NCBI RefSeq assembly: GCF_022343555.1
Contig: NZ_JAKQZH010000003.1
Span: 248,001 to 312,000, forward strand
Source of the DNA: Marinobacter sp. C7
GTDB taxonomy: Bacteria; Pseudomonadota; Gammaproteobacteria; Pseudomonadales; Oleiphilaceae
DNA: 64,000 nt
Direction: 5' to 3'
The notes beneath the pieces are model-generated. The model saw only the letters and a list, made by a program, of their open reading frames with translations, made no database searches and was not told where the DNA came from. The position numbers and the translations under genes are program-made. Positions 1 through 64,000 of this stretch are shown here, in pieces (within the stretch, counting starts at the first letter, position 1; the number at the start of each line of letters is the position of its first letter).

Positions 1-935
1 TCACGGCCTTTGTGCCACAGATCGAAGTTCTCCAGGAACTGGTCGGTCAGCGCCCGCTTCCAGCCAATGAAATCGCCGGCCATGTGGGCGGTCATGATGA
101 CGTTTTCCATATCCCAGAGCGGGTGCCCCTTGGGCAAGGGTTCCTCTTCGAACACGTCCAGGCCGGCACCGGCAATTTCGCCGTCTTCGAGCGCCACAAT
201 CAGGTCATCGGTCTTCACGATGGGGCCGCGCCCGATATTGATGAGCCGGGCGCTGTTGCGCATGGCCCTGAACGCCTTGTGGTCGAACAGACCCTCGGTC
301 TGGGGGGTGAGGGGAGCGGCAATCACGACAAAATCATAGTGGGGCAACTGGTTATAGAGGTCGTCGTTGCCGTGAACCGCGACAAAATCCGGGTCATCGT
401 GGCGCGGGGTGCGGGCGATGCCGTGGGGCTGGAGACCGGCAGCCCGGACCAGTCGGCCGATCTGGCGGCCAATGGACCCGGCGCCGACCACCAGCACCTG
501 CTTGCCTTCGGCACGCTCGGTATCCCGGTGTTTCCACTCATGGTGTTTCTGGAGGCGAATCGAATTCGGAAAATCCTTCGTGAACATCAGGATGGTGCAG
601 AGCACGTACTCGGCAATGGTGCGGTCGAAAATACCTCGGGCATTGGTCACGACCACATCGCTTTCGATCAGGCCCGGGAACATGAGGGCGTCCACACCGG
701 CACTGGTGGCGTGGATCCACTGGAGTTTGTCGGCACAGGGCCAGGCGGCTTCCAGCGCCTCGGTCCTGAAATCCGTCACCATCATCACATCGGTACCGGG
801 CAGGGTATCTCTCAGCGTCTGCTCGTCGCAGGCGAACCGGACTTCGGCCCTTGCCTTTAACGCATCCATTCCCGGTGGCTGCTGTTCGCCAGGGGCTGTC
901 AAAACGGTTACAACCGGTTTGCTTTGCTGAGTCAT
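1..935 (-). CDS. D-2-hydroxyacid dehydrogenase (C-terminus beyond window)
   Basis: NAD(P)-dependent oxidoreductase of the D-isomer-specific 2-hydroxyacid dehydrogenase family, which interconverts 2-oxoacids and D-2-hydroxyacids in the cytoplasm. The ATG is at 933-935 and the frame is open to the left edge, giving about 311 residues. The protein starts MTQQSKPVVTVL. The nucleotide-binding glycine motif VVGAGSIGRQIG lies near the middle. The conserved INIGRGPIV segment with its following acidic stretch, and the late EEEPLPKGHPLW / TAHMAG region carrying the catalytic His, are all visible. The substrate cannot be told from sequence. It stands alone, facing left, with a 385-bp gap to the next gene. 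The stop codon lies outside the window. Confidence 0.85.
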   Translation of the reverse strand, partial: MTQQSKPVVTVLTAPGEQQPPGMDALKARAEVRFACDEQTLRDTLPGTDVMMVTDFRTEALEAAWPCADKLQWIHATSAGVDALMFPGLIESDVVVTNARGIFDRTIAEYVLCTILMFTKDFPNSIRLQKHHEWKHRDTERAEGKQVLVVGAGSIGRQIGRLVRAAGLQPHGIARTPRHDDPDFVAVHGNDDLYNQLPHYDFVVIAAPLTPQTEGLFDHKAFRAMRNSARLINIGRGPIVKTDDLIVALEDGEIAGAGLDVFEEEPLPKGHPLWDMENVIMTAHMAGDFIGWKRALTDQFLENFDLWHKGR

Positions 936-1320
936 TGGGCCTCCGCCTCGTTATGGGTGAACAATGTAAAGTGATGCGGTGGGTTGGGACATACCGCTTC
1001 CTACAGTCTGGTTTGCCCCTGCAGCCCGGTCAACCTGGGAGGAGTGGGGCCTGAAGAAAACTTTCTTCTGACTCCCGGAGAATACGGCCAACCCGGCGCT
1101 GGTCGTCAATAGGATGGGGTCAGATGAAAGCGTTCATCTGACCCCGGGATTCCTTACCTGGTGTAAGTCGCCAAGATGGGGTCAGATGAATGCTTTCATC
1201 TTACCCCGGGGCCGTATTTTTACTTATCCAATCTTTGTCGGTTTTTGTCTTGTACCGCCTGTTTTTACTGGCTAACCTGCAGAGGTAGGTCTTTCCCCGT
1301 CCCGTTCCGAGGAGGTATTT
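936..1320. other. Intergenic gap holding a three-copy palindrome array
   Basis: This 385-bp region lies between two divergently transcribed genes. It contains three 30-bp palindromes (1046-1207), described separately, and the promoter and ribosome site (GAGGAGG near 1310) of the aminotransferase at 1321. I see no convincing coding sequence in it. Confidence 0.6.
1046..1207. repeat. Three-copy REP-like palindrome array
   Basis: Copies lie at about 1046-1076, 1116-1145 and 1178-1207. Each is a near-perfect inverted repeat of the form GGGGTCAGATGAA...TTCATCTGACCCC. The first copy is degenerate and of the GAAGAA/TTCTTC subtype. Start-to-start spacing is 62-70 bp. The same element recurs at 3431, 7354 and 13574. 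It resembles REP sequences, but no REP-associated transposase is in the window. Confidence 0.85.
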
Positions 1321-2547
1321 ATGGCAGAAGCTCCAAACCGTGAAACCGGCCAGGCCAAGCCGCGCAAGGTCAAGTATCGGAAGGCGAAGGCCAGTTGGAA
1401 CCCTGCCATGCAGGCGATTCCGGTTTCCGGTATTCGCCGTCTGGTGAATATGGCCTCGAGCATGAAGGACGTTATTCATCTGTCCATTGGTCAACCGGAT
1501 CTGCCAACGCCCAAGCACATCATCGACGCCTATGTGGACGCCCTCAATGCCGGCCAGACCGGCTACACCATGGATGCCGGCTTACCGGAACTGTTGGTGG
1601 CCCTGCGTGACTATTACGGTCGCCGGTACAACCGGAAGCTGACACGGGACAACATCCTGATTACCAGTGGCGCTACCGAGGCCATGTACCTGGCTCTGTC
1701 CGCCACCTCCGCACCGGGCCGGCAGTTCATCGTCACCGACCCCTCGTTCCTGTTGTACGCACCGCTGATTCGCATGAACGGGGGGGAGGTCAAGTACGTG
1801 CCGACCCGGGCCGAGAACAACCATCAACTGGATCCGGACGACGTCATCAAGGCCATGGGGTCCCGGACCTTCGCGCTGGTTCTGAACAACCCCAACAATC
1901 CGACGGGGGCGGTCTATCCGCGCAGCACCGTGGAAACCATCCTGGAGGAGTGCGCCTACCGGGGTATCCAGGTCTATGCCGACGAGGTATACGACCACCT
2001 GATCTTTGACGACGATGATTTTGCCAGTGTCCTGAACTGTTCCATGGACCTGGACAACATCATGTGTATCAGCAGTTTCTCCAAAACCTACAGCATGGCC
2101 GGTCTGCGGGTGGGCTGGGTCATTTCCAGCCAGGCCGCAATCAAGTCACTGCGCCGGTATCACATGTTCACCACCTCGGTGGCCAACACGCCTGCGCAGT
2201 TTGCCGGTGTGGCTGCCCTGACCGGCGACCAGCAGTGCGTCAGGGACATGGTGGATATATACCGGGAGCGCCGGGACAAGGTGGTGGAGCTGATCGATCA
2301 GACTCCCTATATGACCGGCTACAAGCCCGGGGGTGCGTTCTTTGCCTTCCCGGACCTGCCGCCACACGTGGACGGGTCCGATCTGGCCCTGCGGATGCTC
2401 AAGGAGACCGGCGTCTGCGTGGTGCCGGGCGATGCCTTCGGGGAGGAATGCACCAACGCCCTGCGCATCAGTTTCTCCACCACCTGTGAGCGGCTGGAGG
2501 AAGCGTTTGACCGGATCATCCCCTGGATGGCCAAGCAGCAGCTTTAA
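1321..2547 (+). CDS. Class I/II pyridoxal-phosphate aminotransferase
   Basis: A 408-residue fold-type I aminotransferase of the aspartate/aromatic aminotransferase superfamily, moving an amino group between an amino acid and a 2-oxoacid in the cytosol. Visible landmarks are NNPNNPTG at residues 189-196, the PLP-contacting Asp in DEVYDHL at 221, the Schiff-base Lys255 in SFSKTYSMAGLR, and the phosphate-binding Arg just after it. The ATG at 1321 follows a strong GAGGAGG ribosome site. About 30 basic N-terminal residues precede the conserved domain. A small Cys-rich gene starts 10 bp downstream, so the two are probably co-transcribed. The substrate is not predictable. Confidence 0.9.
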   Translation: MAEAPNRETGQAKPRKVKYRKAKASWNPAMQAIPVSGIRRLVNMASSMKDVIHLSIGQPDLPTPKHIIDAYVDALNAGQTGYTMDAGLPELLVALRDYYGRRYNRKLTRDNILITSGATEAMYLALSATSAPGRQFIVTDPSFLLYAPLIRMNGGEVKYVPTRAENNHQLDPDDVIKAMGSRTFALVLNNPNNPTGAVYPRSTVETILEECAYRGIQVYADEVYDHLIFDDDDFASVLNCSMDLDNIMCISSFSKTYSMAGLRVGWVISSQAAIKSLRRYHMFTTSVANTPAQFAGVAALTGDQQCVRDMVDIYRERRDKVVELIDQTPYMTGYKPGGAFFAFPDLPPHVDGSDLALRMLKETGVCVVPGDAFGEECTNALRISFSTTCERLEEAFDRIIPWMAKQQL

Positions 2548-2556
2548 GGAGGCGAA

Positions 2557-2748
2557 GTGTCAGCCCTGGACTCCGTGCTCATCCAATGCCCCTACTGCTG
2601 GGAGGCGCTCGATATCAGCGTCGACCCGTCAGTAGCGGAGCAGGAGTACGTGGAGGACTGCCAGGTCTGCTGCCAGCCGATCCTGCTGCATGTGACCATT
2701 GACGAGCACCTCACACCGCACGTTGAAGCCCGGGCCGAGAACGAGTAG
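2557..2748 (+). CDS. CPXCG-type cysteine-rich small protein
   Basis: A 63-residue protein with two Cys pairs (CPYC at 11-14 and CQVCC near 36-40), as in the family annotated as CPXCG motif-containing Cys-rich proteins. It probably binds zinc; its function is unknown. A GTG start at 2557 sits 6-7 bp after AAGGAGG. It lies 10 bp after the aminotransferase stop and is likely its operon partner. Confidence 0.8.
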   Translation: MSALDSVLIQCPYCWEALDISVDPSVAEQEYVEDCQVCCQPILLHVTIDEHLTPHVEARAENE

Positions 2749-2760
2749 GCCCGGGTCCTT
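2729..2760 (+). terminator. GC-rich hairpin over the stop codon, possible terminator
   Basis: CCCGGGCC (2729-2736) pairs with GGCCCGGG (2748-2755), followed by a short pyrimidine run (TCCTTCC). The stop codon of the Cys-rich protein lies at the foot of the right arm. The T-run is weak, so termination is only possible. Confidence 0.4.
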
Positions 2761-2841
2761 CCTGACCAATCTTTAACATCCTGCGGTTGCCCGATCCGGC
2801 TCGGTGCCGCACGATAGGGACATCTTGCTGAGGAATGACCA

Positions 2842-3414
2842 ATGAGACTATTACCCAAACGCGCCCTGGGGGCACTTTTCGCGATTGTGGCGCTGCTTTC
2901 AAGCGGCTGCGCCAGTATTTCGCCCTACGCCATCTCCGAGGGAGAACTGGAGAGTCACCTGAAAGATGTCGTGGCAGAGTATGATCGCAAGCAACTGCAG
3001 AGCGGCTCCCCCCTCAGCCTCAGCCTGGATGACGCTGACATCACGCTGGGCCCCGATGGCCGCGATGTTGCTGTGATTGACGTGCGCGGGCAGGTGGCCC
3101 TGAATGCCCTGATGACAAAGCTGCCCGTGGACATCGCCCTGAAAGTGGAGGGCGCGCCGTATTACGACAGCCAGGAAAAGGCCGTTTATATCCGTCGTCT
3201 GCAGTTGTTGGAGAGCAGTGTCGATTCTCCCTTCTTCAAGGGCGACCTGGCACCGGTGACCGACTCGGTCATGCGCGTGGTGGCGCAGATGCTGGAAACC
3301 ATGCCGGTGTACCGCCTGGACGAGGCTGACTTTGCCCAGCGGATGTTCGGGATGGTGCCGATGGATGTGCGGGTGGCGCCCGGGCGGCTGGAATTCGTGA
3401 TGGATAGCGAATGA
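2842..3414 (+). CDS. DUF1439 lipoprotein
   Basis: A 190-residue predicted lipoprotein. The N-terminus is basic and hydrophobic and ends in the lipobox LSSGCA, with the lipidated Cys at about residue 23. The rest matches the DUF1439 (YceB-like) pattern: an elongated beta-rich domain with a repeated pattern of hydrophobic residues. It is expected in the periplasm, anchored to a membrane; its biochemical role is unknown. It lies 93 bp after the Cys-rich gene and is followed by a two-copy palindrome array. Confidence 0.75.
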   Translation: MRLLPKRALGALFAIVALLSSGCASISPYAISEGELESHLKDVVAEYDRKQLQSGSPLSLSLDDADITLGPDGRDVAVIDVRGQVALNALMTKLPVDIALKVEGAPYYDSQEKAVYIRRLQLLESSVDSPFFKGDLAPVTDSVMRVVAQMLETMPVYRLDEADFAQRMFGMVPMDVRVAPGRLEFVMDSE

Positions 3415-3430
3415 AAGATGGAATCACCAT

Positions 3431-3519
3431 GGGGTCTGATGAAAGCTTTCATCTGACCCCGTCTTGGGTCTATCTACAAAGTTGAAAAAGGGGTCCGAAG
3501 AAAGCGTTCTTCTGACCCC
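3431..3519. repeat. Two-copy REP-like palindrome array
   Basis: Copies at 3431-3460 (ATGAA/TTCAT subtype) and 3490-3519 (AAGAA/TTCTT subtype), 59 bp apart start to start. They sit between two convergent genes, a position where they could serve as a bidirectional transcription barrier. Confidence 0.85.
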
Positions 3520-3541
3520 GTCTCAGGCCCGGCTTCAAATT

Positions 3542-4801
3542 TCAGGCAGTTGCTTTCAACGCCTCCTCAAAGATTCCGGTCGCCTCATCAATCTGCTGCT
3601 GATTGACGATCAGCGGAGGCAGCCAGCGCACGATCTCGTGATAGGGGCCGCACCGGAGCATCAGTAGCCCGCGCTTCTCGCACTCCTTGAGGATGTTGCC
3701 AGCGCGTTCGCCATCCGGGCAGTCGCCCCGGCGCATTTCCACGCCCAGCATCAGGCCCTTGCCACGGATGTCCGCCATTTCTGGATAATCCTTCTTCAGG
3801 GCTTGCAGGTTGTCCCAGAGGCGCTGCCCCATGTTGGCGGCATTCTCGACCAGGCCTTCTTCCCTGATGACGTCAATGGTGGCGATGGCCGCCGCCGCGG
3901 ACACGGCATTGCCGCCATAGGTGCCCCCCTGGGATCCGGGCCAGCCCTTGGCCATGGTTTCCTCGGAAGCGGCGAGGGCCGAGATCGGGAAGCCGCTGGC
4001 CAGCCCCTTGGCGATCATGATGGCGTCCGGCGTGACACCGAAGTGTTCATGGGCCCAGAATTTGCCGCTGCGGCCAAAGCCGGCCTGAACTTCATCAAAC
4101 ACCAGCATGATGCCATGCTTGTCACAGCGTTCCCGCAGGCCCTGCATGAAGCGGGTATTGGCGGGCACGTACCCGCCTTCCCCCTGGACCGGCTCAATGA
4201 GCATGGCGGCGGTTTCCTTCGGGGCCGAATAGGTTACAAAGATCCGGTCCAGCTCCTTCAGGCAAAAATCCGTGGCCTCCTCGACGCTCCAGCCATAGTG
4301 GAACGCGTGTGGAAACGGCGCGACCACCACGCCACCCATCATCGGACTCACCCCCGCACGCAGCCCGACACTGGAGGTGGTCAGGGACAACGACCCCATG
4401 GTCCGACCATGGAAGCCGCCATGGAAGACGATGATGTTCGGCCGACCGGTGACCTGGCGCACCAGTCGGATGGCTCCCTCAGCCACTTCCGTCCCCGCAT
4501 TCGAGAAGAAGAACGCATTCAGGGGATCCGGCGTCAGTTCGCCGAGCTTTTCCGCCAGTTCCGGAAGCCTTGGATTCATGACCGTGGTGGCCTGGGCGTG
4601 AATCATGGTAGCCACTTGTTTCTGGGCTGCCTCAACTACTTTCGGATGGCAGTGACCGGTACTGGTTACGCCGATCCCCGAGGTGAAATCCAGGTAGCGC
4701 TTGCCCTCCGGATCAATGATGTAGGCGCCTTCGCCCTTGGCGGCAGTGATGCCGGTGGCTTGCTTGAGCAGTGGGGATAACTTGCCTTTGTGCTCGGTCA
4801 C
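3542..4801 (-). CDS. Class III aminotransferase (GABA/acetylornithine type)
   Basis: A 419-residue class III PLP-dependent omega-aminotransferase. The family includes 4-aminobutyrate, acetylornithine and beta-alanine transaminases. Motifs seen: SNAGTE at 100-105 (phosphate binding), FHGGFHGRT near 126-134, the PLP-ring Asp236 in FDEVQAGFGR, and Schiff-base Lys265 in IAKGLASGFP. The length is normal for the family. It is followed on the same strand, 44 bp upstream in coordinates, by the dehydrogenase at 4846-6000, which would be transcribed first; together they may form a small catabolic operon. The exact amino donor cannot be assigned. Confidence 0.88.
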   Translation of the reverse strand: MTEHKGKLSPLLKQATGITAAKGEGAYIIDPEGKRYLDFTSGIGVTSTGHCHPKVVEAAQKQVATMIHAQATTVMNPRLPELAEKLGELTPDPLNAFFFSNAGTEVAEGAIRLVRQVTGRPNIIVFHGGFHGRTMGSLSLTTSSVGLRAGVSPMMGGVVVAPFPHAFHYGWSVEEATDFCLKELDRIFVTYSAPKETAAMLIEPVQGEGGYVPANTRFMQGLRERCDKHGIMLVFDEVQAGFGRSGKFWAHEHFGVTPDAIMIAKGLASGFPISALAASEETMAKGWPGSQGGTYGGNAVSAAAAIATIDVIREEGLVENAANMGQRLWDNLQALKKDYPEMADIRGKGLMLGVEMRRGDCPDGERAGNILKECEKRGLLMLRCGPYHEIVRWLPPLIVNQQQIDEATGIFEEALKATA

Positions 4802-4845
4802 ATTGCACCTCCAGAAGTGAATGAAATGTCTCTTTGGCAGCCTAG

Positions 4846-6000
4846 TCAGGCCTCCAGGCGTTTACAAATAGCCTGGCCAATTTCGTGGGTACCCCGCGGC
4901 TTCCCTGCGTTCTGGGCCAGGTCGGCGGCCACCGCATCGAACAGTTCCTTGCCGGCTGCGGCCAGGGTCGGGTCCTTGCGGCCCAGCCATTCCAGCATGC
5001 GGGCCGTAGTGAAAAGCATCGCGGTAGGATCGGCCAGGCCCTGACCGGCAATGTCCGGCGCGCTGCCATGGGTGGGTTCAAACATGGACGGCATGTTCGG
5101 TTCAGTGGGGTTCAGGTTGCAGGAGGGCGCAACCCCCATGCCCCCTGAAAGCACCGCAGCCAGGTCTGTGAGAATGTCACCCTGGAGGTTACTGGCGACG
5201 ACCACGTCGAACGCCCAGGGGCTCTGGACGAACTTCATGCAGGCAGCGTCCACCAACTCATGATGGGTTGCGACATCGGGGTATTCCCTGCTGATCTCTT
5301 CGAAGGCCTCGGTGTACATGTCACCCCAGTACCTAAGCGCATTGCGCTTGGTCACCAGACACACCTGGCTCTCGCAGGTCCGGCCATCCAGGGTACGGAA
5401 ACTGCGGGTACGGCCATCCCGGACGCGTTCCTCCGCCCGTCTACGGGCCTGCTCGAAACCGTAACGAATGATCCGGTCGGTGGCCTTTCGCGTGAATACC
5501 TCCATCTGGGTGGCTACTTCGTCAGGTGTGCCCTGACGCAGGCGACCACCCTGACTGACATACTCTCCCTCACTGTTTTCGCGAATAACGAGCATGTCGA
5601 TATCCCTGGCGCGCTCATCAGCCAGGTACTGCCGGGCACCTTCCAGGAGGCGGGCAGGGCGCTCACACACCCACTGATCGAAGCCCTTGCGCATCTCCAG
5701 AAGCGGCGCCAGGGAAATGCTGTCCGGCAAAAGGTAGCGGCCGGGATCATCCATCGGGCCCGGGTCACCCAAAGCGCCCAGAAGGATGGCGTCATACTGT
5801 TTCAGTTGCTCCAGGGCATCTGCCGGCCATGATTCGCCGTTTTCCTCATGCCAGGCGTGCGAAGGCCAGGGAAAGCGGGTCCATTCCAGTGCCAGGCCGT
5901 GCTTGGCGCGCAATGTTTCAAGGCAACGTACTGCCTCCGCTACCACTTCCGGACCGATGCCGTCGCCCGGTGTAACGGCAATACGTGTAGATTGGACCAT
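4846..6000 (-). CDS. Isocitrate/isopropylmalate-type dehydrogenase (tartrate/D-malate dehydrogenase-like)
   Basis: A 384-residue beta-decarboxylating dehydrogenase. Seen: PGDGIGPE at residues 11-18, ENSEGEY at 141-147, catalytic Lys218 in VTKRNALRYW, metal-binding Asp275 and Asp279 in LQGDILTDL, and HGSAPDIAGQ near 313-322. The sequence around ENSEGEY, and the absence of a leuCD neighbourhood, favour a tartrate dehydrogenase/decarboxylase or D-malate dehydrogenase over leucine synthesis; this is an inference from family knowledge. It is the probable first gene of a unit with the downstream class III aminotransferase. Confidence 0.85.
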   Translation of the reverse strand: MVQSTRIAVTPGDGIGPEVVAEAVRCLETLRAKHGLALEWTRFPWPSHAWHEENGESWPADALEQLKQYDAILLGALGDPGPMDDPGRYLLPDSISLAPLLEMRKGFDQWVCERPARLLEGARQYLADERARDIDMLVIRENSEGEYVSQGGRLRQGTPDEVATQMEVFTRKATDRIIRYGFEQARRRAEERVRDGRTRSFRTLDGRTCESQVCLVTKRNALRYWGDMYTEAFEEISREYPDVATHHELVDAACMKFVQSPWAFDVVVASNLQGDILTDLAAVLSGGMGVAPSCNLNPTEPNMPSMFEPTHGSAPDIAGQGLADPTAMLFTTARMLEWLGRKDPTLAAAGKELFDAVAADLAQNAGKPRGTHEIGQAICKRLEA

Positions 6001-6142
6001 TCTGGAGACTCCTTTTCATAAAAGACGCGTATAACTACAAAAGTCAGTGTAGTCACACGCCCCGGGGATGCCACCGCTTGTCCGGACGGATTGCGTACGT
6101 GGTTTTACCAACGGAAAGTCAGCAACTATAGTTTGGAGAAGT

Positions 6143-6958
6143 ATGTTCAACAGACATGCGGCCGTCGCCTGTACTGAGAAGCCAGGAGTAGTCGTGGAGC
6201 GACCTGAAGTTCTCTTTGACGCGTCCCATTGCGGTCAATGCGCCTGCGGTGAAGGGTTGGGGTTTTCGTTCAGCTTTGCCTTTCAGCCCATTGTGGATGT
6301 GGTCAACCGTTCGGTGTTCGCTCACGAAGCCCTGGTCCGGGGAACGGGCGGGGAGGGCGCACAACATGTACTCTCCAGGGTCACCGACCAGAACCGCTAT
6401 GCCTTCGATCAGGTTTGCCGGGTCAAGGCCGTCAAGCTTGCCTCCCGACTCGGAATGGAGTCGATGCTCAGCATCAATTTCATGCCCAATGCCGTATACC
6501 AGGCAGAATACTGCATCCGGACAACCCTGGCGGCGGCACGAACCTACAACTTTGATACCAGTAAGATCATTTTCGAGCTGACCGAGAATGAAAACCTGTC
6601 CTCCGTTGAGCATCTGGTGTCGATCATCGAGGCCTATCGGGAGATGGGATTCAGTACCGCGATCGATGATTTCGGTGCCGGTTATTCCCGCTACAACATC
6701 ATGATGGCAAGCCCTCCGGACCTGCTGAAGCTGGATATGGGGCTGGTGCGCAATATCAACGCCGAGCCCAACAAGCAGGCTGTGATAGCTGGCATCATTG
6801 CGATGATGGAGCGCCTGGGTGGTCGCATCATCGCCGAAGGTGTAGAAACGCGGGAGGAATATTTCTGGCTTCGGGACCAGGGCATCAGTCTGTTCCAGGG
6901 ATTCCTGTTCGCCAGACCGGGTTTTGAGTGCCTGCCGGAACCCGAGTATCCTGCCTGA
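6143..6958 (+). CDS. Stand-alone EAL-domain c-di-GMP phosphodiesterase
   Basis: A roughly 271-residue EAL protein with no GGDEF partner in the same chain. It would hydrolyse cyclic di-GMP. Seen: E62-A63-L64 in HEALVRG, NFMPNAV, ELTENEN, the metal and loop-6 motif IDDFGAGYS, LKLDM, AEGVET and QGFLFARP. All usual catalytic residues appear to be present. A short N-terminal region carries three clustered Cys residues (30, 33, 35) in HCGQCACG, which could sense redox or bind metal (inference). The ATG at 6143 follows TGGAGAAG. A longer in-frame start exists at 6068 but has no good ribosome site. Transcribed away from the dehydrogenase. Confidence 0.88.
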   Translation: MFNRHAAVACTEKPGVVVERPEVLFDASHCGQCACGEGLGFSFSFAFQPIVDVVNRSVFAHEALVRGTGGEGAQHVLSRVTDQNRYAFDQVCRVKAVKLASRLGMESMLSINFMPNAVYQAEYCIRTTLAAARTYNFDTSKIIFELTENENLSSVEHLVSIIEAYREMGFSTAIDDFGAGYSRYNIMMASPPDLLKLDMGLVRNINAEPNKQAVIAGIIAMMERLGGRIIAEGVETREEYFWLRDQGISLFQGFLFARPGFECLPEPEYPA

Positions 6959-6992
6959 TCCGGGCCTCCACCGAACCTGAAAGGATACGAAA

Positions 6993-7349
6993 TTGCTCTA
7001 TCGCATCATCACCATCATTGGCGCGCTGGTCTTTGTTGCCGCGTTGTTCGGGCTTATCTGGTTTTTCTGCAAAAAGTTCCTGGAACACCACGGCGTGACT
7101 GACCAGGTTTCGGACCGTGCTACTGTGCTGGCCACCTGGACTTTTGCCGGCATCAGCGTGGGATTGATATTTGCGGTGGCAGGTGCCTTCGTACTCGGCC
7201 CGTGGGCCTTCTACCGTACCCTCCGCGGCCATGGCGTGAATATATCCGATGCAGCCGCAGTCTGGTGGGGGCTGGGGATTGTTGTGGCGTCGCTGGGAAT
7301 TACCGCAGCCGGCTTCTTCGGGTTCCTGGCGGCGGTGGGGGCGTACTGA
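6993..7349 (+). CDS. Small membrane protein, function unknown
   Basis: A 118-residue protein with three likely membrane helices (about residues 7-27, 45-68 and 88-112) and no recognised domain. The TTG start at 6993 is supported by AAGGA at 6981-6985, seven bases away. It follows the EAL gene by 34 bp and may be co-transcribed with it. A three-copy palindrome array follows immediately. Confidence 0.6.
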   Translation: MLYRIITIIGALVFVAALFGLIWFFCKKFLEHHGVTDQVSDRATVLATWTFAGISVGLIFAVAGAFVLGPWAFYRTLRGHGVNISDAAAVWWGLGIVVASLGITAAGFFGFLAAVGAY

Positions 7350-7353
7350 ACAT

Positions 7354-7508
7354 GGGGTCAGATGAAAGCGTTCATCAGACCCCGCTTTCCCCGCGAGCTT
7401 CGACTCAAACTCAGGGGTCAGATGAAAGTCTTCATCTGACCCCAACTTCACTCCACTCCAGTCGCTGCCTGCGACTCGGGGGTCAGAAGAAGGCGTTCTT
7501 CTGACCCC
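7354..7508. repeat. Three-copy REP-like palindrome array
   Basis: Copies at 7354-7383, 7414-7443 (both ATGAA/TTCAT subtype) and 7479-7508 (AAGAA/TTCTT subtype), with start spacings of 60 and 65 bp. They sit between convergent genes; the last copy ends 3 bp before the stop of the LysR gene. Confidence 0.85.
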
Positions 7509-7511
7509 GTC

Positions 7512-8405
7512 TTAACTGACTCCCCGAAGCTGTTCCCGGAACCACACCAACGCCGGCTCCTTCTCGTAGGCCTTGTACCAATACAGGTGCACATCCAGAG
7601 AGGGTAGATCAGCCGGCGGATCCATGAGTGCGAGGGACGAGCTCTCTGCGATGATGCGGGCATAGGTTTCCGGCATGGTCAGCAGCAGGTCCGTGCCTTC
7701 GACTACCCGACAGGCGGCAAAGTAATGCTGGCATCGCAGCCGGATATTCCGGTGCACGCCCAGGCGTGAAAGCTCGAAATCCTCGATGCCCGGTCCCTCC
7801 GTACGGGATGAGACGAGCACATGCTGTGCCGAGAGGTAGCCTTCCATGGTCAGTTGATCGCCGGCCAGGGGGTGGTCCTCGCGGGCGAGAACCACGAGAC
7901 GGTCCCTGCGCAGCAGTTCATGGCCGGTCTGACTGCTCACCGGCAAGAGAACATCCACCGCAAAATCCAGTTTGCCGGCTGCCAGTTGCGTTTCCATCTC
8001 TCGCCGGGCAATGCGGCGGGAAACGATCTCCAGCTCCGGGTAGGCATCCAGTCGCTGCATCAACCGGGGGAGAAACGTGGATTCAAGCACGTCCCTTAAT
8101 CCCAGCGAGTAGGTCTTGCGCTGATTGGCCGGATCAAACGCATGAAACTGGTTCACCGCGCTCTGGATCTGTGTGAGCCCGGGGCGCATGGATTCCAGGA
8201 ACCGCCGCGCCAGCGGTGTGGGAATCATCTGGTTACCCTGTCGGGTGAAAAGCGGATCATCGAAATGGTCCCGCAATCTGGACAGGGAATGGCTGACCGC
8301 CGGCTGGGTCAGGTGCAGAGCCTTCGCAGCCCGGGTCAGGCTTCCTTCCCGGTAGATGGTGTCGAATACGTGCAGCAGGTTCAGGTCCAGGCGATTGAGG
8401 GCCAT
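7512..8405 (-). CDS. LysR-family transcriptional regulator
   Basis: A 297-residue LysR-type regulator. The N-terminal winged helix-turn-helix is clear (LDLNLLHVFDTIYREGSLTR, then AAKALHLTQPAVSHSLSRLR), followed by a LysR substrate-binding domain from about residue 90. It is divergent from the acyl-CoA dehydrogenase operon starting at 8547, with a 141-bp intergenic region. It most likely regulates that operon in response to a pathway intermediate, as is usual for divergent LysR genes (inference). Confidence 0.88.
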   Translation of the reverse strand: MALNRLDLNLLHVFDTIYREGSLTRAAKALHLTQPAVSHSLSRLRDHFDDPLFTRQGNQMIPTPLARRFLESMRPGLTQIQSAVNQFHAFDPANQRKTYSLGLRDVLESTFLPRLMQRLDAYPELEIVSRRIARREMETQLAAGKLDFAVDVLLPVSSQTGHELLRRDRLVVLAREDHPLAGDQLTMEGYLSAQHVLVSSRTEGPGIEDFELSRLGVHRNIRLRCQHYFAACRVVEGTDLLLTMPETYARIIAESSSLALMDPPADLPSLDVHLYWYKAYEKEPALVWFREQLRGVS

Positions 8406-8546
8406 GTCTTGGATCCGTGTTTCGAATAAGTAGGGGTAATGATAAATGATAAGAATAATTCAGTCGTCTAATACCTTGGTCCTGCCTAGACTGGTCCCAA
8501 CAAGCGCAAAATTTCGCCGGCTTTTAAGAATCAGTGAGGACAGGCA
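8406..8546. promoter_or_regulatory. Divergent control region between lysR-type gene and acyl-CoA dehydrogenase operon
   Basis: The stretch around 8423-8470 is AT-rich (TAATGATAAATGATAAG) in a GC-rich neighbourhood and probably holds both promoters and the LysR operator. I could not define a unique T-N11-A box by eye. Confidence 0.35.
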
Positions 8547-9758
8547 ATGGACTTCAACATCTCCGAAAAGGGCCAGGATTATCTCAACCGCGTGAAGCAA
8601 TTCATGAAGGATGAGATTTACCCCATCGAAGAGCAGTACCACAGGGAACTCGCGTCACAGGAAAACCGCTGGGTTGTGCTGCCGATCATTCGGGAGCTCA
8701 AGGAAAAGGCCAAGGCCCAGGGGCTCTGGAATATGTTCTTCCCGGACGACAAGTACGGATGTGGCCTGCTGAACTCGGATTATGCGCTGATTGCGGAAGA
8801 GACCGGCCGGAGCTTTATTGCGCCGGAAATCTTCAACTGTAACGCACCGGATACCGGCAACATGGAAGTGCTGATCCACTATGGCTCCGAGGAACAGAAG
8901 GCCGAATGGCTGCCCAGGCTGCTCAGCGGCGAGATTCGCTCGGCCTTCTGTATGACCGAGCCGGCGGTTGCCTCATCCGATGCCACCAACATGGAAGCCA
9001 CCGCCATTGTCGAGGGCGATGAAGTGGTGCTGAACGGCCGTAAGTGGTGGAGCACCGGTATCGGTCATCCGGACTGCAAGGTGGGGATCTTCATGGGGCT
9101 CACGGATCCTGACGCCCACAAACATCGCCAGCATTCCATGGTGCTGGTACCTCTGGATACTCCGGGAGTAAAGGTCGAGCGTATGTTGCCTGTGTTTGGG
9201 GCCTATGATGAGCCCTACGGTCACGGTGAAGTATTGTTTGATAACGTGCGGCTGCCCAAGAGCGCCATCATTGCCGGCCCGGGTCGCGGATTCGAGATTG
9301 CCCAGGGCCGTCTGGGGCCGGGCCGCGTCCACCATTGCATGCGGGCAATCGGTGCCGCCGAGCGTACGCTGGAACTGCTGATCAAACGGGCTACCACCCG
9401 GGAGGCCTTTGGCCGGCCGATTGCCAAGCTGGGTGGCAACCCGGACATCATTGCCAATGCCCGTATGTCCATCGAGCAGGCCCGTCTGCTGACCCTGAAG
9501 TGTGCCTGGGCGCTGGATACCAAGGGCATCATGGGGGCGCTGCAGGAGGTATCGATGATCAAGGCTGTGGTGCCGTCGATGTTGCAGACCATTGTCGATC
9601 AGGCCATTCAGATCCATGGTGGTGCCGGTGTCAGCGATGATGACTTCCCGCTGACCCAGTTGTTTGCCTATGCTCGGGTATTGCGGCTGGCGGACGGGCC
9701 TGATGAAGTCCATCGGGCTATGGTGGCTCGGCTTGAGCTTCGGAAGTATAAGTCCTGA
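8547..9758 (+). CDS. Acyl-CoA dehydrogenase (ACAD10/11-like)
   Basis: A 403-residue FAD-dependent acyl-CoA dehydrogenase. Conserved segments: CMTEPAVASSDATN (about 135-148), GRKWWSTGIGHPDC (164-177), the TREAFGRPIAKLGG region and the late QIHGGAGVSDD segment. The GRKWW..G version of the central motif, together with an APH-type kinase two genes downstream, points to the ACAD10/11 or LvaC branch rather than straight-chain beta-oxidation (inference). It is the first gene of a five-gene operon divergent from a LysR gene. The start ATG at 8547 lies after AGTGAGGACAGGC. A 408-bp gap with two large hairpins separates it from the next gene, so expression within the operon may be tapered. Confidence 0.87.
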   Translation: MDFNISEKGQDYLNRVKQFMKDEIYPIEEQYHRELASQENRWVVLPIIRELKEKAKAQGLWNMFFPDDKYGCGLLNSDYALIAEETGRSFIAPEIFNCNAPDTGNMEVLIHYGSEEQKAEWLPRLLSGEIRSAFCMTEPAVASSDATNMEATAIVEGDEVVLNGRKWWSTGIGHPDCKVGIFMGLTDPDAHKHRQHSMVLVPLDTPGVKVERMLPVFGAYDEPYGHGEVLFDNVRLPKSAIIAGPGRGFEIAQGRLGPGRVHHCMRAIGAAERTLELLIKRATTREAFGRPIAKLGGNPDIIANARMSIEQARLLTLKCAWALDTKGIMGALQEVSMIKAVVPSMLQTIVDQAIQIHGGAGVSDDDFPLTQLFAYARVLRLADGPDEVHRAMVARLELRKYKS

Positions 9759-9804
9759 AGTCGGGTCTGGGAGCCTGGATCGCCGGGCCCCCGACCTGGG
9801 GGTG

Positions 9805-9919
9805 GGGAGCGGGTGGGAGACGGTTTCTGAAACCCGCTTCTTCGGCACGTCCATGTGACGCTTGAGCTCCGCCATCCATGGCTCCGCACAGTTTCAGAAA
9901 CCGTCTCCCACCCGCTCCC
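9805..9919. repeat. Long perfect hairpin with conserved loop, copy A
   Basis: The arms 9805-9833 and 9891-9919 are perfect 29-bp inverted repeats. The 57-nt loop (9834-9890) contains CACGTCCATGTG, CGCTTG and GCCATCCATGGC. The loop aligns with those of copies B and C, while the outer arm sequence is unique to this copy. Confidence 0.85.
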
Positions 9920-10019
9920 TTAAAGTTGGGGAGTATGCATTTAGTCAGAATTCAGAGCAGAGGTATCGAGCAGAATTCCGAAAATCTTGCAGGCTGATAT
10001 AAGAGCTCGGGAGTCGGCG

Positions 10020-10114
10020 ATGGGTCTTCCTTTCTGAAACCTTGCGGAGCCATGGATGGCGGAGCAGAGCGTACAGGGATGTATTCACAGCGTGTTTCAG
10101 AAAGGAAGACCCAT
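10020..10114. repeat. Long perfect hairpin with conserved loop, copy B
   Basis: The arms 10020-10040 and 10094-10114 are perfect 21-bp inverted repeats. The 53-nt loop carries GCCATGGATGGC and GTACAGGGATGTATTC on the plus strand, i.e. the loop of copy A in the opposite orientation. The innermost 10 bp of the arms (TTTCTGAAAC) match copy A; the outer part does not. Confidence 0.85.
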
Positions 10115-10166
10115 TGACGGCTCTTCCACCTTTGTTGAAAACAAGAGAAACCAACGGATAAAAACG

Positions 10167-10988
10167 ATGACACAGAGAGTATTCATTACAGGGGGAGCCT
10201 CGGGCCTCGGTCGGGCAATCGCACTGCGTTACGCCAAAGAGGGCGCCAAAGTTTGCATCGGGGATATCAACCCGGAGCAGGGCCTGGCCGTGGAGAAAGA
10301 GATTAACAGGGACGGCGGCGAAGGCTACTTTGTCCAATGCGATGTGCGCCGGCTGACGGACTTCGAGAAAGTCCGGGATGACCTTGAGAAGAAATGGGGC
10401 GGTGTCGACGTTGTTGTGAACAACGCCGGGGTAGCCTCGGCCGGCTCTATTGAAGACACCACCATGGCCGACTGGGAGTGGATCCTCGATATCAACGTGC
10501 TGGGCGTGGTGCGCGGCTGCAAGGCCTTTACGCCGCTGTTCAAACAGCAGGGCTCCGGGGCGTTTGTAAACATTGCCTCCATGGCCGGGTTGATGCTGGC
10601 GCCGTTGATGGATAGCTACAATGTGTCCAAGGCCGGCGTGATTGCCCTGTCTGAAACCCTGAGCCAGGAGCTGCGGGATGCGGGTATCCACGTCAGTTGT
10701 GTATGCCCGGCGTTTTTCCAGACCAATCTGGCCAGCACCATGCGGTCGGACATCCCCGGCATCCAGCAGAACGTGAACAAGTTGATGAAGCGCTCCAGTA
10801 TTACCGCCGAGGACGTTGCCGAGGACATTTTCCGGAGTGTGAAGGACAAGAGCTTCTGGGTGCTGCCGCATGCCAAAGAACGCCGGATGTGGGTATTGAA
10901 ACGCCACGCGCCCTGGGCCTTTGACTGGCTCATGCATCAGGAAAGCAAGCGCTGGATGAACAAGATGGGCGGCAAGGCGAACGCCTGA
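10167..10988 (+). CDS. Short-chain dehydrogenase/reductase
   Basis: A 273-residue SDR oxidoreductase. Seen: the nucleotide-binding TGGASGLG (8-15), NNAGVA (85-90), catalytic Ser138 in NIASMAG and Y151-x3-K155 in YNVSK. It has a C-terminal extension rich in Trp, Arg and Lys (KRHAPWAFDWLMHQ). The ATG at 10167 is chosen because the SDR fold begins immediately after it; a longer in-frame start at 10056 would run through hairpin B. It is followed 30 bp later by an APH-type kinase. In the proposed 4-hydroxyacyl-CoA pathway it could oxidise a hydroxyacyl intermediate (inference). Confidence 0.87.
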   Translation: MTQRVFITGGASGLGRAIALRYAKEGAKVCIGDINPEQGLAVEKEINRDGGEGYFVQCDVRRLTDFEKVRDDLEKKWGGVDVVVNNAGVASAGSIEDTTMADWEWILDINVLGVVRGCKAFTPLFKQQGSGAFVNIASMAGLMLAPLMDSYNVSKAGVIALSETLSQELRDAGIHVSCVCPAFFQTNLASTMRSDIPGIQQNVNKLMKRSSITAEDVAEDIFRSVKDKSFWVLPHAKERRMWVLKRHAPWAFDWLMHQESKRWMNKMGGKANA

Positions 10989-11018
10989 CTGGCAGGAACA
11001 GACCACAGGAGAACCTGA

Positions 11019-12083
11019 ATGACACAGATCGACGAGGCGGTGGATATCCGGGAAGGTGAGGAGCTGGATGTAGCCGCTGTTGACCGGTTCATGAAACAGG
11101 CGATTCCCGGGCTGGAGGGCCAGCCTGCGATCAAGCAATACCCCGGTGGCGCCTCCAACCTGACCTACCAGGTGGACTACGGTGACCAGTCCTACGTACT
11201 GCGCCGCCCGCCGTTCGGCAAGATCGCCAAATCCGCCCATGACATGCTCCGGGAGGCACGGGTCATGCGGGCGTTGAAGCCGGTATATCCCTACGTGCCG
11301 AACATCGTGGCCATCTGTGACGATCATGATGTTCTGGGCTGCGATTTCTACGTTATGGAGCGCCTGAAGGGGATCATCCTGCGGCAGGATTTCCCGAAGG
11401 GTTTCGAGCTGAGTGAGCCGGATACCCGCAAGCTGTGTCTCAACGTGATCGACAAGCTCGTGGACCTGCACCGGGTGGACGCCAAAGCGGCTGGCCTGGA
11501 CAAGCTGGGCAAGGGCGCGGGTTACGTCCAGCGTCAGATCGGTGGCTGGAGCGATCGGTTCCGCAAGGCCCGCACGGAAGATGTGGGTGATTTCGAGGCG
11601 GTGATGGGCTGGCTCAATGACAAGATGCCGGAGGACATCGCCCAGGTAGTCATTCATAACGACTACCGCTTTGACAACGTGGTGCTGAATCCGGACAACC
11701 CCTTCGAAGTGATCGGTGTGCTGGACTGGGAAATGGCGACCATTGGCGATCCGCTGATGGACCTGGGCAACAGCCTGGCCTACTGGATCCAGGCCGATGA
11801 CGAGGGGCCGTTCCAGATTCTTCGTCGCCAGCCAACGCACCGGCCTGGCATGCTGACGCGCAAGGAAGTGGTGGACTATTACATGGAAAAGTCCGGTTTT
11901 CGTGTCGATAACTTCGACTTCTATGAAATCTATGGCCTGTTCCGGCTGGCGGTGATTATCCAGCAAATCTACTACCGCTTTTACCATGGCCAGACCAAAG
12001 ACAAACGCTTTGCCGCCTTCGGCCACGCCGCCAATTACCTGGAAAAGCGCTGCCAGCGGCTGATCAGCGAGAGCACTCTGTAA
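11019..12083 (+). CDS. APH-family phosphotransferase (ACAD10/11 kinase-domain-like)
   Basis: A 354-residue protein kinase-like phosphotransferase of the aminoglycoside phosphotransferase superfamily. Visible: substrate/nucleotide loop GGASNLTYQV (43-52), catalytic HNDYRFDN (213-220) and the metal Asp in LDWEMATIGDP (235-245). Members of this subgroup encoded beside acyl-CoA dehydrogenases phosphorylate 4-hydroxyacyl-CoAs (LvaA in levulinate catabolism; the kinase domain of human ACAD10/11), rather than antibiotics. The context here, between an SDR and a phosphatase-fold gene and near an acyl-CoA dehydrogenase, supports that role. The stop overlaps the next start by one base (TAATG), implying translational coupling. 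Confidence 0.85.
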   Translation: MTQIDEAVDIREGEELDVAAVDRFMKQAIPGLEGQPAIKQYPGGASNLTYQVDYGDQSYVLRRPPFGKIAKSAHDMLREARVMRALKPVYPYVPNIVAICDDHDVLGCDFYVMERLKGIILRQDFPKGFELSEPDTRKLCLNVIDKLVDLHRVDAKAAGLDKLGKGAGYVQRQIGGWSDRFRKARTEDVGDFEAVMGWLNDKMPEDIAQVVIHNDYRFDNVVLNPDNPFEVIGVLDWEMATIGDPLMDLGNSLAYWIQADDEGPFQILRRQPTHRPGMLTRKEVVDYYMEKSGFRVDNFDFYEIYGLFRLAVIIQQIYYRFYHGQTKDKRFAAFGHAANYLEKRCQRLISESTL

Positions 12084-12772
12084 TGGCGACCATCTACCTG
12101 ATCCGACACGGCCAGGCCAGCTTTGGCAAGGACAACTACGACCAGCTGTCACCCCGGGGGTGGGAGCAGGGGCAGGTGCTGGGGCGGTGGCTGGCCGGTA
12201 AGGTGACACCGGACGCCGTATTCGGTGGCAACATGGAGCGCCACCGGGAGACCGTCGAAGCCATCGCCTCCGGTTTCGGCCAGACCCTGCCGGATATGCA
12301 GGCCGTTGAAGGGCTGAACGAATTCGATCACATGCAGGTGGTTGAGCGGTTGAGGCCCGAGTGGGCAGACCGGGCGGTGATGGCCCGGGATATGGCCGCC
12401 TTTCCCAAGCCTGCGAGGCTTTTCCAGCAGGTGTTTGAGGAAGCAATGGCACGCTGGATCAGCGGTGAGTATGACAGCGAATATGCGGAAAGCTGGGGAG
12501 CATTCAGGGCACGGGTCATTGCGGCCCTCGATGACCTGATCAGCTATGCCGATGGTGGTGACGTCCTGGTCTCCACTTCCGGCGGACCAATCGCCGTGAT
12601 TGCCCAGCACTTGCTGGAGCTCTCGGATGAGAAAACGCTGGCAGTGAATAACGTCATCGCCAACACCAGTGTCTCCCGCATCCTGTATTCCGGCCCGCGT
12701 CGCAGCCTGGCCGTTTTCAATAACTACAGCCACCTCGAGGCGGAAGATCCCGCACTGGTGACATTCCGATAA
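12083..12772 (+). CDS. Histidine phosphatase family protein
   Basis: A 229-residue phosphoglycerate-mutase-like phosphatase. The catalytic RHGQ lies at residues 8-11 (YLIRHGQASFG), and the second His is probably in the HYSH-like late region. It shares one base with the upstream kinase stop. In this operon it could remove or move the phosphate added by the kinase, or have a housekeeping role; the sequence does not say which. Confidence 0.8.
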   Translation: MATIYLIRHGQASFGKDNYDQLSPRGWEQGQVLGRWLAGKVTPDAVFGGNMERHRETVEAIASGFGQTLPDMQAVEGLNEFDHMQVVERLRPEWADRAVMARDMAAFPKPARLFQQVFEEAMARWISGEYDSEYAESWGAFRARVIAALDDLISYADGGDVLVSTSGGPIAVIAQHLLELSDEKTLAVNNVIANTSVSRILYSGPRRSLAVFNNYSHLEAEDPALVTFR

Positions 12773-12789
12773 CGCATTAGGGGAAATCG

Positions 12790-13560
12790 ATGAGCAACAA
12801 GAACCTGTTTGATCTGTCCGGCAAGGTGGCCCTGGTCACCGGCGCCAGCCGGGGTATTGGCGAGAGCATCGCCCGGACCCTGGCCCACTACGGGGCTCAT
12901 GTCATCGTCAGCAGCCGCAAGATCGACGGCTGCGAGAAAGTAGCCAGTAGCATCCGTGAGGAGGGCGGAAGCGCCGAAGCGGTTGCCTGCCATATCGGGG
13001 AAATGGATCAGATCGAGGCTATCTGGGACCATATCGACAAGGAACACGGCAAGCTGGATATCCTGGTCAACAACGCTGCGGCCAACCCGTATTTCGGGCC
13101 GGTGGAAGACACCGACCTGGGCGCGTTCCAGAAGACCGTGGACGTGAACATCCGCGGCTACTTCTTCATGTGCGCCCGCGGCGCCCAGCTGATGAAGAAA
13201 CATGACGGTGGGGCGATCGTTAACGTGGCATCCGTGAATGGCGTGAATCCCGGGCACTTCCAGGGCATCTACTCGGTCACCAAGGCCGCGGTGATCTCCA
13301 TGACCAAATCCTTCGCCATGGAGCTTGGCCAACAGAACATCCGCGTCAACGCACTGTTGCCGGGTCTGACCGACACCAAGTTCGCCAGCGCGCTGACGAC
13401 CAATGACGCCATCAAGAAACAGGCGATGGCGCACATCCCCATGAAGCGTGTGGCCGATCCCGATGAGATGGCGGGTACCGTGCTGTATCTGGTCTCCGGG
13501 GCATCCAGCTACACGACCGGTGCGTGCATTAACGCCGATGGTGGTTACCTGACCATTTAA
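12790..13560 (+). CDS. Short-chain dehydrogenase/reductase (FabG-like)
   Basis: A 256-residue classical SDR. TGASRGIG lies at 17-24, NNAAANPYF near 94-102, and the catalytic Ser in NVASVNG with Y161-x3-K165 in YSVTK. The C-terminus YTTGACINADGGYL is the usual SDR ending. The likely cofactor is NAD(P); the substrate is probably a hydroxyacyl-CoA or related alcohol, given the operon. It is the last gene of the operon, 17 bp after the phosphatase gene, and is followed by a three-copy palindrome array. Confidence 0.87.
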   Translation: MSNKNLFDLSGKVALVTGASRGIGESIARTLAHYGAHVIVSSRKIDGCEKVASSIREEGGSAEAVACHIGEMDQIEAIWDHIDKEHGKLDILVNNAAANPYFGPVEDTDLGAFQKTVDVNIRGYFFMCARGAQLMKKHDGGAIVNVASVNGVNPGHFQGIYSVTKAAVISMTKSFAMELGQQNIRVNALLPGLTDTKFASALTTNDAIKKQAMAHIPMKRVADPDEMAGTVLYLVSGASSYTTGACINADGGYLTI

Positions 13561-13573
13561 CCGGAGCGAAGCT

Positions 13574-13737
13574 GGGGTCAGAAGAAAGCCTTCTTCTGAC
13601 CCCGGATTCAAGTTCGACCCCAAGGCTGTGGCCTGAAATCGGGGTCAGAAGAACGCTTTCTTCTGACCCCAGGTTCAGGTTTAACCTCAAGCCTGGGCTG
13701 TGAAATTGGGGTCAGATGAACGCTTTCATCTGACCCC
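13574..13737. repeat. Three-copy REP-like palindrome array
   Basis: Copies at 13574-13603, 13641-13670 (AAGAA/TTCTT subtype) and 13708-13737 (ATGAA/TTCAT subtype), spaced exactly 67 and 67 bp. The two spacers resemble each other (both run TTCAxGTTxxACCxCAAG), which suggests the array grew by tandem duplication. It lies between convergent genes. Confidence 0.85.
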
Positions 13738-13765
13738 GACTTCACGCCGACCCCCCACTCCCCCC

Positions 13766-14644
13766 TCAGGCCGGCTCACAGGTCAGCGCCCGGAAATCCC
13801 CGCGAAGCTCCACCGCCCGCTCTTCCAGATGCGCCAGATGCGAAGGCGCACCAGCCTCAATCAGCTCATACATCAGTTCCGCCATCGCCGCCCGGCTCTC
13901 GGTCATCATTTCCTTGTAGGCGTCTCCACGGACCTCGGCGGAGTTCAGAAGCAAGTAGCGGACCCGCTCGCCGAACGCCGGCGAGTCCCGTTCTTCCAGC
14001 GCTTCCAACAGGGCCAGCTGCCAGTTACGGCGGCCTTCCAGCCAGATTTCGGTCTGCCGGCCCCGGTTCTCGGACCACTCACGGGCGATTCTCTGCTGCC
14101 GGGTGTTCAACGTCCCGAGCCAGTTTTCGATGCGTTCTATCGTCCGCTCTGCCCGGGCGTCTGCCCGCGCCTGCGGCGAACCCAGGAGAAATTTTTCCTC
14201 CATCTCCTGATGGTTTCGGGCCATGTTTCTGGCCAGTTCGGCCACCTGCTCGTCGCTCAGAGACGCGAGCAGATTGGCGGCCGTTGGTGCGGCCTGTTCA
14301 AGCAACCCGGGAATAAACTCGAACAGGCGCTGCTGGTGGTAGCTGACCCTTGCCCGGTCCAGATCACCCGCGCGGGTGTCCCTGGCCAGTTCGGTCAGCC
14401 ATTGCCGGTAACGGGGCAGTTCTGCAGTGCAGTGCCACTGGCGGAGGTTGTCGAAGTCCCGAGCCAGCCGCTGTTCCTGTTCGGCAGTCAGGGTTACGTA
14501 GTCGTCGACCCACCAGCTTACGCCCCAGTCGGCATACCGGTAGGCCGTACGCGTCGAGCTACAGGCAGAGAGCAGCAGGAGAACGAAGAGCGCCATGGCT
14601 GCTCGTACGAGGGGGCTCGGTAGGTGGGCGGGAATAGTCATCAC
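13766..14644 (-). CDS. DUF6279-type lipoprotein
   Basis: A 292-residue predicted lipoprotein. The hydrophobic N-terminus ends in LLLSACSS, with the lipid-modified Cys at about 28, followed by a largely helical, charged domain that begins TRTAYRYADWGVSWWVDDY. This matches proteins annotated DUF6279. Likely anchored to the outer membrane and facing the periplasm; its function is unknown. It is transcribed divergently from the DUF2798 gene. Confidence 0.72.
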   Translation of the reverse strand: MMTIPAHLPSPLVRAAMALFVLLLLSACSSTRTAYRYADWGVSWWVDDYVTLTAEQEQRLARDFDNLRQWHCTAELPRYRQWLTELARDTRAGDLDRARVSYHQQRLFEFIPGLLEQAAPTAANLLASLSDEQVAELARNMARNHQEMEEKFLLGSPQARADARAERTIERIENWLGTLNTRQQRIAREWSENRGRQTEIWLEGRRNWQLALLEALEERDSPAFGERVRYLLLNSAEVRGDAYKEMMTESRAAMAELMYELIEAGAPSHLAHLEERAVELRGDFRALTCEPA

Positions 14645-14781
14645 GGTGCCTCAGCGAAAAGCCCTATGGAAAAACATTGCATGCTCATTATCATACTGTT
14701 TCTGTTCCGGTGAATACGAAACAGGGCGCGGATCGGATGGAGCGGTCCACGGCCTCCCACGTTCTGGCTCATGGAGACTGA

Positions 14782-15030
14782 ATGTCCAAGCAAAAGTTTG
14801 CCCACGCTCGCCAGTTGATCTTTGCGTTTTACATGTCAGGCATCATGTCCCTGATGATGTCCGGGATCATCACGTTCCTCAATACCGGTCTGACCGAGGG
14901 TTTCCTGCAACGCTGGGGATCGGCGTTCCTGGTTGCCTGGGGTTCGGCCCTCCCGCTGGTGATCTTCGTAGCACCGCTTGCCGGTCGCCTGACGGCGCGT
15001 ACCCTGAACTTCCTGGCCAGGGAGCGGTAA
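14782..15030 (+). CDS. DUF2798 two-helix membrane protein
   Basis: An 82-residue inner-membrane protein with two helices (about 13-34 and 47-70) and the conserved start of DUF2798 (QLIFAFYMSGIMSLMMSG). Its role is unknown. It stands alone, with 137 bp upstream to the divergent lipoprotein gene. Confidence 0.75.
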   Translation: MSKQKFAHARQLIFAFYMSGIMSLMMSGIITFLNTGLTEGFLQRWGSAFLVAWGSALPLVIFVAPLAGRLTARTLNFLARER

Positions 15031-15183
15031 CGGCCATTCCGGAAGCCCGAATTGTCAAATTCTGTAAATCTGTTCGTCACACCCATCCGTAGATTGTTTT
15101 GCGTACAGTTCATGGAATGAATTTGTGCAGGTTCGAACCATCAAACCCTGATCTGCAACCTCTGCAATTGAGGATGAGTGACA

Positions 15184-16623
15184 ATGAATACAAAATTTGC
15201 TTTGCCTTTGGTGGCGGCCAGTAGTGTGTTGTTGGCCGGGTGTTTCGATGGTGACAGTGATCCGGCGAAAACCAGTGTCCGGGTCATTCATGCGTCTTCG
15301 GACGCGCCAGCGGTGAATGTTCGCGTGAATAATGAAACGGTTGTCTCGGGTGCTGACTACAAACAGGCAGCCGTCCTGACGCCGAATGCCGGTATGGCTT
15401 CCATCGCAGTAGATGGCATTCTCCCGGGCGGCGATACCGCGACCGTGATCGATGCGGACGCCTCCCTCCGGTTTGATACCAGTTATGACGTGATTGCAGT
15501 CGGCAAGGTAGGGGACGAAACCATCGCTCCTCTGATTCTTGCCGATGATGGTGAGCGAGACAGCGCGGACTCGGTCCGTCTCCGTGTTGCGCATTTGTCC
15601 CCCGCGGCTCAGCAGGCTGCTGGTGGCCCCGTTGATGTCTATGTTACGGCAGCGGGAGCGGAGCTCCCTGCAGAGGCGACTTTCAGCTTTGCCTTCAAGG
15701 ACAGTGTCGGGCCGCTCGAGATACCCGCGGGTGACTACCAGATTCGGGTAACCCCGGCGGGCGCAGGTACCGTGGTATATGACAGCGGATCGGTTGCGTT
15801 GCCCGCAGGAGCCGATCTGCTGGTAGGAGCGATCGACAACACGGTTTACGGCGAGTCTCCGATCACTCTGCTGGTGATCAACGGCAGTGAAACGAGTGAA
15901 ATCCTGTCCGCCGAGACCGGTGCCGACCTTCGGGCGGTGCACAGTGTTTCTGATATAGGCTTCGGAAGGGCGGACACCGCCGTCGATGTCTATCTCAACT
16001 CAACCCTCGGATCAGGTACACCGCTGACCTTCTCTTTCGGTGACACGCTTCCTGATGCGGCCTTTACCGGAAATTATCTGCTTGGTTCTCCCGGCGGCGC
16101 TGCCGGAGATTACGACCTGACAGTAACCGCGTCCGGTGACACCACACCCGCGATCGAGGCAACCCTGACACTCGCTGCGGGTGACCTTAAAACGATTGTT
16201 GCCGCCGGCAGTGTCGAGGCAGGCTTCGATGCCCTGGTCTTTGCCGATGACAACCGCCGGATCGCCACCGCGGCTAAACTGCGCCTGATCCACGGTGCCG
16301 TTGAGGCGTCGACGGTAGATGTCTACCTGGTGCCGACAGCCGAGGGCGGTGCAGATGCAACGGTGATTGGTAACCTGGCCGGCTCGCCGACCGTACCGGG
16401 TTTTGAGTACGGAACCAGCACCGGGTATGTACAAGTGGCGGCTGGCAGCTATGTGGCGTTTATTACGGAGGCAGGTAACCCGGCGAATGTGTTGTACAAA
16501 TCGCCGAGTCTGACTTTGTCAGCCAGCGGAATTTACAGTGCCGTTGCCCGGCGTGCCCTGAGTGGCAGCGATCCTGTGGCGGGTGTCACCCTGCTGGATG
16601 ATTTTGTCGCCGTGCCGCAGTGA
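15184..16623 (+). CDS. DUF4397 repeat lipoprotein
   Basis: A predicted lipoprotein of about 479 residues. The signal peptide ends in the lipobox LLAGCFDG. The mature part repeats a beta-rich DUF4397-like unit: VRVIHASSDAPAVNVRVNN, later LRVAHLSPAA...VDVYVT, then LRAVHSVSDIGF...VDVYLN, then LRLIHGAVEASTVDVYLV, i.e. four copies of the strand pair. Probably surface or periplasmic; the function is unknown. The ATG at 15184 is favoured over a GTG at 15178 because AGGATG lies at the right distance. Followed by a clear terminator. Confidence 0.8.
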   Translation: MNTKFALPLVAASSVLLAGCFDGDSDPAKTSVRVIHASSDAPAVNVRVNNETVVSGADYKQAAVLTPNAGMASIAVDGILPGGDTATVIDADASLRFDTSYDVIAVGKVGDETIAPLILADDGERDSADSVRLRVAHLSPAAQQAAGGPVDVYVTAAGAELPAEATFSFAFKDSVGPLEIPAGDYQIRVTPAGAGTVVYDSGSVALPAGADLLVGAIDNTVYGESPITLLVINGSETSEILSAETGADLRAVHSVSDIGFGRADTAVDVYLNSTLGSGTPLTFSFGDTLPDAAFTGNYLLGSPGGAAGDYDLTVTASGDTTPAIEATLTLAAGDLKTIVAAGSVEAGFDALVFADDNRRIATAAKLRLIHGAVEASTVDVYLVPTAEGGADATVIGNLAGSPTVPGFEYGTSTGYVQVAAGSYVAFITEAGNPANVLYKSPSLTLSASGIYSAVARRALSGSDPVAGVTLLDDFVAVPQ

Positions 16624-16647
16624 ATCGCGCACTGACCCGTCAGAGTA

Positions 16648-16675
16648 AGGCCCCGGCACCGCCGGGGCTTTTTCG
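16648..16675 (+). terminator. Rho-independent terminator
   Basis: GCCCCGGC, a short ACC loop, then GCCGGGGC and TTTTTC. It lies 25 bp after the DUF4397 gene and directly before the convergent PBP4 stop at 16676. Confidence 0.85.
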
Positions 16676-18256
16676 TTACTGGACCGAGACGTTGGAATTA
16701 TTTGAATTGGCTCTGGAGAATGCGGTTCCCGTCGGAGGCCGGTAATGCAGCGAATACAGCACCCGGTCCAGCACGGATTGACCATTCCAGGCCGGGTCGT
16801 TGTTCACGATCCCTACGACCGCCCAGGTGGTATTGTTCTCGTCCCGCGTGAAGCCGGCGATGGAACGAACGTTCTCGAGATAGCCGGTTTTGATACGGCC
16901 TTCGCCCTGCATGCCTTCCTTCCTGAGCCGACGGGCCATGGTCCCGTCCATGGCGATTATCGGCATGGAGGCCATGAGGTCGGAGGCGAACGGGCTGTTC
17001 CAGGCGTGCTGGAGGATCTGTACACCCTGGCGAGCGGAAATTCGGCCGTGGCGGGTCAGGCCGGCTCCGTTGTCGATCACCATGCCGGCAGTGTTGATGC
17101 CCTTGTCCTCCAGCCAGTCGTAGATCACCCGGATACCGGCAACGCGATCGTCCTGTTCATCCTCTTTCCGGTTTTCGGCACCGATCGCGAGCAGCATCTG
17201 GCGGGCCATGACGTTACTGCTCCACTTGTTGATGTCCCGAACCATGGTAACCAGGTCCGGTGATGTGGTCCTCATTACCAGCCGGGCGTCGTCGGGCGTC
17301 TTACCGGTCATGCTGGCGCCACCGAGGGTGACGCCGGTTTCCTCGAGTACCGAACGGATCAGGGAAGCGGTGTACTGCTCATGGGGCAGCAGGGACATGT
17401 AAGTGGTGGTGCGACATCCCTGCGGCAGTTCGCCGGACACCCGGACCGTCACCTGCATGTTGTCATCGAATACCGGCTCCCAGTCGAAGCTGCGGCGGCT
17501 CGGGCAGGGGCCCTCGGGCACGGCCGTGACCCGGTTGTCGATTCGGACTTCGGCAAGGTTCGGGGTCGTCCAGGCCTGGGTGCCCCGTTCGTCGGCCCGT
17601 ACCTGGAAGTGCAACAGGTTCAGGTTGGTCAGGTAGGCGGAGGGTTCCACGAGGAAAGGCCTGTACGGATTGTCCCCGTTGTCCTCGAAGCTCGGAAAGC
17701 CTTCATCCACCCGGAAATAGCTGCCATCCAGAACCAGGTGACCATCGATGTTGGTCACCCCCATCTGCCGCAGCTCGCGCAGGGTCGACCACAGGCGCTC
17801 AAGCGTCAGTTTCGGGTCACCCTCGAACCGGACATAGAGGTTGCCCTTGAGGGTGTCGCCGACCATCTGTCCATCCGTCAGGAAATCGGTACGCCAGTGA
17901 TGGGTGGGGCCGAGGATTTCCAGGGCAGCGTACGTGGTGACCAGTTTCATGATGGAACCGGGGCTCATCAGTTCGTCAGCGTTCACATACTGCTCGATAC
18001 CCGGACCGTTCAGGGGAACGGCCGCAACACCCAGGCCCTCCTCATTATTGAGGGCTTTCAGCGCGTAATCACGGACCTCTGTGCTCCAGAGGCGGGTGGG
18101 GGAGTCTTCGCTGGCAGGTGGAGCGGCCACCGACACCGAAGCACCAACGGCCATGACCGCGGCAGTTCCCGCGGCCAGCATGAATCGACGGCCGGACTTC
18201 CTGAGCCCCGCCTGGCTGGCGTTGCGTCGCATGACCCTGTTCCTCATGATTTCCAT
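16676..18256 (-). CDS. dacB: D-alanyl-D-alanine carboxypeptidase/endopeptidase, PBP4 type
   Basis: A 526-residue class C penicillin-binding protein (peptidase S13) acting on peptidoglycan stem peptides in the periplasm. The three active-site motifs are intact: S101-I-M-K104 (SxxK), S347-S348-N349 (SxN) and K457-T-G (KTG). An unusually long basic N-terminus precedes the hydrophobic signal (FMLAAGTAAVMAVGASVSVA), with cleavage near residue 45. The inserted domain between SxxK and SxN is present. The start could also be at the second Met (18247). Stands alone. Confidence 0.88.
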   Translation of the reverse strand: MEIMRNRVMRRNASQAGLRKSGRRFMLAAGTAAVMAVGASVSVAAPPASEDSPTRLWSTEVRDYALKALNNEEGLGVAAVPLNGPGIEQYVNADELMSPGSIMKLVTTYAALEILGPTHHWRTDFLTDGQMVGDTLKGNLYVRFEGDPKLTLERLWSTLRELRQMGVTNIDGHLVLDGSYFRVDEGFPSFEDNGDNPYRPFLVEPSAYLTNLNLLHFQVRADERGTQAWTTPNLAEVRIDNRVTAVPEGPCPSRRSFDWEPVFDDNMQVTVRVSGELPQGCRTTTYMSLLPHEQYTASLIRSVLEETGVTLGGASMTGKTPDDARLVMRTTSPDLVTMVRDINKWSSNVMARQMLLAIGAENRKEDEQDDRVAGIRVIYDWLEDKGINTAGMVIDNGAGLTRHGRISARQGVQILQHAWNSPFASDLMASMPIIAMDGTMARRLRKEGMQGEGRIKTGYLENVRSIAGFTRDENNTTWAVVGIVNNDPAWNGQSVLDRVLYSLHYRPPTGTAFSRANSNNSNVSVQ

Positions 18257-18541
18257 CCGTTGAGTTCTTATAAAATGAACAATAGCCGATCCTGGCCGGT
18301 TGTACTATGCAGAAAGCCTCTACATGACGTTAAAAACTGCCAGTAGATGCGTTGTTTATATTGAAATTTTGTGACGTTACGTAAGTGCCCCTTTGTAATC
18401 AGTGGGTTAGGTGTACAAAAATTAATCTTACTGCTGTCAATGACTTTGTGTGCGATTTTTACCGTTGGTTTCGCGGCATTTCAGTCATGGAGTTTTCTGT
18501 CATATTCGTGTTCCCTACACTCGGACACCCATGAATATTGA

Positions 18542-19336
18542 ATGCACCCGAAACAGAGAAAAAACATGCTCAGAGCGGTCAGGCACAACGTAAACGTACT
18601 CGAATCGGTAGCGACCTCATCCTTCACGGCCTGGCGGGGGTGCCTGGTGGTGAAGCCGGTGGAACAGCCGGAAAAGCCAATTATCCTGTACGACATGGAA
18701 GGTTGCCCCTATTGCCGCCGGGTGCGCGAGGCCCTGACGGCCCTGCATCTGGATGCCGAGATCCGTCCATGCCCCAAGGGCGGTCGTATTTTCCGGCCTG
18801 AAGCGGAAGCAGTGGGCGGCAAACAGCTGTTCCCCCTGCTGGTGGACGAGAATACCGGCCAGGTGATGTACGAATCCGAAGAGATTGTCGAATATCTGTT
18901 CCGGCAGTATGCCGGCCGCCCGGTGCCCGGCTATTACCGAGCCAAAGTCTGGCAGCCGGTGTTTGGTTCATTGGGCTCGGTTGCCAGTGAAATGCGGGGG
19001 CTTCGGGCAACCCCGGCGAGACGCCCCGAACAGGGTTTGCACCTGTGGAGCTTCGAGGGGAGTCCGTTCTCCCGGCTGGTGCGGGAAAAACTCTGCGAGC
19101 TGGAAATCCCGTACACCCTCCATAATCTGGGGAAGGAGCACTGGACTGAAGTCGGGCCGGCGAAGCAGCGGATCAAACCCGGCGAATACCGGCCCTTGCC
19201 GGGAGGCAAGCGGGATGCCTTTTTCCAGCAGCACGGCCGGGTCCAGGTTCCGTACCTGGAAGACCCCAACACCGGGGCGTCCATGTTTGAATCCGCACGT
19301 ATATTGAAGTATCTGGAGGAACAATACGGCGGCTGA
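18542..19336 (+). CDS. Tandem glutathione S-transferase N-domain (glutaredoxin-like) protein
   Basis: A 264-residue protein with two thioredoxin-fold GST-N/glutaredoxin-like halves. The first (about 45-125) carries CPYC in YDMEGCPYCRRVREAL and the cis-Pro region QLFPLLVDENTG; the second (about 165-260) has SPFSRLVREKLCELE, where Ser replaces the reactive Cys, and VQVPYLEDPNTG. No GST C-terminal helical domain follows. It may be a thiol-disulfide or glutathione-linked factor, possibly membrane-associated through its N-terminus. Start uncertain: ATG 18542 or 18566. Confidence 0.75.
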   Translation: MHPKQRKNMLRAVRHNVNVLESVATSSFTAWRGCLVVKPVEQPEKPIILYDMEGCPYCRRVREALTALHLDAEIRPCPKGGRIFRPEAEAVGGKQLFPLLVDENTGQVMYESEEIVEYLFRQYAGRPVPGYYRAKVWQPVFGSLGSVASEMRGLRATPARRPEQGLHLWSFEGSPFSRLVREKLCELEIPYTLHNLGKEHWTEVGPAKQRIKPGEYRPLPGGKRDAFFQQHGRVQVPYLEDPNTGASMFESARILKYLEEQYGG

Positions 19337-19374
19337 TGCTGTCACTAAAGGCGGATTCCTGAGGGAGGGCCATT

Positions 19375-20307
19375 ATGCTTGAGCTTTCGCGGCGACGATT
19401 CCTCATCGGAGCTGGTCTCGGCGGCCTGGCTATGGCTTCTCCCCGCCTCTTTGCCGCTGACACCGCATCAGGTCCGGAGGCCTTCCTGACCCGTCCGATC
19501 CCGTCCACCGGGGAGCCTGTCCCTGCCATCGGCATGGGTACCTGGATTACTTTCAACGTCGGTGCCGACCAGTACCTGATCGATCAGCGTACCCGGGTGC
19601 TTGAAGCCTTCCTGGAACGTAACGGGACTGTGATCGACTGTTCCCCGATGTATGGCAGCTCCGCCGACGTCATAGGCGCCGGGCTGGACAGGCTGGGTGC
19701 CCATGACCGTATTTTTGCCGCGACCAAGATCTGGACCAGTGACGGCTCCGAAACCCGCGAACAGGCAGCGACATCCGAGCGGCGATGGGGCATCGATCGT
19801 TTTGATCTGCTGCAGGTCCACAACCTGCTCGCCTGGCAGGAACATCTGGCAACCCTGAGGGAAATGAAGTCCGAAGGCAGGGTTCGCTATGTCGGCATTA
19901 CCACATCCCACGGCCGGCGGCATCGTGAGCTGGCGCGCATTATGGAAACGGAACCTCTGGATTTCGTTCAACTGACCTACAACGTGCTGGACCGGGAGGC
20001 GGAGGAGCGACTGCTGCCACTGGCCCGGGAGCGGGGCATTGCGGTGATCGTCAATCGTCCGTTCCAGGGCGGTTCCCTGTTCCGTCGGTTCCAGTCCGAG
20101 CCGCTGCCGCCCTGGGCAGGTGAAGCAGGAGTGGGCAACTGGGCGGAGTTTTTCCTCAAGTTCATCCTTTCCCATCCGGCGGTCACCTGCGCCATTCCGG
20201 CCACGACCCGCGTGGAGCACATGCAGGAGAACATGGGGGCAATGTACGGGCGGCTTCCTGACACCGGTCAGCGCCGGATGATGGCAGAGTATGTGAGGAA
20301 GCTGTGA
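19375..20307 (+). CDS. Tat-exported aldo/keto reductase
   Basis: A 310-residue aldo/keto reductase with a twin-arginine signal (SRRRFLIGAGLGG, then LAMASPRLFAAD), so probably folded in the cytoplasm and exported. The tetrad region is visible: Asp/Tyr in IDCSPMYGSSADV, Lys in AATKIWT and His in LLQVHNL. The late AKR helix AIPATTRVEHMQENM is present. The stop overlaps the start of the next gene (GTGA), so the two form a coupled pair. Confidence 0.85.
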   Translation: MLELSRRRFLIGAGLGGLAMASPRLFAADTASGPEAFLTRPIPSTGEPVPAIGMGTWITFNVGADQYLIDQRTRVLEAFLERNGTVIDCSPMYGSSADVIGAGLDRLGAHDRIFAATKIWTSDGSETREQAATSERRWGIDRFDLLQVHNLLAWQEHLATLREMKSEGRVRYVGITTSHGRRHRELARIMETEPLDFVQLTYNVLDREAEERLLPLARERGIAVIVNRPFQGGSLFRRFQSEPLPPWAGEAGVGNWAEFFLKFILSHPAVTCAIPATTRVEHMQENMGAMYGRLPDTGQRRMMAEYVRKL

Positions 20308-21026
20308 GCGGGGCAGTCTGGCTGAGTTATTCCCTGCAGGATCTGGTCATGTTCGGGCCGGAGGTGTTTCTTCGGCTGTTTGTCCGGATCAATCAGGCGC
20401 TTTGGCCCTGGTTATTGCTATGGCCGGCCGCAGCCCTGCTTCTCCCGTGGCTTGGCCGCCAGAACAGCGAATGGCCCCGGCGGCTGGCCATGGCCCTGGC
20501 GGGCCTTGCCTGGATCGGGTGCGGATACCTGTTCCTGGTTCGCTATTACGGGCCGATCAACTGGCCCGCCACCGGGTTCGGGTGGGTGTTTGTCGTGCAG
20601 GGGCTATTCCTGCTGATGCTCAAAGGGAAGGCGCTTCCCGCTCCGCTGGCCTGGCCAACCGTGGTGGCCTGGTGGCTGGTGGTTCTCGTGTTGCCCTGGT
20701 TCGCTGTGCTCCAGGCTGGAGAAATGCGGGCATTGGCGCTGTTCGGGGTGGCCCCGGGCATCACCGTTGCCGCGTCTGTTCTCCTGTTCGCCGGCCAGCC
20801 TGCACCGTTGCGCTGGTTACTGCTGTTACTGCCACTGGCGTGGAGCCTGTTCAGCGCCGCCACCTACTGGGCCCTCGGAACCTTCTGGCTGCTGGCCTAT
20901 CCGGGTGCGGCACTCGTGCTTTCGGTGTTGGCCCTGCGGACTAATCCCAGGCCGGCGCGAATCCCGGATTTGCGATCCGCTCGCCCCGGTCGAGGGCATC
21001 GATCGAGCGGATCTCCTCCGGGGTAA
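20304..21026 (+). CDS. DUF6064-like multi-pass membrane protein
   Basis: A 240-residue integral membrane protein with about six to seven hydrophobic helices and few charged residues, matching proteins annotated DUF6064. Its function is unknown. The GTG start overlaps the stop of the Tat aldo/keto reductase. The last roughly 28 residues are Arg/Pro/Gly-rich, unlike the rest, and are encoded opposite the C-terminus of the convergent gene at 20941-21750, so the tail is probably a product of stop-codon loss. Confidence 0.65.
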   Translation: MSGAVWLSYSLQDLVMFGPEVFLRLFVRINQALWPWLLLWPAAALLLPWLGRQNSEWPRRLAMALAGLAWIGCGYLFLVRYYGPINWPATGFGWVFVVQGLFLLMLKGKALPAPLAWPTVVAWWLVVLVLPWFAVLQAGEMRALALFGVAPGITVAASVLLFAGQPAPLRWLLLLLPLAWSLFSAATYWALGTFWLLAYPGAALVLSVLALRTNPRPARIPDLRSARPGRGHRSSGSPPG

Positions 21027-21750
21027 GCTCAATGTTCAGGGCATCCAGGTTGGCCTTCTGGTGGGATGGCCGGGTAGAGGAGGGAATAGGCACCACGCCC
21101 CGTGAGGCCACCCAGGCAATCGCAATCTGCGCCGGGGTAACGTTCCGTTCACTGGCAATGCGCTGCAAGGTTTCGTCCTCCATGACCTTGCCCACCGCCA
21201 GGGGCATGTAGCCGGTCACCGTAATGCCGAGTTCTTGTGCGTGCTCCACCACTTTCCGGTTGGCCAGGAACGGATGGACTTCCACCTGGTTGGTGAGTAT
21301 CGGGCTATCGCCGAGAATCTCCTTCGCCCGGTCCATCTGGGCGCAGGTAAAGTTGGAAATCCCGATATGCTCGGTCAGGCCTTCGCGCTGGGCATCCCGG
21401 AGCGCGCCCAGGTATTCTTCCATCGGCACTTCGTCGTCGGGGGAGGGCCAGTGGATCAGGGTCAGATCCACATGATCCGTTTTCAGCCGGGCCAGGCTGT
21501 CGTGCAGGCTGTTGATCAGGTCGCTGGCATGCAGCTTGTCGTGCCAAATCTTGGTGGTCAGGAAGATGTCTCGGCGGGGAATCCCGCTCGAGGTGATGCC
21601 GTCCCCCACTTCCGCCTCGTTTTCGTACATCTGTGCGGTGTCGATGTGGCGGTAGCCCAGCGACAGGGCGCTCTTTACTGCCTCCCGGGCATCATTGCCC
21701 TTGAGGCGGAAGGTGCCCATACCGATCTTCGGAAGGGTGGTAAACGACAT
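20941..21750 (-). CDS. Aldo/keto reductase (2,5-diketo-gluconate reductase type)
   Basis: A 269-residue cytoplasmic NADPH-dependent aldo/keto reductase. The tetrad Asp and Tyr lie in YRHIDTAQMYENE, Lys in LTTKIWHDK and His in TLIHWPS. The end PIPSSTRPSHQKANL is the NADPH-binding segment. The sequence resembles DkgB/YafB-type methylglyoxal and diketogluconate reductases; the physiological substrate is uncertain. Its 3' end overlaps the convergent membrane-protein gene by 86 bp. Confidence 0.87.
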   Translation of the reverse strand: MSFTTLPKIGMGTFRLKGNDAREAVKSALSLGYRHIDTAQMYENEAEVGDGITSSGIPRRDIFLTTKIWHDKLHASDLINSLHDSLARLKTDHVDLTLIHWPSPDDEVPMEEYLGALRDAQREGLTEHIGISNFTCAQMDRAKEILGDSPILTNQVEVHPFLANRKVVEHAQELGITVTGYMPLAVGKVMEDETLQRIASERNVTPAQIAIAWVASRGVVPIPSSTRPSHQKANLDALNIELTPEEIRSIDALDRGERIANPGFAPAWD

Positions 21751-21875
21751 GGTGTTTGTCCTCCTGTTCCAGTTCTGTACTAAATCAGATGATGTCGCCA
21801 GGGTGGTTCTTCAAGTGGCTCGCCGGTATCATCCCGCCAGAAACAGCAACCAGCTCCGAAGCGCGAGATTTATCC

Positions 21876-22289
21876 ATGTATACCGGCCACTGTCTGTGCG
21901 GCGATATCAGCTTTGAATACGACGGACCGCTTGGTCCGATTTCCCTGTGCCATTGCAGTCAGTGTCGACGGAGCCATGGCAGTGCATTTTCTGCCAGCGC
22001 TCCGGTCCAGGCGGTCCGCTTCCGTTTCCTGTCCGGAGAGCAGCGGGTGACTGAATTCGAGTCCAGTCCCGGAAAATATCGCGCCTTCTGCAGTCGTTGC
22101 GGCAGCCAGCTCTACAGTCGGGTGGACGCCATCCCGGGCATCCTCAGGCTGCGGGTCGGCGTCATCAACGAACCCCTGGACAAGGGGCCGGCCCAGCACG
22201 TATACGTCGGCTCCAAATCGGACTGGTTCGGGATTACCGACGACATCCCCCAGTACGAGAAAACCGACAGGACCAACGATCCCCATTGA
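21876..22289 (+). CDS. GFA (CENP-V) family zinc-binding protein
   Basis: A 137-residue GFA-domain protein. The zinc ligands are all visible: C6 and C8 in GHCLCG, C25/C27/C30 in CHCSQCRR, and C72/C75 in FCSRCGS. The family includes glutathione-dependent formaldehyde-activating enzymes, but most members have no proven activity. The ATG at 21876 is selected because the conserved domain starts there, although its ribosome site is weak. The stop is 3 bp from the convergent PQQ-dehydrogenase stop. Confidence 0.82.
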   Translation: MYTGHCLCGDISFEYDGPLGPISLCHCSQCRRSHGSAFSASAPVQAVRFRFLSGEQRVTEFESSPGKYRAFCSRCGSQLYSRVDAIPGILRLRVGVINEPLDKGPAQHVYVGSKSDWFGITDDIPQYEKTDRTNDPH

Positions 22290-22292
22290 GGA

Positions 22293-23414
22293 TCAATTCA
22301 CCGGCACGATCCGGTAAACCTTGCCTTCCGGCGAGTCCGTGAGCAGCCAGAGCACGCCATCCGGACCCATGCGCACGTCCCGGATGCGATCGCCCAGGTC
22401 GGTCAGCAGGTCTTCTTCCTCGGTGACATCGCCGTCACCGATTTCCAGTCGTACCAGTTTGCGCATCTTCAGTGCCCCCACAAACAGGTCACCCTGCCAT
22501 TCCGGGAATCGTTCACCGGTGTAGAACGCCATGCCTGAGGGCGCGATCGAGGGATCCCAGTAGTGCAGGGGCTGGGCCATGCCTTCCTTTTCCGTGTGCA
22601 TGGTGATCGGCAGCCCGGAGTAATCGATGCCATAGGTGATCTCGGGCCAGCCGTAATTGGTGCCCGCCGAGAGAATGTTGATCTCGTCACCACCCCGGGG
22701 GCCGTGTTCGTGGGTCCAGATGTCGCCGGTTTCCGGATGAATGGTCATGCCCTGGATGTTCCGGTTACCGTAGGTGAAAAAGGTGTCCCGCGCCCCCGCC
22801 TGGTCCATGAAGGGGTTATTCGGCACAGGCTTACCGTCAATCGTGATCCGGTGCACACCGCCGGCGTCATCGCCGAGATCCTGGGCCCGGTCCATTTCGC
22901 CCCGGTCACCCACCGCTACGTACAGGTTGCCCTCACGATCAAACTCCATTCGGCCGGCAAAATGGCGGGTTGTATTAGAGCGGGGGAGGGCTTCAAAGAT
23001 GACGTTCACATCTGTCAGCGCCATGCCGTCCAGCCTTGCCCGGGCCACGCGTGTGGTCATGCCCTCCCGGGAGCGGTGGGCATAGCTGAGGAACAGGATC
23101 TGGTTGGACTCATAATCCGGATGTAAAAGCACGTCCAATAAACCGCCCTGGCCGGCAACCACAAGTTCGGGAACACCCGCCAGGGGAGCGGATACCAGTT
23201 TGCCGTCCCGGATCATCCTCAGCCGACCGGCTCGCTCCGTTACAAGCTGGGTTCCGTCCGGAAGAAAGGCCAGGCTCCAGGGGTGCTCCAGTCCCTCGGC
23301 CACAACCTCAAGCTGGAAATCTGCCTCGTCCGATGAAAAGGTCAGCGCTGCCCAGGCGGGCATCGATAGCATGATTAGCCCGCTGGCCAGCGCCAGGTAT
23401 CTGCTGGTGATCAT
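22293..23414 (-). CDS. Periplasmic PQQ-dependent sugar dehydrogenase (soluble GDH/YliI type)
   Basis: A 373-residue beta-propeller. The N-terminal signal peptide ends at PAWA. The start LEVVAEGLEHPWSLAFLPDG, the repeated strand motif and the HEHGPRGGDEINIL stretch are typical of soluble glucose/sorbosone dehydrogenases (Asd/YliI family) that use PQQ and calcium in the periplasm. ATG 23414 is used; a longer in-frame start exists upstream but adds non-signal-like residues. No PQQ biosynthesis genes are visible here. Confidence 0.82.
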   Translation of the reverse strand: MITSRYLALASGLIMLSMPAWAALTFSSDEADFQLEVVAEGLEHPWSLAFLPDGTQLVTERAGRLRMIRDGKLVSAPLAGVPELVVAGQGGLLDVLLHPDYESNQILFLSYAHRSREGMTTRVARARLDGMALTDVNVIFEALPRSNTTRHFAGRMEFDREGNLYVAVGDRGEMDRAQDLGDDAGGVHRITIDGKPVPNNPFMDQAGARDTFFTYGNRNIQGMTIHPETGDIWTHEHGPRGGDEINILSAGTNYGWPEITYGIDYSGLPITMHTEKEGMAQPLHYWDPSIAPSGMAFYTGERFPEWQGDLFVGALKMRKLVRLEIGDGDVTEEEDLLTDLGDRIRDVRMGPDGVLWLLTDSPEGKVYRIVPVN

Positions 23415-23567
23415 GGGAACCTCCGGTCTTCGCAGCTGCTCGGCGAGTCCGTGGCGAGAGCCGCCCACTCAGCATAGCAGCTGACCAGAACTCCCGCCGT
23501 TAACATTGCTATACCGGATATAGGGAAGGTGTTCCGGGTTGGATTATTCAAAATTGGTGTTTTAAAT

Positions 23568-23590
23568 TAGAATGATTCGCATTAAGATAA
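23568..23590. promoter_or_regulatory. Putative Fur box before the siderophore receptor
   Basis: The AT-rich palindromic stretch TAGAATGATTCGCATTAAG lies about 45-65 bp before the TonB receptor start. It resembles the Fur consensus (alternating GATAAT-like hexamers). Assigned by eye only. Confidence 0.5.
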
Positions 23591-23634
23591 TCGTCGAATA
23601 ATTACCAACCCGCAAGAACTCACTCACGGAGAAA

Positions 23635-25815
23635 ATGATGTTCCGACTTCCCGAGCCGGCATTCCGCCGCAAGGCCCTGGTTTCCGCCATGATGTGCGCC
23701 ACCCTTCCCGTCACAGCATTGGCCCAGGAGAATGATCCCGCCACCCTGCAAGTACTCGAGGTATCCGCAGAACGGGGGCAGACCCCCTCGGAATTCACCG
23801 GAAGTTATGTGCCCGAGGCAACCACCACCTCCCTGAAGATGGAACTGTCCCATCGGGAGACGCCTCAGGCGGTCACCGTAGTGACCCGGGAGCAGATGGA
23901 CGACTTTGCCCAGAATGACATCAATGACGTGCTGGAAGGGACCACCGGCGTGACCGTTGAGTCCGTCGAAACGGACCGGACCTACTACACCTCCCGCGGC
24001 TTCGACATCAACAACTTCCAGTATGACGGCGTCGGCCTTCCGGCGGTGTATGACAACGTCCAGGGCGAGTTGGACACCGCGTTCTTTGATCGGGTCGAGG
24101 TGTTGCGGGGCGCCAACGGCCTGATGACCGGCTCCGGCAACCCGGCAGCGACTGTAAACTTCATCCGCAAGCGCCCGACGGCTGACACCAATGCCTCGGT
24201 GGCCGTGACCGCCGGCTCCTGGGACCAGAAGCGGATTGTCGGTGATGTCTCCGGCTCGGTTTCCGAATCCGGCAAGGTTCGTGGCCGGGTGGTGGCGGGC
24301 TACGAAGACAAGGATTCCTACCTCGACCGTTACAGCAACGAGAAACAGATGTTCTACGGCGTGCTGGAAGCGGACCTGACCGACACCACACTGCTTACCG
24401 CCGGCCACGCGATCCAGACCTCCGATACCGACAGCCCGCTGTGGGGCGCGCTGCCACTGTTCTACACCGACGGCACCGCCACCGACTTTGCCCGCTCCAC
24501 CAGCACCGCCTCCGACTGGTCCTACTGGGACAACACCCAGCACAACAGCTTCGTGGAACTGCAGCAGGAGCTGGCCGGAGGCTGGCGGGCGAAGGGCACC
24601 GTGTTCCGTCTGGAGAACGACAGCAGCTCCGAGCTCTTCTACCAGTACGGCACACCGGACCCGGACACCGGTGAGGGCCTGTTCGCCTACCCGAGCCAGT
24701 ACGATCTGAATACCCAGCAGTGGGTGGTGGACGCCTACGCCACCGGCCCGTTCAGCCTGGCCAACCGAACCCATGAGCTGGTGATCGGCGCCAGCTGGTC
24801 CCGCTCCGAGACCGAGGACGAGTCCCGTTATGGCCAGGGCATCGGCACGCCGCTGCCACCCCTGAACGAATGGGACGGTAATTATCCACGCCCGACGTTC
24901 GACAACGGCGTGGCAGGCTCCGATTGGACCGACCGGGAAACCGCCACCTATGCTGCCGCCCGCTGGACCCTGACCGACAGCCTGACCGCCATCACGGGCC
25001 TCCGCCTGACCTGGCTGGAGAGTGAGGGTACCAGCTACGGGAACTCCAAGGAGACCAGCTACGATGCGGTGGAAACACCCTACGCCGGCCTGATCTACGA
25101 CATCAACGAGGACCACTCGGTCTATGCGAGCTATACCGAGATCTTCTCCCCGCAGACCGAGCTGGACATCAATCGCGACCGGCTCGATCCGATCGATGGC
25201 GTCAACTACGAGCTGGGCCTGAAGAGTGAATTCCGTGAAGACCGGATCAACACCACGGTGGCGTTGTTCCAGGTGGAGCAGAAAAACGTCGCCGAGGCCG
25301 CCGGCACCTATGCCGGTACACAGGACGTCTACTACCGCGCTGTGGACGGCCTGGAGAGTCAGGGTATCGAACTGGAGATCGTCGGTGACGTGACCGACCG
25401 TATCCAGCTCTTCGCCGGCTACACCTTCGTGGACATCGAGGACGCCGACGGTAACGAGGCCAAGTCCTTCGTGCCCGAGCACCTGGCGCAGCTGCGCGGT
25501 ACCTGGAAGGTGCCGGGTGTTGAGGGCCTGGAACTGGGCAGTCAGGTCCGCTGGCAGTCCGAGATCAGCCAGGAGCAGGGCGTGGCCACCACCGGTCCGA
25601 ACGCTGGTGCGACCATCGTGACCGAGCAGGATGCCTATGCCGTGCTGGATCTGATGGCCAGTTACGACTTTGCCCGCAACTGGAACGCCACCCTGAACGT
25701 CAATAACGTCACCGACGAGAAGTACATCGAGAGCCTGAAGAAATTCGGCACCTCGGCCCAGGGCTTCTACGGCGAGCCGGCTAACGCCAGCCTGACCGTT
25801 TCCTGGGTCTACTGA
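23635..25815 (+). CDS. TonB-dependent siderophore receptor
   Basis: A 726-residue outer-membrane receptor. The signal peptide ends at TALAQ; a short N-terminal segment with a TonB-box-like LQVLEVSAERG follows. The plug domain (about 60-190) shows ETPQAVTVVTREQMDD, DVLEGTTGVTVE, and RVEVLRGANGLMTGSGNPA. The rest forms a 22-strand barrel ending in SLTVSWVY with a terminal aromatic residue. The sequence resembles FhuE/FpvA-type ferric-hydroxamate receptors. It sits upstream of convergent fhuF-fhuB-fhuD-fhuC genes and follows a Fur-like box, so it is almost certainly iron-repressed. No tonB/exbBD is present in the window. Confidence 0.9.
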   Translation: MMFRLPEPAFRRKALVSAMMCATLPVTALAQENDPATLQVLEVSAERGQTPSEFTGSYVPEATTTSLKMELSHRETPQAVTVVTREQMDDFAQNDINDVLEGTTGVTVESVETDRTYYTSRGFDINNFQYDGVGLPAVYDNVQGELDTAFFDRVEVLRGANGLMTGSGNPAATVNFIRKRPTADTNASVAVTAGSWDQKRIVGDVSGSVSESGKVRGRVVAGYEDKDSYLDRYSNEKQMFYGVLEADLTDTTLLTAGHAIQTSDTDSPLWGALPLFYTDGTATDFARSTSTASDWSYWDNTQHNSFVELQQELAGGWRAKGTVFRLENDSSSELFYQYGTPDPDTGEGLFAYPSQYDLNTQQWVVDAYATGPFSLANRTHELVIGASWSRSETEDESRYGQGIGTPLPPLNEWDGNYPRPTFDNGVAGSDWTDRETATYAAARWTLTDSLTAITGLRLTWLESEGTSYGNSKETSYDAVETPYAGLIYDINEDHSVYASYTEIFSPQTELDINRDRLDPIDGVNYELGLKSEFREDRINTTVALFQVEQKNVAEAAGTYAGTQDVYYRAVDGLESQGIELEIVGDVTDRIQLFAGYTFVDIEDADGNEAKSFVPEHLAQLRGTWKVPGVEGLELGSQVRWQSEISQEQGVATTGPNAGATIVTEQDAYAVLDLMASYDFARNWNATLNVNNVTDEKYIESLKKFGTSAQGFYGEPANASLTVSWVY

Positions 25816-25823
25816 TCCGGAAT

Positions 25824-25850
25824 GAAGGGCGGGGGTTATCCCCGCCCTTC
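25824..25850. terminator. Strong stem-loop after the receptor gene
   Basis: GAAGGGCGGGG pairs with CCCCGCCCTTC around a GTTAT loop, 9 bp after the receptor stop. It lacks a T-run, so it may protect or attenuate the transcript rather than terminate it. Confidence 0.5.
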
Positions 25851-25876
25851 AGTACTCAGCCACAGGAGAAGATGCA

Positions 25877-25987
25877 ATGACACCCGAGCAGGAAATGCTG
25901 GAAGGACTCAAACTGGCCGCCGGGGCCGGCCTCTTTATCGGCCTGGTTGCCATTGGCCTGGCGCTGGGGAATGGTCTGACTGGCTGA
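25877..25987 (+). CDS. 36-residue single-helix membrane peptide
   Basis: A short frame reading MTPEQEMLEGLKLAAGAG and continuing with a glycine-rich hydrophobic helix (about residues 12-32). An AGGAGAAG ribosome site lies 6-8 bp before the ATG. It lies 61 bp after the receptor stop, between the receptor and the FhuF-like gene, and its 3' end overlaps the convergent FhuF-like gene by 53 bp. The strong ribosome site and clean helix argue that it is real; its function is unknown. Confidence 0.5.
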   Translation: MTPEQEMLEGLKLAAGAGLFIGLVAIGLALGNGLTG

Positions 25988-26756
25988 GCGCGGCCATCCG
26001 TTCCTTCCGATAGACCCCGCAAGTGCCGCAGTAACCGCCTCCCGGCAACAGGTATTTCAGACAACAGCCCTTACGTTGGGGGATTGCCGTTCTCTGCTCT
26101 CCGAACACCGCCGGAATCCAGTCGATGAACCGATTGGCGTCATTCCGGAATGCGTCCAGCCATTGCTGCGCCAGATCACAGACCGCTGTTGGGCTGGCCA
26201 GGTTCCACACCGCCGAGAAAGGCGCGCCCAGGCCCAGGCCGATGCTGCTCCAGTAGGCGCCAGGACTCACACCCAGCTTTTGCCGGAACACCGGATACCA
26301 GGCTTCGGTTTGTGCGGCCATGCCGTGCTTGAAGGGCTGTTCGCTTGCCAGTGGCTGGCCCGGAACCTGGAACCACCGTGAGACGGTCTGACCTGGCTCC
26401 TCTGCCGGCGCCAGGAAAATGCGGGTCGGATCGGCCACGGGCGCCTGGCCATGCCGGAACAGGCGCAGCGTCAGGGGCGCCAGCACGCTGAGTGCCAGAT
26501 CCTGCTGCAGTACTGATGCATAGACCCGGATGGCTTTACGATCCGAGGCGTCCGGATAATCCTGGCGGATCTGGTGCACAAGCAGTTCCGGCTGCTCAAG
26601 ACTCTGGGCCAGGGAAAACAGGCCCCGACGTTCCTGTGCCGGGGCATTCAGAGACTGCGAGAGGATTGTGTCGCGGTCGAGACCGGAGGCCTGCAGGAGC
26701 CGATCGTAACGATCGACCCAGCGTTCGCCACCGGTTGCGGAATCAGGCCCGGCCAT
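25935..26756 (-). CDS. fhuF: FhuF-like siderophore-iron reductase
   Basis: A 273-residue cytoplasmic [2Fe-2S] protein that would reduce ferric iron released from siderophores. The diagnostic C-terminal cluster-binding pattern CC-x10-C-x2-C is exact: C231, C232, C243 and C246 in GCCLKYLLPGGGYCGTCG. The ATG at 26756 lies inside the end of fhuB (14-bp overlap). It is the last gene of the fhuC-fhuD-fhuB-fhuF unit. Confidence 0.85.
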   Translation of the reverse strand: MAGPDSATGGERWVDRYDRLLQASGLDRDTILSQSLNAPAQERRGLFSLAQSLEQPELLVHQIRQDYPDASDRKAIRVYASVLQQDLALSVLAPLTLRLFRHGQAPVADPTRIFLAPAEEPGQTVSRWFQVPGQPLASEQPFKHGMAAQTEAWYPVFRQKLGVSPGAYWSSIGLGLGAPFSAVWNLASPTAVCDLAQQWLDAFRNDANRFIDWIPAVFGEQRTAIPQRKGCCLKYLLPGGGYCGTCGVYRKERMAALSQSDHSPAPGQWQPGR

Positions 26757-28773
26757 GGCGGCTGAGCCCCCAGAGGAAGTAGATACCGCCCACCAGCGCC
26801 GCCAGCAGGCCGGCAGGCAACTGGTTGGGATACACGATGATGCGGGACAGGTAATCCGCCACACCCAGCAGCACGCCACCGACCAGTGCGGCCGCAATGA
26901 GCTGCCGGCCAACGGTCTGTTGGCCCAGCACCCGGGCCAGATGCGGGGCGATCAGGCCGACAAAACTGAGCGGGCCTATCACCACCGTGGCCGCCGCCGT
27001 CAGCAGAGCGGAAAGAAGCAGCAACAGCAGGCGTGTGCGGGCCACCCGGATGCCCAGCGAGGAGGCGGGCATGTCGCCCAGCGGCAGAATGGTCAGGGGG
27101 CGGATGATTGTGGCCAGCAGGCCGGAAAGCATCAGGATGAACACCAGCAGCCCGATGGCTTCCCCTTCGGAGACCAGCCAGGTGGAACCGTACATCCAGT
27201 TCAGCAGTTTGGAGGCTTCGGTGCCGCCCGATGCCATCACCAGTCGCAGCCCGGCATCCATGAACACATACAGCGCCAGTCCGCCCAGCAACAACTGGTT
27301 GCCGGCGAAGCGGTGCCGTCGGGCCAGCAGGATCAGCAGGCCCAATGCACCGGCCGCGCCGCCGGTGGCGGCCATCAGCTGCCCGGCGCGTCCTGCCTCA
27401 ATGCCGGACAGCACAATCACCACCATCACCAGGGCGGCGCCGCCGCTGATGCCCAGCATTTCCGGGCTACCCATGGGGTTGCCGGTCATGCGCTGAATCA
27501 GGGTGCCGGCCAGGCCGAGAGCCACCCCGGCCAGGACGGCGGCGAGCATCCTTGGGCCTCGCCAGACCCAGGCGTCGCCCCATTGGCCAATGGAGGTCCA
27601 GCTCCAGCCATTCAGCCCCGGGGACCAGCTCAGCGAGATCACCACCGTCAGAAGCAGCAGCGCAGCAAGCACAGCCGAAACCACCGTGATCGGCCGGCGT
27701 CCGGGCAGGAAGCCAGCCGGGCTGGAGGTCTGCCCCGGCATGTGGTGGGTATTCCGGAAGCCCTGCAGGGCCAGCAGGATGATCGGCCCGCCAATCAGGG
27801 CGGTGGTGGTACCGGTGGGAATCAGCGAGCCGTCTCCCCAGGTGGATGCCCAGTGTGCGAAAGTGTCTGCCAGCAACAGCAGGCCACCGCCGAGCAGGGT
27901 GCTCCACAGCATGCGCCCGCCGAGGGTTCTGGCGCCCAGCAGCCGGGCCAGCACCGGGGCCGCCAGACCCACAAAGGCGATCACGCCAACCCGGCTCACG
28001 ACCACGGCGCTCAGCAGGACCACGAGGAACAATGCCAGGGCCCGTACCCACGCCACTTTGGCTCCAAGAGAGCCGGCCGACGTCTCCCCCAGCTGCAGAA
28101 GTTGCAATGGCCGCATCAGGAGCAGCATCAGGGCTGCCAGTAGCAGGACTCTTGGCCACAGATCCGCGAACGGTTGCCAGTTGTTCTGGACCAGGGAGCC
28201 CGCGCCCCAGATAAACAGGTTGCCCAGCCATTCGCCCTTGAGCAGCAGAAACGCCATATTGGTGGCGCCCAGGAAAAAGGTGATCACCAGGCCGGCGAGA
28301 ATGACCGTCACCGGGGAAAAGCCCAGTCGCCAGGTGAGGGCGATCACCATGACGATGGCCAGCAGGCCGCCGGCAATGGCGGGCAGGTCCGGGCTGAAGG
28401 CCAGCAGACCCGGGAAGAACAGGGAGGCGACGGTCACGCCGAACTGGCTACCGGCTGCAACGCCGAGTGTGGTGGGCGAGGCCAGCGGATTGCCCAGGAT
28501 CTGCTGGGTCACGGCACCGGCCAGTCCCAGCGCTGCGCCGACCAGGACGGCCATGGCTACCCTGGGTGCCCAGCTGAAATGGGCCAGTACCGAGGCATAG
28601 ATCTCGGGCTCGAAGGTCCAGAAGGCGCTTAACAGCGTGGCCGGATCCAGTTGTTCCAGCCAGGGCAGGGCACTGGCGATAATGGCACTCAGCCACAGGA
28701 GCGCTGCGGCCACGGGCAAGCGCGCGGGAAGCAGTGGGCGCTGCGACGGCAGGGTGGCGGTATTACTGTACAT
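26743..28773 (-). CDS. fhuB: Fused iron-siderophore ABC permease, FhuB type
   Basis: A 676-residue double-length permease of the FecCD family. Two homologous halves of about 330 residues each carry about ten membrane helices. Each half has the ATPase-coupling region (GLAAPVLARLLGAR in the first half and GLIAPHLARVLGQQ in the second). This matches FhuB of ferric-hydroxamate import. The ATG at 28773 overlaps the end of the binding-protein gene by 11 bp; the additional upstream in-frame residues do not look like protein. Confidence 0.9.
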   Translation of the reverse strand: MYSNTATLPSQRPLLPARLPVAAALLWLSAIIASALPWLEQLDPATLLSAFWTFEPEIYASVLAHFSWAPRVAMAVLVGAALGLAGAVTQQILGNPLASPTTLGVAAGSQFGVTVASLFFPGLLAFSPDLPAIAGGLLAIVMVIALTWRLGFSPVTVILAGLVITFFLGATNMAFLLLKGEWLGNLFIWGAGSLVQNNWQPFADLWPRVLLLAALMLLLMRPLQLLQLGETSAGSLGAKVAWVRALALFLVVLLSAVVVSRVGVIAFVGLAAPVLARLLGARTLGGRMLWSTLLGGGLLLLADTFAHWASTWGDGSLIPTGTTTALIGGPIILLALQGFRNTHHMPGQTSSPAGFLPGRRPITVVSAVLAALLLLTVVISLSWSPGLNGWSWTSIGQWGDAWVWRGPRMLAAVLAGVALGLAGTLIQRMTGNPMGSPEMLGISGGAALVMVVIVLSGIEAGRAGQLMAATGGAAGALGLLILLARRHRFAGNQLLLGGLALYVFMDAGLRLVMASGGTEASKLLNWMYGSTWLVSEGEAIGLLVFILMLSGLLATIIRPLTILPLGDMPASSLGIRVARTRLLLLLLSALLTAAATVVIGPLSFVGLIAPHLARVLGQQTVGRQLIAAALVGGVLLGVADYLSRIIVYPNQLPAGLLAALVGGIYFLWGLSRHGRA

Positions 28774-29695
28774 GGTCCGAACCTCCTGCCAGCAGGCTGT
28801 CTGCAATCTGGATGGCCAGTCGCTTGACCGGGTAGATGCCGCCGAAGGGCCAGGTAGCCTCCACCTGATACACCCGGTCCTGTTGCACCGGCGGCAGGTA
28901 GGTCCAGAACGGACTCTCGGAAAGGGTGTCGGCGAGCCCGGGTGGCGTGGGGGAAATGACCACAAGGCGCGCGTCGGGGAACGGTGCAATGGCCTCCAGA
29001 CCCACCACGGAGAATCCCCAGAAATTCCCCGGGTGCGGCCAGGCGTTGGTCAGCCCGAGCGCTTCAAGCGCAGTCTGGTAGAGCCCGTTCGGCGCGTAAA
29101 CCCGAACATGGCGGGCATCGAGAAAGTTCACCAGCGCCACCGGCCGCTCGTCGACCCCGGCGCGTTCGAGCCGGGCCCGCTGTTGGGCGAGGGTGTGCTC
29201 GACATCCGCCACCACCGCCTTTGCCTGCGCTTCCCGGTCGAGCATCTGGCCGAGGGTGAGCAGCATCTCGCGGGCTTTGGCGAAGGGGTTCGAATCCTCC
29301 TGGTACACACTCACCACGTAGGTGGGGGCCAGCCGCTCGAGCAGGTCGGCGGCCGGTGCCATCTCGGCACTGGTCACGATCAAATCCGGCTCGAGTTCAG
29401 CGATGGCCTCGAGGCTGGGCGCGACCCGGGTGCCCACATTCCGGACCCCGGTTTCCGGTAACGCCGGTTCCTTGACCCAGTAGCTGTAGCCTGCCAGATC
29501 AGCCACGCCCACCGGGGTGATGCCCAGCAATAACAGGGCTTCGGTGGCTGCCCAGTTGAGCGCCACAACCCGTTCGGGAACCTCGTCGAGGGTGAGGGAG
29601 CCATTTTCGTGCTGCCAGGTACCTGCAGTGGCAGACGCGGACATCAGGATGACCAACAGCGACAGGCCGACCAGCCGGAGAACTCTAGTGCACAT
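28763..29695 (-). CDS. fhuD: Iron-siderophore periplasmic binding protein, FhuD type
   Basis: A 310-residue class III periplasmic binding protein. The signal peptide ends at SASATA, followed by a BtuF/FhuD-type fold: PERVVALNWAATEALLLLG at the start, ELEPDLIVTSAEM in the middle and a long connecting helix. It delivers ferric siderophore to FhuB/FhuC. It overlaps fhuC by 11 bp and fhuB by 11 bp. Confidence 0.88.
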   Translation of the reverse strand: MCTRVLRLVGLSLLVILMSASATAGTWQHENGSLTLDEVPERVVALNWAATEALLLLGITPVGVADLAGYSYWVKEPALPETGVRNVGTRVAPSLEAIAELEPDLIVTSAEMAPAADLLERLAPTYVVSVYQEDSNPFAKAREMLLTLGQMLDREAQAKAVVADVEHTLAQQRARLERAGVDERPVALVNFLDARHVRVYAPNGLYQTALEALGLTNAWPHPGNFWGFSVVGLEAIAPFPDARLVVISPTPPGLADTLSESPFWTYLPPVQQDRVYQVEATWPFGGIYPVKRLAIQIADSLLAGGSDHVQ

Positions 29696-30458
29696 AGGAC
29701 ACCCACTGACCCGGAGCCCGCTCCATGACGCCCATGGGTACACCGTAGATGGTCTCCAGGATACCGGAGTCCATGATCTCTGCGGGGCGGCCGTCCGCCA
29801 CCAGCCGGCCGCCCTTGATGGCCACGAGCCGGTCACAGAAACGGGCGGCCAGATCCACGTCGTGCAAGACCACAATCACGGTCAGCTCCCGCCGCTCCGC
29901 CAGGCGGTGCACCAGGCGCAGGGTCTCAACCTGGTGTTTTACATCCAGCGCGGAGATGGGTTCGTCCAGGAGCAGGCACCGGGTCTGCTGGGCCAGCAGC
30001 ATCGCGATCCACGCCCGCTGGCGCTCGCCGCCGGAGAGGGTGTCCACGGACCGGTGGGTAAACGACTCCAGGCCGGTGTCGGCAATGGCCTGGTCGATCA
30101 GCCGCTGATCTTCCCGATTATATCGGCCGAGCGGCCCGCGCCAGGGGTAACGACCGAGGGCGACCAGTTCGCGCACAGTCAGCCCGTCCGTGCCGGGTGG
30201 ATGCTGGGGCAGGTAACCGACGGTACGGGCGAATTCCCGGGCGCCGGTACTGAGAAAGGACCGGCCAAGCAAACTGACTTGGCCCTCCGAGGGCGCCTGA
30301 TGTCGGGCCAGTACCTTGAGCAGTGTCGATTTGCCCGAGCCGTTGTGGCCGAGCAGGGCGGTCACTTCCCCTTCCTGAAAACCGATGTTGATATTGCGAA
30401 GAATGGGGGTGTCACCGATACGGACACCCAGGTTGGATACTTCGAAGAACGCCGACAT
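29685..30458 (-). CDS. fhuC: Iron-siderophore ABC ATPase, FhuC type
   Basis: A 257-residue ABC ATPase. Walker A GHNGSGKST at 37-45, signature LSGGERQR at 141-148 and Walker B LLLDEP at 162-167 are intact, with the H-loop His in VVLHDVDLA. It is the first gene of the import operon, preceded by an AT-rich Fur-like region. Confidence 0.9.
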   Translation of the reverse strand: MSAFFEVSNLGVRIGDTPILRNINIGFQEGEVTALLGHNGSGKSTLLKVLARHQAPSEGQVSLLGRSFLSTGAREFARTVGYLPQHPPGTDGLTVRELVALGRYPWRGPLGRYNREDQRLIDQAIADTGLESFTHRSVDTLSGGERQRAWIAMLLAQQTRCLLLDEPISALDVKHQVETLRLVHRLAERRELTVIVVLHDVDLAARFCDRLVAIKGGRLVADGRPAEIMDSGILETIYGVPMGVMERAPGQWVSYVH

Positions 30459-30499
30459 GCAGACTCCCTTGTTCTGAGAGTCTGCAGGTTAATCTAAAT

Positions 30500-30525
30500 A
30501 CGAATTACTATCAATAATAATAGTG
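30500..30525. promoter_or_regulatory. Putative Fur box before fhuC
   Basis: AATTACTATCAATAATAATA, AT-rich and dyad-like, about 45-65 bp upstream of the fhuC start. Read on the minus strand it resembles GATAAT repeats. Assigned by eye. Confidence 0.5.
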
Positions 30526-30535
30526 CCGTTAGACG

Positions 30536-32326
30536 TCAGGCCTGCCCGGTCTGGACACGCCATTGGGCCCGGTAGGCGCCGTCCTTCGAGAGCAGGGCTT
30601 CGTGGGTGCCTTGCTCGACCACGCGGCCATGCTCGATCACGGCAATGGTGTCCGCATCCACGATGGTGGAGAGGCGGTGGGCGATCATGATCACCGTCCG
30701 GTTGTGGCCGATACGGCGCAGGGAGCGCTGGATGGCGGCTTCGGTCTCGTTGTCCACCGCGCTGGTGGCCTCGTCCAGCACCAGGATCGGTGGGTTCTTC
30801 AACAGGGCGCGGGCCAGGGACAGTCGCTGGCGCTGGCCTCCGGACAACCGCACACCACGCTCACCGACCGCTGTATCCAGGCCCTCGGGCAGGGCCTCGA
30901 TGAAGCTCCAGGCCTCGGCGGTCCTGGCCGCTTCAATGATCTCGTCATCGGTGGCACCGGGCCTGCCATAGGCCAGGTTCTCGCGGATGGAGCCCTCGAA
31001 CAGGTACACGTCCTGGCTGACCAGGCCGATGGCCCCGCGCAGGGACTTGAGATTGATGTCCCGGATGGGCTGGCCATCAATGCGGATATCGCCGTGGCTC
31101 GGATCGTAGAAGCGCAGAAGCAGCTTGATCAGCGTGGACTTGCCGGAGCCGGTGGCACCGACCAGGGCCAGGGTATTGCCGGCCGGTACCTGCAGGCTGA
31201 TGTCCCGGATACCGGCGCCGCTGGAGGCATAGTGGAAGCTCAGGTTTCGGAGCTCCACCTCACCCTTGACCGGCTGCGCCAGGTCCCTGCCGCCTTCATC
31301 CCGCACATGCACGGGTTCGGCCAGCAGGTTGAGAATCCGGCGGGTGCTGGCCATGGCCCGTTCGAACAGGTCGATGACTTCCGCCAGGCCGGTCAATGGC
31401 CAGAGCAGGCGCTGGGTGAGGAAGACCAGCACGCCATAGGCGCCAACATTGAGGGTGCCTTCCAGCGCCATCATGCCGCCTACGGTAAAGGTGGCCAGGA
31501 AGCCGGCGAGGATGGCCATGCGGATGACCGGAATGAACGCGGAACTGATGCGGATGGCCCTGCGGTTGGCTTCCACATAGGCCTCGCTGCTGGCCTTGAG
31601 CCGCTCCGCCTCCCGCTGCTCGGCGGTGAAGCTCTTGATGGTGGCGATGCCGCCGAGGTTGTTGGCCAGCCGGCTGGAGAGATCCCCGACCTTTTCACGG
31701 ACATCGGCGTAGAGCGGGCCGGCCTTGCGCTGGAAGTAGAAGGCACCCCAGATGATCAGGGGGATCGGCGTGAAAGCCAGCAGGGCGACGGTGGGAGAGA
31801 GAACGAAAAATACAGCGCCAACCGCCACCACCGTGACCAGAACCTGGATCATGGCGTTGGCACCGCCATCGAGGAAACGTTCGAGCTGGTTCACGTCATC
31901 GTTCATGGTGGCCACCAGCTGGCCGGAGCTGCGGGCCTCGAAGAAGCTCATGTCCAGCCGCTGGGCATGTTCGTAGGCGTCCTGGCGGAGGTCGGATTGC
32001 AGGCGCTGGGCCAGGTTGCGCCAGAGGATCTGGAACAGGTACTCGAACAGGGATTCCCCGGCCCAGATGAAGAACGTCAGAACCGCCAGGATGGTGATCT
32101 GCTCCCGGGCGGTTTCGAAGCCGAGCCCGGCGACGAAGCTCTGTTCCTGGTTGACCACCACGTCGATGGCGACACCGATCAGGATCTCCGGGGCAATGTC
32201 GAAAAGCTTGTTGATGATGGAGCAGGTGGTGGCGGCGATAATCTGGCGGCGGTACCCGCGGGCATAGCGGAGCAGGCGGCCCAGGGCGGCAACGCTGCTG
32301 GTGTTGGTGTGACTGCTGCTGGACAT
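30536..32326 (-). CDS. ABC exporter (half-transporter, MsbA-like architecture)
   Basis: A 596-residue fused membrane-ATPase exporter. The six-helix membrane domain covers about residues 28-330. The nucleotide domain shows Walker A GATGSGKST (390-398), LSGGQRQR, Walker B ILVLDEATSAVD and the H-loop IAHRLS. The substrate is unknown. A Fur-like box lies directly upstream and the gene adjoins the siderophore-import operon, so it may export a siderophore or siderophore precursor, or act in iron-starvation physiology (inference). No siderophore synthase is seen here. Confidence 0.85.
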   Translation of the reverse strand: MSSSSHTNTSSVAALGRLLRYARGYRRQIIAATTCSIINKLFDIAPEILIGVAIDVVVNQEQSFVAGLGFETAREQITILAVLTFFIWAGESLFEYLFQILWRNLAQRLQSDLRQDAYEHAQRLDMSFFEARSSGQLVATMNDDVNQLERFLDGGANAMIQVLVTVVAVGAVFFVLSPTVALLAFTPIPLIIWGAFYFQRKAGPLYADVREKVGDLSSRLANNLGGIATIKSFTAEQREAERLKASSEAYVEANRRAIRISSAFIPVIRMAILAGFLATFTVGGMMALEGTLNVGAYGVLVFLTQRLLWPLTGLAEVIDLFERAMASTRRILNLLAEPVHVRDEGGRDLAQPVKGEVELRNLSFHYASSGAGIRDISLQVPAGNTLALVGATGSGKSTLIKLLLRFYDPSHGDIRIDGQPIRDINLKSLRGAIGLVSQDVYLFEGSIRENLAYGRPGATDDEIIEAARTAEAWSFIEALPEGLDTAVGERGVRLSGGQRQRLSLARALLKNPPILVLDEATSAVDNETEAAIQRSLRRIGHNRTVIMIAHRLSTIVDADTIAVIEHGRVVEQGTHEALLSKDGAYRAQWRVQTGQA

Positions 32327-32393
32327 TTCCGCGTTCTCCCAGATATTTGGCCCGGTTTTGATTGGGCACGGAGGTTAGCGGAAATGTCCGGCA

Positions 32394-32416
32394 ATTAAAA
32401 TAGAATCATTATCATC
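32394..32416. promoter_or_regulatory. Putative Fur box before the ABC exporter
   Basis: AAAATAGAATCATTATCATC in the short gap between the exporter start (32326) and the yaiI stop (32412). It is the best by-eye match to the Fur consensus in this region. Confidence 0.55.
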
Positions 32417-32864
32417 TTCTGGCGTTGCGCTGTAGCCAGCGGTCGAGCTGGTCGGCGAATTCCTTGCGGTCGGTCTGGCTGAACGGCGCGGGGCCACCGG
32501 TGACCTGGCCGGCGCTGCGCATTTCTTCCATGAAGTTGCGCATGGCCAGGCGCTGGCGGATATTGTCTTTGGTGAAGGCCTGGCCCCGGGGATTGAAGAC
32601 GTCGGCGCCTTTTTCGATGGCTTCGGCGGCCAGGGGGATGTCCTGGGTGATCACGAGGTCGCCTTTGGTCATCTGGTCCATGATTTCGTTGTCGGCGACG
32701 TCGAAGCCGTGGGCAACCTGGCGCCGGCTGATGTAGGGGCTTGGCGGCAGGTTGATGGCGTGGTTGGCGATGAAGGTGGTCTGGATTTGCCAGCGGGTGG
32801 CGGCGCGGCAGAGGATTTCCCGGATGGGGACGGGGCAGGCGTCGGCGTCGACCCAGATTGGCAT
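32412..32864 (-). CDS. yaiI: YaiI/YqxD (DUF188) family protein
   Basis: A 150-residue member of the YaiI/YqxD family, a PIN-like nuclease-fold family of uncertain function. The conserved start IWVDADACPVPIREIL and the central DLVITQDIPLAAEAIEKGA are diagnostic. Its stop lies only about 85 bp from the exporter start on the same strand, so the exporter promoter overlaps its 3' end. Confidence 0.85.
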   Translation of the reverse strand: MPIWVDADACPVPIREILCRAATRWQIQTTFIANHAINLPPSPYISRRQVAHGFDVADNEIMDQMTKGDLVITQDIPLAAEAIEKGADVFNPRGQAFTKDNIRQRLAMRNFMEEMRSAGQVTGGPAPFSQTDRKEFADQLDRWLQRNARR

Positions 32865-32972
32865 TTCGGTTTTCCTTTGGTGTTGGTTTCAAGGCTAGAG
32901 TTTAACTGTTCTGGGATTGAGCTTGTTAGTGGTTGGCCGCGTATTTCTCATGGCCTGCGATGGTTGGAGCAG

Positions 32973-33082
32973 GGCGGCTTTGGGGCGAGCCTCCCAAAAA
33001 CCGCTACGAGCACGTCCATGTGCGCTTGTTTCAGGCCATCCCTGGCCTTCAACATTTTTGGGAGGCTCGCCCCAAAGCCACC
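32973..33082. repeat. Long hairpin with conserved loop, copy C
   Basis: The arms 32973-33000 and 33055-33082 are inverted repeats (27 of 28 bp). The 54-nt loop contains GCACGTCCATGTGCGCTTG and GCCATCCCTGGCC and aligns with copy A in the same orientation. It lies between divergently transcribed genes, ending 48 bp before the start of the phosphatase gene, so it is not a simple downstream terminator. Confidence 0.85.
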
Positions 33083-33129
33083 CCAAACCTCACGATAACT
33101 CCGCGACTGCGGAAGGAGGGCGAACTGCC

Positions 33130-33711
33130 ATGATCAGGAAACTAGTTCTTGGCCTCACTCTGGGCGTTATCACCTTCGCTTTTTCCTTGAATGCCTCTGC
33201 CAACGACGGCAACGCGGAAGCCTGGCAAGCCCTGCAGGAGGGACGGGCAATCTTGATTCTCCGCCACGCCCTCGCTCCCGGAACCGGCGACCCCGCCAAC
33301 TTCAAACTGAACGACTGCAGCACCCAGCGGAACCTGAACGAGGCCGGTCGGGAACAGGCGCGGTCGTGGAAGCCGTTCCTGGCGAGACACGCGATTGAGG
33401 AGGCCCGGGTGTTTACCAGTCAGTGGTGCCGGTGTCGGGATACGGCCAGTGAGATGAATGTCGGAGAGGTGGCGGACATGCCGTCGCTGAATTCGTTTTT
33501 CCGGAACCGGGGAGACGGGCCGGCACAGACTCGGGAGACGATTGAGGGGGTGAACGGTTTGGAGCCGGGGCTGCCGGTGGTGTTGGTGTCGCACCAGGTG
33601 AACATTACGGCGCTGGCGGGTATTTTCCCGGCTTCGAATGAGGGTGTGATTCTGGCGTTGCCGTTGTCGGAGGATCCGACGGTGCTGGCGCGGGTGGCGC
33701 CGGGGCGTTAG
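33130..33711 (+). CDS. Exported histidine phosphatase family protein
   Basis: A 193-residue protein with a signal peptide (cleavage near ASAND) and a phosphoglycerate-mutase-like domain. The catalytic RHA lies at about residue 46 in ILILRHALAPG, and the second His in VVLVSHQVNI. Similar periplasmic proteins are annotated as histidine phosphatases. The ATG at 33130 follows GGAAGGAGGGCG; a longer in-frame start at 32917 would cross hairpin C and destroy the signal peptide. Confidence 0.8.
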   Translation: MIRKLVLGLTLGVITFAFSLNASANDGNAEAWQALQEGRAILILRHALAPGTGDPANFKLNDCSTQRNLNEAGREQARSWKPFLARHAIEEARVFTSQWCRCRDTASEMNVGEVADMPSLNSFFRNRGDGPAQTRETIEGVNGLEPGLPVVLVSHQVNITALAGIFPASNEGVILALPLSEDPTVLARVAPGR

Positions 33712-33733
33712 CGAAACCGGGGGCCGGGGTTTC

Positions 33734-33742
33734 TGGTATAAT
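33734..33742 (+). promoter_or_regulatory. Extended -10 promoter element before the PhnA-like gene
   Basis: TGGTATAAT (TATAAT at 33737-33742), a perfect extended -10, 32 bp before the ATG at 33774. No good -35 is seen upstream, as is common for extended -10 promoters. Confidence 0.5.
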
Positions 33743-33773
33743 CCGGTTCTCATTCAATTAACAGGAAATGATA

Positions 33774-34112
33774 ATGTCCCAGCTTCCCCCTTGCCCGCAG
33801 TGTGGTTCCGAGTTCACCTATGAGGATGGTGTTCAGTTGGTTTGTCCCGAGTGCGGGCATGAGTGGTCGGAGGCTGAGCAGGCCGATGCCGAGGCCGGCA
33901 AGGTGGTTCGTGATGCCAATGGCAATGAACTGCAGGATGGCGATACGGTGACCGTCATCAAGGATCTGAAAGTGAAGGGGTCCAGTTCGGTGGTGAAGGT
34001 GGGCACCAAGGTGAAGAACATTCGCCTGGTGGAAGGCGACCACGACATCGACTGCAAGATTGACGGCATCGGCGCGATGAAGCTGAAGTCAGAGTTCGTG
34101 AAGAAAGCCTGA
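33774..34112 (+). CDS. PhnA/YjdM family zinc-ribbon protein
   Basis: A 112-residue YjdM-type protein. It has an N-terminal zinc ribbon (CPQCG and CPECG, about residues 6-31) and a C-terminal PhnA domain ([20 protein letters not shown]). Despite the name, it is not needed for phosphonate breakdown; the role is unknown. ATG 33774 sits 7 bp after AGGA. Confidence 0.88.
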
Positions 34113-34233
34113 ATTGATCATTCTCTCCCCGTCGTCTAAATAAGTATATGAGTGCCTTCGGGCACTCGCTGTATCCCCCGGATACGCGTAATCCACGCGA
34201 ACAAAACGGTTATTGCCTCAACACTGCCAGTGT

Positions 34234-34257
34234 GCCCGCCACAAGCGGGCCTCTTTG
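34234..34257 (+). terminator. GC hairpin with short T-run
   Basis: GCCCGCCACAAGCGGGC followed by CTCTTTG. It lies after the PhnA-like gene and about 30 bp before the next start; it may terminate the former or attenuate the latter. Another small hairpin, GAGTGCC-TTC-GGGCACTC, lies at 34150-34167. Confidence 0.45.
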
Positions 34258-34287
34258 TGGTCAGGGCCGGAGGTCAAGGAGGACGGG

Positions 34288-35370
34288 ATGAGAGAACGCC
34301 ACGAATTTCATGTGGATAGTGCCCGCTATCTGGATGATCACGGCAAGCCCATGGATGACTTGCCGGCCCTGGCCGGGGACACCGGGCGTGTCCTGGCCGC
34401 CTACCGCAATATGGTGCTGACCCGCACCTTCGATGCCAAAGTCATTGCCCTTCAGCGTACCGGTAAGTGCGGCACCTATCCCTCTGTGCTCGGGCACGAG
34501 GTGATTGGTACCGCCATCGGCCAGAGCATGGCAAAAACCGATGTGTTCGTACCCTACTACCGGGATCAGGCGGCGCACATGTTGCGTGGTGTGGGGCTGA
34601 GGGAGATGTTGCTCTACTGGGGCGGGGACGAGCGCGGCAGCGCCAACTGGAAGAACTGCCCGGAAGACCTGCCCATCTCGGTACCCATTGCCACCCAGTG
34701 TTGTCATGCCGTGGGGGTGGCCTCGGCCATGCGGATCCGGGGTGAGGAGCGGGCGGTGGTCTGCTGCGTGGGCGACGGCGGAACCTCGAAAGGTGATTTT
34801 CTGGAGAGCATAAACCTGGCCGGCGCCTGGCACTTGCCCGTGGTGTTTGTCGCCATCAACAACCATTGGGCGATTTCCACGCCCCGCAGCCTGCAGACCG
34901 GGGCCGAGACCATCGCCCAGAAGGCCATCAGCGCGGGTTTGCCGGGCCACATGGTGGACGGCAACGATTATTTTGCCATCTCGGAAGCCCTGGACACGGC
35001 CCTTGAGCGGGCCCGCGGCGGCAAGGGCGCGACCCTGATCGAGGCGGTGACCTACCGGCTCGGGGATCACACCACCGCTGACGACGCCACCCGTTATCGC
35101 ACCGCCGAGGACCTCAAGCGGGCCTGGGGGAAGGATGGCATCAAGCGCCTGCAGAACTGGCTACATGACAACGACCTGTGGGATGCCGCGAAGGAAAAGG
35201 CGCTGCAGGCAGACAGCAAGGCAACGGTGGAGCAGGCGGTCGAGGACTACCTGGCCATTGAAGCCGAGCCGCCCACCGCCATGGTGGACTACCTGTTCGA
35301 AACCCTCCCTCCGGCTCTTCAGACCCAGCGAGAGCGGATTGTCAGCAAGTACCGGGGAGGTGAGTCATGA
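34288..35370 (+). CDS. 2-oxoacid dehydrogenase E1 component, alpha subunit
   Basis: A 360-residue thiamine-diphosphate-binding alpha subunit of pyruvate or branched-chain 2-oxoacid dehydrogenase. The ThDP motif GDGGTSKGD at 162-170 through VFVAINN is intact, and the phosphorylation-loop-like YRLGDHTTADDATRY region follows. The ATG at 34288 has AAGGAGGAC immediately before. The stop overlaps the beta-subunit start (ATGA). The pair plus E2 forms an E1alpha-E1beta-E2 operon typical of the BCKDH/acetoin/pyruvate alpha2beta2 type. Confidence 0.9.
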   Translation: MRERHEFHVDSARYLDDHGKPMDDLPALAGDTGRVLAAYRNMVLTRTFDAKVIALQRTGKCGTYPSVLGHEVIGTAIGQSMAKTDVFVPYYRDQAAHMLRGVGLREMLLYWGGDERGSANWKNCPEDLPISVPIATQCCHAVGVASAMRIRGEERAVVCCVGDGGTSKGDFLESINLAGAWHLPVVFVAINNHWAISTPRSLQTGAETIAQKAISAGLPGHMVDGNDYFAISEALDTALERARGGKGATLIEAVTYRLGDHTTADDATRYRTAEDLKRAWGKDGIKRLQNWLHDNDLWDAAKEKALQADSKATVEQAVEDYLAIEAEPPTAMVDYLFETLPPALQTQRERIVSKYRGGES

Positions 35371-36359
35371 GCAAGGGCGAGCTGCGTGACGTGACCCTGG
35401 TGGAAGCGGTCAACATGGCCCTGCACTGGGAAATGCAGCACGACGAAAACGTGGTGGTGCTGGGCGAGGACATCGCCACCAACGGCGGTGTCTTCCGGGC
35501 CACGGTGGGCCTGAAGGAAAAGTTCGGCTTCAAGCGGGTGATGGACACTCCACTGGCGGAAACCCTGATTGCCGGCACCTCCGTGGGCATGGCGACCCAG
35601 GGCCTGAAGCCGGTGGCCGAGTTCCAGTTCATGGGGTTTATCTACGCCGGCATCGAGCAGATTGTCAGCCATGCCGCCCGCATGCGTAACCGCACCCGGG
35701 GCCGGCTGCATTGCCCCATCGTCTATCGGGCGCCCTTTGGTGGGGGTATCCACGCCCCCGAGCACCATTCCGAAAGCACCGAGGCGCTGTTTGCCCACAT
35801 CCCGGGCCTGAGGGTGGTGATTCCCAGTTCGCCCCAGCGGGCCTACGGACTGCTGCTGGCGGCCATCCGCAACCCCGATCCGGTGATCTTCCTGGAGCCC
35901 AAACGTATCTACCGGGCGGTGACCCAGAGCGTGGAAAACAACGGCGAGGCACTTCCACTGGATACCTGCTTCACCTTGCGCGAGGGCGATGACGTAACCC
36001 TCATCACCTGGGGCGCCTCCGTCACGGAAACCCTCCAGGCCGCCGACAAGCTCTCGCATCAGGGCGTAACCTGCGAGGTCATCGATGTAGCCACCATCAG
36101 CCCCCTCGACCGGGAAACCCTGCTGTGCTCCGTCGCCAAGACCGGCCGCGCGGTCATCGTCCACGAAGCCTGCCGCAACGGCGGCGTCGGCGCGGAGATC
36201 GCCGCCTCCATCGCCGAAAGCGCCTTCCTCGACCTTCAGGCCCCGGTGGTGCGGGTGACCGGCTACGACACTGTTATGCCCTATTACCGCAACGAAGCCG
36301 CCTACCTGCCACAAGTGGAGGATATCGTCGAAGCCGTAGAACAAGTCATCGCCCTGTGA
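35367..36359 (+). CDS. 2-oxoacid dehydrogenase E1 component, beta subunit
   Basis: A 330-residue beta subunit, a transketolase-like pyrimidine-binding domain followed by the C-terminal domain. Seen: VVVLGEDIATNGGVFRATVG, MDTPLAE, GIEQIVSHAARMR, and the HHSESTEALFAH motif. It is translationally coupled to the alpha subunit by a 4-bp ATGA overlap. Between it and E2 lie two 45-bp direct repeats. Confidence 0.9.
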   Translation: MSKGELRDVTLVEAVNMALHWEMQHDENVVVLGEDIATNGGVFRATVGLKEKFGFKRVMDTPLAETLIAGTSVGMATQGLKPVAEFQFMGFIYAGIEQIVSHAARMRNRTRGRLHCPIVYRAPFGGGIHAPEHHSESTEALFAHIPGLRVVIPSSPQRAYGLLLAAIRNPDPVIFLEPKRIYRAVTQSVENNGEALPLDTCFTLREGDDVTLITWGASVTETLQAADKLSHQGVTCEVIDVATISPLDRETLLCSVAKTGRAVIVHEACRNGGVGAEIAASIAESAFLDLQAPVVRVTGYDTVMPYYRNEAAYLPQVEDIVEAVEQVIAL

Positions 36360-36387
36360 ACGACTGACTCCGGGGATTGCCGCACCC

Positions 36388-36502
36388 CCGGGGTCTGACC
36401 CCAAAGGGGTCAGACCCAACCTTCAAACCAGAAGTCAGCAAAAGCCCCGGCCAGGCACCGGGGTCTGACCCCGAGGGGTCAGACCCCACCTTCAAACCAG
36501 AA
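36388..36502. repeat. Two 45-bp direct repeats with GGGGTCTGACCCC hairpins
   Basis: Copies at 36388-36432 and 36458-36502, 70 bp apart start to start. Each is a hairpin, GGGGTCTGACCCC / GGGGTCAGACCC(C), followed by TTCAAACCAGAA. The second ends just before the E2 ribosome site. They resemble the REP family elsewhere in the window, but the loop is only 3 nt and the arms differ. Confidence 0.8.
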
Positions 36503-36518
36503 ACCAGGGGAGTAGCAA

Positions 36519-37640
36519 ATGAAAAACTTCAAACTTCCAGATTTAGGCGAAGGCCTCCCCGAAGCCGAAATCGTCGAATGGCACGTCAAAGTCGGCGACA
36601 CCGTCGAGGCTGATCAGGTCGTGGTCAGCGTCGAAACCGCCAAGGCCATCGTGGACATCCCATCCCCCGACGCCGGCACCATCGCCAAACTCTACGGCGA
36701 ACCCGGCGACATCATCCACACCGGCGAACCGTTGCTGGCCTTTGAAGGCGAGGGCGGCGACAGCGGCACCGTAGTCGGCGAACTCAAGACCTCCGGCAAG
36801 GACACCAAAGGCAAAGCCGGCCAGGACCAGTTCATCATCGGAGCCGCCGCCTCCAGCAAACGCGCCCGCGCCAACCGGGCCACGCCGGGCGTGCGGGCTC
36901 TGGCGGAACGGCTGGGCGTGAGCCCGGAACAGATCAGGGGCAGCGGCCCCGGCGGCCTGATCACCAATGACGACGTTCACCGCCAGGCCAGCCACCAGAA
37001 AAAACTGGGCGACGGCGAACCCATCCGTGGCACCCGCCGCACCATGGCCAAGAATATGGCGCTCTCCCACGCCCAGGTGGTGCCGGCATCGGTCTTCGAG
37101 GATGTGGACATTGGCGCCTGGAAAAAGGGCACGGACATCACCATGCGCCTGGTACAGGCCATCGGGACAGCCTGTGAGGCGTCCCCGGAACTGAACTGCT
37201 GGTTCGATGGCGACAACCTCACCCGCCGGTTACTGGACGAAGTCCACGTGGGCATTGCCGTGGACACCCCCGATGGCCTGTTCGTGCCGGTGCTCCGGGA
37301 CATTACCCACCGCAGCCTCAAGGACCTGAGAAAAGGCCTGGAAAACCTGCGGGAAGCGGTCGCCACCCGCAAGATCCCGCCGCAGGAAATGCAGGGCGCC
37401 ACCATCACCCTCTCCAACTTCGGCACCATGACCGGCCAGTACGCCAACCCGGTCATCATCCCGCCGCAGGTGGCCATCATCGGTTCGGGCTGCATCCGGG
37501 ACAAAGTGGTGCCCGTCGATGGCAAACCGGCGGTTCGTCCGGTATTGCCGCTGTCGCTGACCTTCGATCACCGTGCCGCCACCGGCGGCGAGGCCTCCCG
37601 CTTCCTCGGGGCCATGGTCGAGGCCCTCTCCAGACCCTGA
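36519..37640 (+). CDS. 2-oxoacid dehydrogenase E2 (dihydrolipoamide acyltransferase)
   Basis: A 373-residue acyltransferase with one lipoyl domain (1-78; lipoylated Lys42 in VETAKAIVD), a peripheral subunit-binding domain (about 121-154; ATPGVRALAERLGV through GPGGLITNDDV) and the catalytic domain from about 165. The active-site His is H351 in FDHRAATGGEA. The usual HRxxDG has Thr in place of Asp (position 355). The Thr variant is seen in some E2 proteins, but it should be checked. The ATG follows GGGGAG with 5-6 bp spacing. No E3 gene follows. Confidence 0.88.
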   Translation: MKNFKLPDLGEGLPEAEIVEWHVKVGDTVEADQVVVSVETAKAIVDIPSPDAGTIAKLYGEPGDIIHTGEPLLAFEGEGGDSGTVVGELKTSGKDTKGKAGQDQFIIGAAASSKRARANRATPGVRALAERLGVSPEQIRGSGPGGLITNDDVHRQASHQKKLGDGEPIRGTRRTMAKNMALSHAQVVPASVFEDVDIGAWKKGTDITMRLVQAIGTACEASPELNCWFDGDNLTRRLLDEVHVGIAVDTPDGLFVPVLRDITHRSLKDLRKGLENLREAVATRKIPPQEMQGATITLSNFGTMTGQYANPVIIPPQVAIIGSGCIRDKVVPVDGKPAVRPVLPLSLTFDHRAATGGEASRFLGAMVEALSRP

Positions 37641-37745
37641 GCCGGCAGGCGGCCGCGACCATTCGCCGCACCGTACGGCTTGGCACCGGTGCCAGACCTT
37701 TCTATGCTGGCGGCATTCCGTTTTCCCCAGAAAGGACGTTTTTCC

Positions 37746-38249
37746 ATGAACAAATGCCTGAGCATCCTGCTTCTGAGCATGGCAGTACTGGCCCCGAACG
37801 TTTTTGCCCACGACTACCAGAACGGCAACGTGGCCATCGACCACCCCTGGAGCCGTCCGACACCCCCGGGCACCCCCATGGGTGTGGGCTATCTGAGCAT
37901 CACCAACACCGGTGAGCGCGACATCACCCTGACCGGCGCCGAAACCCCCCGCGCAGCCCGGATCTCCATCCATGAAAGCAGCATGAAAGACGGCGTAATG
38001 CGGATGCAGCCGGTCAAGAGCGGCCTGCTGATCCCGGCCGGTAAAACCGTCGAACTTAAACCCCACAGCTATCACCTGATGCTGGAGAAGCTCAACCAGC
38101 CGCTGGCCCAGGGCGAGAGTATTCCTGTGCAACTGGAGTTTGACGGTGCCGAGGACATGAACATCGAGCTTACCGTCGAACCGCTGGACGGTGGCATGGC
38201 CATGGAAAAGCAGGAGATGGATCATTCCGGGCACAAGATGAGCAATTGA
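37746..38249 (+). CDS. PCuAC-type periplasmic copper chaperone
   Basis: A 167-residue exported protein. The signal peptide ends at VFAHD. The copper-binding cluster follows the H-x10-M-x(21-22)-H-x-M pattern: H76 in ISIHESSMKDG, M87, H110 and M112 in YHLMLEKL. The C-terminus is Met/His-rich (GGMAMEKQEMDHSGHKM), another copper-binding feature. It would carry Cu(I) for cytochrome oxidase assembly. The ATG at 37746 fits the signal peptide; a longer in-frame start is not signal-like. Confidence 0.85.
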   Translation: MNKCLSILLLSMAVLAPNVFAHDYQNGNVAIDHPWSRPTPPGTPMGVGYLSITNTGERDITLTGAETPRAARISIHESSMKDGVMRMQPVKSGLLIPAGKTVELKPHSYHLMLEKLNQPLAQGESIPVQLEFDGAEDMNIELTVEPLDGGMAMEKQEMDHSGHKMSN

Positions 38250-38298
38250 TTGCGCTTCCTCCCCGGGCTCTTATCCCTTCCTACTGAACCCGTCAACT

Positions 38299-38330
38299 CG
38301 GAGTTATGCGAACGAGGGCGCATAACTCCG
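38299..38330. repeat. GGAGTTATGCG palindrome, copy 1
   Basis: CGGAGTTATGCG (38299-38310) and CGCATAACTCCG (38319-38330) are perfect 12-bp arms around AACGAGGG. A related copy with a similar loop is at 51789-51824. Confidence 0.85.
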
Positions 38331-38543
38331 CCGCCTCTGCTCCAGCGTCCTGATTTTCTGCCATTTTCCTGTTCAAAGAGTGGAGTTATATGCCCGCAAT
38401 GTTCCGGCGCTGGGCTGCTGGCGTTCGTATAACTTCTTTAGTGGTATGTAGGGTGCGGTTTTTAAGGTTATGAACTATAGTGGTTTTTTGTCGGGTTCGT
38501 GACAAGGCGGATGGAATTATACGAATGCGGGATAGGCGCCCGG

Positions 38544-38569
38544 AGTTATACGAACGCGTTCGTATAACT
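38544..38569. repeat. 26-bp perfect palindrome at the array edge
   Basis: AGTTATACGAACG joined directly to its reverse complement CGTTCGTATAACT, 4 bp before the GTTAGGA core. The half-sites resemble those of tyrosine recombinases; this is only a resemblance. Confidence 0.8.
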
Positions 38570-38596
38570 AGCTGTTAGGAATGAGGGTCTAGATTT

Positions 38597-39370
38597 ATGG
38601 AGCGGGAGATCCTGATAAACGATTTCGCTACTCGTAGTTTTAGGGATGTAGCGGATCAAGATTACATCGCGGCTAGGCTCTCCTATCGCCATGGGCTATA
38701 TCCTCAGTTTCATTGGCAGTCTCTCCAAGCTCTAGAAAAGTATCTAAAGGCGATATTGCTCTATAACAGGGTGAAAGCTAAGAGCATCAATCATGACCTA
38801 GATAAAGCTCTCAAACTCACCCGAAAATTGCCATTCCAGCTGAGCAGGAGTTCCATTACTGACGATTTTATTAAGCATCTTTCCAATTTCGGTCGTTTCA
38901 GATACTTGGAATCCTCATATTTTATTAAAGGGCCAAAGTTAGCTGAACTGGATAAAGCTGTTTGGGAAATAAGGCGTTACTGTAAAGTTTTGGATTACGA
39001 TCTGGCTCTTCAATGTGGAAATGTCGAGAACATGTTCCAGCATGAGCTTGATGCAATTGAAAAAAGTAAACAGCGGCCCCCTCAGAAGTTCAGAATTGCA
39101 GGTGGGCTTTTAGAGAAAATCATTGACCAACAGAAACATCCTTCACGCAGTGCTTTGGTTTGGCAAAATCTGTTTTTCGGAAAGGTTGTCCGGAGGCAGG
39201 TACGCATGCCCACCGCCTTCCATGCGGTAAATGCGCCACTGTACCTACATCCAGAAATACTGGATGAAGTTTTGAAGTACGTATTTCTACCCGACAAGGT
39301 GGCAGAGGCCTACCGGGAGCATGGCAAGGTAGTGAGCCAATCGGGAGGTAATTCGGGTAGAAGTTCCTAA
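38597..39370 (+). CDS. Cassette 1: HEPN-like protein
   Basis: A 257-residue protein whose N-terminal half looks like a HEPN domain: AARLSYRHGLYPQFHWQSLQ leading into ALEKYLKAILLYNRVKAKS and NHDL (65-68), an all-helical pattern. HEPN proteins are often RNases in toxin-antitoxin or antiphage systems, but the catalytic R-x4-6-H is not evident here. The C-terminal part is unrecognised. The stop is part of attC 1. The gene is AT-richer than the flanking chromosome and has no cognate antitoxin next to it. Assignment is moderate. Confidence 0.6.
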   Translation: MEREILINDFATRSFRDVADQDYIAARLSYRHGLYPQFHWQSLQALEKYLKAILLYNRVKAKSINHDLDKALKLTRKLPFQLSRSSITDDFIKHLSNFGRFRYLESSYFIKGPKLAELDKAVWEIRRYCKVLDYDLALQCGNVENMFQHELDAIEKSKQRPPQKFRIAGGLLEKIIDQQKHPSRSALVWQNLFFGKVVRRQVRMPTAFHAVNAPLYLHPEILDEVLKYVFLPDKVAEAYREHGKVVSQSGGNSGRSS

Positions 39371-39436
39371 CAATGTGGTCAACGGGACGCCAACTACGCT
39401 GCGCTCCGTTGGCGCCCATTACCACTGGCGTTAAAC
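39364..39436 (+). repeat. attC site 1
   Basis: A 73-bp element from TCCTAAC to GTTAAAC (39430-39436), with inner arms GGGACGCCAAC and GTTGGCGCCC. It overlaps the stop of cassette gene 1, as is usual. Confidence 0.85.
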
Positions 39437-39463
39437 CAAAAATAAAAAAGGAGAGTTTCATCT

Positions 39464-39844
39464 ATGAGGGCACTTTCAGTTCCTTTGGTCACCATAGCAA
39501 TCAGTGGATGCTCGATGATGGGAGTGATTCCTGCCAAGGAAGCGGGGCCTTACCCGGAAAATTATAAAGAGCGAGTGGCGGGCTACATCGATCAGGCTTA
39601 CAAAGACCCCGGATCTCTAAAATCTGTATCTATATCTCAGCCGATCCCCTATCGAATATTCGATGATATTGGGTATATCGTTTGTTTTAAGGCCAACGCA
39701 AAAAATAGTTATGGTGGGTACACGGGCGTCAAAACACAGCAAATAATGTTAGAGCCTGATAATACTTGGAACACGGGCGGCACAAATGGTTGTGAACAGG
39801 CAAATTATCAGCCTTGGCCAGAGATGGAGCAGCGGGATAGCTAA
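39464..39844 (+). CDS. Cassette 2: small lipoprotein
   Basis: A 126-residue predicted lipoprotein with lipobox TIAISGCSMM. The mature part includes YIDQAYKDPGSLKSVSIS and CFKANAKNSYGGYTGV; similar NAKNSYGGY-type segments occur in small lipoproteins of mobile elements. It has a C-terminal Cys, C117. Function unknown. AAGGAG precedes the ATG by 10 bp. Confidence 0.65.
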   Translation: MRALSVPLVTIAISGCSMMGVIPAKEAGPYPENYKERVAGYIDQAYKDPGSLKSVSISQPIPYRIFDDIGYIVCFKANAKNSYGGYTGVKTQQIMLEPDNTWNTGGTNGCEQANYQPWPEMEQRDS

Positions 39845-39872
39845 GTCTACAAAGCTAGGGCCGCGAAAAAAG

Positions 39873-39943
39873 GTTTAACCAAGGGCTCAAGCCGACCGGT
39901 TTGCGCTGGCGCTCCAACCGGCGGCTTAGCCCAAGCGTTACGT
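39873..39943 (+). repeat. attC site 2
   Basis: About 71 bp from GTTTAAC (39873-39879) to GTTACGT (39937-39943), with complementary arms GGGCTCAAGCCG and CGGCTTAGCCC and inner ACCGGTTTG/CAACCGG. Confidence 0.85.
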
Positions 39944-39970
39944 GTGCAGTAAAACAAAGGGATAGAGTTT

Positions 39971-41287
39971 ATGTACCACTATGACCAAAGACCAGGAACT
40001 CAGTTCAGCGAGGCGGCGCAGAGCTTCATGAGAGACATTCAGTCCTCTGAGTATGTGGTGCTATGTGGTCGAAACAACTGTGGAAAATCCTATCTACTTA
40101 AGACTCTAACTCAACAACTTGGCGAGCGTGCGTCATATCTTGGGCCTGCTCGGTATCAAAATTTTAATGTCATTGGTAGTTTCGCTCCTAACCGGAATCA
40201 GAGAAGGAGAACTCGAAAACACCAGGAATTCATGAACCAATGGCGTAACCAACAGCAGAATTTAGATAACTCGCCGTTTAATCTACAGCAAGCCATAGCC
40301 GAGCTCACAAATGAAAAAAGAGAGCAATTGATTGAAATAATGCAATCTTTGCTCGGATCAAAAATGGAGCTAAGACATACTGTTGAAAACAACTCTATGT
40401 CCCAGCAATATATATCAGTTGATGGGCACAACATTTCTTTTACAAGCTCAGGTTATCGATTAATAACATCTCTAATTACTTCTCTTCTTGACGAAGAATT
40501 TGATACATTTTTTATTGACGAGCCAGAGCTCGGGATTAGTCCTGAAGCTCAAGGACTTTTCTCTGATTTCCTGTTCAATAAAGAAATTAGAGATCGTTAT
40601 TTTGGGCATATCAAAACCCTAGTATTAGCAACTCATTCGACGATATTTCTCGATAGAAATCAGATCACCAACAACTATTTTGTCGAGAAAGACGGTGACA
40701 TAATTGACATCACAAGAGTGGATAACGTTTCTGACATAAATAGAATGCATTTCTTCCTGCTGGGGAACCGACTGGAAACTCTGTATATGCCTTCGAGCAT
40801 AATCATAGTAGAGGGGAAAAGCGATTATAAGTTTATCAATAGGTTGTTGAATGTCAGGTATGATAATTCAAACGTTAGCGTTATACAGGCAAATGGAGAT
40901 TCAAGAATAAAGGAAATTTTCAATTTGACTAAAAGTATATTTGGCGACATCCAAAAGAGCCCTTATAAAGACAGAGTTTTTGTTGTTCTAGATAGTGTGC
41001 ATGGTCCAGGATTGAAAGCTTCGCTTGAGGCAATGGGTCTACCTAGTGAAAATATCGTGACATGGAATAAAAATGGAATCGAATACTATTATCCAGAGAA
41101 AATAATAAGGTCTATATATGGTTCTTCTGGAGAAATTGAAATTGATGGTGACATAGTAAGGTTAAATGGCATTGAGCATAACAAAAACAAGCTCGCAGAT
41201 CTTGTGGTAGATAAAATGACGAAAGATACTGAGCTAACCGAGGAATTCCAAGACGAGTTCCTAGCCAAGATCGAACCTTTAATCTGA
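39971..41287 (+). CDS. Cassette 3: AAA ATPase with TOPRIM-like domain (OLD-like)
   Basis: A 438-residue ABC-type/AAA ATPase of the RecF/OLD kind. Walker A GRNNCGKS (33-40), signature-like SSGYRLI (159-165), Walker B FIDEPE (181-186) and H-loop THS (221-223) are present. A C-terminal TOPRIM-like region begins IIIVEGKSD (Glu281). The expected second motif D-x-D appears as LDSVHG (Asp341), so metal binding may be altered. OLD-family nucleases and related ATPase/TOPRIM proteins often defend against phages. Strongly AT-rich and carried as a single-gene cassette. Confidence 0.75.
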   Translation: MYHYDQRPGTQFSEAAQSFMRDIQSSEYVVLCGRNNCGKSYLLKTLTQQLGERASYLGPARYQNFNVIGSFAPNRNQRRRTRKHQEFMNQWRNQQQNLDNSPFNLQQAIAELTNEKREQLIEIMQSLLGSKMELRHTVENNSMSQQYISVDGHNISFTSSGYRLITSLITSLLDEEFDTFFIDEPELGISPEAQGLFSDFLFNKEIRDRYFGHIKTLVLATHSTIFLDRNQITNNYFVEKDGDIIDITRVDNVSDINRMHFFLLGNRLETLYMPSSIIIVEGKSDYKFINRLLNVRYDNSNVSVIQANGDSRIKEIFNLTKSIFGDIQKSPYKDRVFVVLDSVHGPGLKASLEAMGLPSENIVTWNKNGIEYYYPEKIIRSIYGSSGEIEIDGDIVRLNGIEHNKNKLADLVVDKMTKDTELTEEFQDEFLAKIEPLI

Positions 41288-41290
41288 AAC

Positions 41291-41365
41291 ACGTAACCAA
41301 TGCGTCAACGGGACCGCTTTGTTCCGCTGCGCTCCACAAATCGGCCCGTTACGCCAGCGTTAGAA
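41291..41365 (+). repeat. attC site 3
   Basis: About 75 bp from ACGTAAC (41291-41297) to GTTAGAA (41359-41365), with arms CAACGGGACCG and CGGCCCGTT. Confidence 0.85.
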
Positions 41366-41383
41366 TTTTATCGAGATTTTGGT

Positions 41384-41905
41384 ATGGATGAAAAACTAGA
41401 GAAAATTTTCTCTAATATAAATGACTGGCTGAGATTTGCAGAGGCAAAGTCTGCAACCTTGATTGCAGGGAATGGCGCATTAATTTTTGCCATTTTCAGG
41501 CTGAGACATTCGGCTGAGGTCCCTGAGCTGTTAGCTCTTCACTTTAACGTATCGATATTTTTTTGCTTGATGTCTATGGTAGTCTGCTTGATATCGATTA
41601 CACCATCATTAGGAATGCCTTGGGAATCCAAGCCCAGAGGTTGTGATAAATCTGACAATTTGCTCTTTTTCGATGACATATCAAAGTATACGCCCGCGTC
41701 CTACCTTAATAGAATGGGATAAAATATAAACTTAGAGAATTCAGACTTCACTGGATACCAGAAAGATCTTGCGAGTCAGATAATAGTAAATTCTGTAATT
41801 GCGAGAAAGAAATATAATTGTTTCAAGATTGCTGTTTGGTTGAGCCTATTCGCGTTGGTTTCACCGGTGGTCGGTATAGTTCTGTATTTGATAGGGAGGA
41901 GATAA
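41384..41905 (+). pseudogene. Cassette 4a: Pycsar effector (PycTM-like), interrupted by in-frame TAA
   Basis: The reading frame starts MDEKLEKIFSNINDWLRFAE, whose NDWLRFAEAKSATLI (13-27) is the hallmark of the Pycsar-effector membrane domain. Two membrane helices follow (about 24-40 and 53-72). A TAA at 41720-41722 ends the protein after 112 residues, but the same frame continues for 60 residues (GYQKDLASQIIVNSVIARKK, then a third helix) to a TAA at 41903-41905, 1 bp before the cyclase start. The full-length size, about 172 residues, fits the family. A nonsense mutation, a sequencing error or stop readthrough could explain this. PycTM proteins are thought to damage the inner membrane when a cyclic pyrimidine nucleotide rises. 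Confidence 0.75.
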
Positions 41906-41906
41906 T

Positions 41907-42635
41907 GTGAAGTCAGGAATTGACTCAAAAGTGACAGAGATAATTGATAACAACTTCAAATTCACGGACATAGCCTATGTGCCAGATATCGACAATACAA
42001 GCCTAACATTTAACAACAAAGGCTTACGGTTCGAAGCGACCACCCTTTTTATCGACATGAGGGGGTCAACGTCAGTTTTGAACAGACACAACCGAGTATC
42101 CGTCGCGAAATTGCACAAAGCCTATTTTCATACAATCGTTACAATTGCCAGAAGTTTAGGTGGCGAAGTTAGAAGCTTTAATGGCGATGGAATGCTTGTT
42201 TTCTTTCCCGGCACGTCAAAGGAAACACTTAGCAATGCAGTAGAAGCTGCCATGAAAATGAAATGGATGTTGTCTTCAGACGAGTCAAAAGTAAAAAAGA
42301 AAATGGAAAAGTACTCGTCAGTCGACTTTGGTATAGGAATAGACGATGGGAAAGTTCTATGTTCAAAAGTTGGTGTCGCCGGGGTTAACAACAGGGACCT
42401 TGTTTGGATAGGAAATGCGGTAAATAAATCAGTAAAAATTGGCGATAACATGCATAATAGAATTGGAATTTCCACTTACGTGTATAGCAATCTGCAAGAT
42501 AGAGTAAAATATTGTGTTGAAAAAGATTTTTTTGGCAATGATGTGAATGTCGATATGTGGCAAAGCGATTACTTTCAGTATAATGGAGAGCAACAAAAAT
42601 ATTATTACACAACATACTATTGGAAAGTAGTATGA
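41907..42635 (+). CDS. Cassette 4b: class III nucleotide cyclase (PycC-like)
   Basis: A 242-residue class III cyclase. The metal-binding Asp50 lies in TTLFIDMRGSTS and Asp94 in FNGDGMLVFFPG. RDLVWIGNAVNKS (163-175) matches the C-terminal catalytic segment. Next to a Pycsar-type effector this is most likely a pyrimidine cyclase (PycC) that makes cCMP or cUMP on phage infection. The GTG start at 41907 is 5 bp after GGGAGGAG and 1 bp after the effector stop, so it would be translated with the effector. Confidence 0.82.
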   Translation: MKSGIDSKVTEIIDNNFKFTDIAYVPDIDNTSLTFNNKGLRFEATTLFIDMRGSTSVLNRHNRVSVAKLHKAYFHTIVTIARSLGGEVRSFNGDGMLVFFPGTSKETLSNAVEAAMKMKWMLSSDESKVKKKMEKYSSVDFGIGIDDGKVLCSKVGVAGVNNRDLVWIGNAVNKSVKIGDNMHNRIGISTYVYSNLQDRVKYCVEKDFFGNDVNVDMWQSDYFQYNGEQQKYYYTTYYWKVV

Positions 42636-42654
42636 TTCTAATCGGCTGTTAGAA
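42636..42654 (+). repeat. Vestigial attC after the Pycsar genes
   Basis: TTCTAATCGGCTGTTAGAA: outer ends resemble R'' and R', with the middle of a normal attC missing. It overlaps nothing else and lies between the cyclase stop and the next gene. Confidence 0.5.
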
Positions 42655-42667
42655 GTAGAGGAATTAC

Positions 42668-43159
42668 ATGGAGTTTTTTGACCAATCGTTTTTTCAGGGT
42701 GTAGCTGCCACACTGGTTGGCGGTGCTGTCGTCGCCCTGCTGACTCCTCTTAAAAATCGAATAGTCGATTATCGGAATCGAAGGAAATTAAAGAAGCTAG
42801 AGCAGAAACTGAACATGCTCAAGTGGGAAAAAGAGCATCTTGAAAAAGTAAAAAAATCCAGTGTGGCCCTGAGCAGAGCTGTTTATGCCGATATTTTCTT
42901 TTTGCTCCTGTTCCTGAGTTTAGGTTTAGGACTCCCAGTCGTCGGTCCAGTTGCCGCTAACCTCAATCCTTTGTTTGACCCAGTGGTCAAACTACTGCTT
43001 CCAATGTCCGTGCCGATATGGGCTGTTTCAATTTTAATTGCTATACAAAACATCAAGAAATTTAGGAACCTAAATAACTACTCTGACGCCATTGAGAAAA
43101 TGACCTCCAAAATTGACGGGGTTGGCCAGAAGATAGAAAAACTCAATTCTAACAAGTAG
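42668..43159 (+). CDS. Cassette 5: coiled-coil membrane protein
   Basis: A 163-residue protein with three likely helices in the membrane (about 8-27, 73-92 and 105-127) and a charged coiled coil between the first two (about 33-65). A C-terminal amphipathic segment follows. No domain recognised. AGAGGAATT precedes the ATG. It lies 33 bp after the cyclase; because the attC between them is vestigial, it may now move together with the Pycsar genes. Confidence 0.6.
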   Translation: MEFFDQSFFQGVAATLVGGAVVALLTPLKNRIVDYRNRRKLKKLEQKLNMLKWEKEHLEKVKKSSVALSRAVYADIFFLLLFLSLGLGLPVVGPVAANLNPLFDPVVKLLLPMSVPIWAVSILIAIQNIKKFRNLNNYSDAIEKMTSKIDGVGQKIEKLNSNK

Positions 43160-43250
43160 TTGCATTTCGTTCCGGCCCTAGCGGGCCTTCACCGGACAGC
43201 CTTGTCGCCGCTTCGCTCTGCCAAGGCTGCCGCTGAACAATGGCGTAAGG
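43147..43250 (+). repeat. attC site 4, last in the array
   Basis: About 104 bp, beginning TTCTAAC (43147-43153). Its arms CAGCCTTG and CAAGGCTG with GTTCCGG...GCTGAAC form the hairpin. The 3' core is GCGTAAGG rather than GCGTTA, so it may be inactive. Confidence 0.75.
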
Positions 43251-43254
43251 TGTT

Positions 43255-44082
43255 CTAGAACACATAAATAAATCCGACGCCTACTTCGGCTTCATAATTG
43301 TTGCGTGCGATTGGGCTGTCCTCAATGTCGCTACTGTAACGCTCATATACAGCCTCGCCGAAAATCTGCCAATTCTCGTTAAAAGAATGACGATAATTGT
43401 AATTGAACCCAACCGAGCGAAATCCCCCGCTCAGGTCAGTCTCACTCAGTCCCGATGCAGCTGACTGCTCTGCGTCTATACCAAAATCTTTGTTGGCATA
43501 ATCGCTGTCGTGAAATACCACGGCGATAGCAATTTCATGACCGGTTCCGTCGATCTGATGGCCGAAGCGGCGCCCAATTCCCAAAAGACCAAGACTTCCA
43601 TTCTCACCGGTTATGATCCGGCCATCCAGCCAGTAACGCCAATCGGCATCGAAAGCACGACGTGCTTGCAGCACGAGTTCAGCACCCTCATCTCCATCAC
43701 CGAGACCATCCAAGCGACCGTCATCGGAATCGCTTTCTTCACGACCCTCCTCAAAGCCGACGGCCGCCTCGAATAGCCACGTGTCAGAACCAAGACCACG
43801 CCACCCCAGGGCCTCACCGGCCCAGAAGAAAATATTATTACCTTTACGCCATTGCAACGCACCGGCGGGATCGACCTCCGCACCGAATTCATCCGACCCT
43901 TCGTAGGCAGATTCGTATTCAATACTCAGGCCTAGCCCAAGGGCCCAGCCATCATCACCCCGGGTGAAGTCGTCGACTGAGGGTAAGGGCACCAGAGCTG
44001 TATTTCTGTCCTGTGCTAACGCTGTTTGAGAGAAGAGTGCGTGTAAGCAAACCACCAAAAGGATGCCTGTAAACTTTTTCAT
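43255..44082 (-). CDS. MipA/OmpV family outer-membrane protein
   Basis: A 275-residue outer-membrane beta-barrel of the MipA/OmpV family. The signal peptide ends at TALAQD. The mature start with GWALGLGLSIEYESAYEGSD and the last strand AEVGVGFIYVF with a terminal Phe fit the family. The family links to peptidoglycan hydrolases or acts as porins. Its stop lies 5 bp from the last attC, and it faces the array, so it is probably ordinary chromosome. Confidence 0.8.
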   Translation of the reverse strand: MKKFTGILLVVCLHALFSQTALAQDRNTALVPLPSVDDFTRGDDGWALGLGLSIEYESAYEGSDEFGAEVDPAGALQWRKGNNIFFWAGEALGWRGLGSDTWLFEAAVGFEEGREESDSDDGRLDGLGDGDEGAELVLQARRAFDADWRYWLDGRIITGENGSLGLLGIGRRFGHQIDGTGHEIAIAVVFHDSDYANKDFGIDAEQSAASGLSETDLSGGFRSVGFNYNYRHSFNENWQIFGEAVYERYSSDIEDSPIARNNYEAEVGVGFIYVF

Positions 44083-44304
44083 CTCAATTCCGCTGCAGTG
44101 GGTGATGCTATATTGAAGATATTACGTGAAAGATATGTGAATAGTTCACATAAATCGTGTGTCGCTTGAAGGCTCGGTTCTAATGTCTGGTAAGTTGCTC
44201 AAGTCGGCTGGAGGTAAATTGTCACTTGTTTGCAAAGAGCCGCACACAGGCCGCCAAGTCACCCCCCAACCGCTTAGCAAGTCGTTAAGCCATGCGGAGT
44301 CAGC

Positions 44305-44799
44305 TTGAGGTACTTTGCTTACGGATCAAACATGTCGCTCCCGAGATTGAGGCAGAGGGTGCCGGGTGCTGAGCGAGTAGGCAGGTTCGAGCTCGTTGAG
44401 CATTCTCTCCGGTTTCACAAGTGGAGCCGAAAAGACGGATCGGCCAAGTGCGATGCGCTGTTCACCGGAAACCCCGAAGACGTTGTCATTGGTGCCCTTT
44501 TCGAGATACCGGAGCACGAGAAAGGCGCGCTGGACCGGGCTGAGGGAGTGGGCTTCGGCTATGAGGAAAAGCGGGTCACGGTAACGGATGCCCAAGGGAA
44601 CTCCCTCCAAGCGTTTACCTACTATGCAACGGATACCGATCCATCCCTGCTGCCATACTCCTGGTATGTGCATCACGTCATCTACGGCGCGAGGGAGATC
44701 GGCGTTCCAGGTGACTATCTGGATGCCGTGCTGGCCACAAAAAGCCGGGAAGATCCCGACAGAGAAAGAGATGCCAGAGAGCGGGCAATATACCGCTAG
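44305..44799 (+). CDS. Gamma-glutamylcyclotransferase family protein
   Basis: A 164-residue GGCT/AIG2-like protein. The substrate loop YGSNM lies at residues 6-10, and the catalytic Glu is probably E80 in LDRAEGVG. GGCT enzymes release 5-oxoproline from gamma-glutamyl amino acids. The TTG start at 44305 is used because the fold begins at once (RYFAYGSNM). The stop TAG overlaps the convergent stop by 3 bases (CTAG at 44796-44799). It faces an aspartoacylase-like/GCS2 operon, so a linked gamma-glutamyl role is possible. Confidence 0.82.
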   Translation: MRYFAYGSNMSLPRLRQRVPGAERVGRFELVEHSLRFHKWSRKDGSAKCDALFTGNPEDVVIGALFEIPEHEKGALDRAEGVGFGYEEKRVTVTDAQGNSLQAFTYYATDTDPSLLPYSWYVHHVIYGAREIGVPGDYLDAVLATKSREDPDRERDARERAIYR

Positions 44800-45851
44800 A
44801 AAATGGGCTCGCCCGTCGCTTTGACCGCATAGAACAGGCAGTCACTCTTCGCAATCACCGGGTTGGTGGTAATCATGAAGGCTTTGAGGGCCTGGGCGGG
44901 GTAGATCTGCCCGTCCCTGACCCGAAGAACCTGCTCCATGTTCTCGGTCCGGTTGTGGCTGATTGCTGTGAGTATGCCGAGGCCCTTTTTTCCGATCCAC
45001 CCCAGAGGCTCATCCGGGGAAACAATCCCGAAATTGCGGTGTTCGATGTCTGGCGGAAACGTGAGGTCAGCCTGTCCGCTCGGCTCAAGGCGGTATTCGA
45101 TGGTCGCTTCGGGTGCCAGCTCCACCCGGATCGGGTTTCGCAGTACGGTGACGTCCCACTCTGCTTTTTCCAGCGACAACACGTCGGGTCTCGAGGTGTA
45201 CCGAACGAGTCCCTCGTATGCCAGTTGATGGGCCTGATCGTCCTCGGCCCCGCCACACTCGATGGTCACCGTGGGCACCTCCTGTTCCGAGTACTCCATC
45301 AGCGCACCCAGACGCAGGTCTGTCATGATGAGGCGGTCGGTGAAGAGCGAGGTCAGCGCCTGGTGGGCGGCGTCGTTGGTGATGGTCACGGCGAAGGCCG
45401 GGCCTGTGCCTGAGGTGTTGTGCACGTCCAGCAGGCATTCGGGGTTCGCATCACGAAGCTCTTCCAGCATGGCTTGTGCGATGGCGCCTTCTTCCCCCTC
45501 GAAGGGTTCTTTGAAACACCGGTTGAGGTCGCGTCCTTCGGGCAGCTGTCGAAAGGAAAACGCAGGCGGAATCTTGGCGGGATAGACGCCTCCTAGCAGG
45601 AACAGCATGTTGACCGCGGGCGTGTGCTGCTCGATCAGCCACCGGTGAAGCGCAAACAGACCCGAAGGCTCGTTGCCGTGGATCAGTGTTGCCATGGCCC
45701 GGGTACGGGAGCGATCCCGGCCGGCCACCCGAACCACGGTGGGCTTGTGCAAACGGTCGAGCCACTCCAGCGGAGAGCGGCCCAGCGTTTGGGGTGAGGG
45801 GTCATTGAGGTACTCAAGTACGGTCGAATTACTCACGTTGACAGTGTCCAT
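44796..45851 (-). CDS. Succinylglutamate desuccinylase/aspartoacylase family protein
   Basis: A 351-residue M14-like zinc amidohydrolase. The zinc pair H58-x2-E61 in HGNEPSG, the third ligand H144 in LDVHNTSG, and the catalytic Glu198 in VTIECGGAEDD are visible. The family removes acyl groups from amino acids (AstE, aspartoacylase). There are no other ast genes here, so the substrate is unlikely to be arginine-pathway N-succinylglutamate. It overlaps the upstream ligase gene by 19 bp, so they are co-expressed. Confidence 0.82.
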   Translation of the reverse strand: MDTVNVSNSTVLEYLNDPSPQTLGRSPLEWLDRLHKPTVVRVAGRDRSRTRAMATLIHGNEPSGLFALHRWLIEQHTPAVNMLFLLGGVYPAKIPPAFSFRQLPEGRDLNRCFKEPFEGEEGAIAQAMLEELRDANPECLLDVHNTSGTGPAFAVTITNDAAHQALTSLFTDRLIMTDLRLGALMEYSEQEVPTVTIECGGAEDDQAHQLAYEGLVRYTSRPDVLSLEKAEWDVTVLRNPIRVELAPEATIEYRLEPSGQADLTFPPDIEHRNFGIVSPDEPLGWIGKKGLGILTAISHNRTENMEQVLRVRDGQIYPAQALKAFMITTNPVIAKSDCLFYAVKATGEPIF

Positions 45852-47317
45852 TCATGGAGCGGTACGTTCTTCTTCTGGTTGGCCATATAGAGAGACAGCA
45901 TACTCCGGAACGCCTCATCGGGGCCCAGGGAACTGGATAAAGACTCGGTGATGCGGCGCTGCCACCGGGCACCCGACATGCCGGTTTCGATGCGGCCCTC
46001 GATGATGCCCAGCAGGCGGTCAATTTCCCTCTCGTCCACGGCTGTCTGTTTCAATGCTTCCCAGGCGCGTGGCAGCAGCTCACGGGCCACGGTTAGCAGG
46101 GGCGTATCCTGCAACTGGACCTGGTCCTTGTGCGGCCAGATGATTTCCGCGCCGATGCCGTCTTTGGCTGCGCGGTAGAAATTGTGTTCGGTGTAATGGA
46201 AGGGGAGTATCGACGTCAGATGACGGATGTCATCAAGCACGGCCAACGCAGCCCCGATCACGAACAGCCCGTTCGCACACATATCAACGGCCGTCGGGCC
46301 TGCCGGCATGGAACGGATTTCGATGCGCAGATGCCCCCCTTCGGCATGGTCGTAGATGGCCCGGTTCCAGGGCCAGGTGGTGCCCTGGTGCAGGCGCAGT
46401 TCGGAAAGTCTGGGCACCTCGCCACGATCAATCACAGCCATGGGGTCCTCATCCGACATCACGGGAATGATGGGCGGATACAGCGATGCCGAAGCTGCGA
46501 ACAGCTCCCAGGCGCTGCGCGCCCAGCCGTTGCCGTAATAGACCCGTGGCGGGTGGCGCCAGGTTTTGTGGTTGGGGGACCGGCTGTCGATGGATTGCTT
46601 GAACAGGGCAATACGGGTTTCGTCCCAGAGGTGATGGCCAAACAGGCTGGGCGAATTGCTGGCCAGGGCCAGGACAATCGGCGTGACCAGCTGGATCGCA
46701 TTGAAATAATCGGCAAAGCGCTGGGCAGGCACACGCCAGTGCAGCTGGAACGAGGTATTGGCCCCTTCCATGTAGACGTCGTCCGCTTCCAGATCGATGA
46801 CATCGTTGCCACCGATATGGATGCTGAATGGCTCGCCCCGTTGCTTGAGCAGTGCGTTGGACAGGGCATGGTAGCGGGGCACGTCGGTCATCACGTGTGC
46901 GCCCATGTCGGACTGGCGAAGGGTGGGCAGAATGCCGATCGGTACCAGCTCTCCGTCCATCGGTGCGGCGTGCTGGTTGATTCGCCGGATGGCAGCGAGC
47001 AGCTCCTGCTCTGTTCGGGCAAACGGATCTCCCCTGAAAGCCTGGGGGCTGAGGTTGTATTCGAGATTGAAGCGGTTGAGCTCAACGGTCAGTTGGGGGT
47101 CCTGAACGCTGGCGGCGATTTCTGTGTTGATGGGTTGAACGTGCAGATCACGGTTTACGATGTAGAACTCGACCTCGGCTCCGATTGAACTTTCTCCCTC
47201 ACCGAAGCCGGGTCGGTCCAGAAGACGAGAGAGTGCTGTAAGGTCCGTCCGGACCTTGGCTGCAAAACGCTCAAACTCTTCCGGCGCAAATTCTGTTGTT
47301 TTGATCGACAGTCCCAC
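45833..47317 (-). CDS. GCS2-type glutamate-cysteine ligase family protein
   Basis: A 494-residue ATP-dependent carboxylate-amine ligase of the GCS2 family (PF04107). The conserved start SSIGAEVEFYIVNRD, the central FSIHIGGNDVID and the later HLRIEIRSMPAGPT are visible. It would form gamma-glutamyl or related amides. The GTG start (47317) is used. Together with the aspartoacylase-like gene it forms a coupled pair, and the convergent GGCT gene adds a possible gamma-glutamyl turnover step. Confidence 0.8.
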   Translation of the reverse strand: MGLSIKTTEFAPEEFERFAAKVRTDLTALSRLLDRPGFGEGESSIGAEVEFYIVNRDLHVQPINTEIAASVQDPQLTVELNRFNLEYNLSPQAFRGDPFARTEQELLAAIRRINQHAAPMDGELVPIGILPTLRQSDMGAHVMTDVPRYHALSNALLKQRGEPFSIHIGGNDVIDLEADDVYMEGANTSFQLHWRVPAQRFADYFNAIQLVTPIVLALASNSPSLFGHHLWDETRIALFKQSIDSRSPNHKTWRHPPRVYYGNGWARSAWELFAASASLYPPIIPVMSDEDPMAVIDRGEVPRLSELRLHQGTTWPWNRAIYDHAEGGHLRIEIRSMPAGPTAVDMCANGLFVIGAALAVLDDIRHLTSILPFHYTEHNFYRAAKDGIGAEIIWPHKDQVQLQDTPLLTVARELLPRAWEALKQTAVDEREIDRLLGIIEGRIETGMSGARWQRRITESLSSSLGPDEAFRSMLSLYMANQKKNVPLHEWTLST

Positions 47318-47569
47318 GGTAAGTCGTCTCTAGCACTGACTTACCTTGATATTAGTGGAAGATCCGCCCGGCACCAGCCCCCCTGGGAAGTAGACGCTCA
47401 GGAAGGGACCGTCACCGGTGTTTTTGCCACTGATCATTTTCTTGCCTTGAAGCAAAAATAGACAGATCAACCTGTGCAAGAATCACTCTTGAGCTATCCT
47501 GAGGTCCGAACTGACGGAAAACAGTGACAGCATTCCCGCTATAGCTGGGTTTTGATAACGGAGTGTCCC

Positions 47570-48559
47570 TTGCACATACTCGTCACCGGTGGCGCCGGTT
47601 TTATTGGCTCCAACATTGCTGAATACCATCTCAAACGGGGCGACAAGGTACATGTGGTGGATAACCTCAGTACCGGCTCGGAAGCCAATATCGCCGCATT
47701 CATCGAGAATCCCGATTTCCGGTTTGACCAGGCCGACATCGTCACCTGGGATGGCCTGGACACGGCCGTTGCCTGGGCAGACCGTATCTACCACATGGCG
47801 GCGGTTGTGGGCGTGTACCGGGTGCTCAGTGAGCCGGTGGGAACCATGGCCACCAACATCGCCGGCACCGAGCGTCTGCTGCGGTCGGTGAACCGTGACA
47901 GCTGGGCGCCGCAGGTGATCCTCGCCTCCAGTTCGGAGGTTTATGGTCCGCACACCGAACCGCGGTTGACCGAGGACGACTCCCTGATCATTCAGTCCGG
48001 CGCCCCCCTGCGCTGGAACTATGCCATCAGCAAACTGGCGGACGAGGGCTTTGGCCTGGCCTATGCCCGGGAACACAACATCCGCGTGATCATCGCCCGT
48101 TTCTTCAATACCGTAGGACCACGGCAGACCGGCCGCTACGGCATGGTGGTGCCCCGCTTTGTCCGGAAAGCCGTGGCCAATGAGCCGATTACCGTATTCG
48201 GGGATGGTGAGCAGTCGCGCTCCTTCTGCGATGTGCGCGATACGGTCGTGGCGCTCGACCGTCTGGCGTCGATGCCCGATCTGCCCAACGGCGAGATCGT
48301 CAACGTCGGCAGTGACCGGGAGATCAGCATCAATGAGCTTGCCCGGCTGGTGATCGAGTGCGCCGGGAGCCGCTCGACCATCGACCATATTCCCTACCGG
48401 GAAGCCTATGGCGCGGAGTTTGAGGATATCCGCCACCGTCGACCCTCGCTGGACAAGCTCCGCCGGCTCACCGGTTTTGAACACGCCTGGACCCTCGAGG
48501 AAACCCTCAAGGATCTGATCGACCGGGCCCGTAAACAGATCACGGAAGGAGAGAAGTAG
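47570..48559 (+). CDS. NAD-dependent sugar epimerase/dehydratase
   Basis: A 329-residue extended SDR. GGAGFIG at 7-13, SSSEVYG at 120-126 and catalytic Y151-x3-K155 in NYAISKLADEG are intact. It resembles nucleotide-sugar epimerases, such as UDP-glucose or UDP-GlcA epimerases. The TTG start at 47570 follows AACGGAG by 7 bp. Its stop is 1 bp before the glycosyltransferase start. It probably supplies the sugar used by that enzyme. Confidence 0.85.
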   Translation: MHILVTGGAGFIGSNIAEYHLKRGDKVHVVDNLSTGSEANIAAFIENPDFRFDQADIVTWDGLDTAVAWADRIYHMAAVVGVYRVLSEPVGTMATNIAGTERLLRSVNRDSWAPQVILASSSEVYGPHTEPRLTEDDSLIIQSGAPLRWNYAISKLADEGFGLAYAREHNIRVIIARFFNTVGPRQTGRYGMVVPRFVRKAVANEPITVFGDGEQSRSFCDVRDTVVALDRLASMPDLPNGEIVNVGSDREISINELARLVIECAGSRSTIDHIPYREAYGAEFEDIRHRRPSLDKLRRLTGFEHAWTLEETLKDLIDRARKQITEGEK

Positions 48560-48560
48560 T

Positions 48561-49955
48561 ATGGCAACCGCGCCCTGGTTCGTCATTGGTCCCAGCACCC
48601 TGGTTGCCTTCATCGGCCTGATGCGCGGGCCGGACAAAACCCCGCCCGAGAGCGCGGAAGACTGGCGTGACGCCACCGTGGATGTGGTGATTCCGGCGCT
48701 CAACGAGGAGCAGAACATTCTGCTTGCCCTCAGTTCCATCGCCCGCCAGAGTCTCAAGCCCCGCAAGGTGGTGCTGGTGGATGACGGCAGCACCGACAGG
48801 ACGGCCGAGGTTGCCCGTGCCTTCGGTGAAGATCTTGGCCTGGCTCTGGAAGTGATCCGGCGTGAGGAGTCGATCGGCAAGACCCCGACCGTCAAGCGCG
48901 AGGCCAGGGATCTGGACGCCGATGTGGAGGTCGTCCTCGATGGCGACACCTTCCTGGAATCGGAGAACTACATCGAGCGGCTGGTCCAGGAAATCTACAA
49001 GGCCCCCGGCGTGGCTTCGGTCTGCGGCGTGGTGCAGCCGATGCGGGAAACGGACCGCCGCGCGATCAGCGATGAGGCGCCCCTCAAAGGCTTCCTGGAG
49101 AAACACGCAAACTACGTTACCCCGCGTCCCGGTGCCTGGCAACGTTTCAACCGCGCCATCACCAACTTCTATCGCGGAATTCTCTATACCTTCCTCCAGC
49201 GCTTCGTATACCGGGGCCAGATGACCGTGTTCGGCAGCATCATCAATCCCGTCGGCTGTGCCGTGGCCTATCGCCGCGAATACCTCAAGGAGCTGTTCGA
49301 TTACTACGAGCCAATCCTGGGGGACGACCTCACCAACTCCGAGGACATCTTCATCGGATTTGCGTTGCTGAACGAGGGGTACCGCAACGTACAGCTGCAG
49401 GATGTGACGGTACGCTCACTGGAACCGGAGTTTCCCCGGCTCGCCCACCAGCTGTACTTCTGGTCTTCCAGCTTCCTGCAGAGCTGCTACTACTTTGACG
49501 GCCTGCTACGCAGCCCCTTCAAGGGCTTCCGCCGCTATCGCCAGAAGCATGAGGCGAAGCACTACGAGGAAGACCATCCGGATACCCGTGACCACATCCA
49601 CCGGCGCGGCGAACCGTACCGGCAGCCCTGGGGGCAGGGCTACACCAGAAAATACGGCCGGCCCATGGGCTGGGCGGTGTTCATGGCAGCGCTGGAAAAG
49701 ATTGCGTTCCCCACAGCCCTGCTGATCATGCTGATCCTGCAACTGTGGGAACCGTTGCTGATTACCTTCCTGGCCGAGATGACACTGGTGATCCTGATCC
49801 TCATGTTCAATGCCCCGGGCCACCGGTTCCGGGCCTTCTGGGAAGCCATCGCGGTGACACCGCTCCGTTACGGCAGCCTGCTGTTCGATGCGGTAAACAT
49901 CGGGCGGTTCGCGACCGATCTCTGGATTACACGCAACCGGAGGTGGCGCAAATGA
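48561..49955 (+). CDS. Processive family 2 glycosyltransferase (exopolysaccharide synthase-like)
   Basis: A 464-residue GT2 enzyme. A short N-terminal hydrophobic segment is followed by the GT-A domain: VDVVIPALNEEQNI, DDGS (74-77), DGD (127-129), and the late NSEDIFIGFAL. Two or three helices near 370-425 anchor it. A C-terminal RNRRW could be the QxxRW-like motif. It resembles the N-acetylglucosaminyltransferases of PgaC/IcaA type. It starts 1 bp after the epimerase stop and overlaps the next gene by ATGA. Confidence 0.83.
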   Translation: MATAPWFVIGPSTLVAFIGLMRGPDKTPPESAEDWRDATVDVVIPALNEEQNILLALSSIARQSLKPRKVVLVDDGSTDRTAEVARAFGEDLGLALEVIRREESIGKTPTVKREARDLDADVEVVLDGDTFLESENYIERLVQEIYKAPGVASVCGVVQPMRETDRRAISDEAPLKGFLEKHANYVTPRPGAWQRFNRAITNFYRGILYTFLQRFVYRGQMTVFGSIINPVGCAVAYRREYLKELFDYYEPILGDDLTNSEDIFIGFALLNEGYRNVQLQDVTVRSLEPEFPRLAHQLYFWSSSFLQSCYYFDGLLRSPFKGFRRYRQKHEAKHYEEDHPDTRDHIHRRGEPYRQPWGQGYTRKYGRPMGWAVFMAALEKIAFPTALLIMLILQLWEPLLITFLAEMTLVILILMFNAPGHRFRAFWEAIAVTPLRYGSLLFDAVNIGRFATDLWITRNRRWRK

Positions 49956-51757
49956 GACACCTGTTTGCCGGACTGATTCTGTCCCTGTGCGCGGGGGCGC
50001 TGCACGCTGCCCCTGCCGTGCCGGAAGCGGGCCTGAAGGCCGAAATGGCCGGAGAGTGGGAGAGCGCACTGACGGTCTACCGTTCCGTGCTGGAAAGCCA
50101 GCCTCAGCGAGTGGATCTCTGGTTGAGGATGGCGGATATCTACCACCGTCTGGAACGCCCGCAAGAAACCATCAATGCCCTGGAGCAGGCCCGCGAACTC
50201 GCGCCGGACAACGCTGAAATCGCCTTCCGGTTGTCCCGCGCCTACGCCATGGCCGACCGCCCGGCGGACGCCCTGCAGCAATGTCAGCAGGCCGTGGAGC
50301 TGGAGCCGAGCAACGTCGATTACCTGCACACCTGCCTGCAACAGGCTAACTGGGCCCGCAATCGCGCAGCCGCGGAGCGCACCATCGAGTCGCTGCTGGC
50401 GATTTCCCCCCGGGACCGAGATGCCCTGCTGAGTCGGGCCCTCTGGCACAGCTGGATGGGTGAGTATGAACAGGCCGCCACCGCCTATGACGAGTACCTG
50501 CGCCATTACCCGGAGGACCACGACGCGACCGTAGCCCGCATCCAGGTGCTGGGCTGGGCCGGGGACCATGAGGGGGCCGAAAAGGCCCTGGCGGATTACC
50601 GCCAACGCTTTGGAGACACGGACGCCTATCAACGGGCCAGGGCTCAGGTGTTGCTGCAACAGGGACGGTACTATTCGGCCTCGGACCTGCTCACGCCTTT
50701 GGCCGAGCGACACCCGGAGGATTACGATATCCACTTTGCCCGGGTGCTGGCCACCCGCGCATCCGGCCAGCCTTCCGAGGCGCTGGACAGCCTGGCGGTC
50801 CTGGAAGCCCGGAAGCCGGGCGAGCCGGAAACCCGCGAGCTGGCCCGGGTCACCCGTGCTCCCTTGCGTTCCCTGGTGGGCATCACCGGCGACCATCAGT
50901 TTGATGCCGATGACATCCGCATCACCACAGGCAAAGTATTCGGTGAGCTCGCACTCAGCCCCGAAACCCGGGCGCTGATGGGCTACAGCGCCCGCCGCGT
51001 CAGTACCCGTCAGGGCTCGGAGTTCATAGCCGAGGATGGCGACCGTTCCACCATGGATTACTACGGCTGGGTCGGTATGCGCCACCAGCTGCACCCGCGT
51101 GTGGCAGTGGAAGGCCGTGTGGGCCGGGGCAACATCGAGGGCGGCGGCGATTACGGCTACTACCTGCTGGAGGGCGACTGGCACCCCCACGATGACTGGT
51201 CGCTGCAGCTTTCCCGCGAACGGGCCCTGTACGCGTTGTCACCGCTGTCCGTATCACGGGAGATCGTTGAAACCGAGAACCGCCTTCGCGCCCTGTGGCA
51301 CCCGGGTATGCTGTACCAGGTGGAGGGATGGATCAGCGCCTCGGACTTCTCGGACGACAACAGCCGCCTGGAGTTCTACCTGGCTCCCAGCCGCCGCGTC
51401 TACCAGAACGGGCCCTGGGGCGTGAACCTCGGTCTTTCCGCCCAGCGTTTCACCTTCGACAAGGACCTGGACAACGGTTACTACGATCCGGACTACTTCA
51501 ACCGCTTTGCCGGCACCGCGCTCTTCTACTGGAGCCCGAACGTGGATGACTGGGTCGGCCTGCGCACCAGCCTCGGCTGGCACAAGGACGATACGTTCTC
51601 CAGCTACGAGTTCGGCTCCGACGTGGAACTCGAAGCCCTCATCGGCCGCTACCGCGACTGGCAGTTCCACGGCCGTATTGCCTACGCCGACCGGCTGCAG
51701 GAGACCGGGCGGTACTATGGCACCTCGATTCACCTTGGGCTGATTCGGCGGTTCTGA
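49952..51757 (+). CDS. TPR and outer-membrane beta-barrel protein (YaiO/PgaA-like exporter)
   Basis: A 601-residue exported protein. The signal peptide ends in LHAAP. Tetratricopeptide repeats fill about residues 27-300 (SALTVYRSVLESQPQRVDLW; ALEQARELAPDNAEIAFRLS; AVELEPSNVDYL). The C-terminal half is a 16-strand-like barrel beginning SLVGITGDHQF and ending GTSIHLGLIRRF with a terminal Phe. This layout matches PgaA and YaiO. The ATGA overlap with the glycosyltransferase couples them, so it is probably the secretion channel for that polymer. Confidence 0.82.
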   Translation: MRHLFAGLILSLCAGALHAAPAVPEAGLKAEMAGEWESALTVYRSVLESQPQRVDLWLRMADIYHRLERPQETINALEQARELAPDNAEIAFRLSRAYAMADRPADALQQCQQAVELEPSNVDYLHTCLQQANWARNRAAAERTIESLLAISPRDRDALLSRALWHSWMGEYEQAATAYDEYLRHYPEDHDATVARIQVLGWAGDHEGAEKALADYRQRFGDTDAYQRARAQVLLQQGRYYSASDLLTPLAERHPEDYDIHFARVLATRASGQPSEALDSLAVLEARKPGEPETRELARVTRAPLRSLVGITGDHQFDADDIRITTGKVFGELALSPETRALMGYSARRVSTRQGSEFIAEDGDRSTMDYYGWVGMRHQLHPRVAVEGRVGRGNIEGGGDYGYYLLEGDWHPHDDWSLQLSRERALYALSPLSVSREIVETENRLRALWHPGMLYQVEGWISASDFSDDNSRLEFYLAPSRRVYQNGPWGVNLGLSAQRFTFDKDLDNGYYDPDYFNRFAGTALFYWSPNVDDWVGLRTSLGWHKDDTFSSYEFGSDVELEALIGRYRDWQFHGRIAYADRLQETGRYYGTSIHLGLIRRF

Positions 51758-51788
51758 CGGTTGCCCTTCTACCCTCCAGGGGTTTTCA

Positions 51789-51824
51789 AGCGGAGTTATG
51801 CGAAAGAGGACGTATAATTCCGCT
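51789..51824. repeat. GGAGTTATGCG palindrome, copy 2
   Basis: AGCGGAGTTATGCG (51789-51802) and CGTATAATTCCGCT (51811-51824), with two G:T-type differences, around AAAGAGGA. Similar in stem and loop to the palindrome at 38299-38330. Confidence 0.8.
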
Positions 51825-51909
51825 GTGCTTTGTCAGTGTTCCACCGAGTTACCCACAAACAGTAGATACCTCCTATAGTTGGGGAAGCCCCTGGCATGGA
51901 GGTGCCCCC

Positions 51910-52176
51910 ATGAATAATGAACGCCCGATCGTCCGGCAGTTCTTTGCCAAAATGAAACCAGAATTTCTCCAACTGTCTGAAGAGGAACGCAGACAGTTCA
52001 TGATCCGGGACCGGTTCGAAACAGGTAATGGCTTGTATAAATTGAAGCAGGGAGCGCCCGCTGCTCCGTTGCGTCGATTCCACTTCATCCCCGGCGACTG
52101 CTATGTTGAGGGTCAAGGAGTCTCTCTGCCAAACAGGGAGCGCGATCAAGCACAGGATGAATGGGGAATGCCATGA
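51910..52176 (+). CDS. Small uncharacterised protein in front of the dehydrogenase
   Basis: An 88-residue, mostly helical, charged protein (MNNERPIVRQFFAKMKPEFL, LSEEERRQFM). No domain recognised. It follows CATGGAGGTG. Its TGA overlaps the next gene's ATG, so the two are coupled. Confidence 0.6.
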   Translation: MNNERPIVRQFFAKMKPEFLQLSEEERRQFMIRDRFETGNGLYKLKQGAPAAPLRRFHFIPGDCYVEGQGVSLPNRERDQAQDEWGMP

Positions 52177-53414
52177 ATTACGATTTTCTGGACGAAAGCG
52201 GGCAGATTCTTCGGGAGGCGGGGCATCTCGGCAAGATAGACCCCAACGTGATCGAATATCTGGCTGCGCCCGGGCGCGTGGTGTCGTTCCGTATTCCAAT
52301 GAAAATGGACGATGGCAGTTTTCGTGTGTTTGATGCCCATCGTGTTCGTTATAACGATGCTCTCGGGCCGAGCCGTGATGGAACCCGCATTTCCCCCGAA
52401 CTCGACCTTGATGAGGTGAAATCCCTCGCCCTGATCATGTCGATCAAACATGCAGCCGGGCGAATTCCCGCCGGCGGTGGCAAGGGTGGCATCGTGGCCG
52501 ATCCCCGTGAATTGAGTGATCGGGAGTTCGAGTCACTTTGCCGCGCCTATATCCGCAACCTGCGCCCGAGAGGGCAGGCCTACGATGTCCCCGGTGCGGA
52601 TATCGGCACGGATCTGCAAACCATGAGCTGGATGCTGGACGAATACGAGTCGGTGACCGGCTACCATGAGCCGGCCGCGGTCAACGACAAACCGCCCATC
52701 CTTGGCGGGTCGCTGGGGGGCTATGAGGCGACCGGAAGCGGGGTTTTCGATGTGTTCCGTGAGGCCGCGGAGCAGGCCGAGTTTGCCATCGAAAATGCCC
52801 GTGTCGCCATCCAGGGGTTCGGCCAGGTCGGCTCGGTGGCGGCGAGCATGTTCCACGAAGCCGGCTGTAAGGTGGTGGCGGTGAGTGATAGCCGTGGCGG
52901 CATTTATTCGAACGACGGGCTCGATATTCCTGACCTGTTGGCGCACAAGAAGTCCACCGGGAAAGTTTCGGATTTTGCCGGCACCGAGCCGATTACCAGC
53001 GAAAAGATGCTCGAATGTGACTGCGACGTGCTGGTGCCTGCGTCGGTTCAGGGGGTGATTACCGCGAGCAATGCGGAACGGATCCAGGCCCGGATGGTGG
53101 TGGAAGCCGCCAACGCGCCAACCACCATAAAAGCCGATGCGATGCTGCTGGAACGAGGCGTAATCATCGTTCCGGATGTGTTGGCCAATGCCGGTAGCGT
53201 GCAGTTGTGTCAGATGGAACGCAGTCAGGGGCTTTCGGATAATTACTGGGATATCGATACGATTAACCGCCTGAGACAGGAGCGCCTGGCCAGGAGTTAC
53301 CGTGAAGCCGTGAATGCAGCAGCTGAACACCAGGTGAAATCAGTCCGGCTGGGGGCGTGGATCAATGCCCTCAAACGCATTGAAGAAGCGATGCACCTGC
53401 GCGGCTGGTGCTAA
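52173..53414 (+). CDS. Glu/Leu/Phe/Val dehydrogenase family protein
   Basis: A 413-residue NAD(P)-dependent amino acid dehydrogenase that would deaminate its substrate to the 2-oxoacid and ammonia. K92 and catalytic K104 in PAGGGKGG, D143 in VPGADIGTD and the dinucleotide motif GFGQVG at 215-220 are present. It is about the size of a GDH. The start at 52173 (overlapping the upstream TGA) is chosen; 52161 is possible. Its stop shares 4 bp with the convergent U32-like gene. Confidence 0.87.
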   Translation: MNYDFLDESGQILREAGHLGKIDPNVIEYLAAPGRVVSFRIPMKMDDGSFRVFDAHRVRYNDALGPSRDGTRISPELDLDEVKSLALIMSIKHAAGRIPAGGGKGGIVADPRELSDREFESLCRAYIRNLRPRGQAYDVPGADIGTDLQTMSWMLDEYESVTGYHEPAAVNDKPPILGGSLGGYEATGSGVFDVFREAAEQAEFAIENARVAIQGFGQVGSVAASMFHEAGCKVVAVSDSRGGIYSNDGLDIPDLLAHKKSTGKVSDFAGTEPITSEKMLECDCDVLVPASVQGVITASNAERIQARMVVEAANAPTTIKADAMLLERGVIIVPDVLANAGSVQLCQMERSQGLSDNYWDIDTINRLRQERLARSYREAVNAAAEHQVKSVRLGAWINALKRIEEAMHLRGWC

Positions 53415-54343
53415 CGCGGTATGGCCAGGTCAGCACCACCGGTCGGTGAGCACTTGAGTTCCGGATTCTCACGGTCGATCAACTCCAGTGCCACGGCGGC
53501 ATTGCGTACCCGGTCGCGCATCATCTCCTTGTGGTAGCTGTCCGGGTTCCACGGCGCGTACAAGGTTTCCTCGGATGGGCCGGGTTCAATCTTGAAATAG
53601 CAGGGAGCGGCGATTCGGGCGATCTCTGCCGCCTCGTAGAAACGCACGAAGCCTCCCATGGATTGAACCAGGAAGAGATATACGTCCATGGGAATCTGGA
53701 TGCTGCTGCGGATGGCCGAAAGCATCGGCAGGCTCAGGTCGGCGAGGGGGTTGAAGGTGTTGGCCCCCAGTTGCTGGGCAACCAGGGCGCCGGGCGGGTT
53801 GGCCTGGCCGGCAAAGACTGAGAGCTTGAAGATGACATCCGCGGGAATGACCTCTTTCTGGCGTAGCTGGTCGGCCAGCCACAACACGCCTTCACCGGTG
53901 ATCAGAAAACCCCGGAATCCGGCATTCATGCAGCGCTCGATGTCTTTCAGCCAGTGCCGCACGGCATCCATGCCACGCAGGCGCATGCCGGAGACCAGGC
54001 CCTCGGGTGTGGACATCTGGCGGCCGGCGTCCCAGCTTCGGCGTGGACCGGGTGTCATCACTACTTCGATCTTCTGTTCACGGGCCAGCTGTGCAAAATC
54101 CCGTAATTCTGGCTGCGTGAGATACGTCGCGCCACCGACGGTAGCGATGATGCGATGAATCGGTACCTTCTGGTGCTCCGCCTCCCTGATCATTGCCTCC
54201 AGTGCACAGACCCGCTCGACCCCGGATATTTCGATGCGATAGTGACCGCCATCGGGGAATCGTAGGTCGGATGATGGCAGCTGATTGTTGTCATGGGCCG
54301 GGAGACCGAGTTCTGCCAGCACCTGTTCCAGATTATCCATCAT
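53411..54343 (-). CDS. U32-like TIM-barrel protein
   Basis: A 310-residue protein with an apparent TIM-barrel pattern (VERVCALEAMIREAEHQKVP, IHRIIATVGGATYLTQPE, ANTFNPLADLSLPML, PMDVYLFLVQSMGGFVRFYE, APCYFKIEPGP). Proteins with these last motifs are often annotated U32-family peptidases, although no proteolysis is shown for them. Its start lies 79 bp from the divergent DapA-like gene. Confidence 0.55.
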   Translation of the reverse strand: MMDNLEQVLAELGLPAHDNNQLPSSDLRFPDGGHYRIEISGVERVCALEAMIREAEHQKVPIHRIIATVGGATYLTQPELRDFAQLAREQKIEVVMTPGPRRSWDAGRQMSTPEGLVSGMRLRGMDAVRHWLKDIERCMNAGFRGFLITGEGVLWLADQLRQKEVIPADVIFKLSVFAGQANPPGALVAQQLGANTFNPLADLSLPMLSAIRSSIQIPMDVYLFLVQSMGGFVRFYEAAEIARIAAPCYFKIEPGPSEETLYAPWNPDSYHKEMMRDRVRNAAVALELIDRENPELKCSPTGGADLAIPR

Positions 54344-54422
54344 TGCCTCTTGGCCTCAGTGGTTTGAGCTATCCTTCACTATTAGCACACGATACGGAAA
54401 AGGGTTTAATCAGGAGGCCCTC

Positions 54423-55475
54423 ATGCCATTGAGTAGCGCCGAACTCATCGACGATCCCATCGGTTGTTACCCGCCGGCAACGGTGGCCTGCTTTGATCCG
54501 ACCCGTGGTGCGCTGCCCCGGCGGCAACTGGATGAAACGCAGACCCGAACGTTTCTTGAACGCCTGGCTGCTGCCGGGGCGCCTGCTGCACTCATTGCAT
54601 CGTCCACCGGCCAGGGGCATCTGCGCACAGTGGATGAACTGGCCACGTGGTTTCGTTGCGCGGCGGACGCGAACACCCGGAACATGCTGCTGATGGGGCT
54701 GCTGAGACCGGAGGATGGGATTGCAGCCAATCAACGGCTGTTGGACCTGCTGGCGGACCTCGGGTATCCCGTGGTTTTTTTGCGGCCGGGGACCGATCTG
54801 TCCGCGCAGGCAAGCGACAATCAGGTGAGCGACAGCCTGGCCCCGGTCATCGCAGCGGCGGCAGAGCGGGGGCTCGCCATCGGGCTGTATTCGATTTCCG
54901 ATGTCAGTGGTCTGCCGCTCAGTGCCGAATCTGCAGCGCAACTGCTCGGGTGTGAGGGTGGCGGGCATATCGTCGCCGTCAAAGTGACCGAGACCGATTA
55001 CGACAAGAGCACGGCACGGTTCCTGGCTCACCCGGCCCTCCGTCGCCTCAAGATCGTTCAGGGATGGGATCCGCACCTGAGTCGTGCCCTGCGTGATGGT
55101 CCGCGTTTCGATGTAAAGGGTCGCCAACGGGCCGGAATTACATCGGGCCTGATGTCGCTGGCGGTGCACCAATACGTGCATCTGCTGGACGCGGCCGCCC
55201 GTGAAGACTGGCGTGAGGTTGCGGAGGCCCAGCGAGCCACCGATGCCCTGTTTTGTTCAATGCAGGACGACCCCGGGCATTTTGCCGACCTTCAGCGGGC
55301 CAAGTTCATCATGGGGCTTGGGCACCCGCTAACCGGGCGCATCAGCGAGAAGCAGGTCGAGCGTGTTCTTGACGCACTGGAGCATCTGCCGCGAAATGCG
55401 GATCGCCAACGTATAGCCCGCAGTCTTGATCTGATGGGGAGCGGCCCCTATCACGATCGACTCACCACATTCTGA
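54423..55475 (+). CDS. Dihydrodipicolinate synthase family protein (DapA/NAL-like)
   Basis: A 350-residue class I aldolase-fold protein. The Schiff-base Lys is probably K187 in HIVAVKVTETD, and Tyr156 in GLYSISDVSG matches the DapA tyrosine. The opening VACFDPTRGALPRRQLD and SSTGQGHLRTVDE are family-like. It is longer than DapA (about 290), with an extended C-terminal helical region, so it is a paralog with another 2-oxoacid-type substrate. CAGGAGG precedes the ATG at 54423. Confidence 0.75.
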   Translation: MPLSSAELIDDPIGCYPPATVACFDPTRGALPRRQLDETQTRTFLERLAAAGAPAALIASSTGQGHLRTVDELATWFRCAADANTRNMLLMGLLRPEDGIAANQRLLDLLADLGYPVVFLRPGTDLSAQASDNQVSDSLAPVIAAAAERGLAIGLYSISDVSGLPLSAESAAQLLGCEGGGHIVAVKVTETDYDKSTARFLAHPALRRLKIVQGWDPHLSRALRDGPRFDVKGRQRAGITSGLMSLAVHQYVHLLDAAAREDWREVAEAQRATDALFCSMQDDPGHFADLQRAKFIMGLGHPLTGRISEKQVERVLDALEHLPRNADRQRIARSLDLMGSGPYHDRLTTF

Positions 55476-55660
55476 CCCTGATTGACATTTGTCACCCTCG
55501 GGTGAAGCCGTTAGCATTACCGGTTCGGAGTGATTCCACTCGCGGAGTCGCCCAACCCGTCACGCCCGGCCAGAAGTTTCATTCCGGATGGGAATCCCGT
55601 ATACGGCCACAGTGACCAGGCGCACCCTGATCGTCGCTGGCCGTAGTGCCGAGAAATTCC

Positions 55661-56404
55661 ATGAAACTGCTCACCATAAAAGATGTCATCCTCCGGATTG
55701 TCGCCATCATTGTCGTGGCGGAATTCCTGGTCATGCTGGTTTTACGGAACATTCCCCACCAGGCAAGCACATTCACAGAAGCTGTTCTCGATGCCGGGGC
55801 ATTGGCGCTTCTCTCGACTCCGGCGATCTATATATGGGTCATCAGGCCGTTTGTTAATGCCCGGGATGCAGCGCTGACCCGGATCCGGCACCTGGCCAGT
55901 GTTGATCCGTTAACGCAGCTGGCGAACCGGCGGCTCCTGGTGCAACATCTGGAGAAGGCTATGGCCGGCAGCGCCAGACACAAGGATCATGGGGCAGCAC
56001 TGCTTCTGGATCTCGATGGTTTCAAGGCGATCAACGACGGCCATGGGCACCTGGCGGGGGATGCGGTGTTGGTCGAAGTTGCAGCACGCCTTCAATCCGT
56101 CGTCCGCACCGACGACATCGTCGGGCGGCTGGGGGGTGATGAGTTTGTCGTTGTGCTTCACCGTCTCGGAGCTGATGAAGCAGCGGCGAGGATCAAGGCG
56201 ATGAGTGTGGCCGAAAAACTCATCAGCTTTGTAGGTGCTAAAGTTTACTTCGAGGGCGAGAGCTTGCATGTTGGCGCGAGCGTCGGGGTTCGCCTCATCG
56301 GATTTGAAGAGCAGGATGCCGAGGTGGTCATCGGGGACGCCGATGCCGCCATGTACCAGGCAAAGCAGAAAGGTGGTGGTTGCACTGTCTTTTTCGGAGA
56401 CTGA
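55661..56404 (+). CDS. Membrane diguanylate cyclase
   Basis: A 247-residue protein with two N-terminal helices (about 9-29 and 44-65) with a short periplasmic loop between them, followed by a GGDEF domain. GGDEF at 158-162 is intact, and R149-TD-D152, five residues before it, is a canonical product-inhibition I-site. It should synthesise c-di-GMP. An in-frame GTG at 55646 is an alternative start. Opposite in function to the EAL protein at 6143. Confidence 0.88.
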   Translation: MKLLTIKDVILRIVAIIVVAEFLVMLVLRNIPHQASTFTEAVLDAGALALLSTPAIYIWVIRPFVNARDAALTRIRHLASVDPLTQLANRRLLVQHLEKAMAGSARHKDHGAALLLDLDGFKAINDGHGHLAGDAVLVEVAARLQSVVRTDDIVGRLGGDEFVVVLHRLGADEAAARIKAMSVAEKLISFVGAKVYFEGESLHVGASVGVRLIGFEEQDAEVVIGDADAAMYQAKQKGGGCTVFFGD

Positions 56405-56464
56405 CTCCCTTTGCCTTTCCATGACTCACCACCTACGGAGATACCCGGGCATAAGGAGGCAAAT

Positions 56465-56689
56465 ATGGCAGAGGTCATTCTGGAATCCACCATCACATGT
56501 CCCGAGTGTGGTCATCAGAAAACGGAGGTGATGCCGACCAATGCGTGCCAGTATTTCTATGAATGTGAGGCGTGCAAGGCCTTATTGAAGCCGAAACAGG
56601 GCGACTGCTGTGTTTTCTGCTCGTTCGGTACGGTTGCCTGCCCTCCTGTTCAGCAGGGCATAGGGTGTTGTGACCCGGATGGCGGTTGA
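56465..56689 (+). CDS. GDCCVFCS-type cysteine-rich small protein
   Basis: A 74-residue protein with ten Cys residues: CPECG (12-16), CQYFYECEAC, GDCCVFCSFG and CPPVQ. This GDCC-x2-CS pattern marks a small conserved metal-binding family of unknown function. AAGGAGG precedes the ATG at 56465. Confidence 0.7.
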   Translation: MAEVILESTITCPECGHQKTEVMPTNACQYFYECEACKALLKPKQGDCCVFCSFGTVACPPVQQGIGCCDPDGG

Positions 56690-56761
56690 TACGGCAATCC
56701 CATGCTAGCATCTCAGGACAGACCACCATCCACGAAACCTTCTTTTTCCGGGAAAAACATA

Positions 56762-57223
56762 GTGAAAGGACTCGAACTCAAGGTTCCCCCCCTCATTCTG
56801 GCCGTGATCTTCGGGGCAGGGATGTGGGCGGTCTCTCGTCTTCTGCCGGCAGGGCATTTCGTGTTGCCCGGCAGGCTCTGGCTTTCCGCCGCAGTTTTCG
56901 GTGTTGGCGCATGCGTCGCCATTCTGGGGGTACTCGAGTTCAGGGCAGCAGGTACCACGGTGGACCCGCGCACGCCGGATCAAAGCGAAAACCTCGTGGT
57001 AAACGGAATCTATCGCTACAGCCGGAATCCCATGTACCTGGGGTTTTTCCTGCTGCTGGTTGCCTGGGGGATTTTCCTCGGCAGTGTGTTTTCCTGGCTG
57101 CTTCTGCCCCTGTTTGTCATTTACATGAACCGCTTCCAGATCCTGCCGGAGGAGCGGCACATGCGGGTGTTGTTCGGGGATGTCTATGAGCGTTATATGT
57201 CTCAGGTGCGGCGGTGGCTCTGA
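56762..57223 (+). CDS. Isoprenylcysteine carboxyl methyltransferase-like protein
   Basis: A 153-residue membrane methyltransferase of the ICMT/PEMT type. Four hydrophobic segments are present; the SAM-binding part YRYSRNPMYLGF, then PEERHMRVLFGDVYERY, is well conserved. The GTG at 56762 (MKGLELKVPPL) is preferred to an ATG at 56702, because homologues begin similarly. It overlaps the convergent transporter gene by 22 bp. Confidence 0.82.
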   Translation: MKGLELKVPPLILAVIFGAGMWAVSRLLPAGHFVLPGRLWLSAAVFGVGACVAILGVLEFRAAGTTVDPRTPDQSENLVVNGIYRYSRNPMYLGFFLLLVAWGIFLGSVFSWLLLPLFVIYMNRFQILPEERHMRVLFGDVYERYMSQVRRWL

Positions 57224-58158
57224 TCTCTCTGATGCGGCTGAATGATAGTGCGCGTCACCGGGCCCGAGCGGTTGCTCAGGCGTAGCCCGAGGATCACCAT
57301 CATCACGCCGAGCCAGATCGTCAGAGTGTATTGTTCCCGGAACCAGACGACACCGATAACCAGCCCGAACACAGCAGCCACTGCACCGAGTTGGCTGAAG
57401 AACACCGGCGTTGCGCGTTTCTGGATCTCGAAGGCACACAGGTAGGCCAATGCCGTGAGCACACCCTGGAGAACAATGACCTTCTGCAGGCCGGGGCCAA
57501 AATTGACCGAGACCAGTGGCGTGTCAGTAACCCGGGTAAACAGGGCGAGCGAAACGGCGCAGGCGAGTAGCGTTCCCGCCGCCAGTGTCATCGGCGTGCT
57601 ATGCCGGGGCCAGGCCACCGCGCGGTAGATATTGCCGATGGACAGGGCGACAGGAATAAGTAGCCCGAGGAGATACCATTGCAGGCTCGAATGAGGCACT
57701 TCCGAGTGGCGTTGAAGAATGATCCAGACGCATGCCAGTACGGCAACAGACAGGCCTGAAAACCGGCTCCAGCTGCGTTTTTCCAGCCCCATGGACGCGG
57801 CGATCAGGAAGGTGAAAATCGGTGGAAGTGCATACATGATGCTGGTGAAGCCGGTCCCCAGTTTTGAGACCAGGAAGAAGGCCGTCACGTTGGGTATTGC
57901 GATACCCGAGAGGCCGCTGATGAAGAAGTAGGTGATCAGGCGCAGGTTGAGCAGACTCCTGACCGGAGTTGAACGCAGCAAAAGGATCGAGCCGGCAATG
58001 AGTGTCTGCCAGAAGGCATAGGTTGCGGGAGGCATTCCCTGCGTCGTGGCGGTTTTCGACAGCGCCAGCATCAGGGCGATCAGGAACCCGTTCGCTATCA
58101 GCAAGCCCCAGACTACGCCCCGGGGGGAGGGGGTGAAACGTTGGATTAAGGCCGTCAT
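57202..58158 (-). CDS. EamA/DMT-family transporter
   Basis: A 318-residue drug/metabolite transporter with ten predicted helices in two EamA repeats. The ATG at 58158 is used: the 80 in-frame residues before it do not look like protein and would overlap the LysR promoter. It is divergent from the LysR gene at 58285 with a 126-bp gap; the LysR protein is likely its regulator. The substrate is unknown. Confidence 0.85.
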   Translation of the reverse strand: MTALIQRFTPSPRGVVWGLLIANGFLIALMLALSKTATTQGMPPATYAFWQTLIAGSILLLRSTPVRSLLNLRLITYFFISGLSGIAIPNVTAFFLVSKLGTGFTSIMYALPPIFTFLIAASMGLEKRSWSRFSGLSVAVLACVWIILQRHSEVPHSSLQWYLLGLLIPVALSIGNIYRAVAWPRHSTPMTLAAGTLLACAVSLALFTRVTDTPLVSVNFGPGLQKVIVLQGVLTALAYLCAFEIQKRATPVFFSQLGAVAAVFGLVIGVVWFREQYTLTIWLGVMMVILGLRLSNRSGPVTRTIIQPHQRDQSHRRT

Positions 58159-58284
58159 CGCCCGTGTGCTCCGAAGTGTGAATGAATGGGTGATGATTTG
58201 GAGTGTGCCTGAATCCATTGAATTGATAATCGGAAGGGATCGAACAATACTTGTTCCAAACTGGAAACGGTATTGGAGTGTAAA

Positions 58285-59181
58285 GTGGCCACTGACAAAC
58301 TGGCTGCCCTGAAGGTTTTTCGGCGCGTGTCGGAACTGGGGAGCTTCACAAGGGCGGCGGATGATTTCGGCGTTACCGCTGCTACGATCAGCAAGCACAT
58401 CGCATTCCTGGAGCAGGACCTTGGCACCCGGTTGATTAACCGGACCACACGGCGCATGAACCTCACCGACGCCGGGCTGGCATTCTTGAAGCGGACCCAG
58501 GCCTTGCTGGATGATCTGGAAGATGCCGAGCTCGAGGCCAGGGGATTCCAGGCGGAGCCCCGGGGAACAATCCGCCTGAATGTACCCATGTCATTTGGCC
58601 TGACCCACATTACCGGAGCCATCGACAGTTTTCTGGATCGCTACCCGTTGATCGATATCGATCTCCAGCTCAATGACCGAATGATTGACCTGGTAGAGCA
58701 GGGCGTTGATATCGCCATTCGGGTGCGCAGCGAGCTCTCCGATTCCAGCCTGCGAGCGAGGCCACTGAGAAAGTCCAGAAATATTGTGTGTGCATCGCCG
58801 GAGTATCTGGCCGGTGCGCCGGCGATCCGATCACCCACCGATCTGGCAAGCCATAATTGCCTGATGTACACCCTTCACGACCGGCCCGGCATCTGGGCGC
58901 TGGGTGGCGAGGAAGTCAACGTCCACGGTAACTATCGAACCGACAGCAGCCTGGCCATCCGTCATAGCTTGCTGCGGGGTCTGGGCGTGGGCCTGTTGCC
59001 CCGGTTTTTGGTCCAGCAGGATCTCGACAACGGAACCTTGATCCCGCTGCTCCAGGACTACCCGCCAGAGAGTTACACCATATTCGCTGTTTTTCCGCCG
59101 GGTCGCATGCAGCCCACCAAGGTGCAGATGCTGGTGGAACATCTCGAGCAGTACCTTGGTGACAGGCCGTACTGGGAATAG
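58285..59181 (+). CDS. LysR-family regulator
   Basis: A 298-residue LysR regulator of the DsdC/GcvA-like branch (start ATDKLAALKVFRRVSELGSF, then GVTAATISKHIAFLEQDLGT, and TRRMNLTDAG). The GTG at 58285 follows GGAG with 6-bp spacing. It is divergent from the EamA transporter. Confidence 0.88.
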   Translation: MATDKLAALKVFRRVSELGSFTRAADDFGVTAATISKHIAFLEQDLGTRLINRTTRRMNLTDAGLAFLKRTQALLDDLEDAELEARGFQAEPRGTIRLNVPMSFGLTHITGAIDSFLDRYPLIDIDLQLNDRMIDLVEQGVDIAIRVRSELSDSSLRARPLRKSRNIVCASPEYLAGAPAIRSPTDLASHNCLMYTLHDRPGIWALGGEEVNVHGNYRTDSSLAIRHSLLRGLGVGLLPRFLVQQDLDNGTLIPLLQDYPPESYTIFAVFPPGRMQPTKVQMLVEHLEQYLGDRPYWE

Positions 59182-59391
59182 CACCGGCCGGGATGGTGCC
59201 GCCCGGGTTTTCCTGCTTATTGTTTCTGTACAGGAAACAGTATTCTTCTTTTCTGTCGATTTATCATGCTAATGGGCTTCTCTATTGTGACCGCTCCAAG
59301 GACAGGAACCTGACCGCGACGTGTTCAGCAACGCCGCGTTTAACCCGGTTCCTTGTCTGCAAGCACTCATACAGCAGGATGGAGGCGGTTC

Positions 59392-60018
59392 ATGAACATA
59401 CACGAGGCCCTGGAATGGCGTTATGCCGTCCGCGAATTTTCACCAGAAAAGCTGGATAACCAGGACGTTGAAGCGCTCATCGAGGCCACCCGAAAGAGCG
59501 CATCCTCCTACGGGTTACAGCCTTACCAGCTGATAGTCATCCAGTCGGAATCCGTTCGGCGGATCCTTCTGCCCCATTCTTTTGGCCAGCGGAAGGTGCT
59601 CGACTGTTCCCACCTGGTGGTGCTGGCCGCTCAAACGGACATCGGGGATCACACGGTTGACCGTTACACCGACCGGTACATGAAGGTCCGGGGCGTGCCC
59701 TACGAGGATATCGCGGGGTACGCCCGCCACATGAAAGAGGCACTGGCGGCCAAGACAGACCCGGAGCGGCGCGAATGGGCCCACCAGCAGGCCTACATAG
59801 CCCTGGGAACGCTGTTGACGGCTGCTGCTGCGATGAGGATCGACAGTTGCCCCATGACCGGGTTCGACCGAAAAGCCTATGACGAGGTTCTGGGTTTAAC
59901 CGGGATGAGGTTGGAGGCTTCCGCCATTGTCGCCCTTGGCCATCGCAGCCCGGCGGATGAGCATGCCCGGCTGCCCAAAGTGCGTTTTGAAGACCGGGAG
60001 ATGGTGATCCGGATGTAA
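59392..60018 (+). CDS. Nitroreductase-family flavoprotein
   Basis: A 208-residue FMN oxidoreductase of the NfsB type. The start ALEWRYAVREFSPEKL, SSYGLQPYQLIVI, and the C-terminal ASAIVALGHRSPADEHARLPKVRF are typical. The ATG at 59392 follows GGATGGAGG; a TTG/GTG-type start further upstream is not needed. Confidence 0.85.
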   Translation: MNIHEALEWRYAVREFSPEKLDNQDVEALIEATRKSASSYGLQPYQLIVIQSESVRRILLPHSFGQRKVLDCSHLVVLAAQTDIGDHTVDRYTDRYMKVRGVPYEDIAGYARHMKEALAAKTDPERREWAHQQAYIALGTLLTAAAAMRIDSCPMTGFDRKAYDEVLGLTGMRLEASAIVALGHRSPADEHARLPKVRFEDREMVIRM

Positions 60019-60064
60019 TCTGGCCTGGCACGCCCATTACCCCAGGCATACGAAGGACCATGAG

Positions 60065-60361
60065 ATGATCAGAGTAATTTACCGTTGGCGGGTGGAGCCG
60101 GAAAGTTTTGAGGCATTCAGGCAGGCCTGGCAACGGGCTACCAACCATATCCATGAAACCGTGCCCGGGGCACTGGGCAGTTTCATGCTGAGAGGGGAGG
60201 AGGACCCATCGGATGTGCTGACCGTTGCCCGCTGGGAATCGCGCGAGTCGTGGAAACGGTTCTGGGGCAACCGGGATCCCGGGCAAATGCGGGCCATGAG
60301 AGCACTGGGAACGCGCATTGACGCGGAAGTTTTTGAAGAAATAGAGGATTACACCCGGTGA
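60065..60361 (+). CDS. Antibiotic biosynthesis monooxygenase-like (ABM) protein
   Basis: A 98-residue dimeric ferredoxin-like fold (IRVIYRWRVEPESFEAFRQA; GSFMLRGEEDPSDVLTVARW). The family includes cofactor-free oxygenases, but most members are uncharacterised. It lies 46 bp after the nitroreductase gene and is possibly co-transcribed. Confidence 0.75.
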   Translation: MIRVIYRWRVEPESFEAFRQAWQRATNHIHETVPGALGSFMLRGEEDPSDVLTVARWESRESWKRFWGNRDPGQMRAMRALGTRIDAEVFEEIEDYTR

Positions 60362-60486
60362 GGGCAGTGTGTGATCCTGACATCAGGAAGAAGGACGGCT
60401 GAGGAAATCTCCTTATACCGACGGGCTAGGCAACGCCGATTGTCTCCGATAGAGTTCGGCTCTTTTCCGGGATTGGGTGGTTGCTG

Positions 60487-60819
60487 ATGAAAAGCTGGAT
60501 TTTCCTGGGCATTGCAATCGTTGCCGAAGTGCTTGCGACCTCGGCACTGAAAGCCAGCGCCGGATTTACCAAACTGGCGCCGAGCGTTCTGGTCGTCGGT
60601 GGCTATGCCATTGCGTTCTACTTCCTGGCACTCACACTCAAGGCAATCCCGGTTGGCATTGCCTATGCTGTATGGGCCGGGCTGGGCGTTCTGTTGGTGG
60701 CGCTGATTGGGTGGCTGGCGTTTGGTCAGCGGCTGGATCTACCCGCGGTGATCGGCATGACACTGATAGTAGCCGGCGTTCTGGTGATCAGCCTGCTCTC
60801 CGAGTCCAGCGCGCACTAG
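60487..60819 (+). CDS. Small multidrug resistance (EmrE-like) transporter
   Basis: A 110-residue, four-helix SMR protein. The essential Glu14 is in place ([14 protein letters not shown]), followed by [26 protein letters not shown]. The sequence favours the Qac/EmrE branch over Gdx (guanidinium exporter). Exports cationic compounds by proton antiport. Confidence 0.88.
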
Positions 60820-60864
60820 TGCAAGTGGACGTACTGACCTGTTTGATGAGGTTCCAATCGACGT

Positions 60865-61098
60865 ATGGGAAGTGACGAGCTGGAGACGCTTCTGGAAACG
60901 ATTCCCGACGTGCGCGATGGTCTCACCCGCACCGAGCGGATCATCCTGTATGTGCTGAATGAAACCCAGCGGGAACTTAACGGCCGTAACGTGCCTACAG
61001 TCATGCTCTACGGACGTGTTCTGGAGTATGTGAACATCAGCGAGCAGGAGCTTCACCTGTATCTGGACCGGTTGGGCGTAAAAGGGGATGGCTTCTAG
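60865..61098 (+). CDS. Small uncharacterised helical protein
   Basis: A 77-residue acidic protein (DELETLLETIPDVRDGLTRT, then ERIILYVLNETQRELNGRNV). It has a possible winged-helix pattern. No assigned function. Its stop shares 4 bp with the convergent peptidase stop. Confidence 0.6.
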   Translation: MGSDELETLLETIPDVRDGLTRTERIILYVLNETQRELNGRNVPTVMLYGRVLEYVNISEQELHLYLDRLGVKGDGF

Positions 61099-61916
61099 CC
61101 CGGATTGATCGGGTTGAATTGGTAGTAGTCTCTGAGGGCGTCAAAAACCTTGGGCTGCTCGTGCCGCAAGTGCTCCGGTTGTTGAAAGAACGCTTCAGTC
61201 AGTACCGCAAAGAATTCTGCCGGTTCGGTAGCGCCGTATGGATCGAGCCAGGGTTTGTGACGGTGCTCGATGGTGTTTTTCAGGTGCTCGTAGGCTTCGG
61301 TCATGGTCTGCTGCCAGTGGCTTGCCTGTTCACCGCCGAGCGGAGGGGCGCCGTCTGCAGAGCCGTCCAGGTAATCCAGCTGGTGGGCAAACTCATGGAG
61401 GATCACATTGTGCGGACTGTGGGAATGGTTGGCGGCGTGTTCGCATTCGCTCCAGGCCAGTACCACCTGGCCGTGGCTTGAGGCCTCGCCGGCCCGCACT
61501 TCCTCACCTTCATGGACGATCATGCCGTGTTCCCAGGCATGCTGTACGCGGTAGACATCCGGGTACACCAGGATGCTGCGAATGTCGTCGTAGTGGGAAA
61601 ACGAGCGGCCGAGGATCAGCAGGCAGGCGTGGCCGGCTATGGTCAACCGAACACGATCATCCACCTCAAAACCATCGCATCCGTAGAAGTCCTTTTCCGA
61701 CAGGAAAAGCTGAACATACGCTTCCAGTAGCTCTCTTTGCGTTTCCGGCAATCGACGGTAGAAGGGGACCTGCTCCTCAAGCACTGACCGCCAATGGCCG
61801 GGAAAAGGTTGGCTGAGCTCCCGCTTGCGCCGCCAGGTCTGGTAGAAAAACAGGTAGAACACCGAGACTGAAATCAGGGTGACCGCGAAGATCGCAAATA
61901 CCAGGGGTGATGACAT
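61095..61916 (-). CDS. mtfA: MtfA-like zinc peptidase
   Basis: A 273-residue M90 peptidase. One N-terminal membrane helix (about 5-25) is followed by the catalytic domain with H174-E-F-A-H178 (HExxH) in ILHEFAHQLDYLDG. MtfA modulates glucose uptake through Mlc in E. coli; the target here is unknown. The ATG at 61916 is used; a longer in-frame start upstream adds about 34 non-conserved residues. Confidence 0.85.
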   Translation of the reverse strand: MSSPLVFAIFAVTLISVSVFYLFFYQTWRRKRELSQPFPGHWRSVLEEQVPFYRRLPETQRELLEAYVQLFLSEKDFYGCDGFEVDDRVRLTIAGHACLLILGRSFSHYDDIRSILVYPDVYRVQHAWEHGMIVHEGEEVRAGEASSHGQVVLAWSECEHAANHSHSPHNVILHEFAHQLDYLDGSADGAPPLGGEQASHWQQTMTEAYEHLKNTIEHRHKPWLDPYGATEPAEFFAVLTEAFFQQPEHLRHEQPKVFDALRDYYQFNPINPG

Positions 61917-62092
61917 ACAGCTCCTGCCTGTTGGGCCTGTCTCAAGGCAAATCATACCGGAGATGTTGCCAGCCACCGAATCTTCCCTCTGTACTGCGGG
62001 TCCCCGACTCTGCGGCACCGGAGAGGATGGTTGGCTTTAAGGCGGCTGGCGCTTATGCTCATCACACATAAATCTCGTCCGGGAGTCGCTTT

Positions 62093-62548
62093 ATGAGTCT
62101 GGCTATTGCCCTGCATGTTCTCTCCGCCGTGGTCTGGGTCGGCGGCATGTTCTTCGCCTATATGGCCATGCGGCCGGCGGTGGTGGAGGTCATTGATGCT
62201 TCACAGCGTGGCGTGCTGTGGTGCCATACGCTGTCCCGGTTCTTCAGGTGGGTCTGGTTGGCGGTGGTTCTGTTGCTGGTGACCGGCTACTGGATGGTGT
62301 TCAGCGTGTTTGGCGGCATGGCGGGCGCCGGCTGGCATATCCACGCCATGCAGGGGCTGGGGATCGTGATGATGTTGCTGTACTTTCACGTGTACTTCGC
62401 GCCTTTCAGAAGGCTCAGGAAGGCCGTGGCCAACAACGATCCCCAGGAAGGCGGGCGCCAGGTAGGGCAGATCCGAAAGCTGGTGGGCACCAACCTGATA
62501 CTGGGACTGATCGTAGTGGCGATCGGGGCTGGTGGACGGTATCTCTGA
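62093..62548 (+). CDS. CopD-like four-helix membrane protein
   Basis: A 151-residue protein with four helices. The N-terminal SLAIALHVLSAVVWVGGMFF, with His8, resembles the CopD/heme-binding family. Copper or heme handling is possible but unproven. Its stop is 32 bp before the MaoC-like gene. Confidence 0.72.
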   Translation: MSLAIALHVLSAVVWVGGMFFAYMAMRPAVVEVIDASQRGVLWCHTLSRFFRWVWLAVVLLLVTGYWMVFSVFGGMAGAGWHIHAMQGLGIVMMLLYFHVYFAPFRRLRKAVANNDPQEGGRQVGQIRKLVGTNLILGLIVVAIGAGGRYL

Positions 62549-62580
62549 GCCAGGCTGACATCAATCGGAGATCAGGGGCA

Positions 62581-63036
62581 ATGTCTCATATTCGCGAGAA
62601 GGCGATTGCCGGTCTGAAGGCCGGTGATTCCTTTACCATCACCCGTACCTTTACCGAAGAAGAAACCCGGGCGTTTGGTGAGATCAGCCGGGACCATAAT
62701 CCCGTGCACTACGATGACCACTTTGCCGGGGAAAAGAACCTGCGGGGCCGCATCTGCCACGGGCTGTTGGTGGGCGGAATGATTACCGAAGTGGGCGGCC
62801 AGATAGGCTGGCTGGCGTCCGGGATGAATTTCCGGTTCCGTCGGCCGGTGTATTTCGGCGACACCATCGCGTGTGTCTTCACGATCACGGAGGTGGATGA
62901 AAGGAGCCGGGCAAGGGCCGAAGCTGTATTGTCGAACCAGCACGGTGAGACCGTGATTGAGGCCTGGCTGACGGGTGTGCTGCCCGGCGAGCAGGAGCGG
63001 AGGATCATGGCGCAGTCATCTGGCGTTTCCGGCTAA
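62581..63036 (+). CDS. MaoC-like dehydratase
   Basis: A 151-residue hot-dog-fold hydratase. The catalytic signature DHNPVHYDDHFA with RGRICHGLLVGG is intact. Likely (R)-specific enoyl-CoA hydratase, possibly connecting beta-oxidation to polyhydroxyalkanoate; the substrate is inferred. Confidence 0.85.
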   Translation: MSHIREKAIAGLKAGDSFTITRTFTEEETRAFGEISRDHNPVHYDDHFAGEKNLRGRICHGLLVGGMITEVGGQIGWLASGMNFRFRRPVYFGDTIACVFTITEVDERSRARAEAVLSNQHGETVIEAWLTGVLPGEQERRIMAQSSGVSG

Positions 63037-63101
63037 ACCTTCTAGAATTTTGAGAAGGTCCGGTATCCGGGATGGAAACCGGCCAAGCGCAGGATGCGTC
63101 A

Positions 63102-63728
63102 ATGAAACTGTTCATTGTGGACGACCATCAACTCTTCATTGATGGTATGCGACACCTGCTCACTCATCTGGCTGGTGTCAGTGTTATTGAAGAGACCAAT
63201 CGGGCGGAAGAAGCAATCGAGAAGCTCGAGAAAGAGGACAATTTCGACCTGGTTCTGATCGACCTTGCGATGCCGGGCATGGATGGGTTGGCCATTCTCC
63301 AGAGGCTCAGGGAAGCGGGCTCCGTCACACCGGTTGTTGTGGTCTCCGCCGAAGAAGACATTTCCCGTATCGAAAGTGCCCTCGAACTCGGCGCCCTGGG
63401 TTACATTCCCAAGTCGCAGAGCGGCATCGACATGCTCCGTGCCCTGGAGCAGGTGTTATCGGGCGACCTCTATATCCCTGACTCCGTCCGCGAGCGCCTC
63501 AGCCATTACCAGTCCCGTCGTCATCCTGAGCACGGCACTCTGACCCGCCGCCAGATGGATGTGCTGGGACTCGTCGCCAAGGGCTATTCCAACAAGCAGA
63601 TCGCCACCGCGCTGTTCGTGGCCGAACATACGGTCAAGGTTCACATTGCTGCCATCCTGAAGGCGCTCAATGCCCGCAACCGGACCGAATGCGTGCACAA
63701 GGCCAGGAGCCTGGGGTTGCTGGATTAA
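63102..63728 (+). CDS. NarL/LuxR-type response regulator
   Basis: A 208-residue regulator. The receiver has acidic D7/D8 (IVDDHQ), phospho-acceptor D54 in LIDLAMPG, and Lys near 105. A LuxR-type helix-turn-helix lies at about 145-200 (LTRRQMDVLGLVAKGYSNKQ, IATALFVAEHTVKVH). The ATG at 63102 follows AGGATG; an in-frame ATG at 63072 is also possible. It is convergent with a receiver-domain gene, a likely partner kinase. Confidence 0.85.
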   Translation: MKLFIVDDHQLFIDGMRHLLTHLAGVSVIEETNRAEEAIEKLEKEDNFDLVLIDLAMPGMDGLAILQRLREAGSVTPVVVVSAEEDISRIESALELGALGYIPKSQSGIDMLRALEQVLSGDLYIPDSVRERLSHYQSRRHPEHGTLTRRQMDVLGLVAKGYSNKQIATALFVAEHTVKVHIAAILKALNARNRTECVHKARSLGLLD

Positions 63729-64000
63729 TCTGCACTGGCAGTGCTGATAAGGTGGCGCTGAATGAGGCTCCTGAGTCTGGCGGGGCTGACCGGTTTGTGA
63801 ACCATCCTGAGCCCACTGTTTTCCACTTCCTGTAACTGCTGGGATGTGGATGCGCCGGTTATGATGATGCCGGGGAGCGTTGAACCGTAACGTTCCCTGA
63901 GGGTTCGGATTGCCTCAACACCATTCTGGCCCCCCTTCAGGCTGAAGTCCGACAGCACGAGGTCTGGTCGTTCCTTCGTTTGTTGGAGGGCATCCGCCAG
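63725..64000 (-). CDS. Receiver domain at the C-terminus of a hybrid sensor kinase (cut by window)
   Basis: Only the last 91 codons are in the window, open at the right edge. The visible part is a receiver domain with the phospho-acceptor Asp in LSDFSLKGGQNG and a Lys in MVHKPVSPARLR. A C-terminal receiver with no DNA-binding tail usually belongs to a hybrid histidine kinase. Its stop shares 4 bp (TTAA) with that of the response regulator, suggesting a signalling pair. Confidence 0.75.
   Translation of the reverse strand: MADALQQTKERPDLVLSDFSLKGGQNGVEAIRTLRERYGSTLPGIIITGASTSQQLQEVENSGLRMVHKPVSPARLRSLIQRHLISTASAD

Follow-up and report, generated by a model that had tools for sequence, protein, structure and literature searches.

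Three tightly packed genes in Marinobacter sp. C7, which encode an SDR nucleotide-sugar enzyme (P0001), a membrane GT2 polysaccharide synthase (P0002) and an outer-membrane exporter (P0003), raise the question of which polymer so small a set could produce and whether it amounts to a new type of secretion. We analyzed them within the window, by which we mean the whole stretch of 64,000 nucleotides. Gene order, overlap, conservation, predicted folds and signature residues form the computed basis of our answer. The reading we favor, at close to but still below an even chance, is a synthase-dependent exopolysaccharide operon in which the SDR would decarboxylate a UDP-uronate (best guess UDP-GlcNAcA), the GT2 would polymerize the product and the TPR/barrel protein would export it.

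A conserved three-gene cassette

The first-pass annotation described three coupled genes with a 1-bp gap at one junction and an ATGA overlap at the other, and this arrangement is borne out on the forward strand at 47570-51757 (Table 1), with the gap between the SDR and GT2 genes (48559/48561) and no room among the three for a PgaD gene. The TTG start of the SDR gene, preceded by GGAG at 47560-47563, is supported because a start codon stands at the equivalent residue in 77 of 83 homologous ORFs (ATG in 72, GTG in 4 and TTG in 1). The GT2 and exporter genes are probably translationally coupled through their overlap: of the 82 loci whose barrel ORF is complete, 69 have an in-frame start that produces an overlap of exactly 4 bp (ATGA, with GTGA in a few), this start being preferred wherever present. 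The hairpin beyond the exporter gene may be a weak terminator (6 hairpin-type sites were found, with a shuffle mean of 3.4), and sequence composition of the locus revealed nothing informative.

Table 1. Features of the cassette, in window coordinates
Feature	Position	Strand	Remarks
SDR nucleotide-sugar enzyme P0001, 329 aa	47570..48559	+	Pfam 'Epimerase' PF01370; ArnA/UXS uronate-decarboxylase signature residues
Membrane GT2 polysaccharide synthase P0002, 464 aa	48561..49955	+	PF00535/PF13641
Outer-membrane exporter P0003, 601 aa	49952..51757	+	TPRs + PF21197 PgaA_barrel
ATGA overlap of GT2 and exporter genes, 4 bp	49952..49955	+	Probable translational coupling
Hairpin 3' of exporter gene, 14 pairs, poor T tail	51789..51824	+	Consensus match only

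SDR, GT2 and barrel genes recurred together in all 11 further genomes examined first. The GT2 gene is accompanied by the SDR gene in 84, and by the barrel gene in 85, of 86 homologous loci, whose hosts extend from Marinobacter as far as Campylobacterota and Aminicenantes MAGs. Carriers include sulfur oxidizers, Lysobacteraceae and Marinobacter; gene order is altered in L031, and the SDR of L030 is only 29% identical. Eighty distinct loci come from one genome collection, as the best of 113 matching stretches, and the GT2 search used the peptides NPVGCAVA and NSEDIFIG, so that conservation of those stretches is partly by construction. Because the set recurs in nearly all of the 86 loci, mostly with overlapping frames, the three genes form a real conserved unit rather than a chance association. 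Neighbor-gene clusters spanning at least five loci number 127, and a scan for relatives in viral contigs gave none confirmed.

The nucleotide-sugar enzyme and its likely substrate

The first-pass annotation took P0001 for an epimerase, which is a Pfam family name only; its residues probably point to a decarboxylase instead. P0001 shares with the ArnA decarboxylase domain and UDP-xylose synthase the catalytic triad and signature positions, its S122, E123, R148, Y151, K155, N180 and R290 matching ArnA S433, E434, R460, Y463, K467, N492 and R619, which an excerpt of PMC12820599 (Table 3) includes in its alignment of UXS and ArnA catalytic and signature residues. Of the 80 family members aligned, taken from the window and 79 loci, 79 keep all seven (L030, L034 and L074 were omitted at <200 bits and L101 by the motif filter, and L068, L071 and L106 have no full SDR); the one exception, L031, carries Ala for Ser433. 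The Glu at the E434 place is present in 80 of 80 and the R460 equivalent is also invariant. This pair occurs in none of five control SDRs (GalE, RffG, RfbB, RfaD and the genome's own PseB-like protein), with RffG and RfbB sharing the Glu, and the R619 equivalent may be a generic phosphate-binding Arg, the dehydratase alignment being uncertain there.

Judged by its sequence, the family is nevertheless not plain UXS/ArnA, because the Tyr398 equivalent is Val in 79 of 80 members, P0001 included, and Thr in the other. P0001 is 27% identical to ArnA, no higher than to RffG, and scores 96.9 on the NCBIfam UDP-xylose synthase model versus a cut-off of 294; none of the dehydratase, LegB, ArnA, TviC and GalE models reaches its cut-off, their scores being about 83-160 bits. 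Among solved structures the nearest is 8vr2, for which no function is stated.

A somewhat unlikely alternative keeps the same machine and makes the SDR a true C4-epimerase, converting UDP-GlcNAc to UDP-GalNAc like PelX or UDP-GlcNAcA to UDP-GalNAcA like TviC, for a hexosamine or hexosaminuronic acid polymer that is partly deacetylated in relatives. The PDB entries 6wjb (E 3.2e-36) and 6wj9 (E 2.9e-35), which we take to be PelX, are close matches of P0001, and the TviC model gives it 110 bits. TviB-like dehydrogenases adjoin the SDR gene in L031, L110 and L070, from distant lineages, and in L098 by cluster membership rather than profile scan, and a deacetylase gene lies beside the barrel gene in 25 of 86 loci. 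Against an epimerase, the TviC score is far under its cut-off of 760, the R460 equivalent is invariant, and the likewise invariant Glu contrasts with chain 6wjb, which has Ala at the E434 place in an alignment to L083; the entry, we presume, may be mutant elsewhere in the motif. UDP-GlcA 4-epimerase has Ser at that place, according to the portion of PMC7984243 consulted.

Quite unlikely, in our estimate, is an SDR that turns UDP-glucuronic acid into UDP-xylose (or a UDP-4-keto-pentose) for a xylan-like pentose chain. The decarboxylase residues would suit it, as would a UDP-glucose dehydrogenase-like gene in this genome (L116; TuaD model 503 bits, cut-off 700), but cassette-linked dehydrogenases have TviB as best equivalog in 7 of 8 tested, the deacetylases of relatives suggest N-acetyl groups, and Tyr398 is replaced.

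Decarboxylation of UDP-GlcNAcA, which we prefer, is favored by the TviB-like UDP-GlcNAc dehydrogenases beside the cassette in distant lineages. Against it, such a dehydrogenase is linked in only 9 of 86 loci and a deacetylase in only 25. The five proteins scanned of the 25 clustered deacetylases all matched PF01522 above cut-off. Neither gene is present next to the window cassette; the genome holds four Polysacc_deac_1 genes elsewhere and its own TviB (643.7, equivalog cut-off 592), which adjoins a pseudaminic-acid-like cluster that it may serve instead. TviB is a common gene in any case, and we set its co-occurrence aside as decisive evidence: a full TviB is found in 39 of 46 carriers, chosen by hand from 87 distinct carrier genomes (7 have no full one), versus 210 of 369 class genomes at E <= 1e-100, and within that 369-genome draw in 9 of 10 carriers and 201 of 359 others, an association that is suggestive only and confounded by kinship. 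The pairing resembles TviB-TviC of the Vi antigen in that a TviB-like dehydrogenase adjoins the SDR in some relatives, whereas the TviC cut-off is missed and export here would run through synthase and barrel; the Vi antigen is exported by an ABC transporter. UDP-GlcNAc dehydrogenase with UXNAcS offers an enzymatic precedent in an excerpt of PMC5078965, UXNAcS being likened to P0001 by reaction only.

Predicted synthase, exporter and polymer

P0003 combines a signal peptide (by eye), a TPR superhelix at about residues 25-305 and a 16-stranded PgaA-like barrel at 308-600, with PF21197 at 32.6 bits versus a 27-bit cut-off. In its model (pLDDT 94.1), the fold is closest to the PgaA barrel 4y25, at Z 27.9 with an rmsd of 2.2 for 278 residues, PelB and BcsC coming next, and hhalign places barrel alignment A4 (62 rows, picked by length and variety) on PgaA at 96%, residues 231-579 onto 442-781. 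The predicted architecture is thus that of an exporter, so the barrel passes the test by which the first-pass annotation could have been refuted.

Pfam finds only GT2 families in P0002, which has DxD at D127-G-D129, SED at 260-262 and Q297-L-Y-F-W301 replacing QxxRW. Across the window and 80 loci (best of 113 matching stretches), DxD and ED are invariant, and the Arg of QxxRW is absent in 81 of 81, the motif reading Q-x-Y-L/M-W as a rule. The model (pLDDT 88.4) matches hyaluronan synthases over nearly its full length (Z 24.1, rmsd 3.0 over 351) and BcsA as well, and the processive-synthase match runs through the membrane part, residues 7-453. The top VIA-align match is PcManGT (Z 28.5), named a mannosyltransferase, with no known polymerase role; VIA-align considers only Foldseek's own matches, so absences there are uninformative. 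By hhalign, the N-domain of the GT2 profile matches PgaC at 97% (37-135), and on the same domain ArnC at 97% and YaiP at 96%. We rejected NodC, PgaC, NfrB and YaiP as orthologues, scores being far under cut-offs or only the common N-domain matching. A GT2 that transfers just one sugar residue onto a lipid or protein carrier, beside a TPR/barrel protein that exports or anchors something else, would fit the missing Arg and the PcManGT match but is improbable given the PgaA-type barrel gene alongside in nearly every locus and the processive-synthase match across the membrane part.

Synthase-dependent export is well supported by these models, and conservation and predicted folds together support the earlier proposal of a precursor enzyme, an inner-membrane polymerase and an outer-membrane exporter as one coupled unit. 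From them we infer substrate, polymer identity, processivity and transport direction. In the cytoplasm, the SDR would produce an activated sugar, and its most likely route is oxidative decarboxylation of a UDP-uronic acid. If this acid is UDP-GlcNAcA, supplied by a TviB-type dehydrogenase that acts on UDP-GlcNAc and whose gene lies elsewhere in the genome, the product would be a UDP-2-acetamido-2-deoxy-pentose, like that of the UXNAcS reaction. The GT2 would polymerize this donor and thread the chain across the inner membrane like hyaluronan and cellulose synthases, and the periplasmic TPR superhelix would lead it into the fused 16-stranded barrel for export; in some relatives a deacetylase would then trim N-acetyl groups. 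A bolder version, which we think rather unlikely, is a widespread undescribed class of N-acetylxylosamine (2-acetamido-2-deoxy-xylose) homopolymer, with a TviB-type dehydrogenase and dedicated UDP-GlcNAcA decarboxylase, a QxYLW GT2 clade and its own TPR/PgaA-type barrel, the chain being de-N-acetylated during export in some lineages.

Precedents, significance and c-di-GMP control

The suggestion of a new compact secretion type does not hold, for a GT2 and TPR-barrel machine fed by a sugar enzyme has a precedent in E. coli NfrB-NfrA-WecB (NGR, phage N4 receptor), where, in excerpts of PMC8669472 and PMC8669469, an epimerase-served GT2 synthase gene overlaps a TPR/16-strand-barrel gene, as the GT2 gene does here by 4 bp. 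Unlike P0002, NfrB has QxxRW and ends in an MshEN c-di-GMP domain (GT2 profile A3 matches NfrB at an hhalign probability of 0.3%), and P0001 is an SDR (PF01370), not a WecB-type UDP-GlcNAc 2-epimerase. PgaABCD, which makes PNAG, likewise has the TPR and PgaA-type barrel, but P0003 scores 90.7 versus 366.65 for the PgaA equivalog TIGR03939, P0002 scores 51.5 versus 422.3 for PgaC TIGR03937, and the cassette has an added SDR gene.

The claimed lack of a PgaB-like deacetylase, PgaD and Wza stands for the locus itself: PgaD (PF13994) and PgaB GHL13 (PF14883) have no match genome-wide, with an E. coli control positive for both, and neither an OPX/Wza nor a PCP protein was found among ten window proteins scanned. 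It does not extend to the relatives that carry a deacetylase, and pga organization without pgaB and pgaD in environmental bacteria is already noted in the part of PMC7112194 consulted. Among the matches listed in a search of open-licence papers by title and abstract start, we found none on the three-gene operon or a XylNAc exopolysaccharide.

We envision the cassette as a portable three-gene polymer factory, small enough for transfer to a laboratory strain. It would add a distinct branch of synthase-dependent secretion that has no PgaD, a synthase in which no c-di-GMP domain is detected and, in many cases, no linked deacetylase, and, if the SDR is truly a decarboxylase, would point to a matrix polysaccharide of amino-pentose units.

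Control by the GGDEF and EAL genes of the window, also proposed in the first-pass annotation, is weakly based because P0002 has only GT2 families in Pfam, and the idea is weakened rather than rejected. Both genes are real (55646 and 6068), but they lie 4 kb and 41 kb from the cassette. A motif filter that recovered both placed GGDEF ORFs within 10 kb at 14 of the 86 loci, and an EAL ORF at one of the 86. The link is weak, since these GGDEF ORFs are rarely adjacent: in nine of the 14 loci, namely L079 and eight from Lysobacteraceae/Rhodanobacteraceae, the ORF has the same strand but is 6-9 kb downstream, as shared synteny would produce; four are on the opposite strand (L040, L060, L073 and L092), and in L042 the GGDEF ORF begins 148 bp after the barrel gene.

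The cassette as a conserved, portable unit

The SDR enzyme (P0001, 329 aa), GT2 (P0002, 464 aa) and TPR-barrel (P0003, 601 aa) genes lie where the first-pass annotation had placed them, joined as it described by a one-base gap and an ATGA overlap, and a start codon (ATG, GTG or TTG) stands at the same residue as the window's SDR start in 77 of 83 homologous SDR ORFs.

Features of the window and placement of cassette-linked dehydrogenase genes
Feature	Position or loci	Remarks
SDR enzyme gene	47570-48559	TTG start, GGAG six bases upstream
GT2 gene	48561-49955	1 base after SDR gene
TPR/barrel gene	49952-51757	ATGA overlap with GT2 gene
GGDEF gene	55646-56404	window
EAL gene	6068-6958	window
Dehydrogenase adjoining barrel	L065, L068, L102, L104
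Dehydrogenase between SDR and GT2	L031, L110
Dehydrogenase just before SDR	L070, L098, L099	L099: 348 bp
Dehydrogenase further away or on opposite strand	L062, L066, L095

The flanking genes look unrelated to the cassette: upstream, on the opposite strand, lie those for a GCS2-like ligase and an AstE-like protein, and downstream lies one for an ELFV dehydrogenase. Of 57 other relatives, 20 also carry the ligase, and in all 11 of those 20 that were fetched the alignment to the window breaks off at 47356-47380, 190–214 bp before the cassette. Synteny ends just as sharply at 51753-51760: in one carrier with the cassette at the same site as the window (L021) alignment runs to 51753, at the end of the barrel gene, and in another (L022) it is confined to 47529-51760, so the cassette sits at another place there. 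The cassette is thus a discrete, portable module found at differing genomic sites within the genus.

Near home the GT2 is rare, with relatives in two of the 144 nearest genomes besides the window's own, both of the same genus (E ≤ 1e-20), in 9 of 368 genomes drawn from the class (E ≤ 1e-15) and in none of 397 drawn from the phylum; matches in these scans either reached at least 478 bits or fell below threshold. The SDR and TPR-barrel proteins accompany it in all 11 other genomes of the nearest and class scans, including L031, where the barrel gene comes first, and L030, where the SDR is only 29% identical. The GT2 copy of L030 (9775-11163, genome G208) also contains a stop codon, which marks this cassette as a decaying or unusual one.

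The 86-locus set consists of the best 80 among 113 stretches matched in named species genomes, plus six more loci. Carriers among these best 80 include Marinobacter, Halothiobacillaceae, Thiobacillus and relatives, Lysobacter, Rhodanobacter, Luteimonas, Formivibrio, Sulfurimonadaceae/Sulfuricurvum, and metagenome-assembled genomes labeled Nitrospirae, Acidobacteriota, Aminicenantes, Dadabacteria, PVC and Poribacteria, labels that are fallible (L046, a "Rhizobium", sits within Thiobacillus in the GT2 tree). By ORF finder, the SDR is immediately upstream of the GT2 in 81/86 loci and the barrel immediately downstream in 80/86. Once exceptions were rechecked by tblastn, the SDR or a contig-end fragment of it proved present in 84/86 (the two without it being L071 and L106) and the barrel in 85/86 (L059 ends 172 bases past the GT2), which upholds the proposal that the three genes form one unit. 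Of the 82 loci whose barrel ORF is complete, 69 have a start allowing the exact 4-bp GT2/barrel overlap, suggesting that translational coupling is conserved.

Predicted exporter and synthase

The AlphaFold model of P0003 (mean pLDDT 94.1, 62-sequence alignment) has 17 helices over residues 25–305, about eight TPRs, followed by 16 strands over 308–600, and so predicts the exporter-like barrel that had been postulated. In VIA-align it matches PgaA (4y25; Z 27.9, rmsd 2.2, 278 residues), PelB (9h80; Z 25.9) and BcsC (6tzk; Z 25.5); in Foldseek BcsC (9b8a) is the top hit, and 4y25 comes sixth with a target-length TM of 0.83. Its sequence scores above cut-off for PF21197 PgaA_barrel, as the sole match in the window's genome, and hhalign pairs it with PgaA at 96% over residues 231–579. 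Barrel proteins of L029, L031, L103 and L105 reach ~1060–1165 aa through much longer TPR regions, with GT2 length unchanged.

The P0002 model (pLDDT 88.4, 81-sequence alignment) resembles hyaluronan synthases along residues 7–453 (8snc; Z 24.1, rmsd 3.0, 351 residues) and also matches BcsA; the top Z belongs to PcManGT (28.5 over 317), and in Foldseek BcsA and HAS rank first. D75, D127, D129, E261 and D262 are invariant (81/81). The QxxRW place (residues 297–301) is mostly Q-x-Y-L/M-W (Gln 79/81, Tyr 74/81, Trp 81/81), its Arg absent from all 81 sequences; the motif is described as retained by all NfrB homologues (PMC8669469). As read from this alignment, the altered motif is a mark of the clade and a caution against assuming processivity.

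By analogy, the cassette would work like a synthase-dependent system, with catalysis, export and a role in biofilms as putative functions. It is nearest in logic to NfrB-NfrA-WecB (PMC8669472, PMC8669469) and in exporter to PgaA. Tests for PgaC, PgaD and PgaB/GHL13 were negative for the cassette or its genome, as were those for MshEN, QxxRW and WecB for the cassette, and we therefore file it under neither system. A pga organization without pgaB and pgaD, mentioned in environmental bacteria (PMC7112194), may overlap this group. Among the open-licence papers listed by our searches (title and start of abstract), none described an experiment on any family member.

The SDR enzyme and a candidate sugar

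The residues tabulated for UXS, ArnA and UAXS are the triad plus Glu434, Arg460, Arg619, Asn492, Ser433 and Tyr398 (ArnA numbering; PMC12820599 Table 3), and the carboxylate-binding Ser of UDP-GlcA 4-epimerase is reported to be Glu in decarboxylases, where it matters for catalysis (PMC7984243). Across the 80 SDR sequences, equivalents of Glu434, Arg460, Arg619, Asn492, Tyr463 and Lys467 are each invariant and that of Ser433 is kept in 79. None of five controls (GalE, RfaD, RffG, RfbB and the PseB-like protein of this genome) has the Glu/Arg460 pair; two of them, the dehydratases RffG and RfbB, do share the Glu, though within Asp-Glu and together with Ser at position 460. PDB chain 6wjb, which we take to be PelX, aligns Ala at the Glu434 place. 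Given this signature, the cassette SDR is probably not the epimerase first annotated. Against a decarboxylase, Tyr398 is Val in 79/80, P0001 is no closer overall to ArnA than to RffG (27% identity each), and no NCBIfam model places it.

Under the decarboxylase reading, the donor route could be UDP-GlcNAc to UDP-GlcNAcA to UDP-XylNAc, a proposal built on linked deacetylases, TviB-like dehydrogenases and the established pairing of UDP-GlcNAc dehydrogenase with UXNAcS, which yields UDP-N-acetylxylosamine (PMC5078965). The N-acetyl group might be accommodated in space freed by the missing Tyr398. A Polysacc_deac_1 protein (family assigned from 5 of 25 cluster members), with a signal peptide by eye, is encoded codirectionally, 3' of the barrel gene, in 25/86 loci, mostly Thiobacillus-type and Rhodanobacter/Oleiagrimonas, which suggests that the polymer carries N-acetyl groups. 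Nucleotide-sugar dehydrogenases of one cluster occur in 12/86 loci; TviB (UDP-GlcNAc 6-dehydrogenase) is the best equivalog for seven of eight cassette-linked members tested, all under its cut-off, and the eighth (L104) matches another type.

In the window's genome, TviB exceeds the equivalog cut-off (643.7 versus 592; L127:9281-10543), after an apparent pseudaminic acid gene run (named by eye); the 20 kb read showed no obvious TviC/WbpP-like gene. A TviB acting in trans falls short of strong evidence for this sugar: at E ≤ 1e-100 it occurs in 39/46 carriers tested and in 210/369 class genomes. The same genome holds an AlgD-like gene (GDP-mannose dehydrogenase-like, by eye; L117, G000:C36:727528) and, at L113 (G000:C25:1511934), an XrtA system polysaccharide deacetylase (402 bits, cut-off 276), hence probably a second, XrtA-linked EPS locus.

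Cyclic-di-GMP genes near the cassette

The suggested control by GGDEF and EAL proteins has a weak basis but may hold: both genes exist in the window, but Pfam detects no c-di-GMP domain in P0002, and a motif filter, which recovers both of these genes, picks up GGDEF ORFs in 14/86 loci and EAL in 1/86 (flanks up to 10 kb). Nine of the 14 GGDEF ORFs lie 6–9 kb downstream. In Rehaibacterium terrae (L042), a GGDEF ORF (13348-14361) starts 148 bp past the barrel gene and runs in the same direction, the one locus where the linkage looks operonic.
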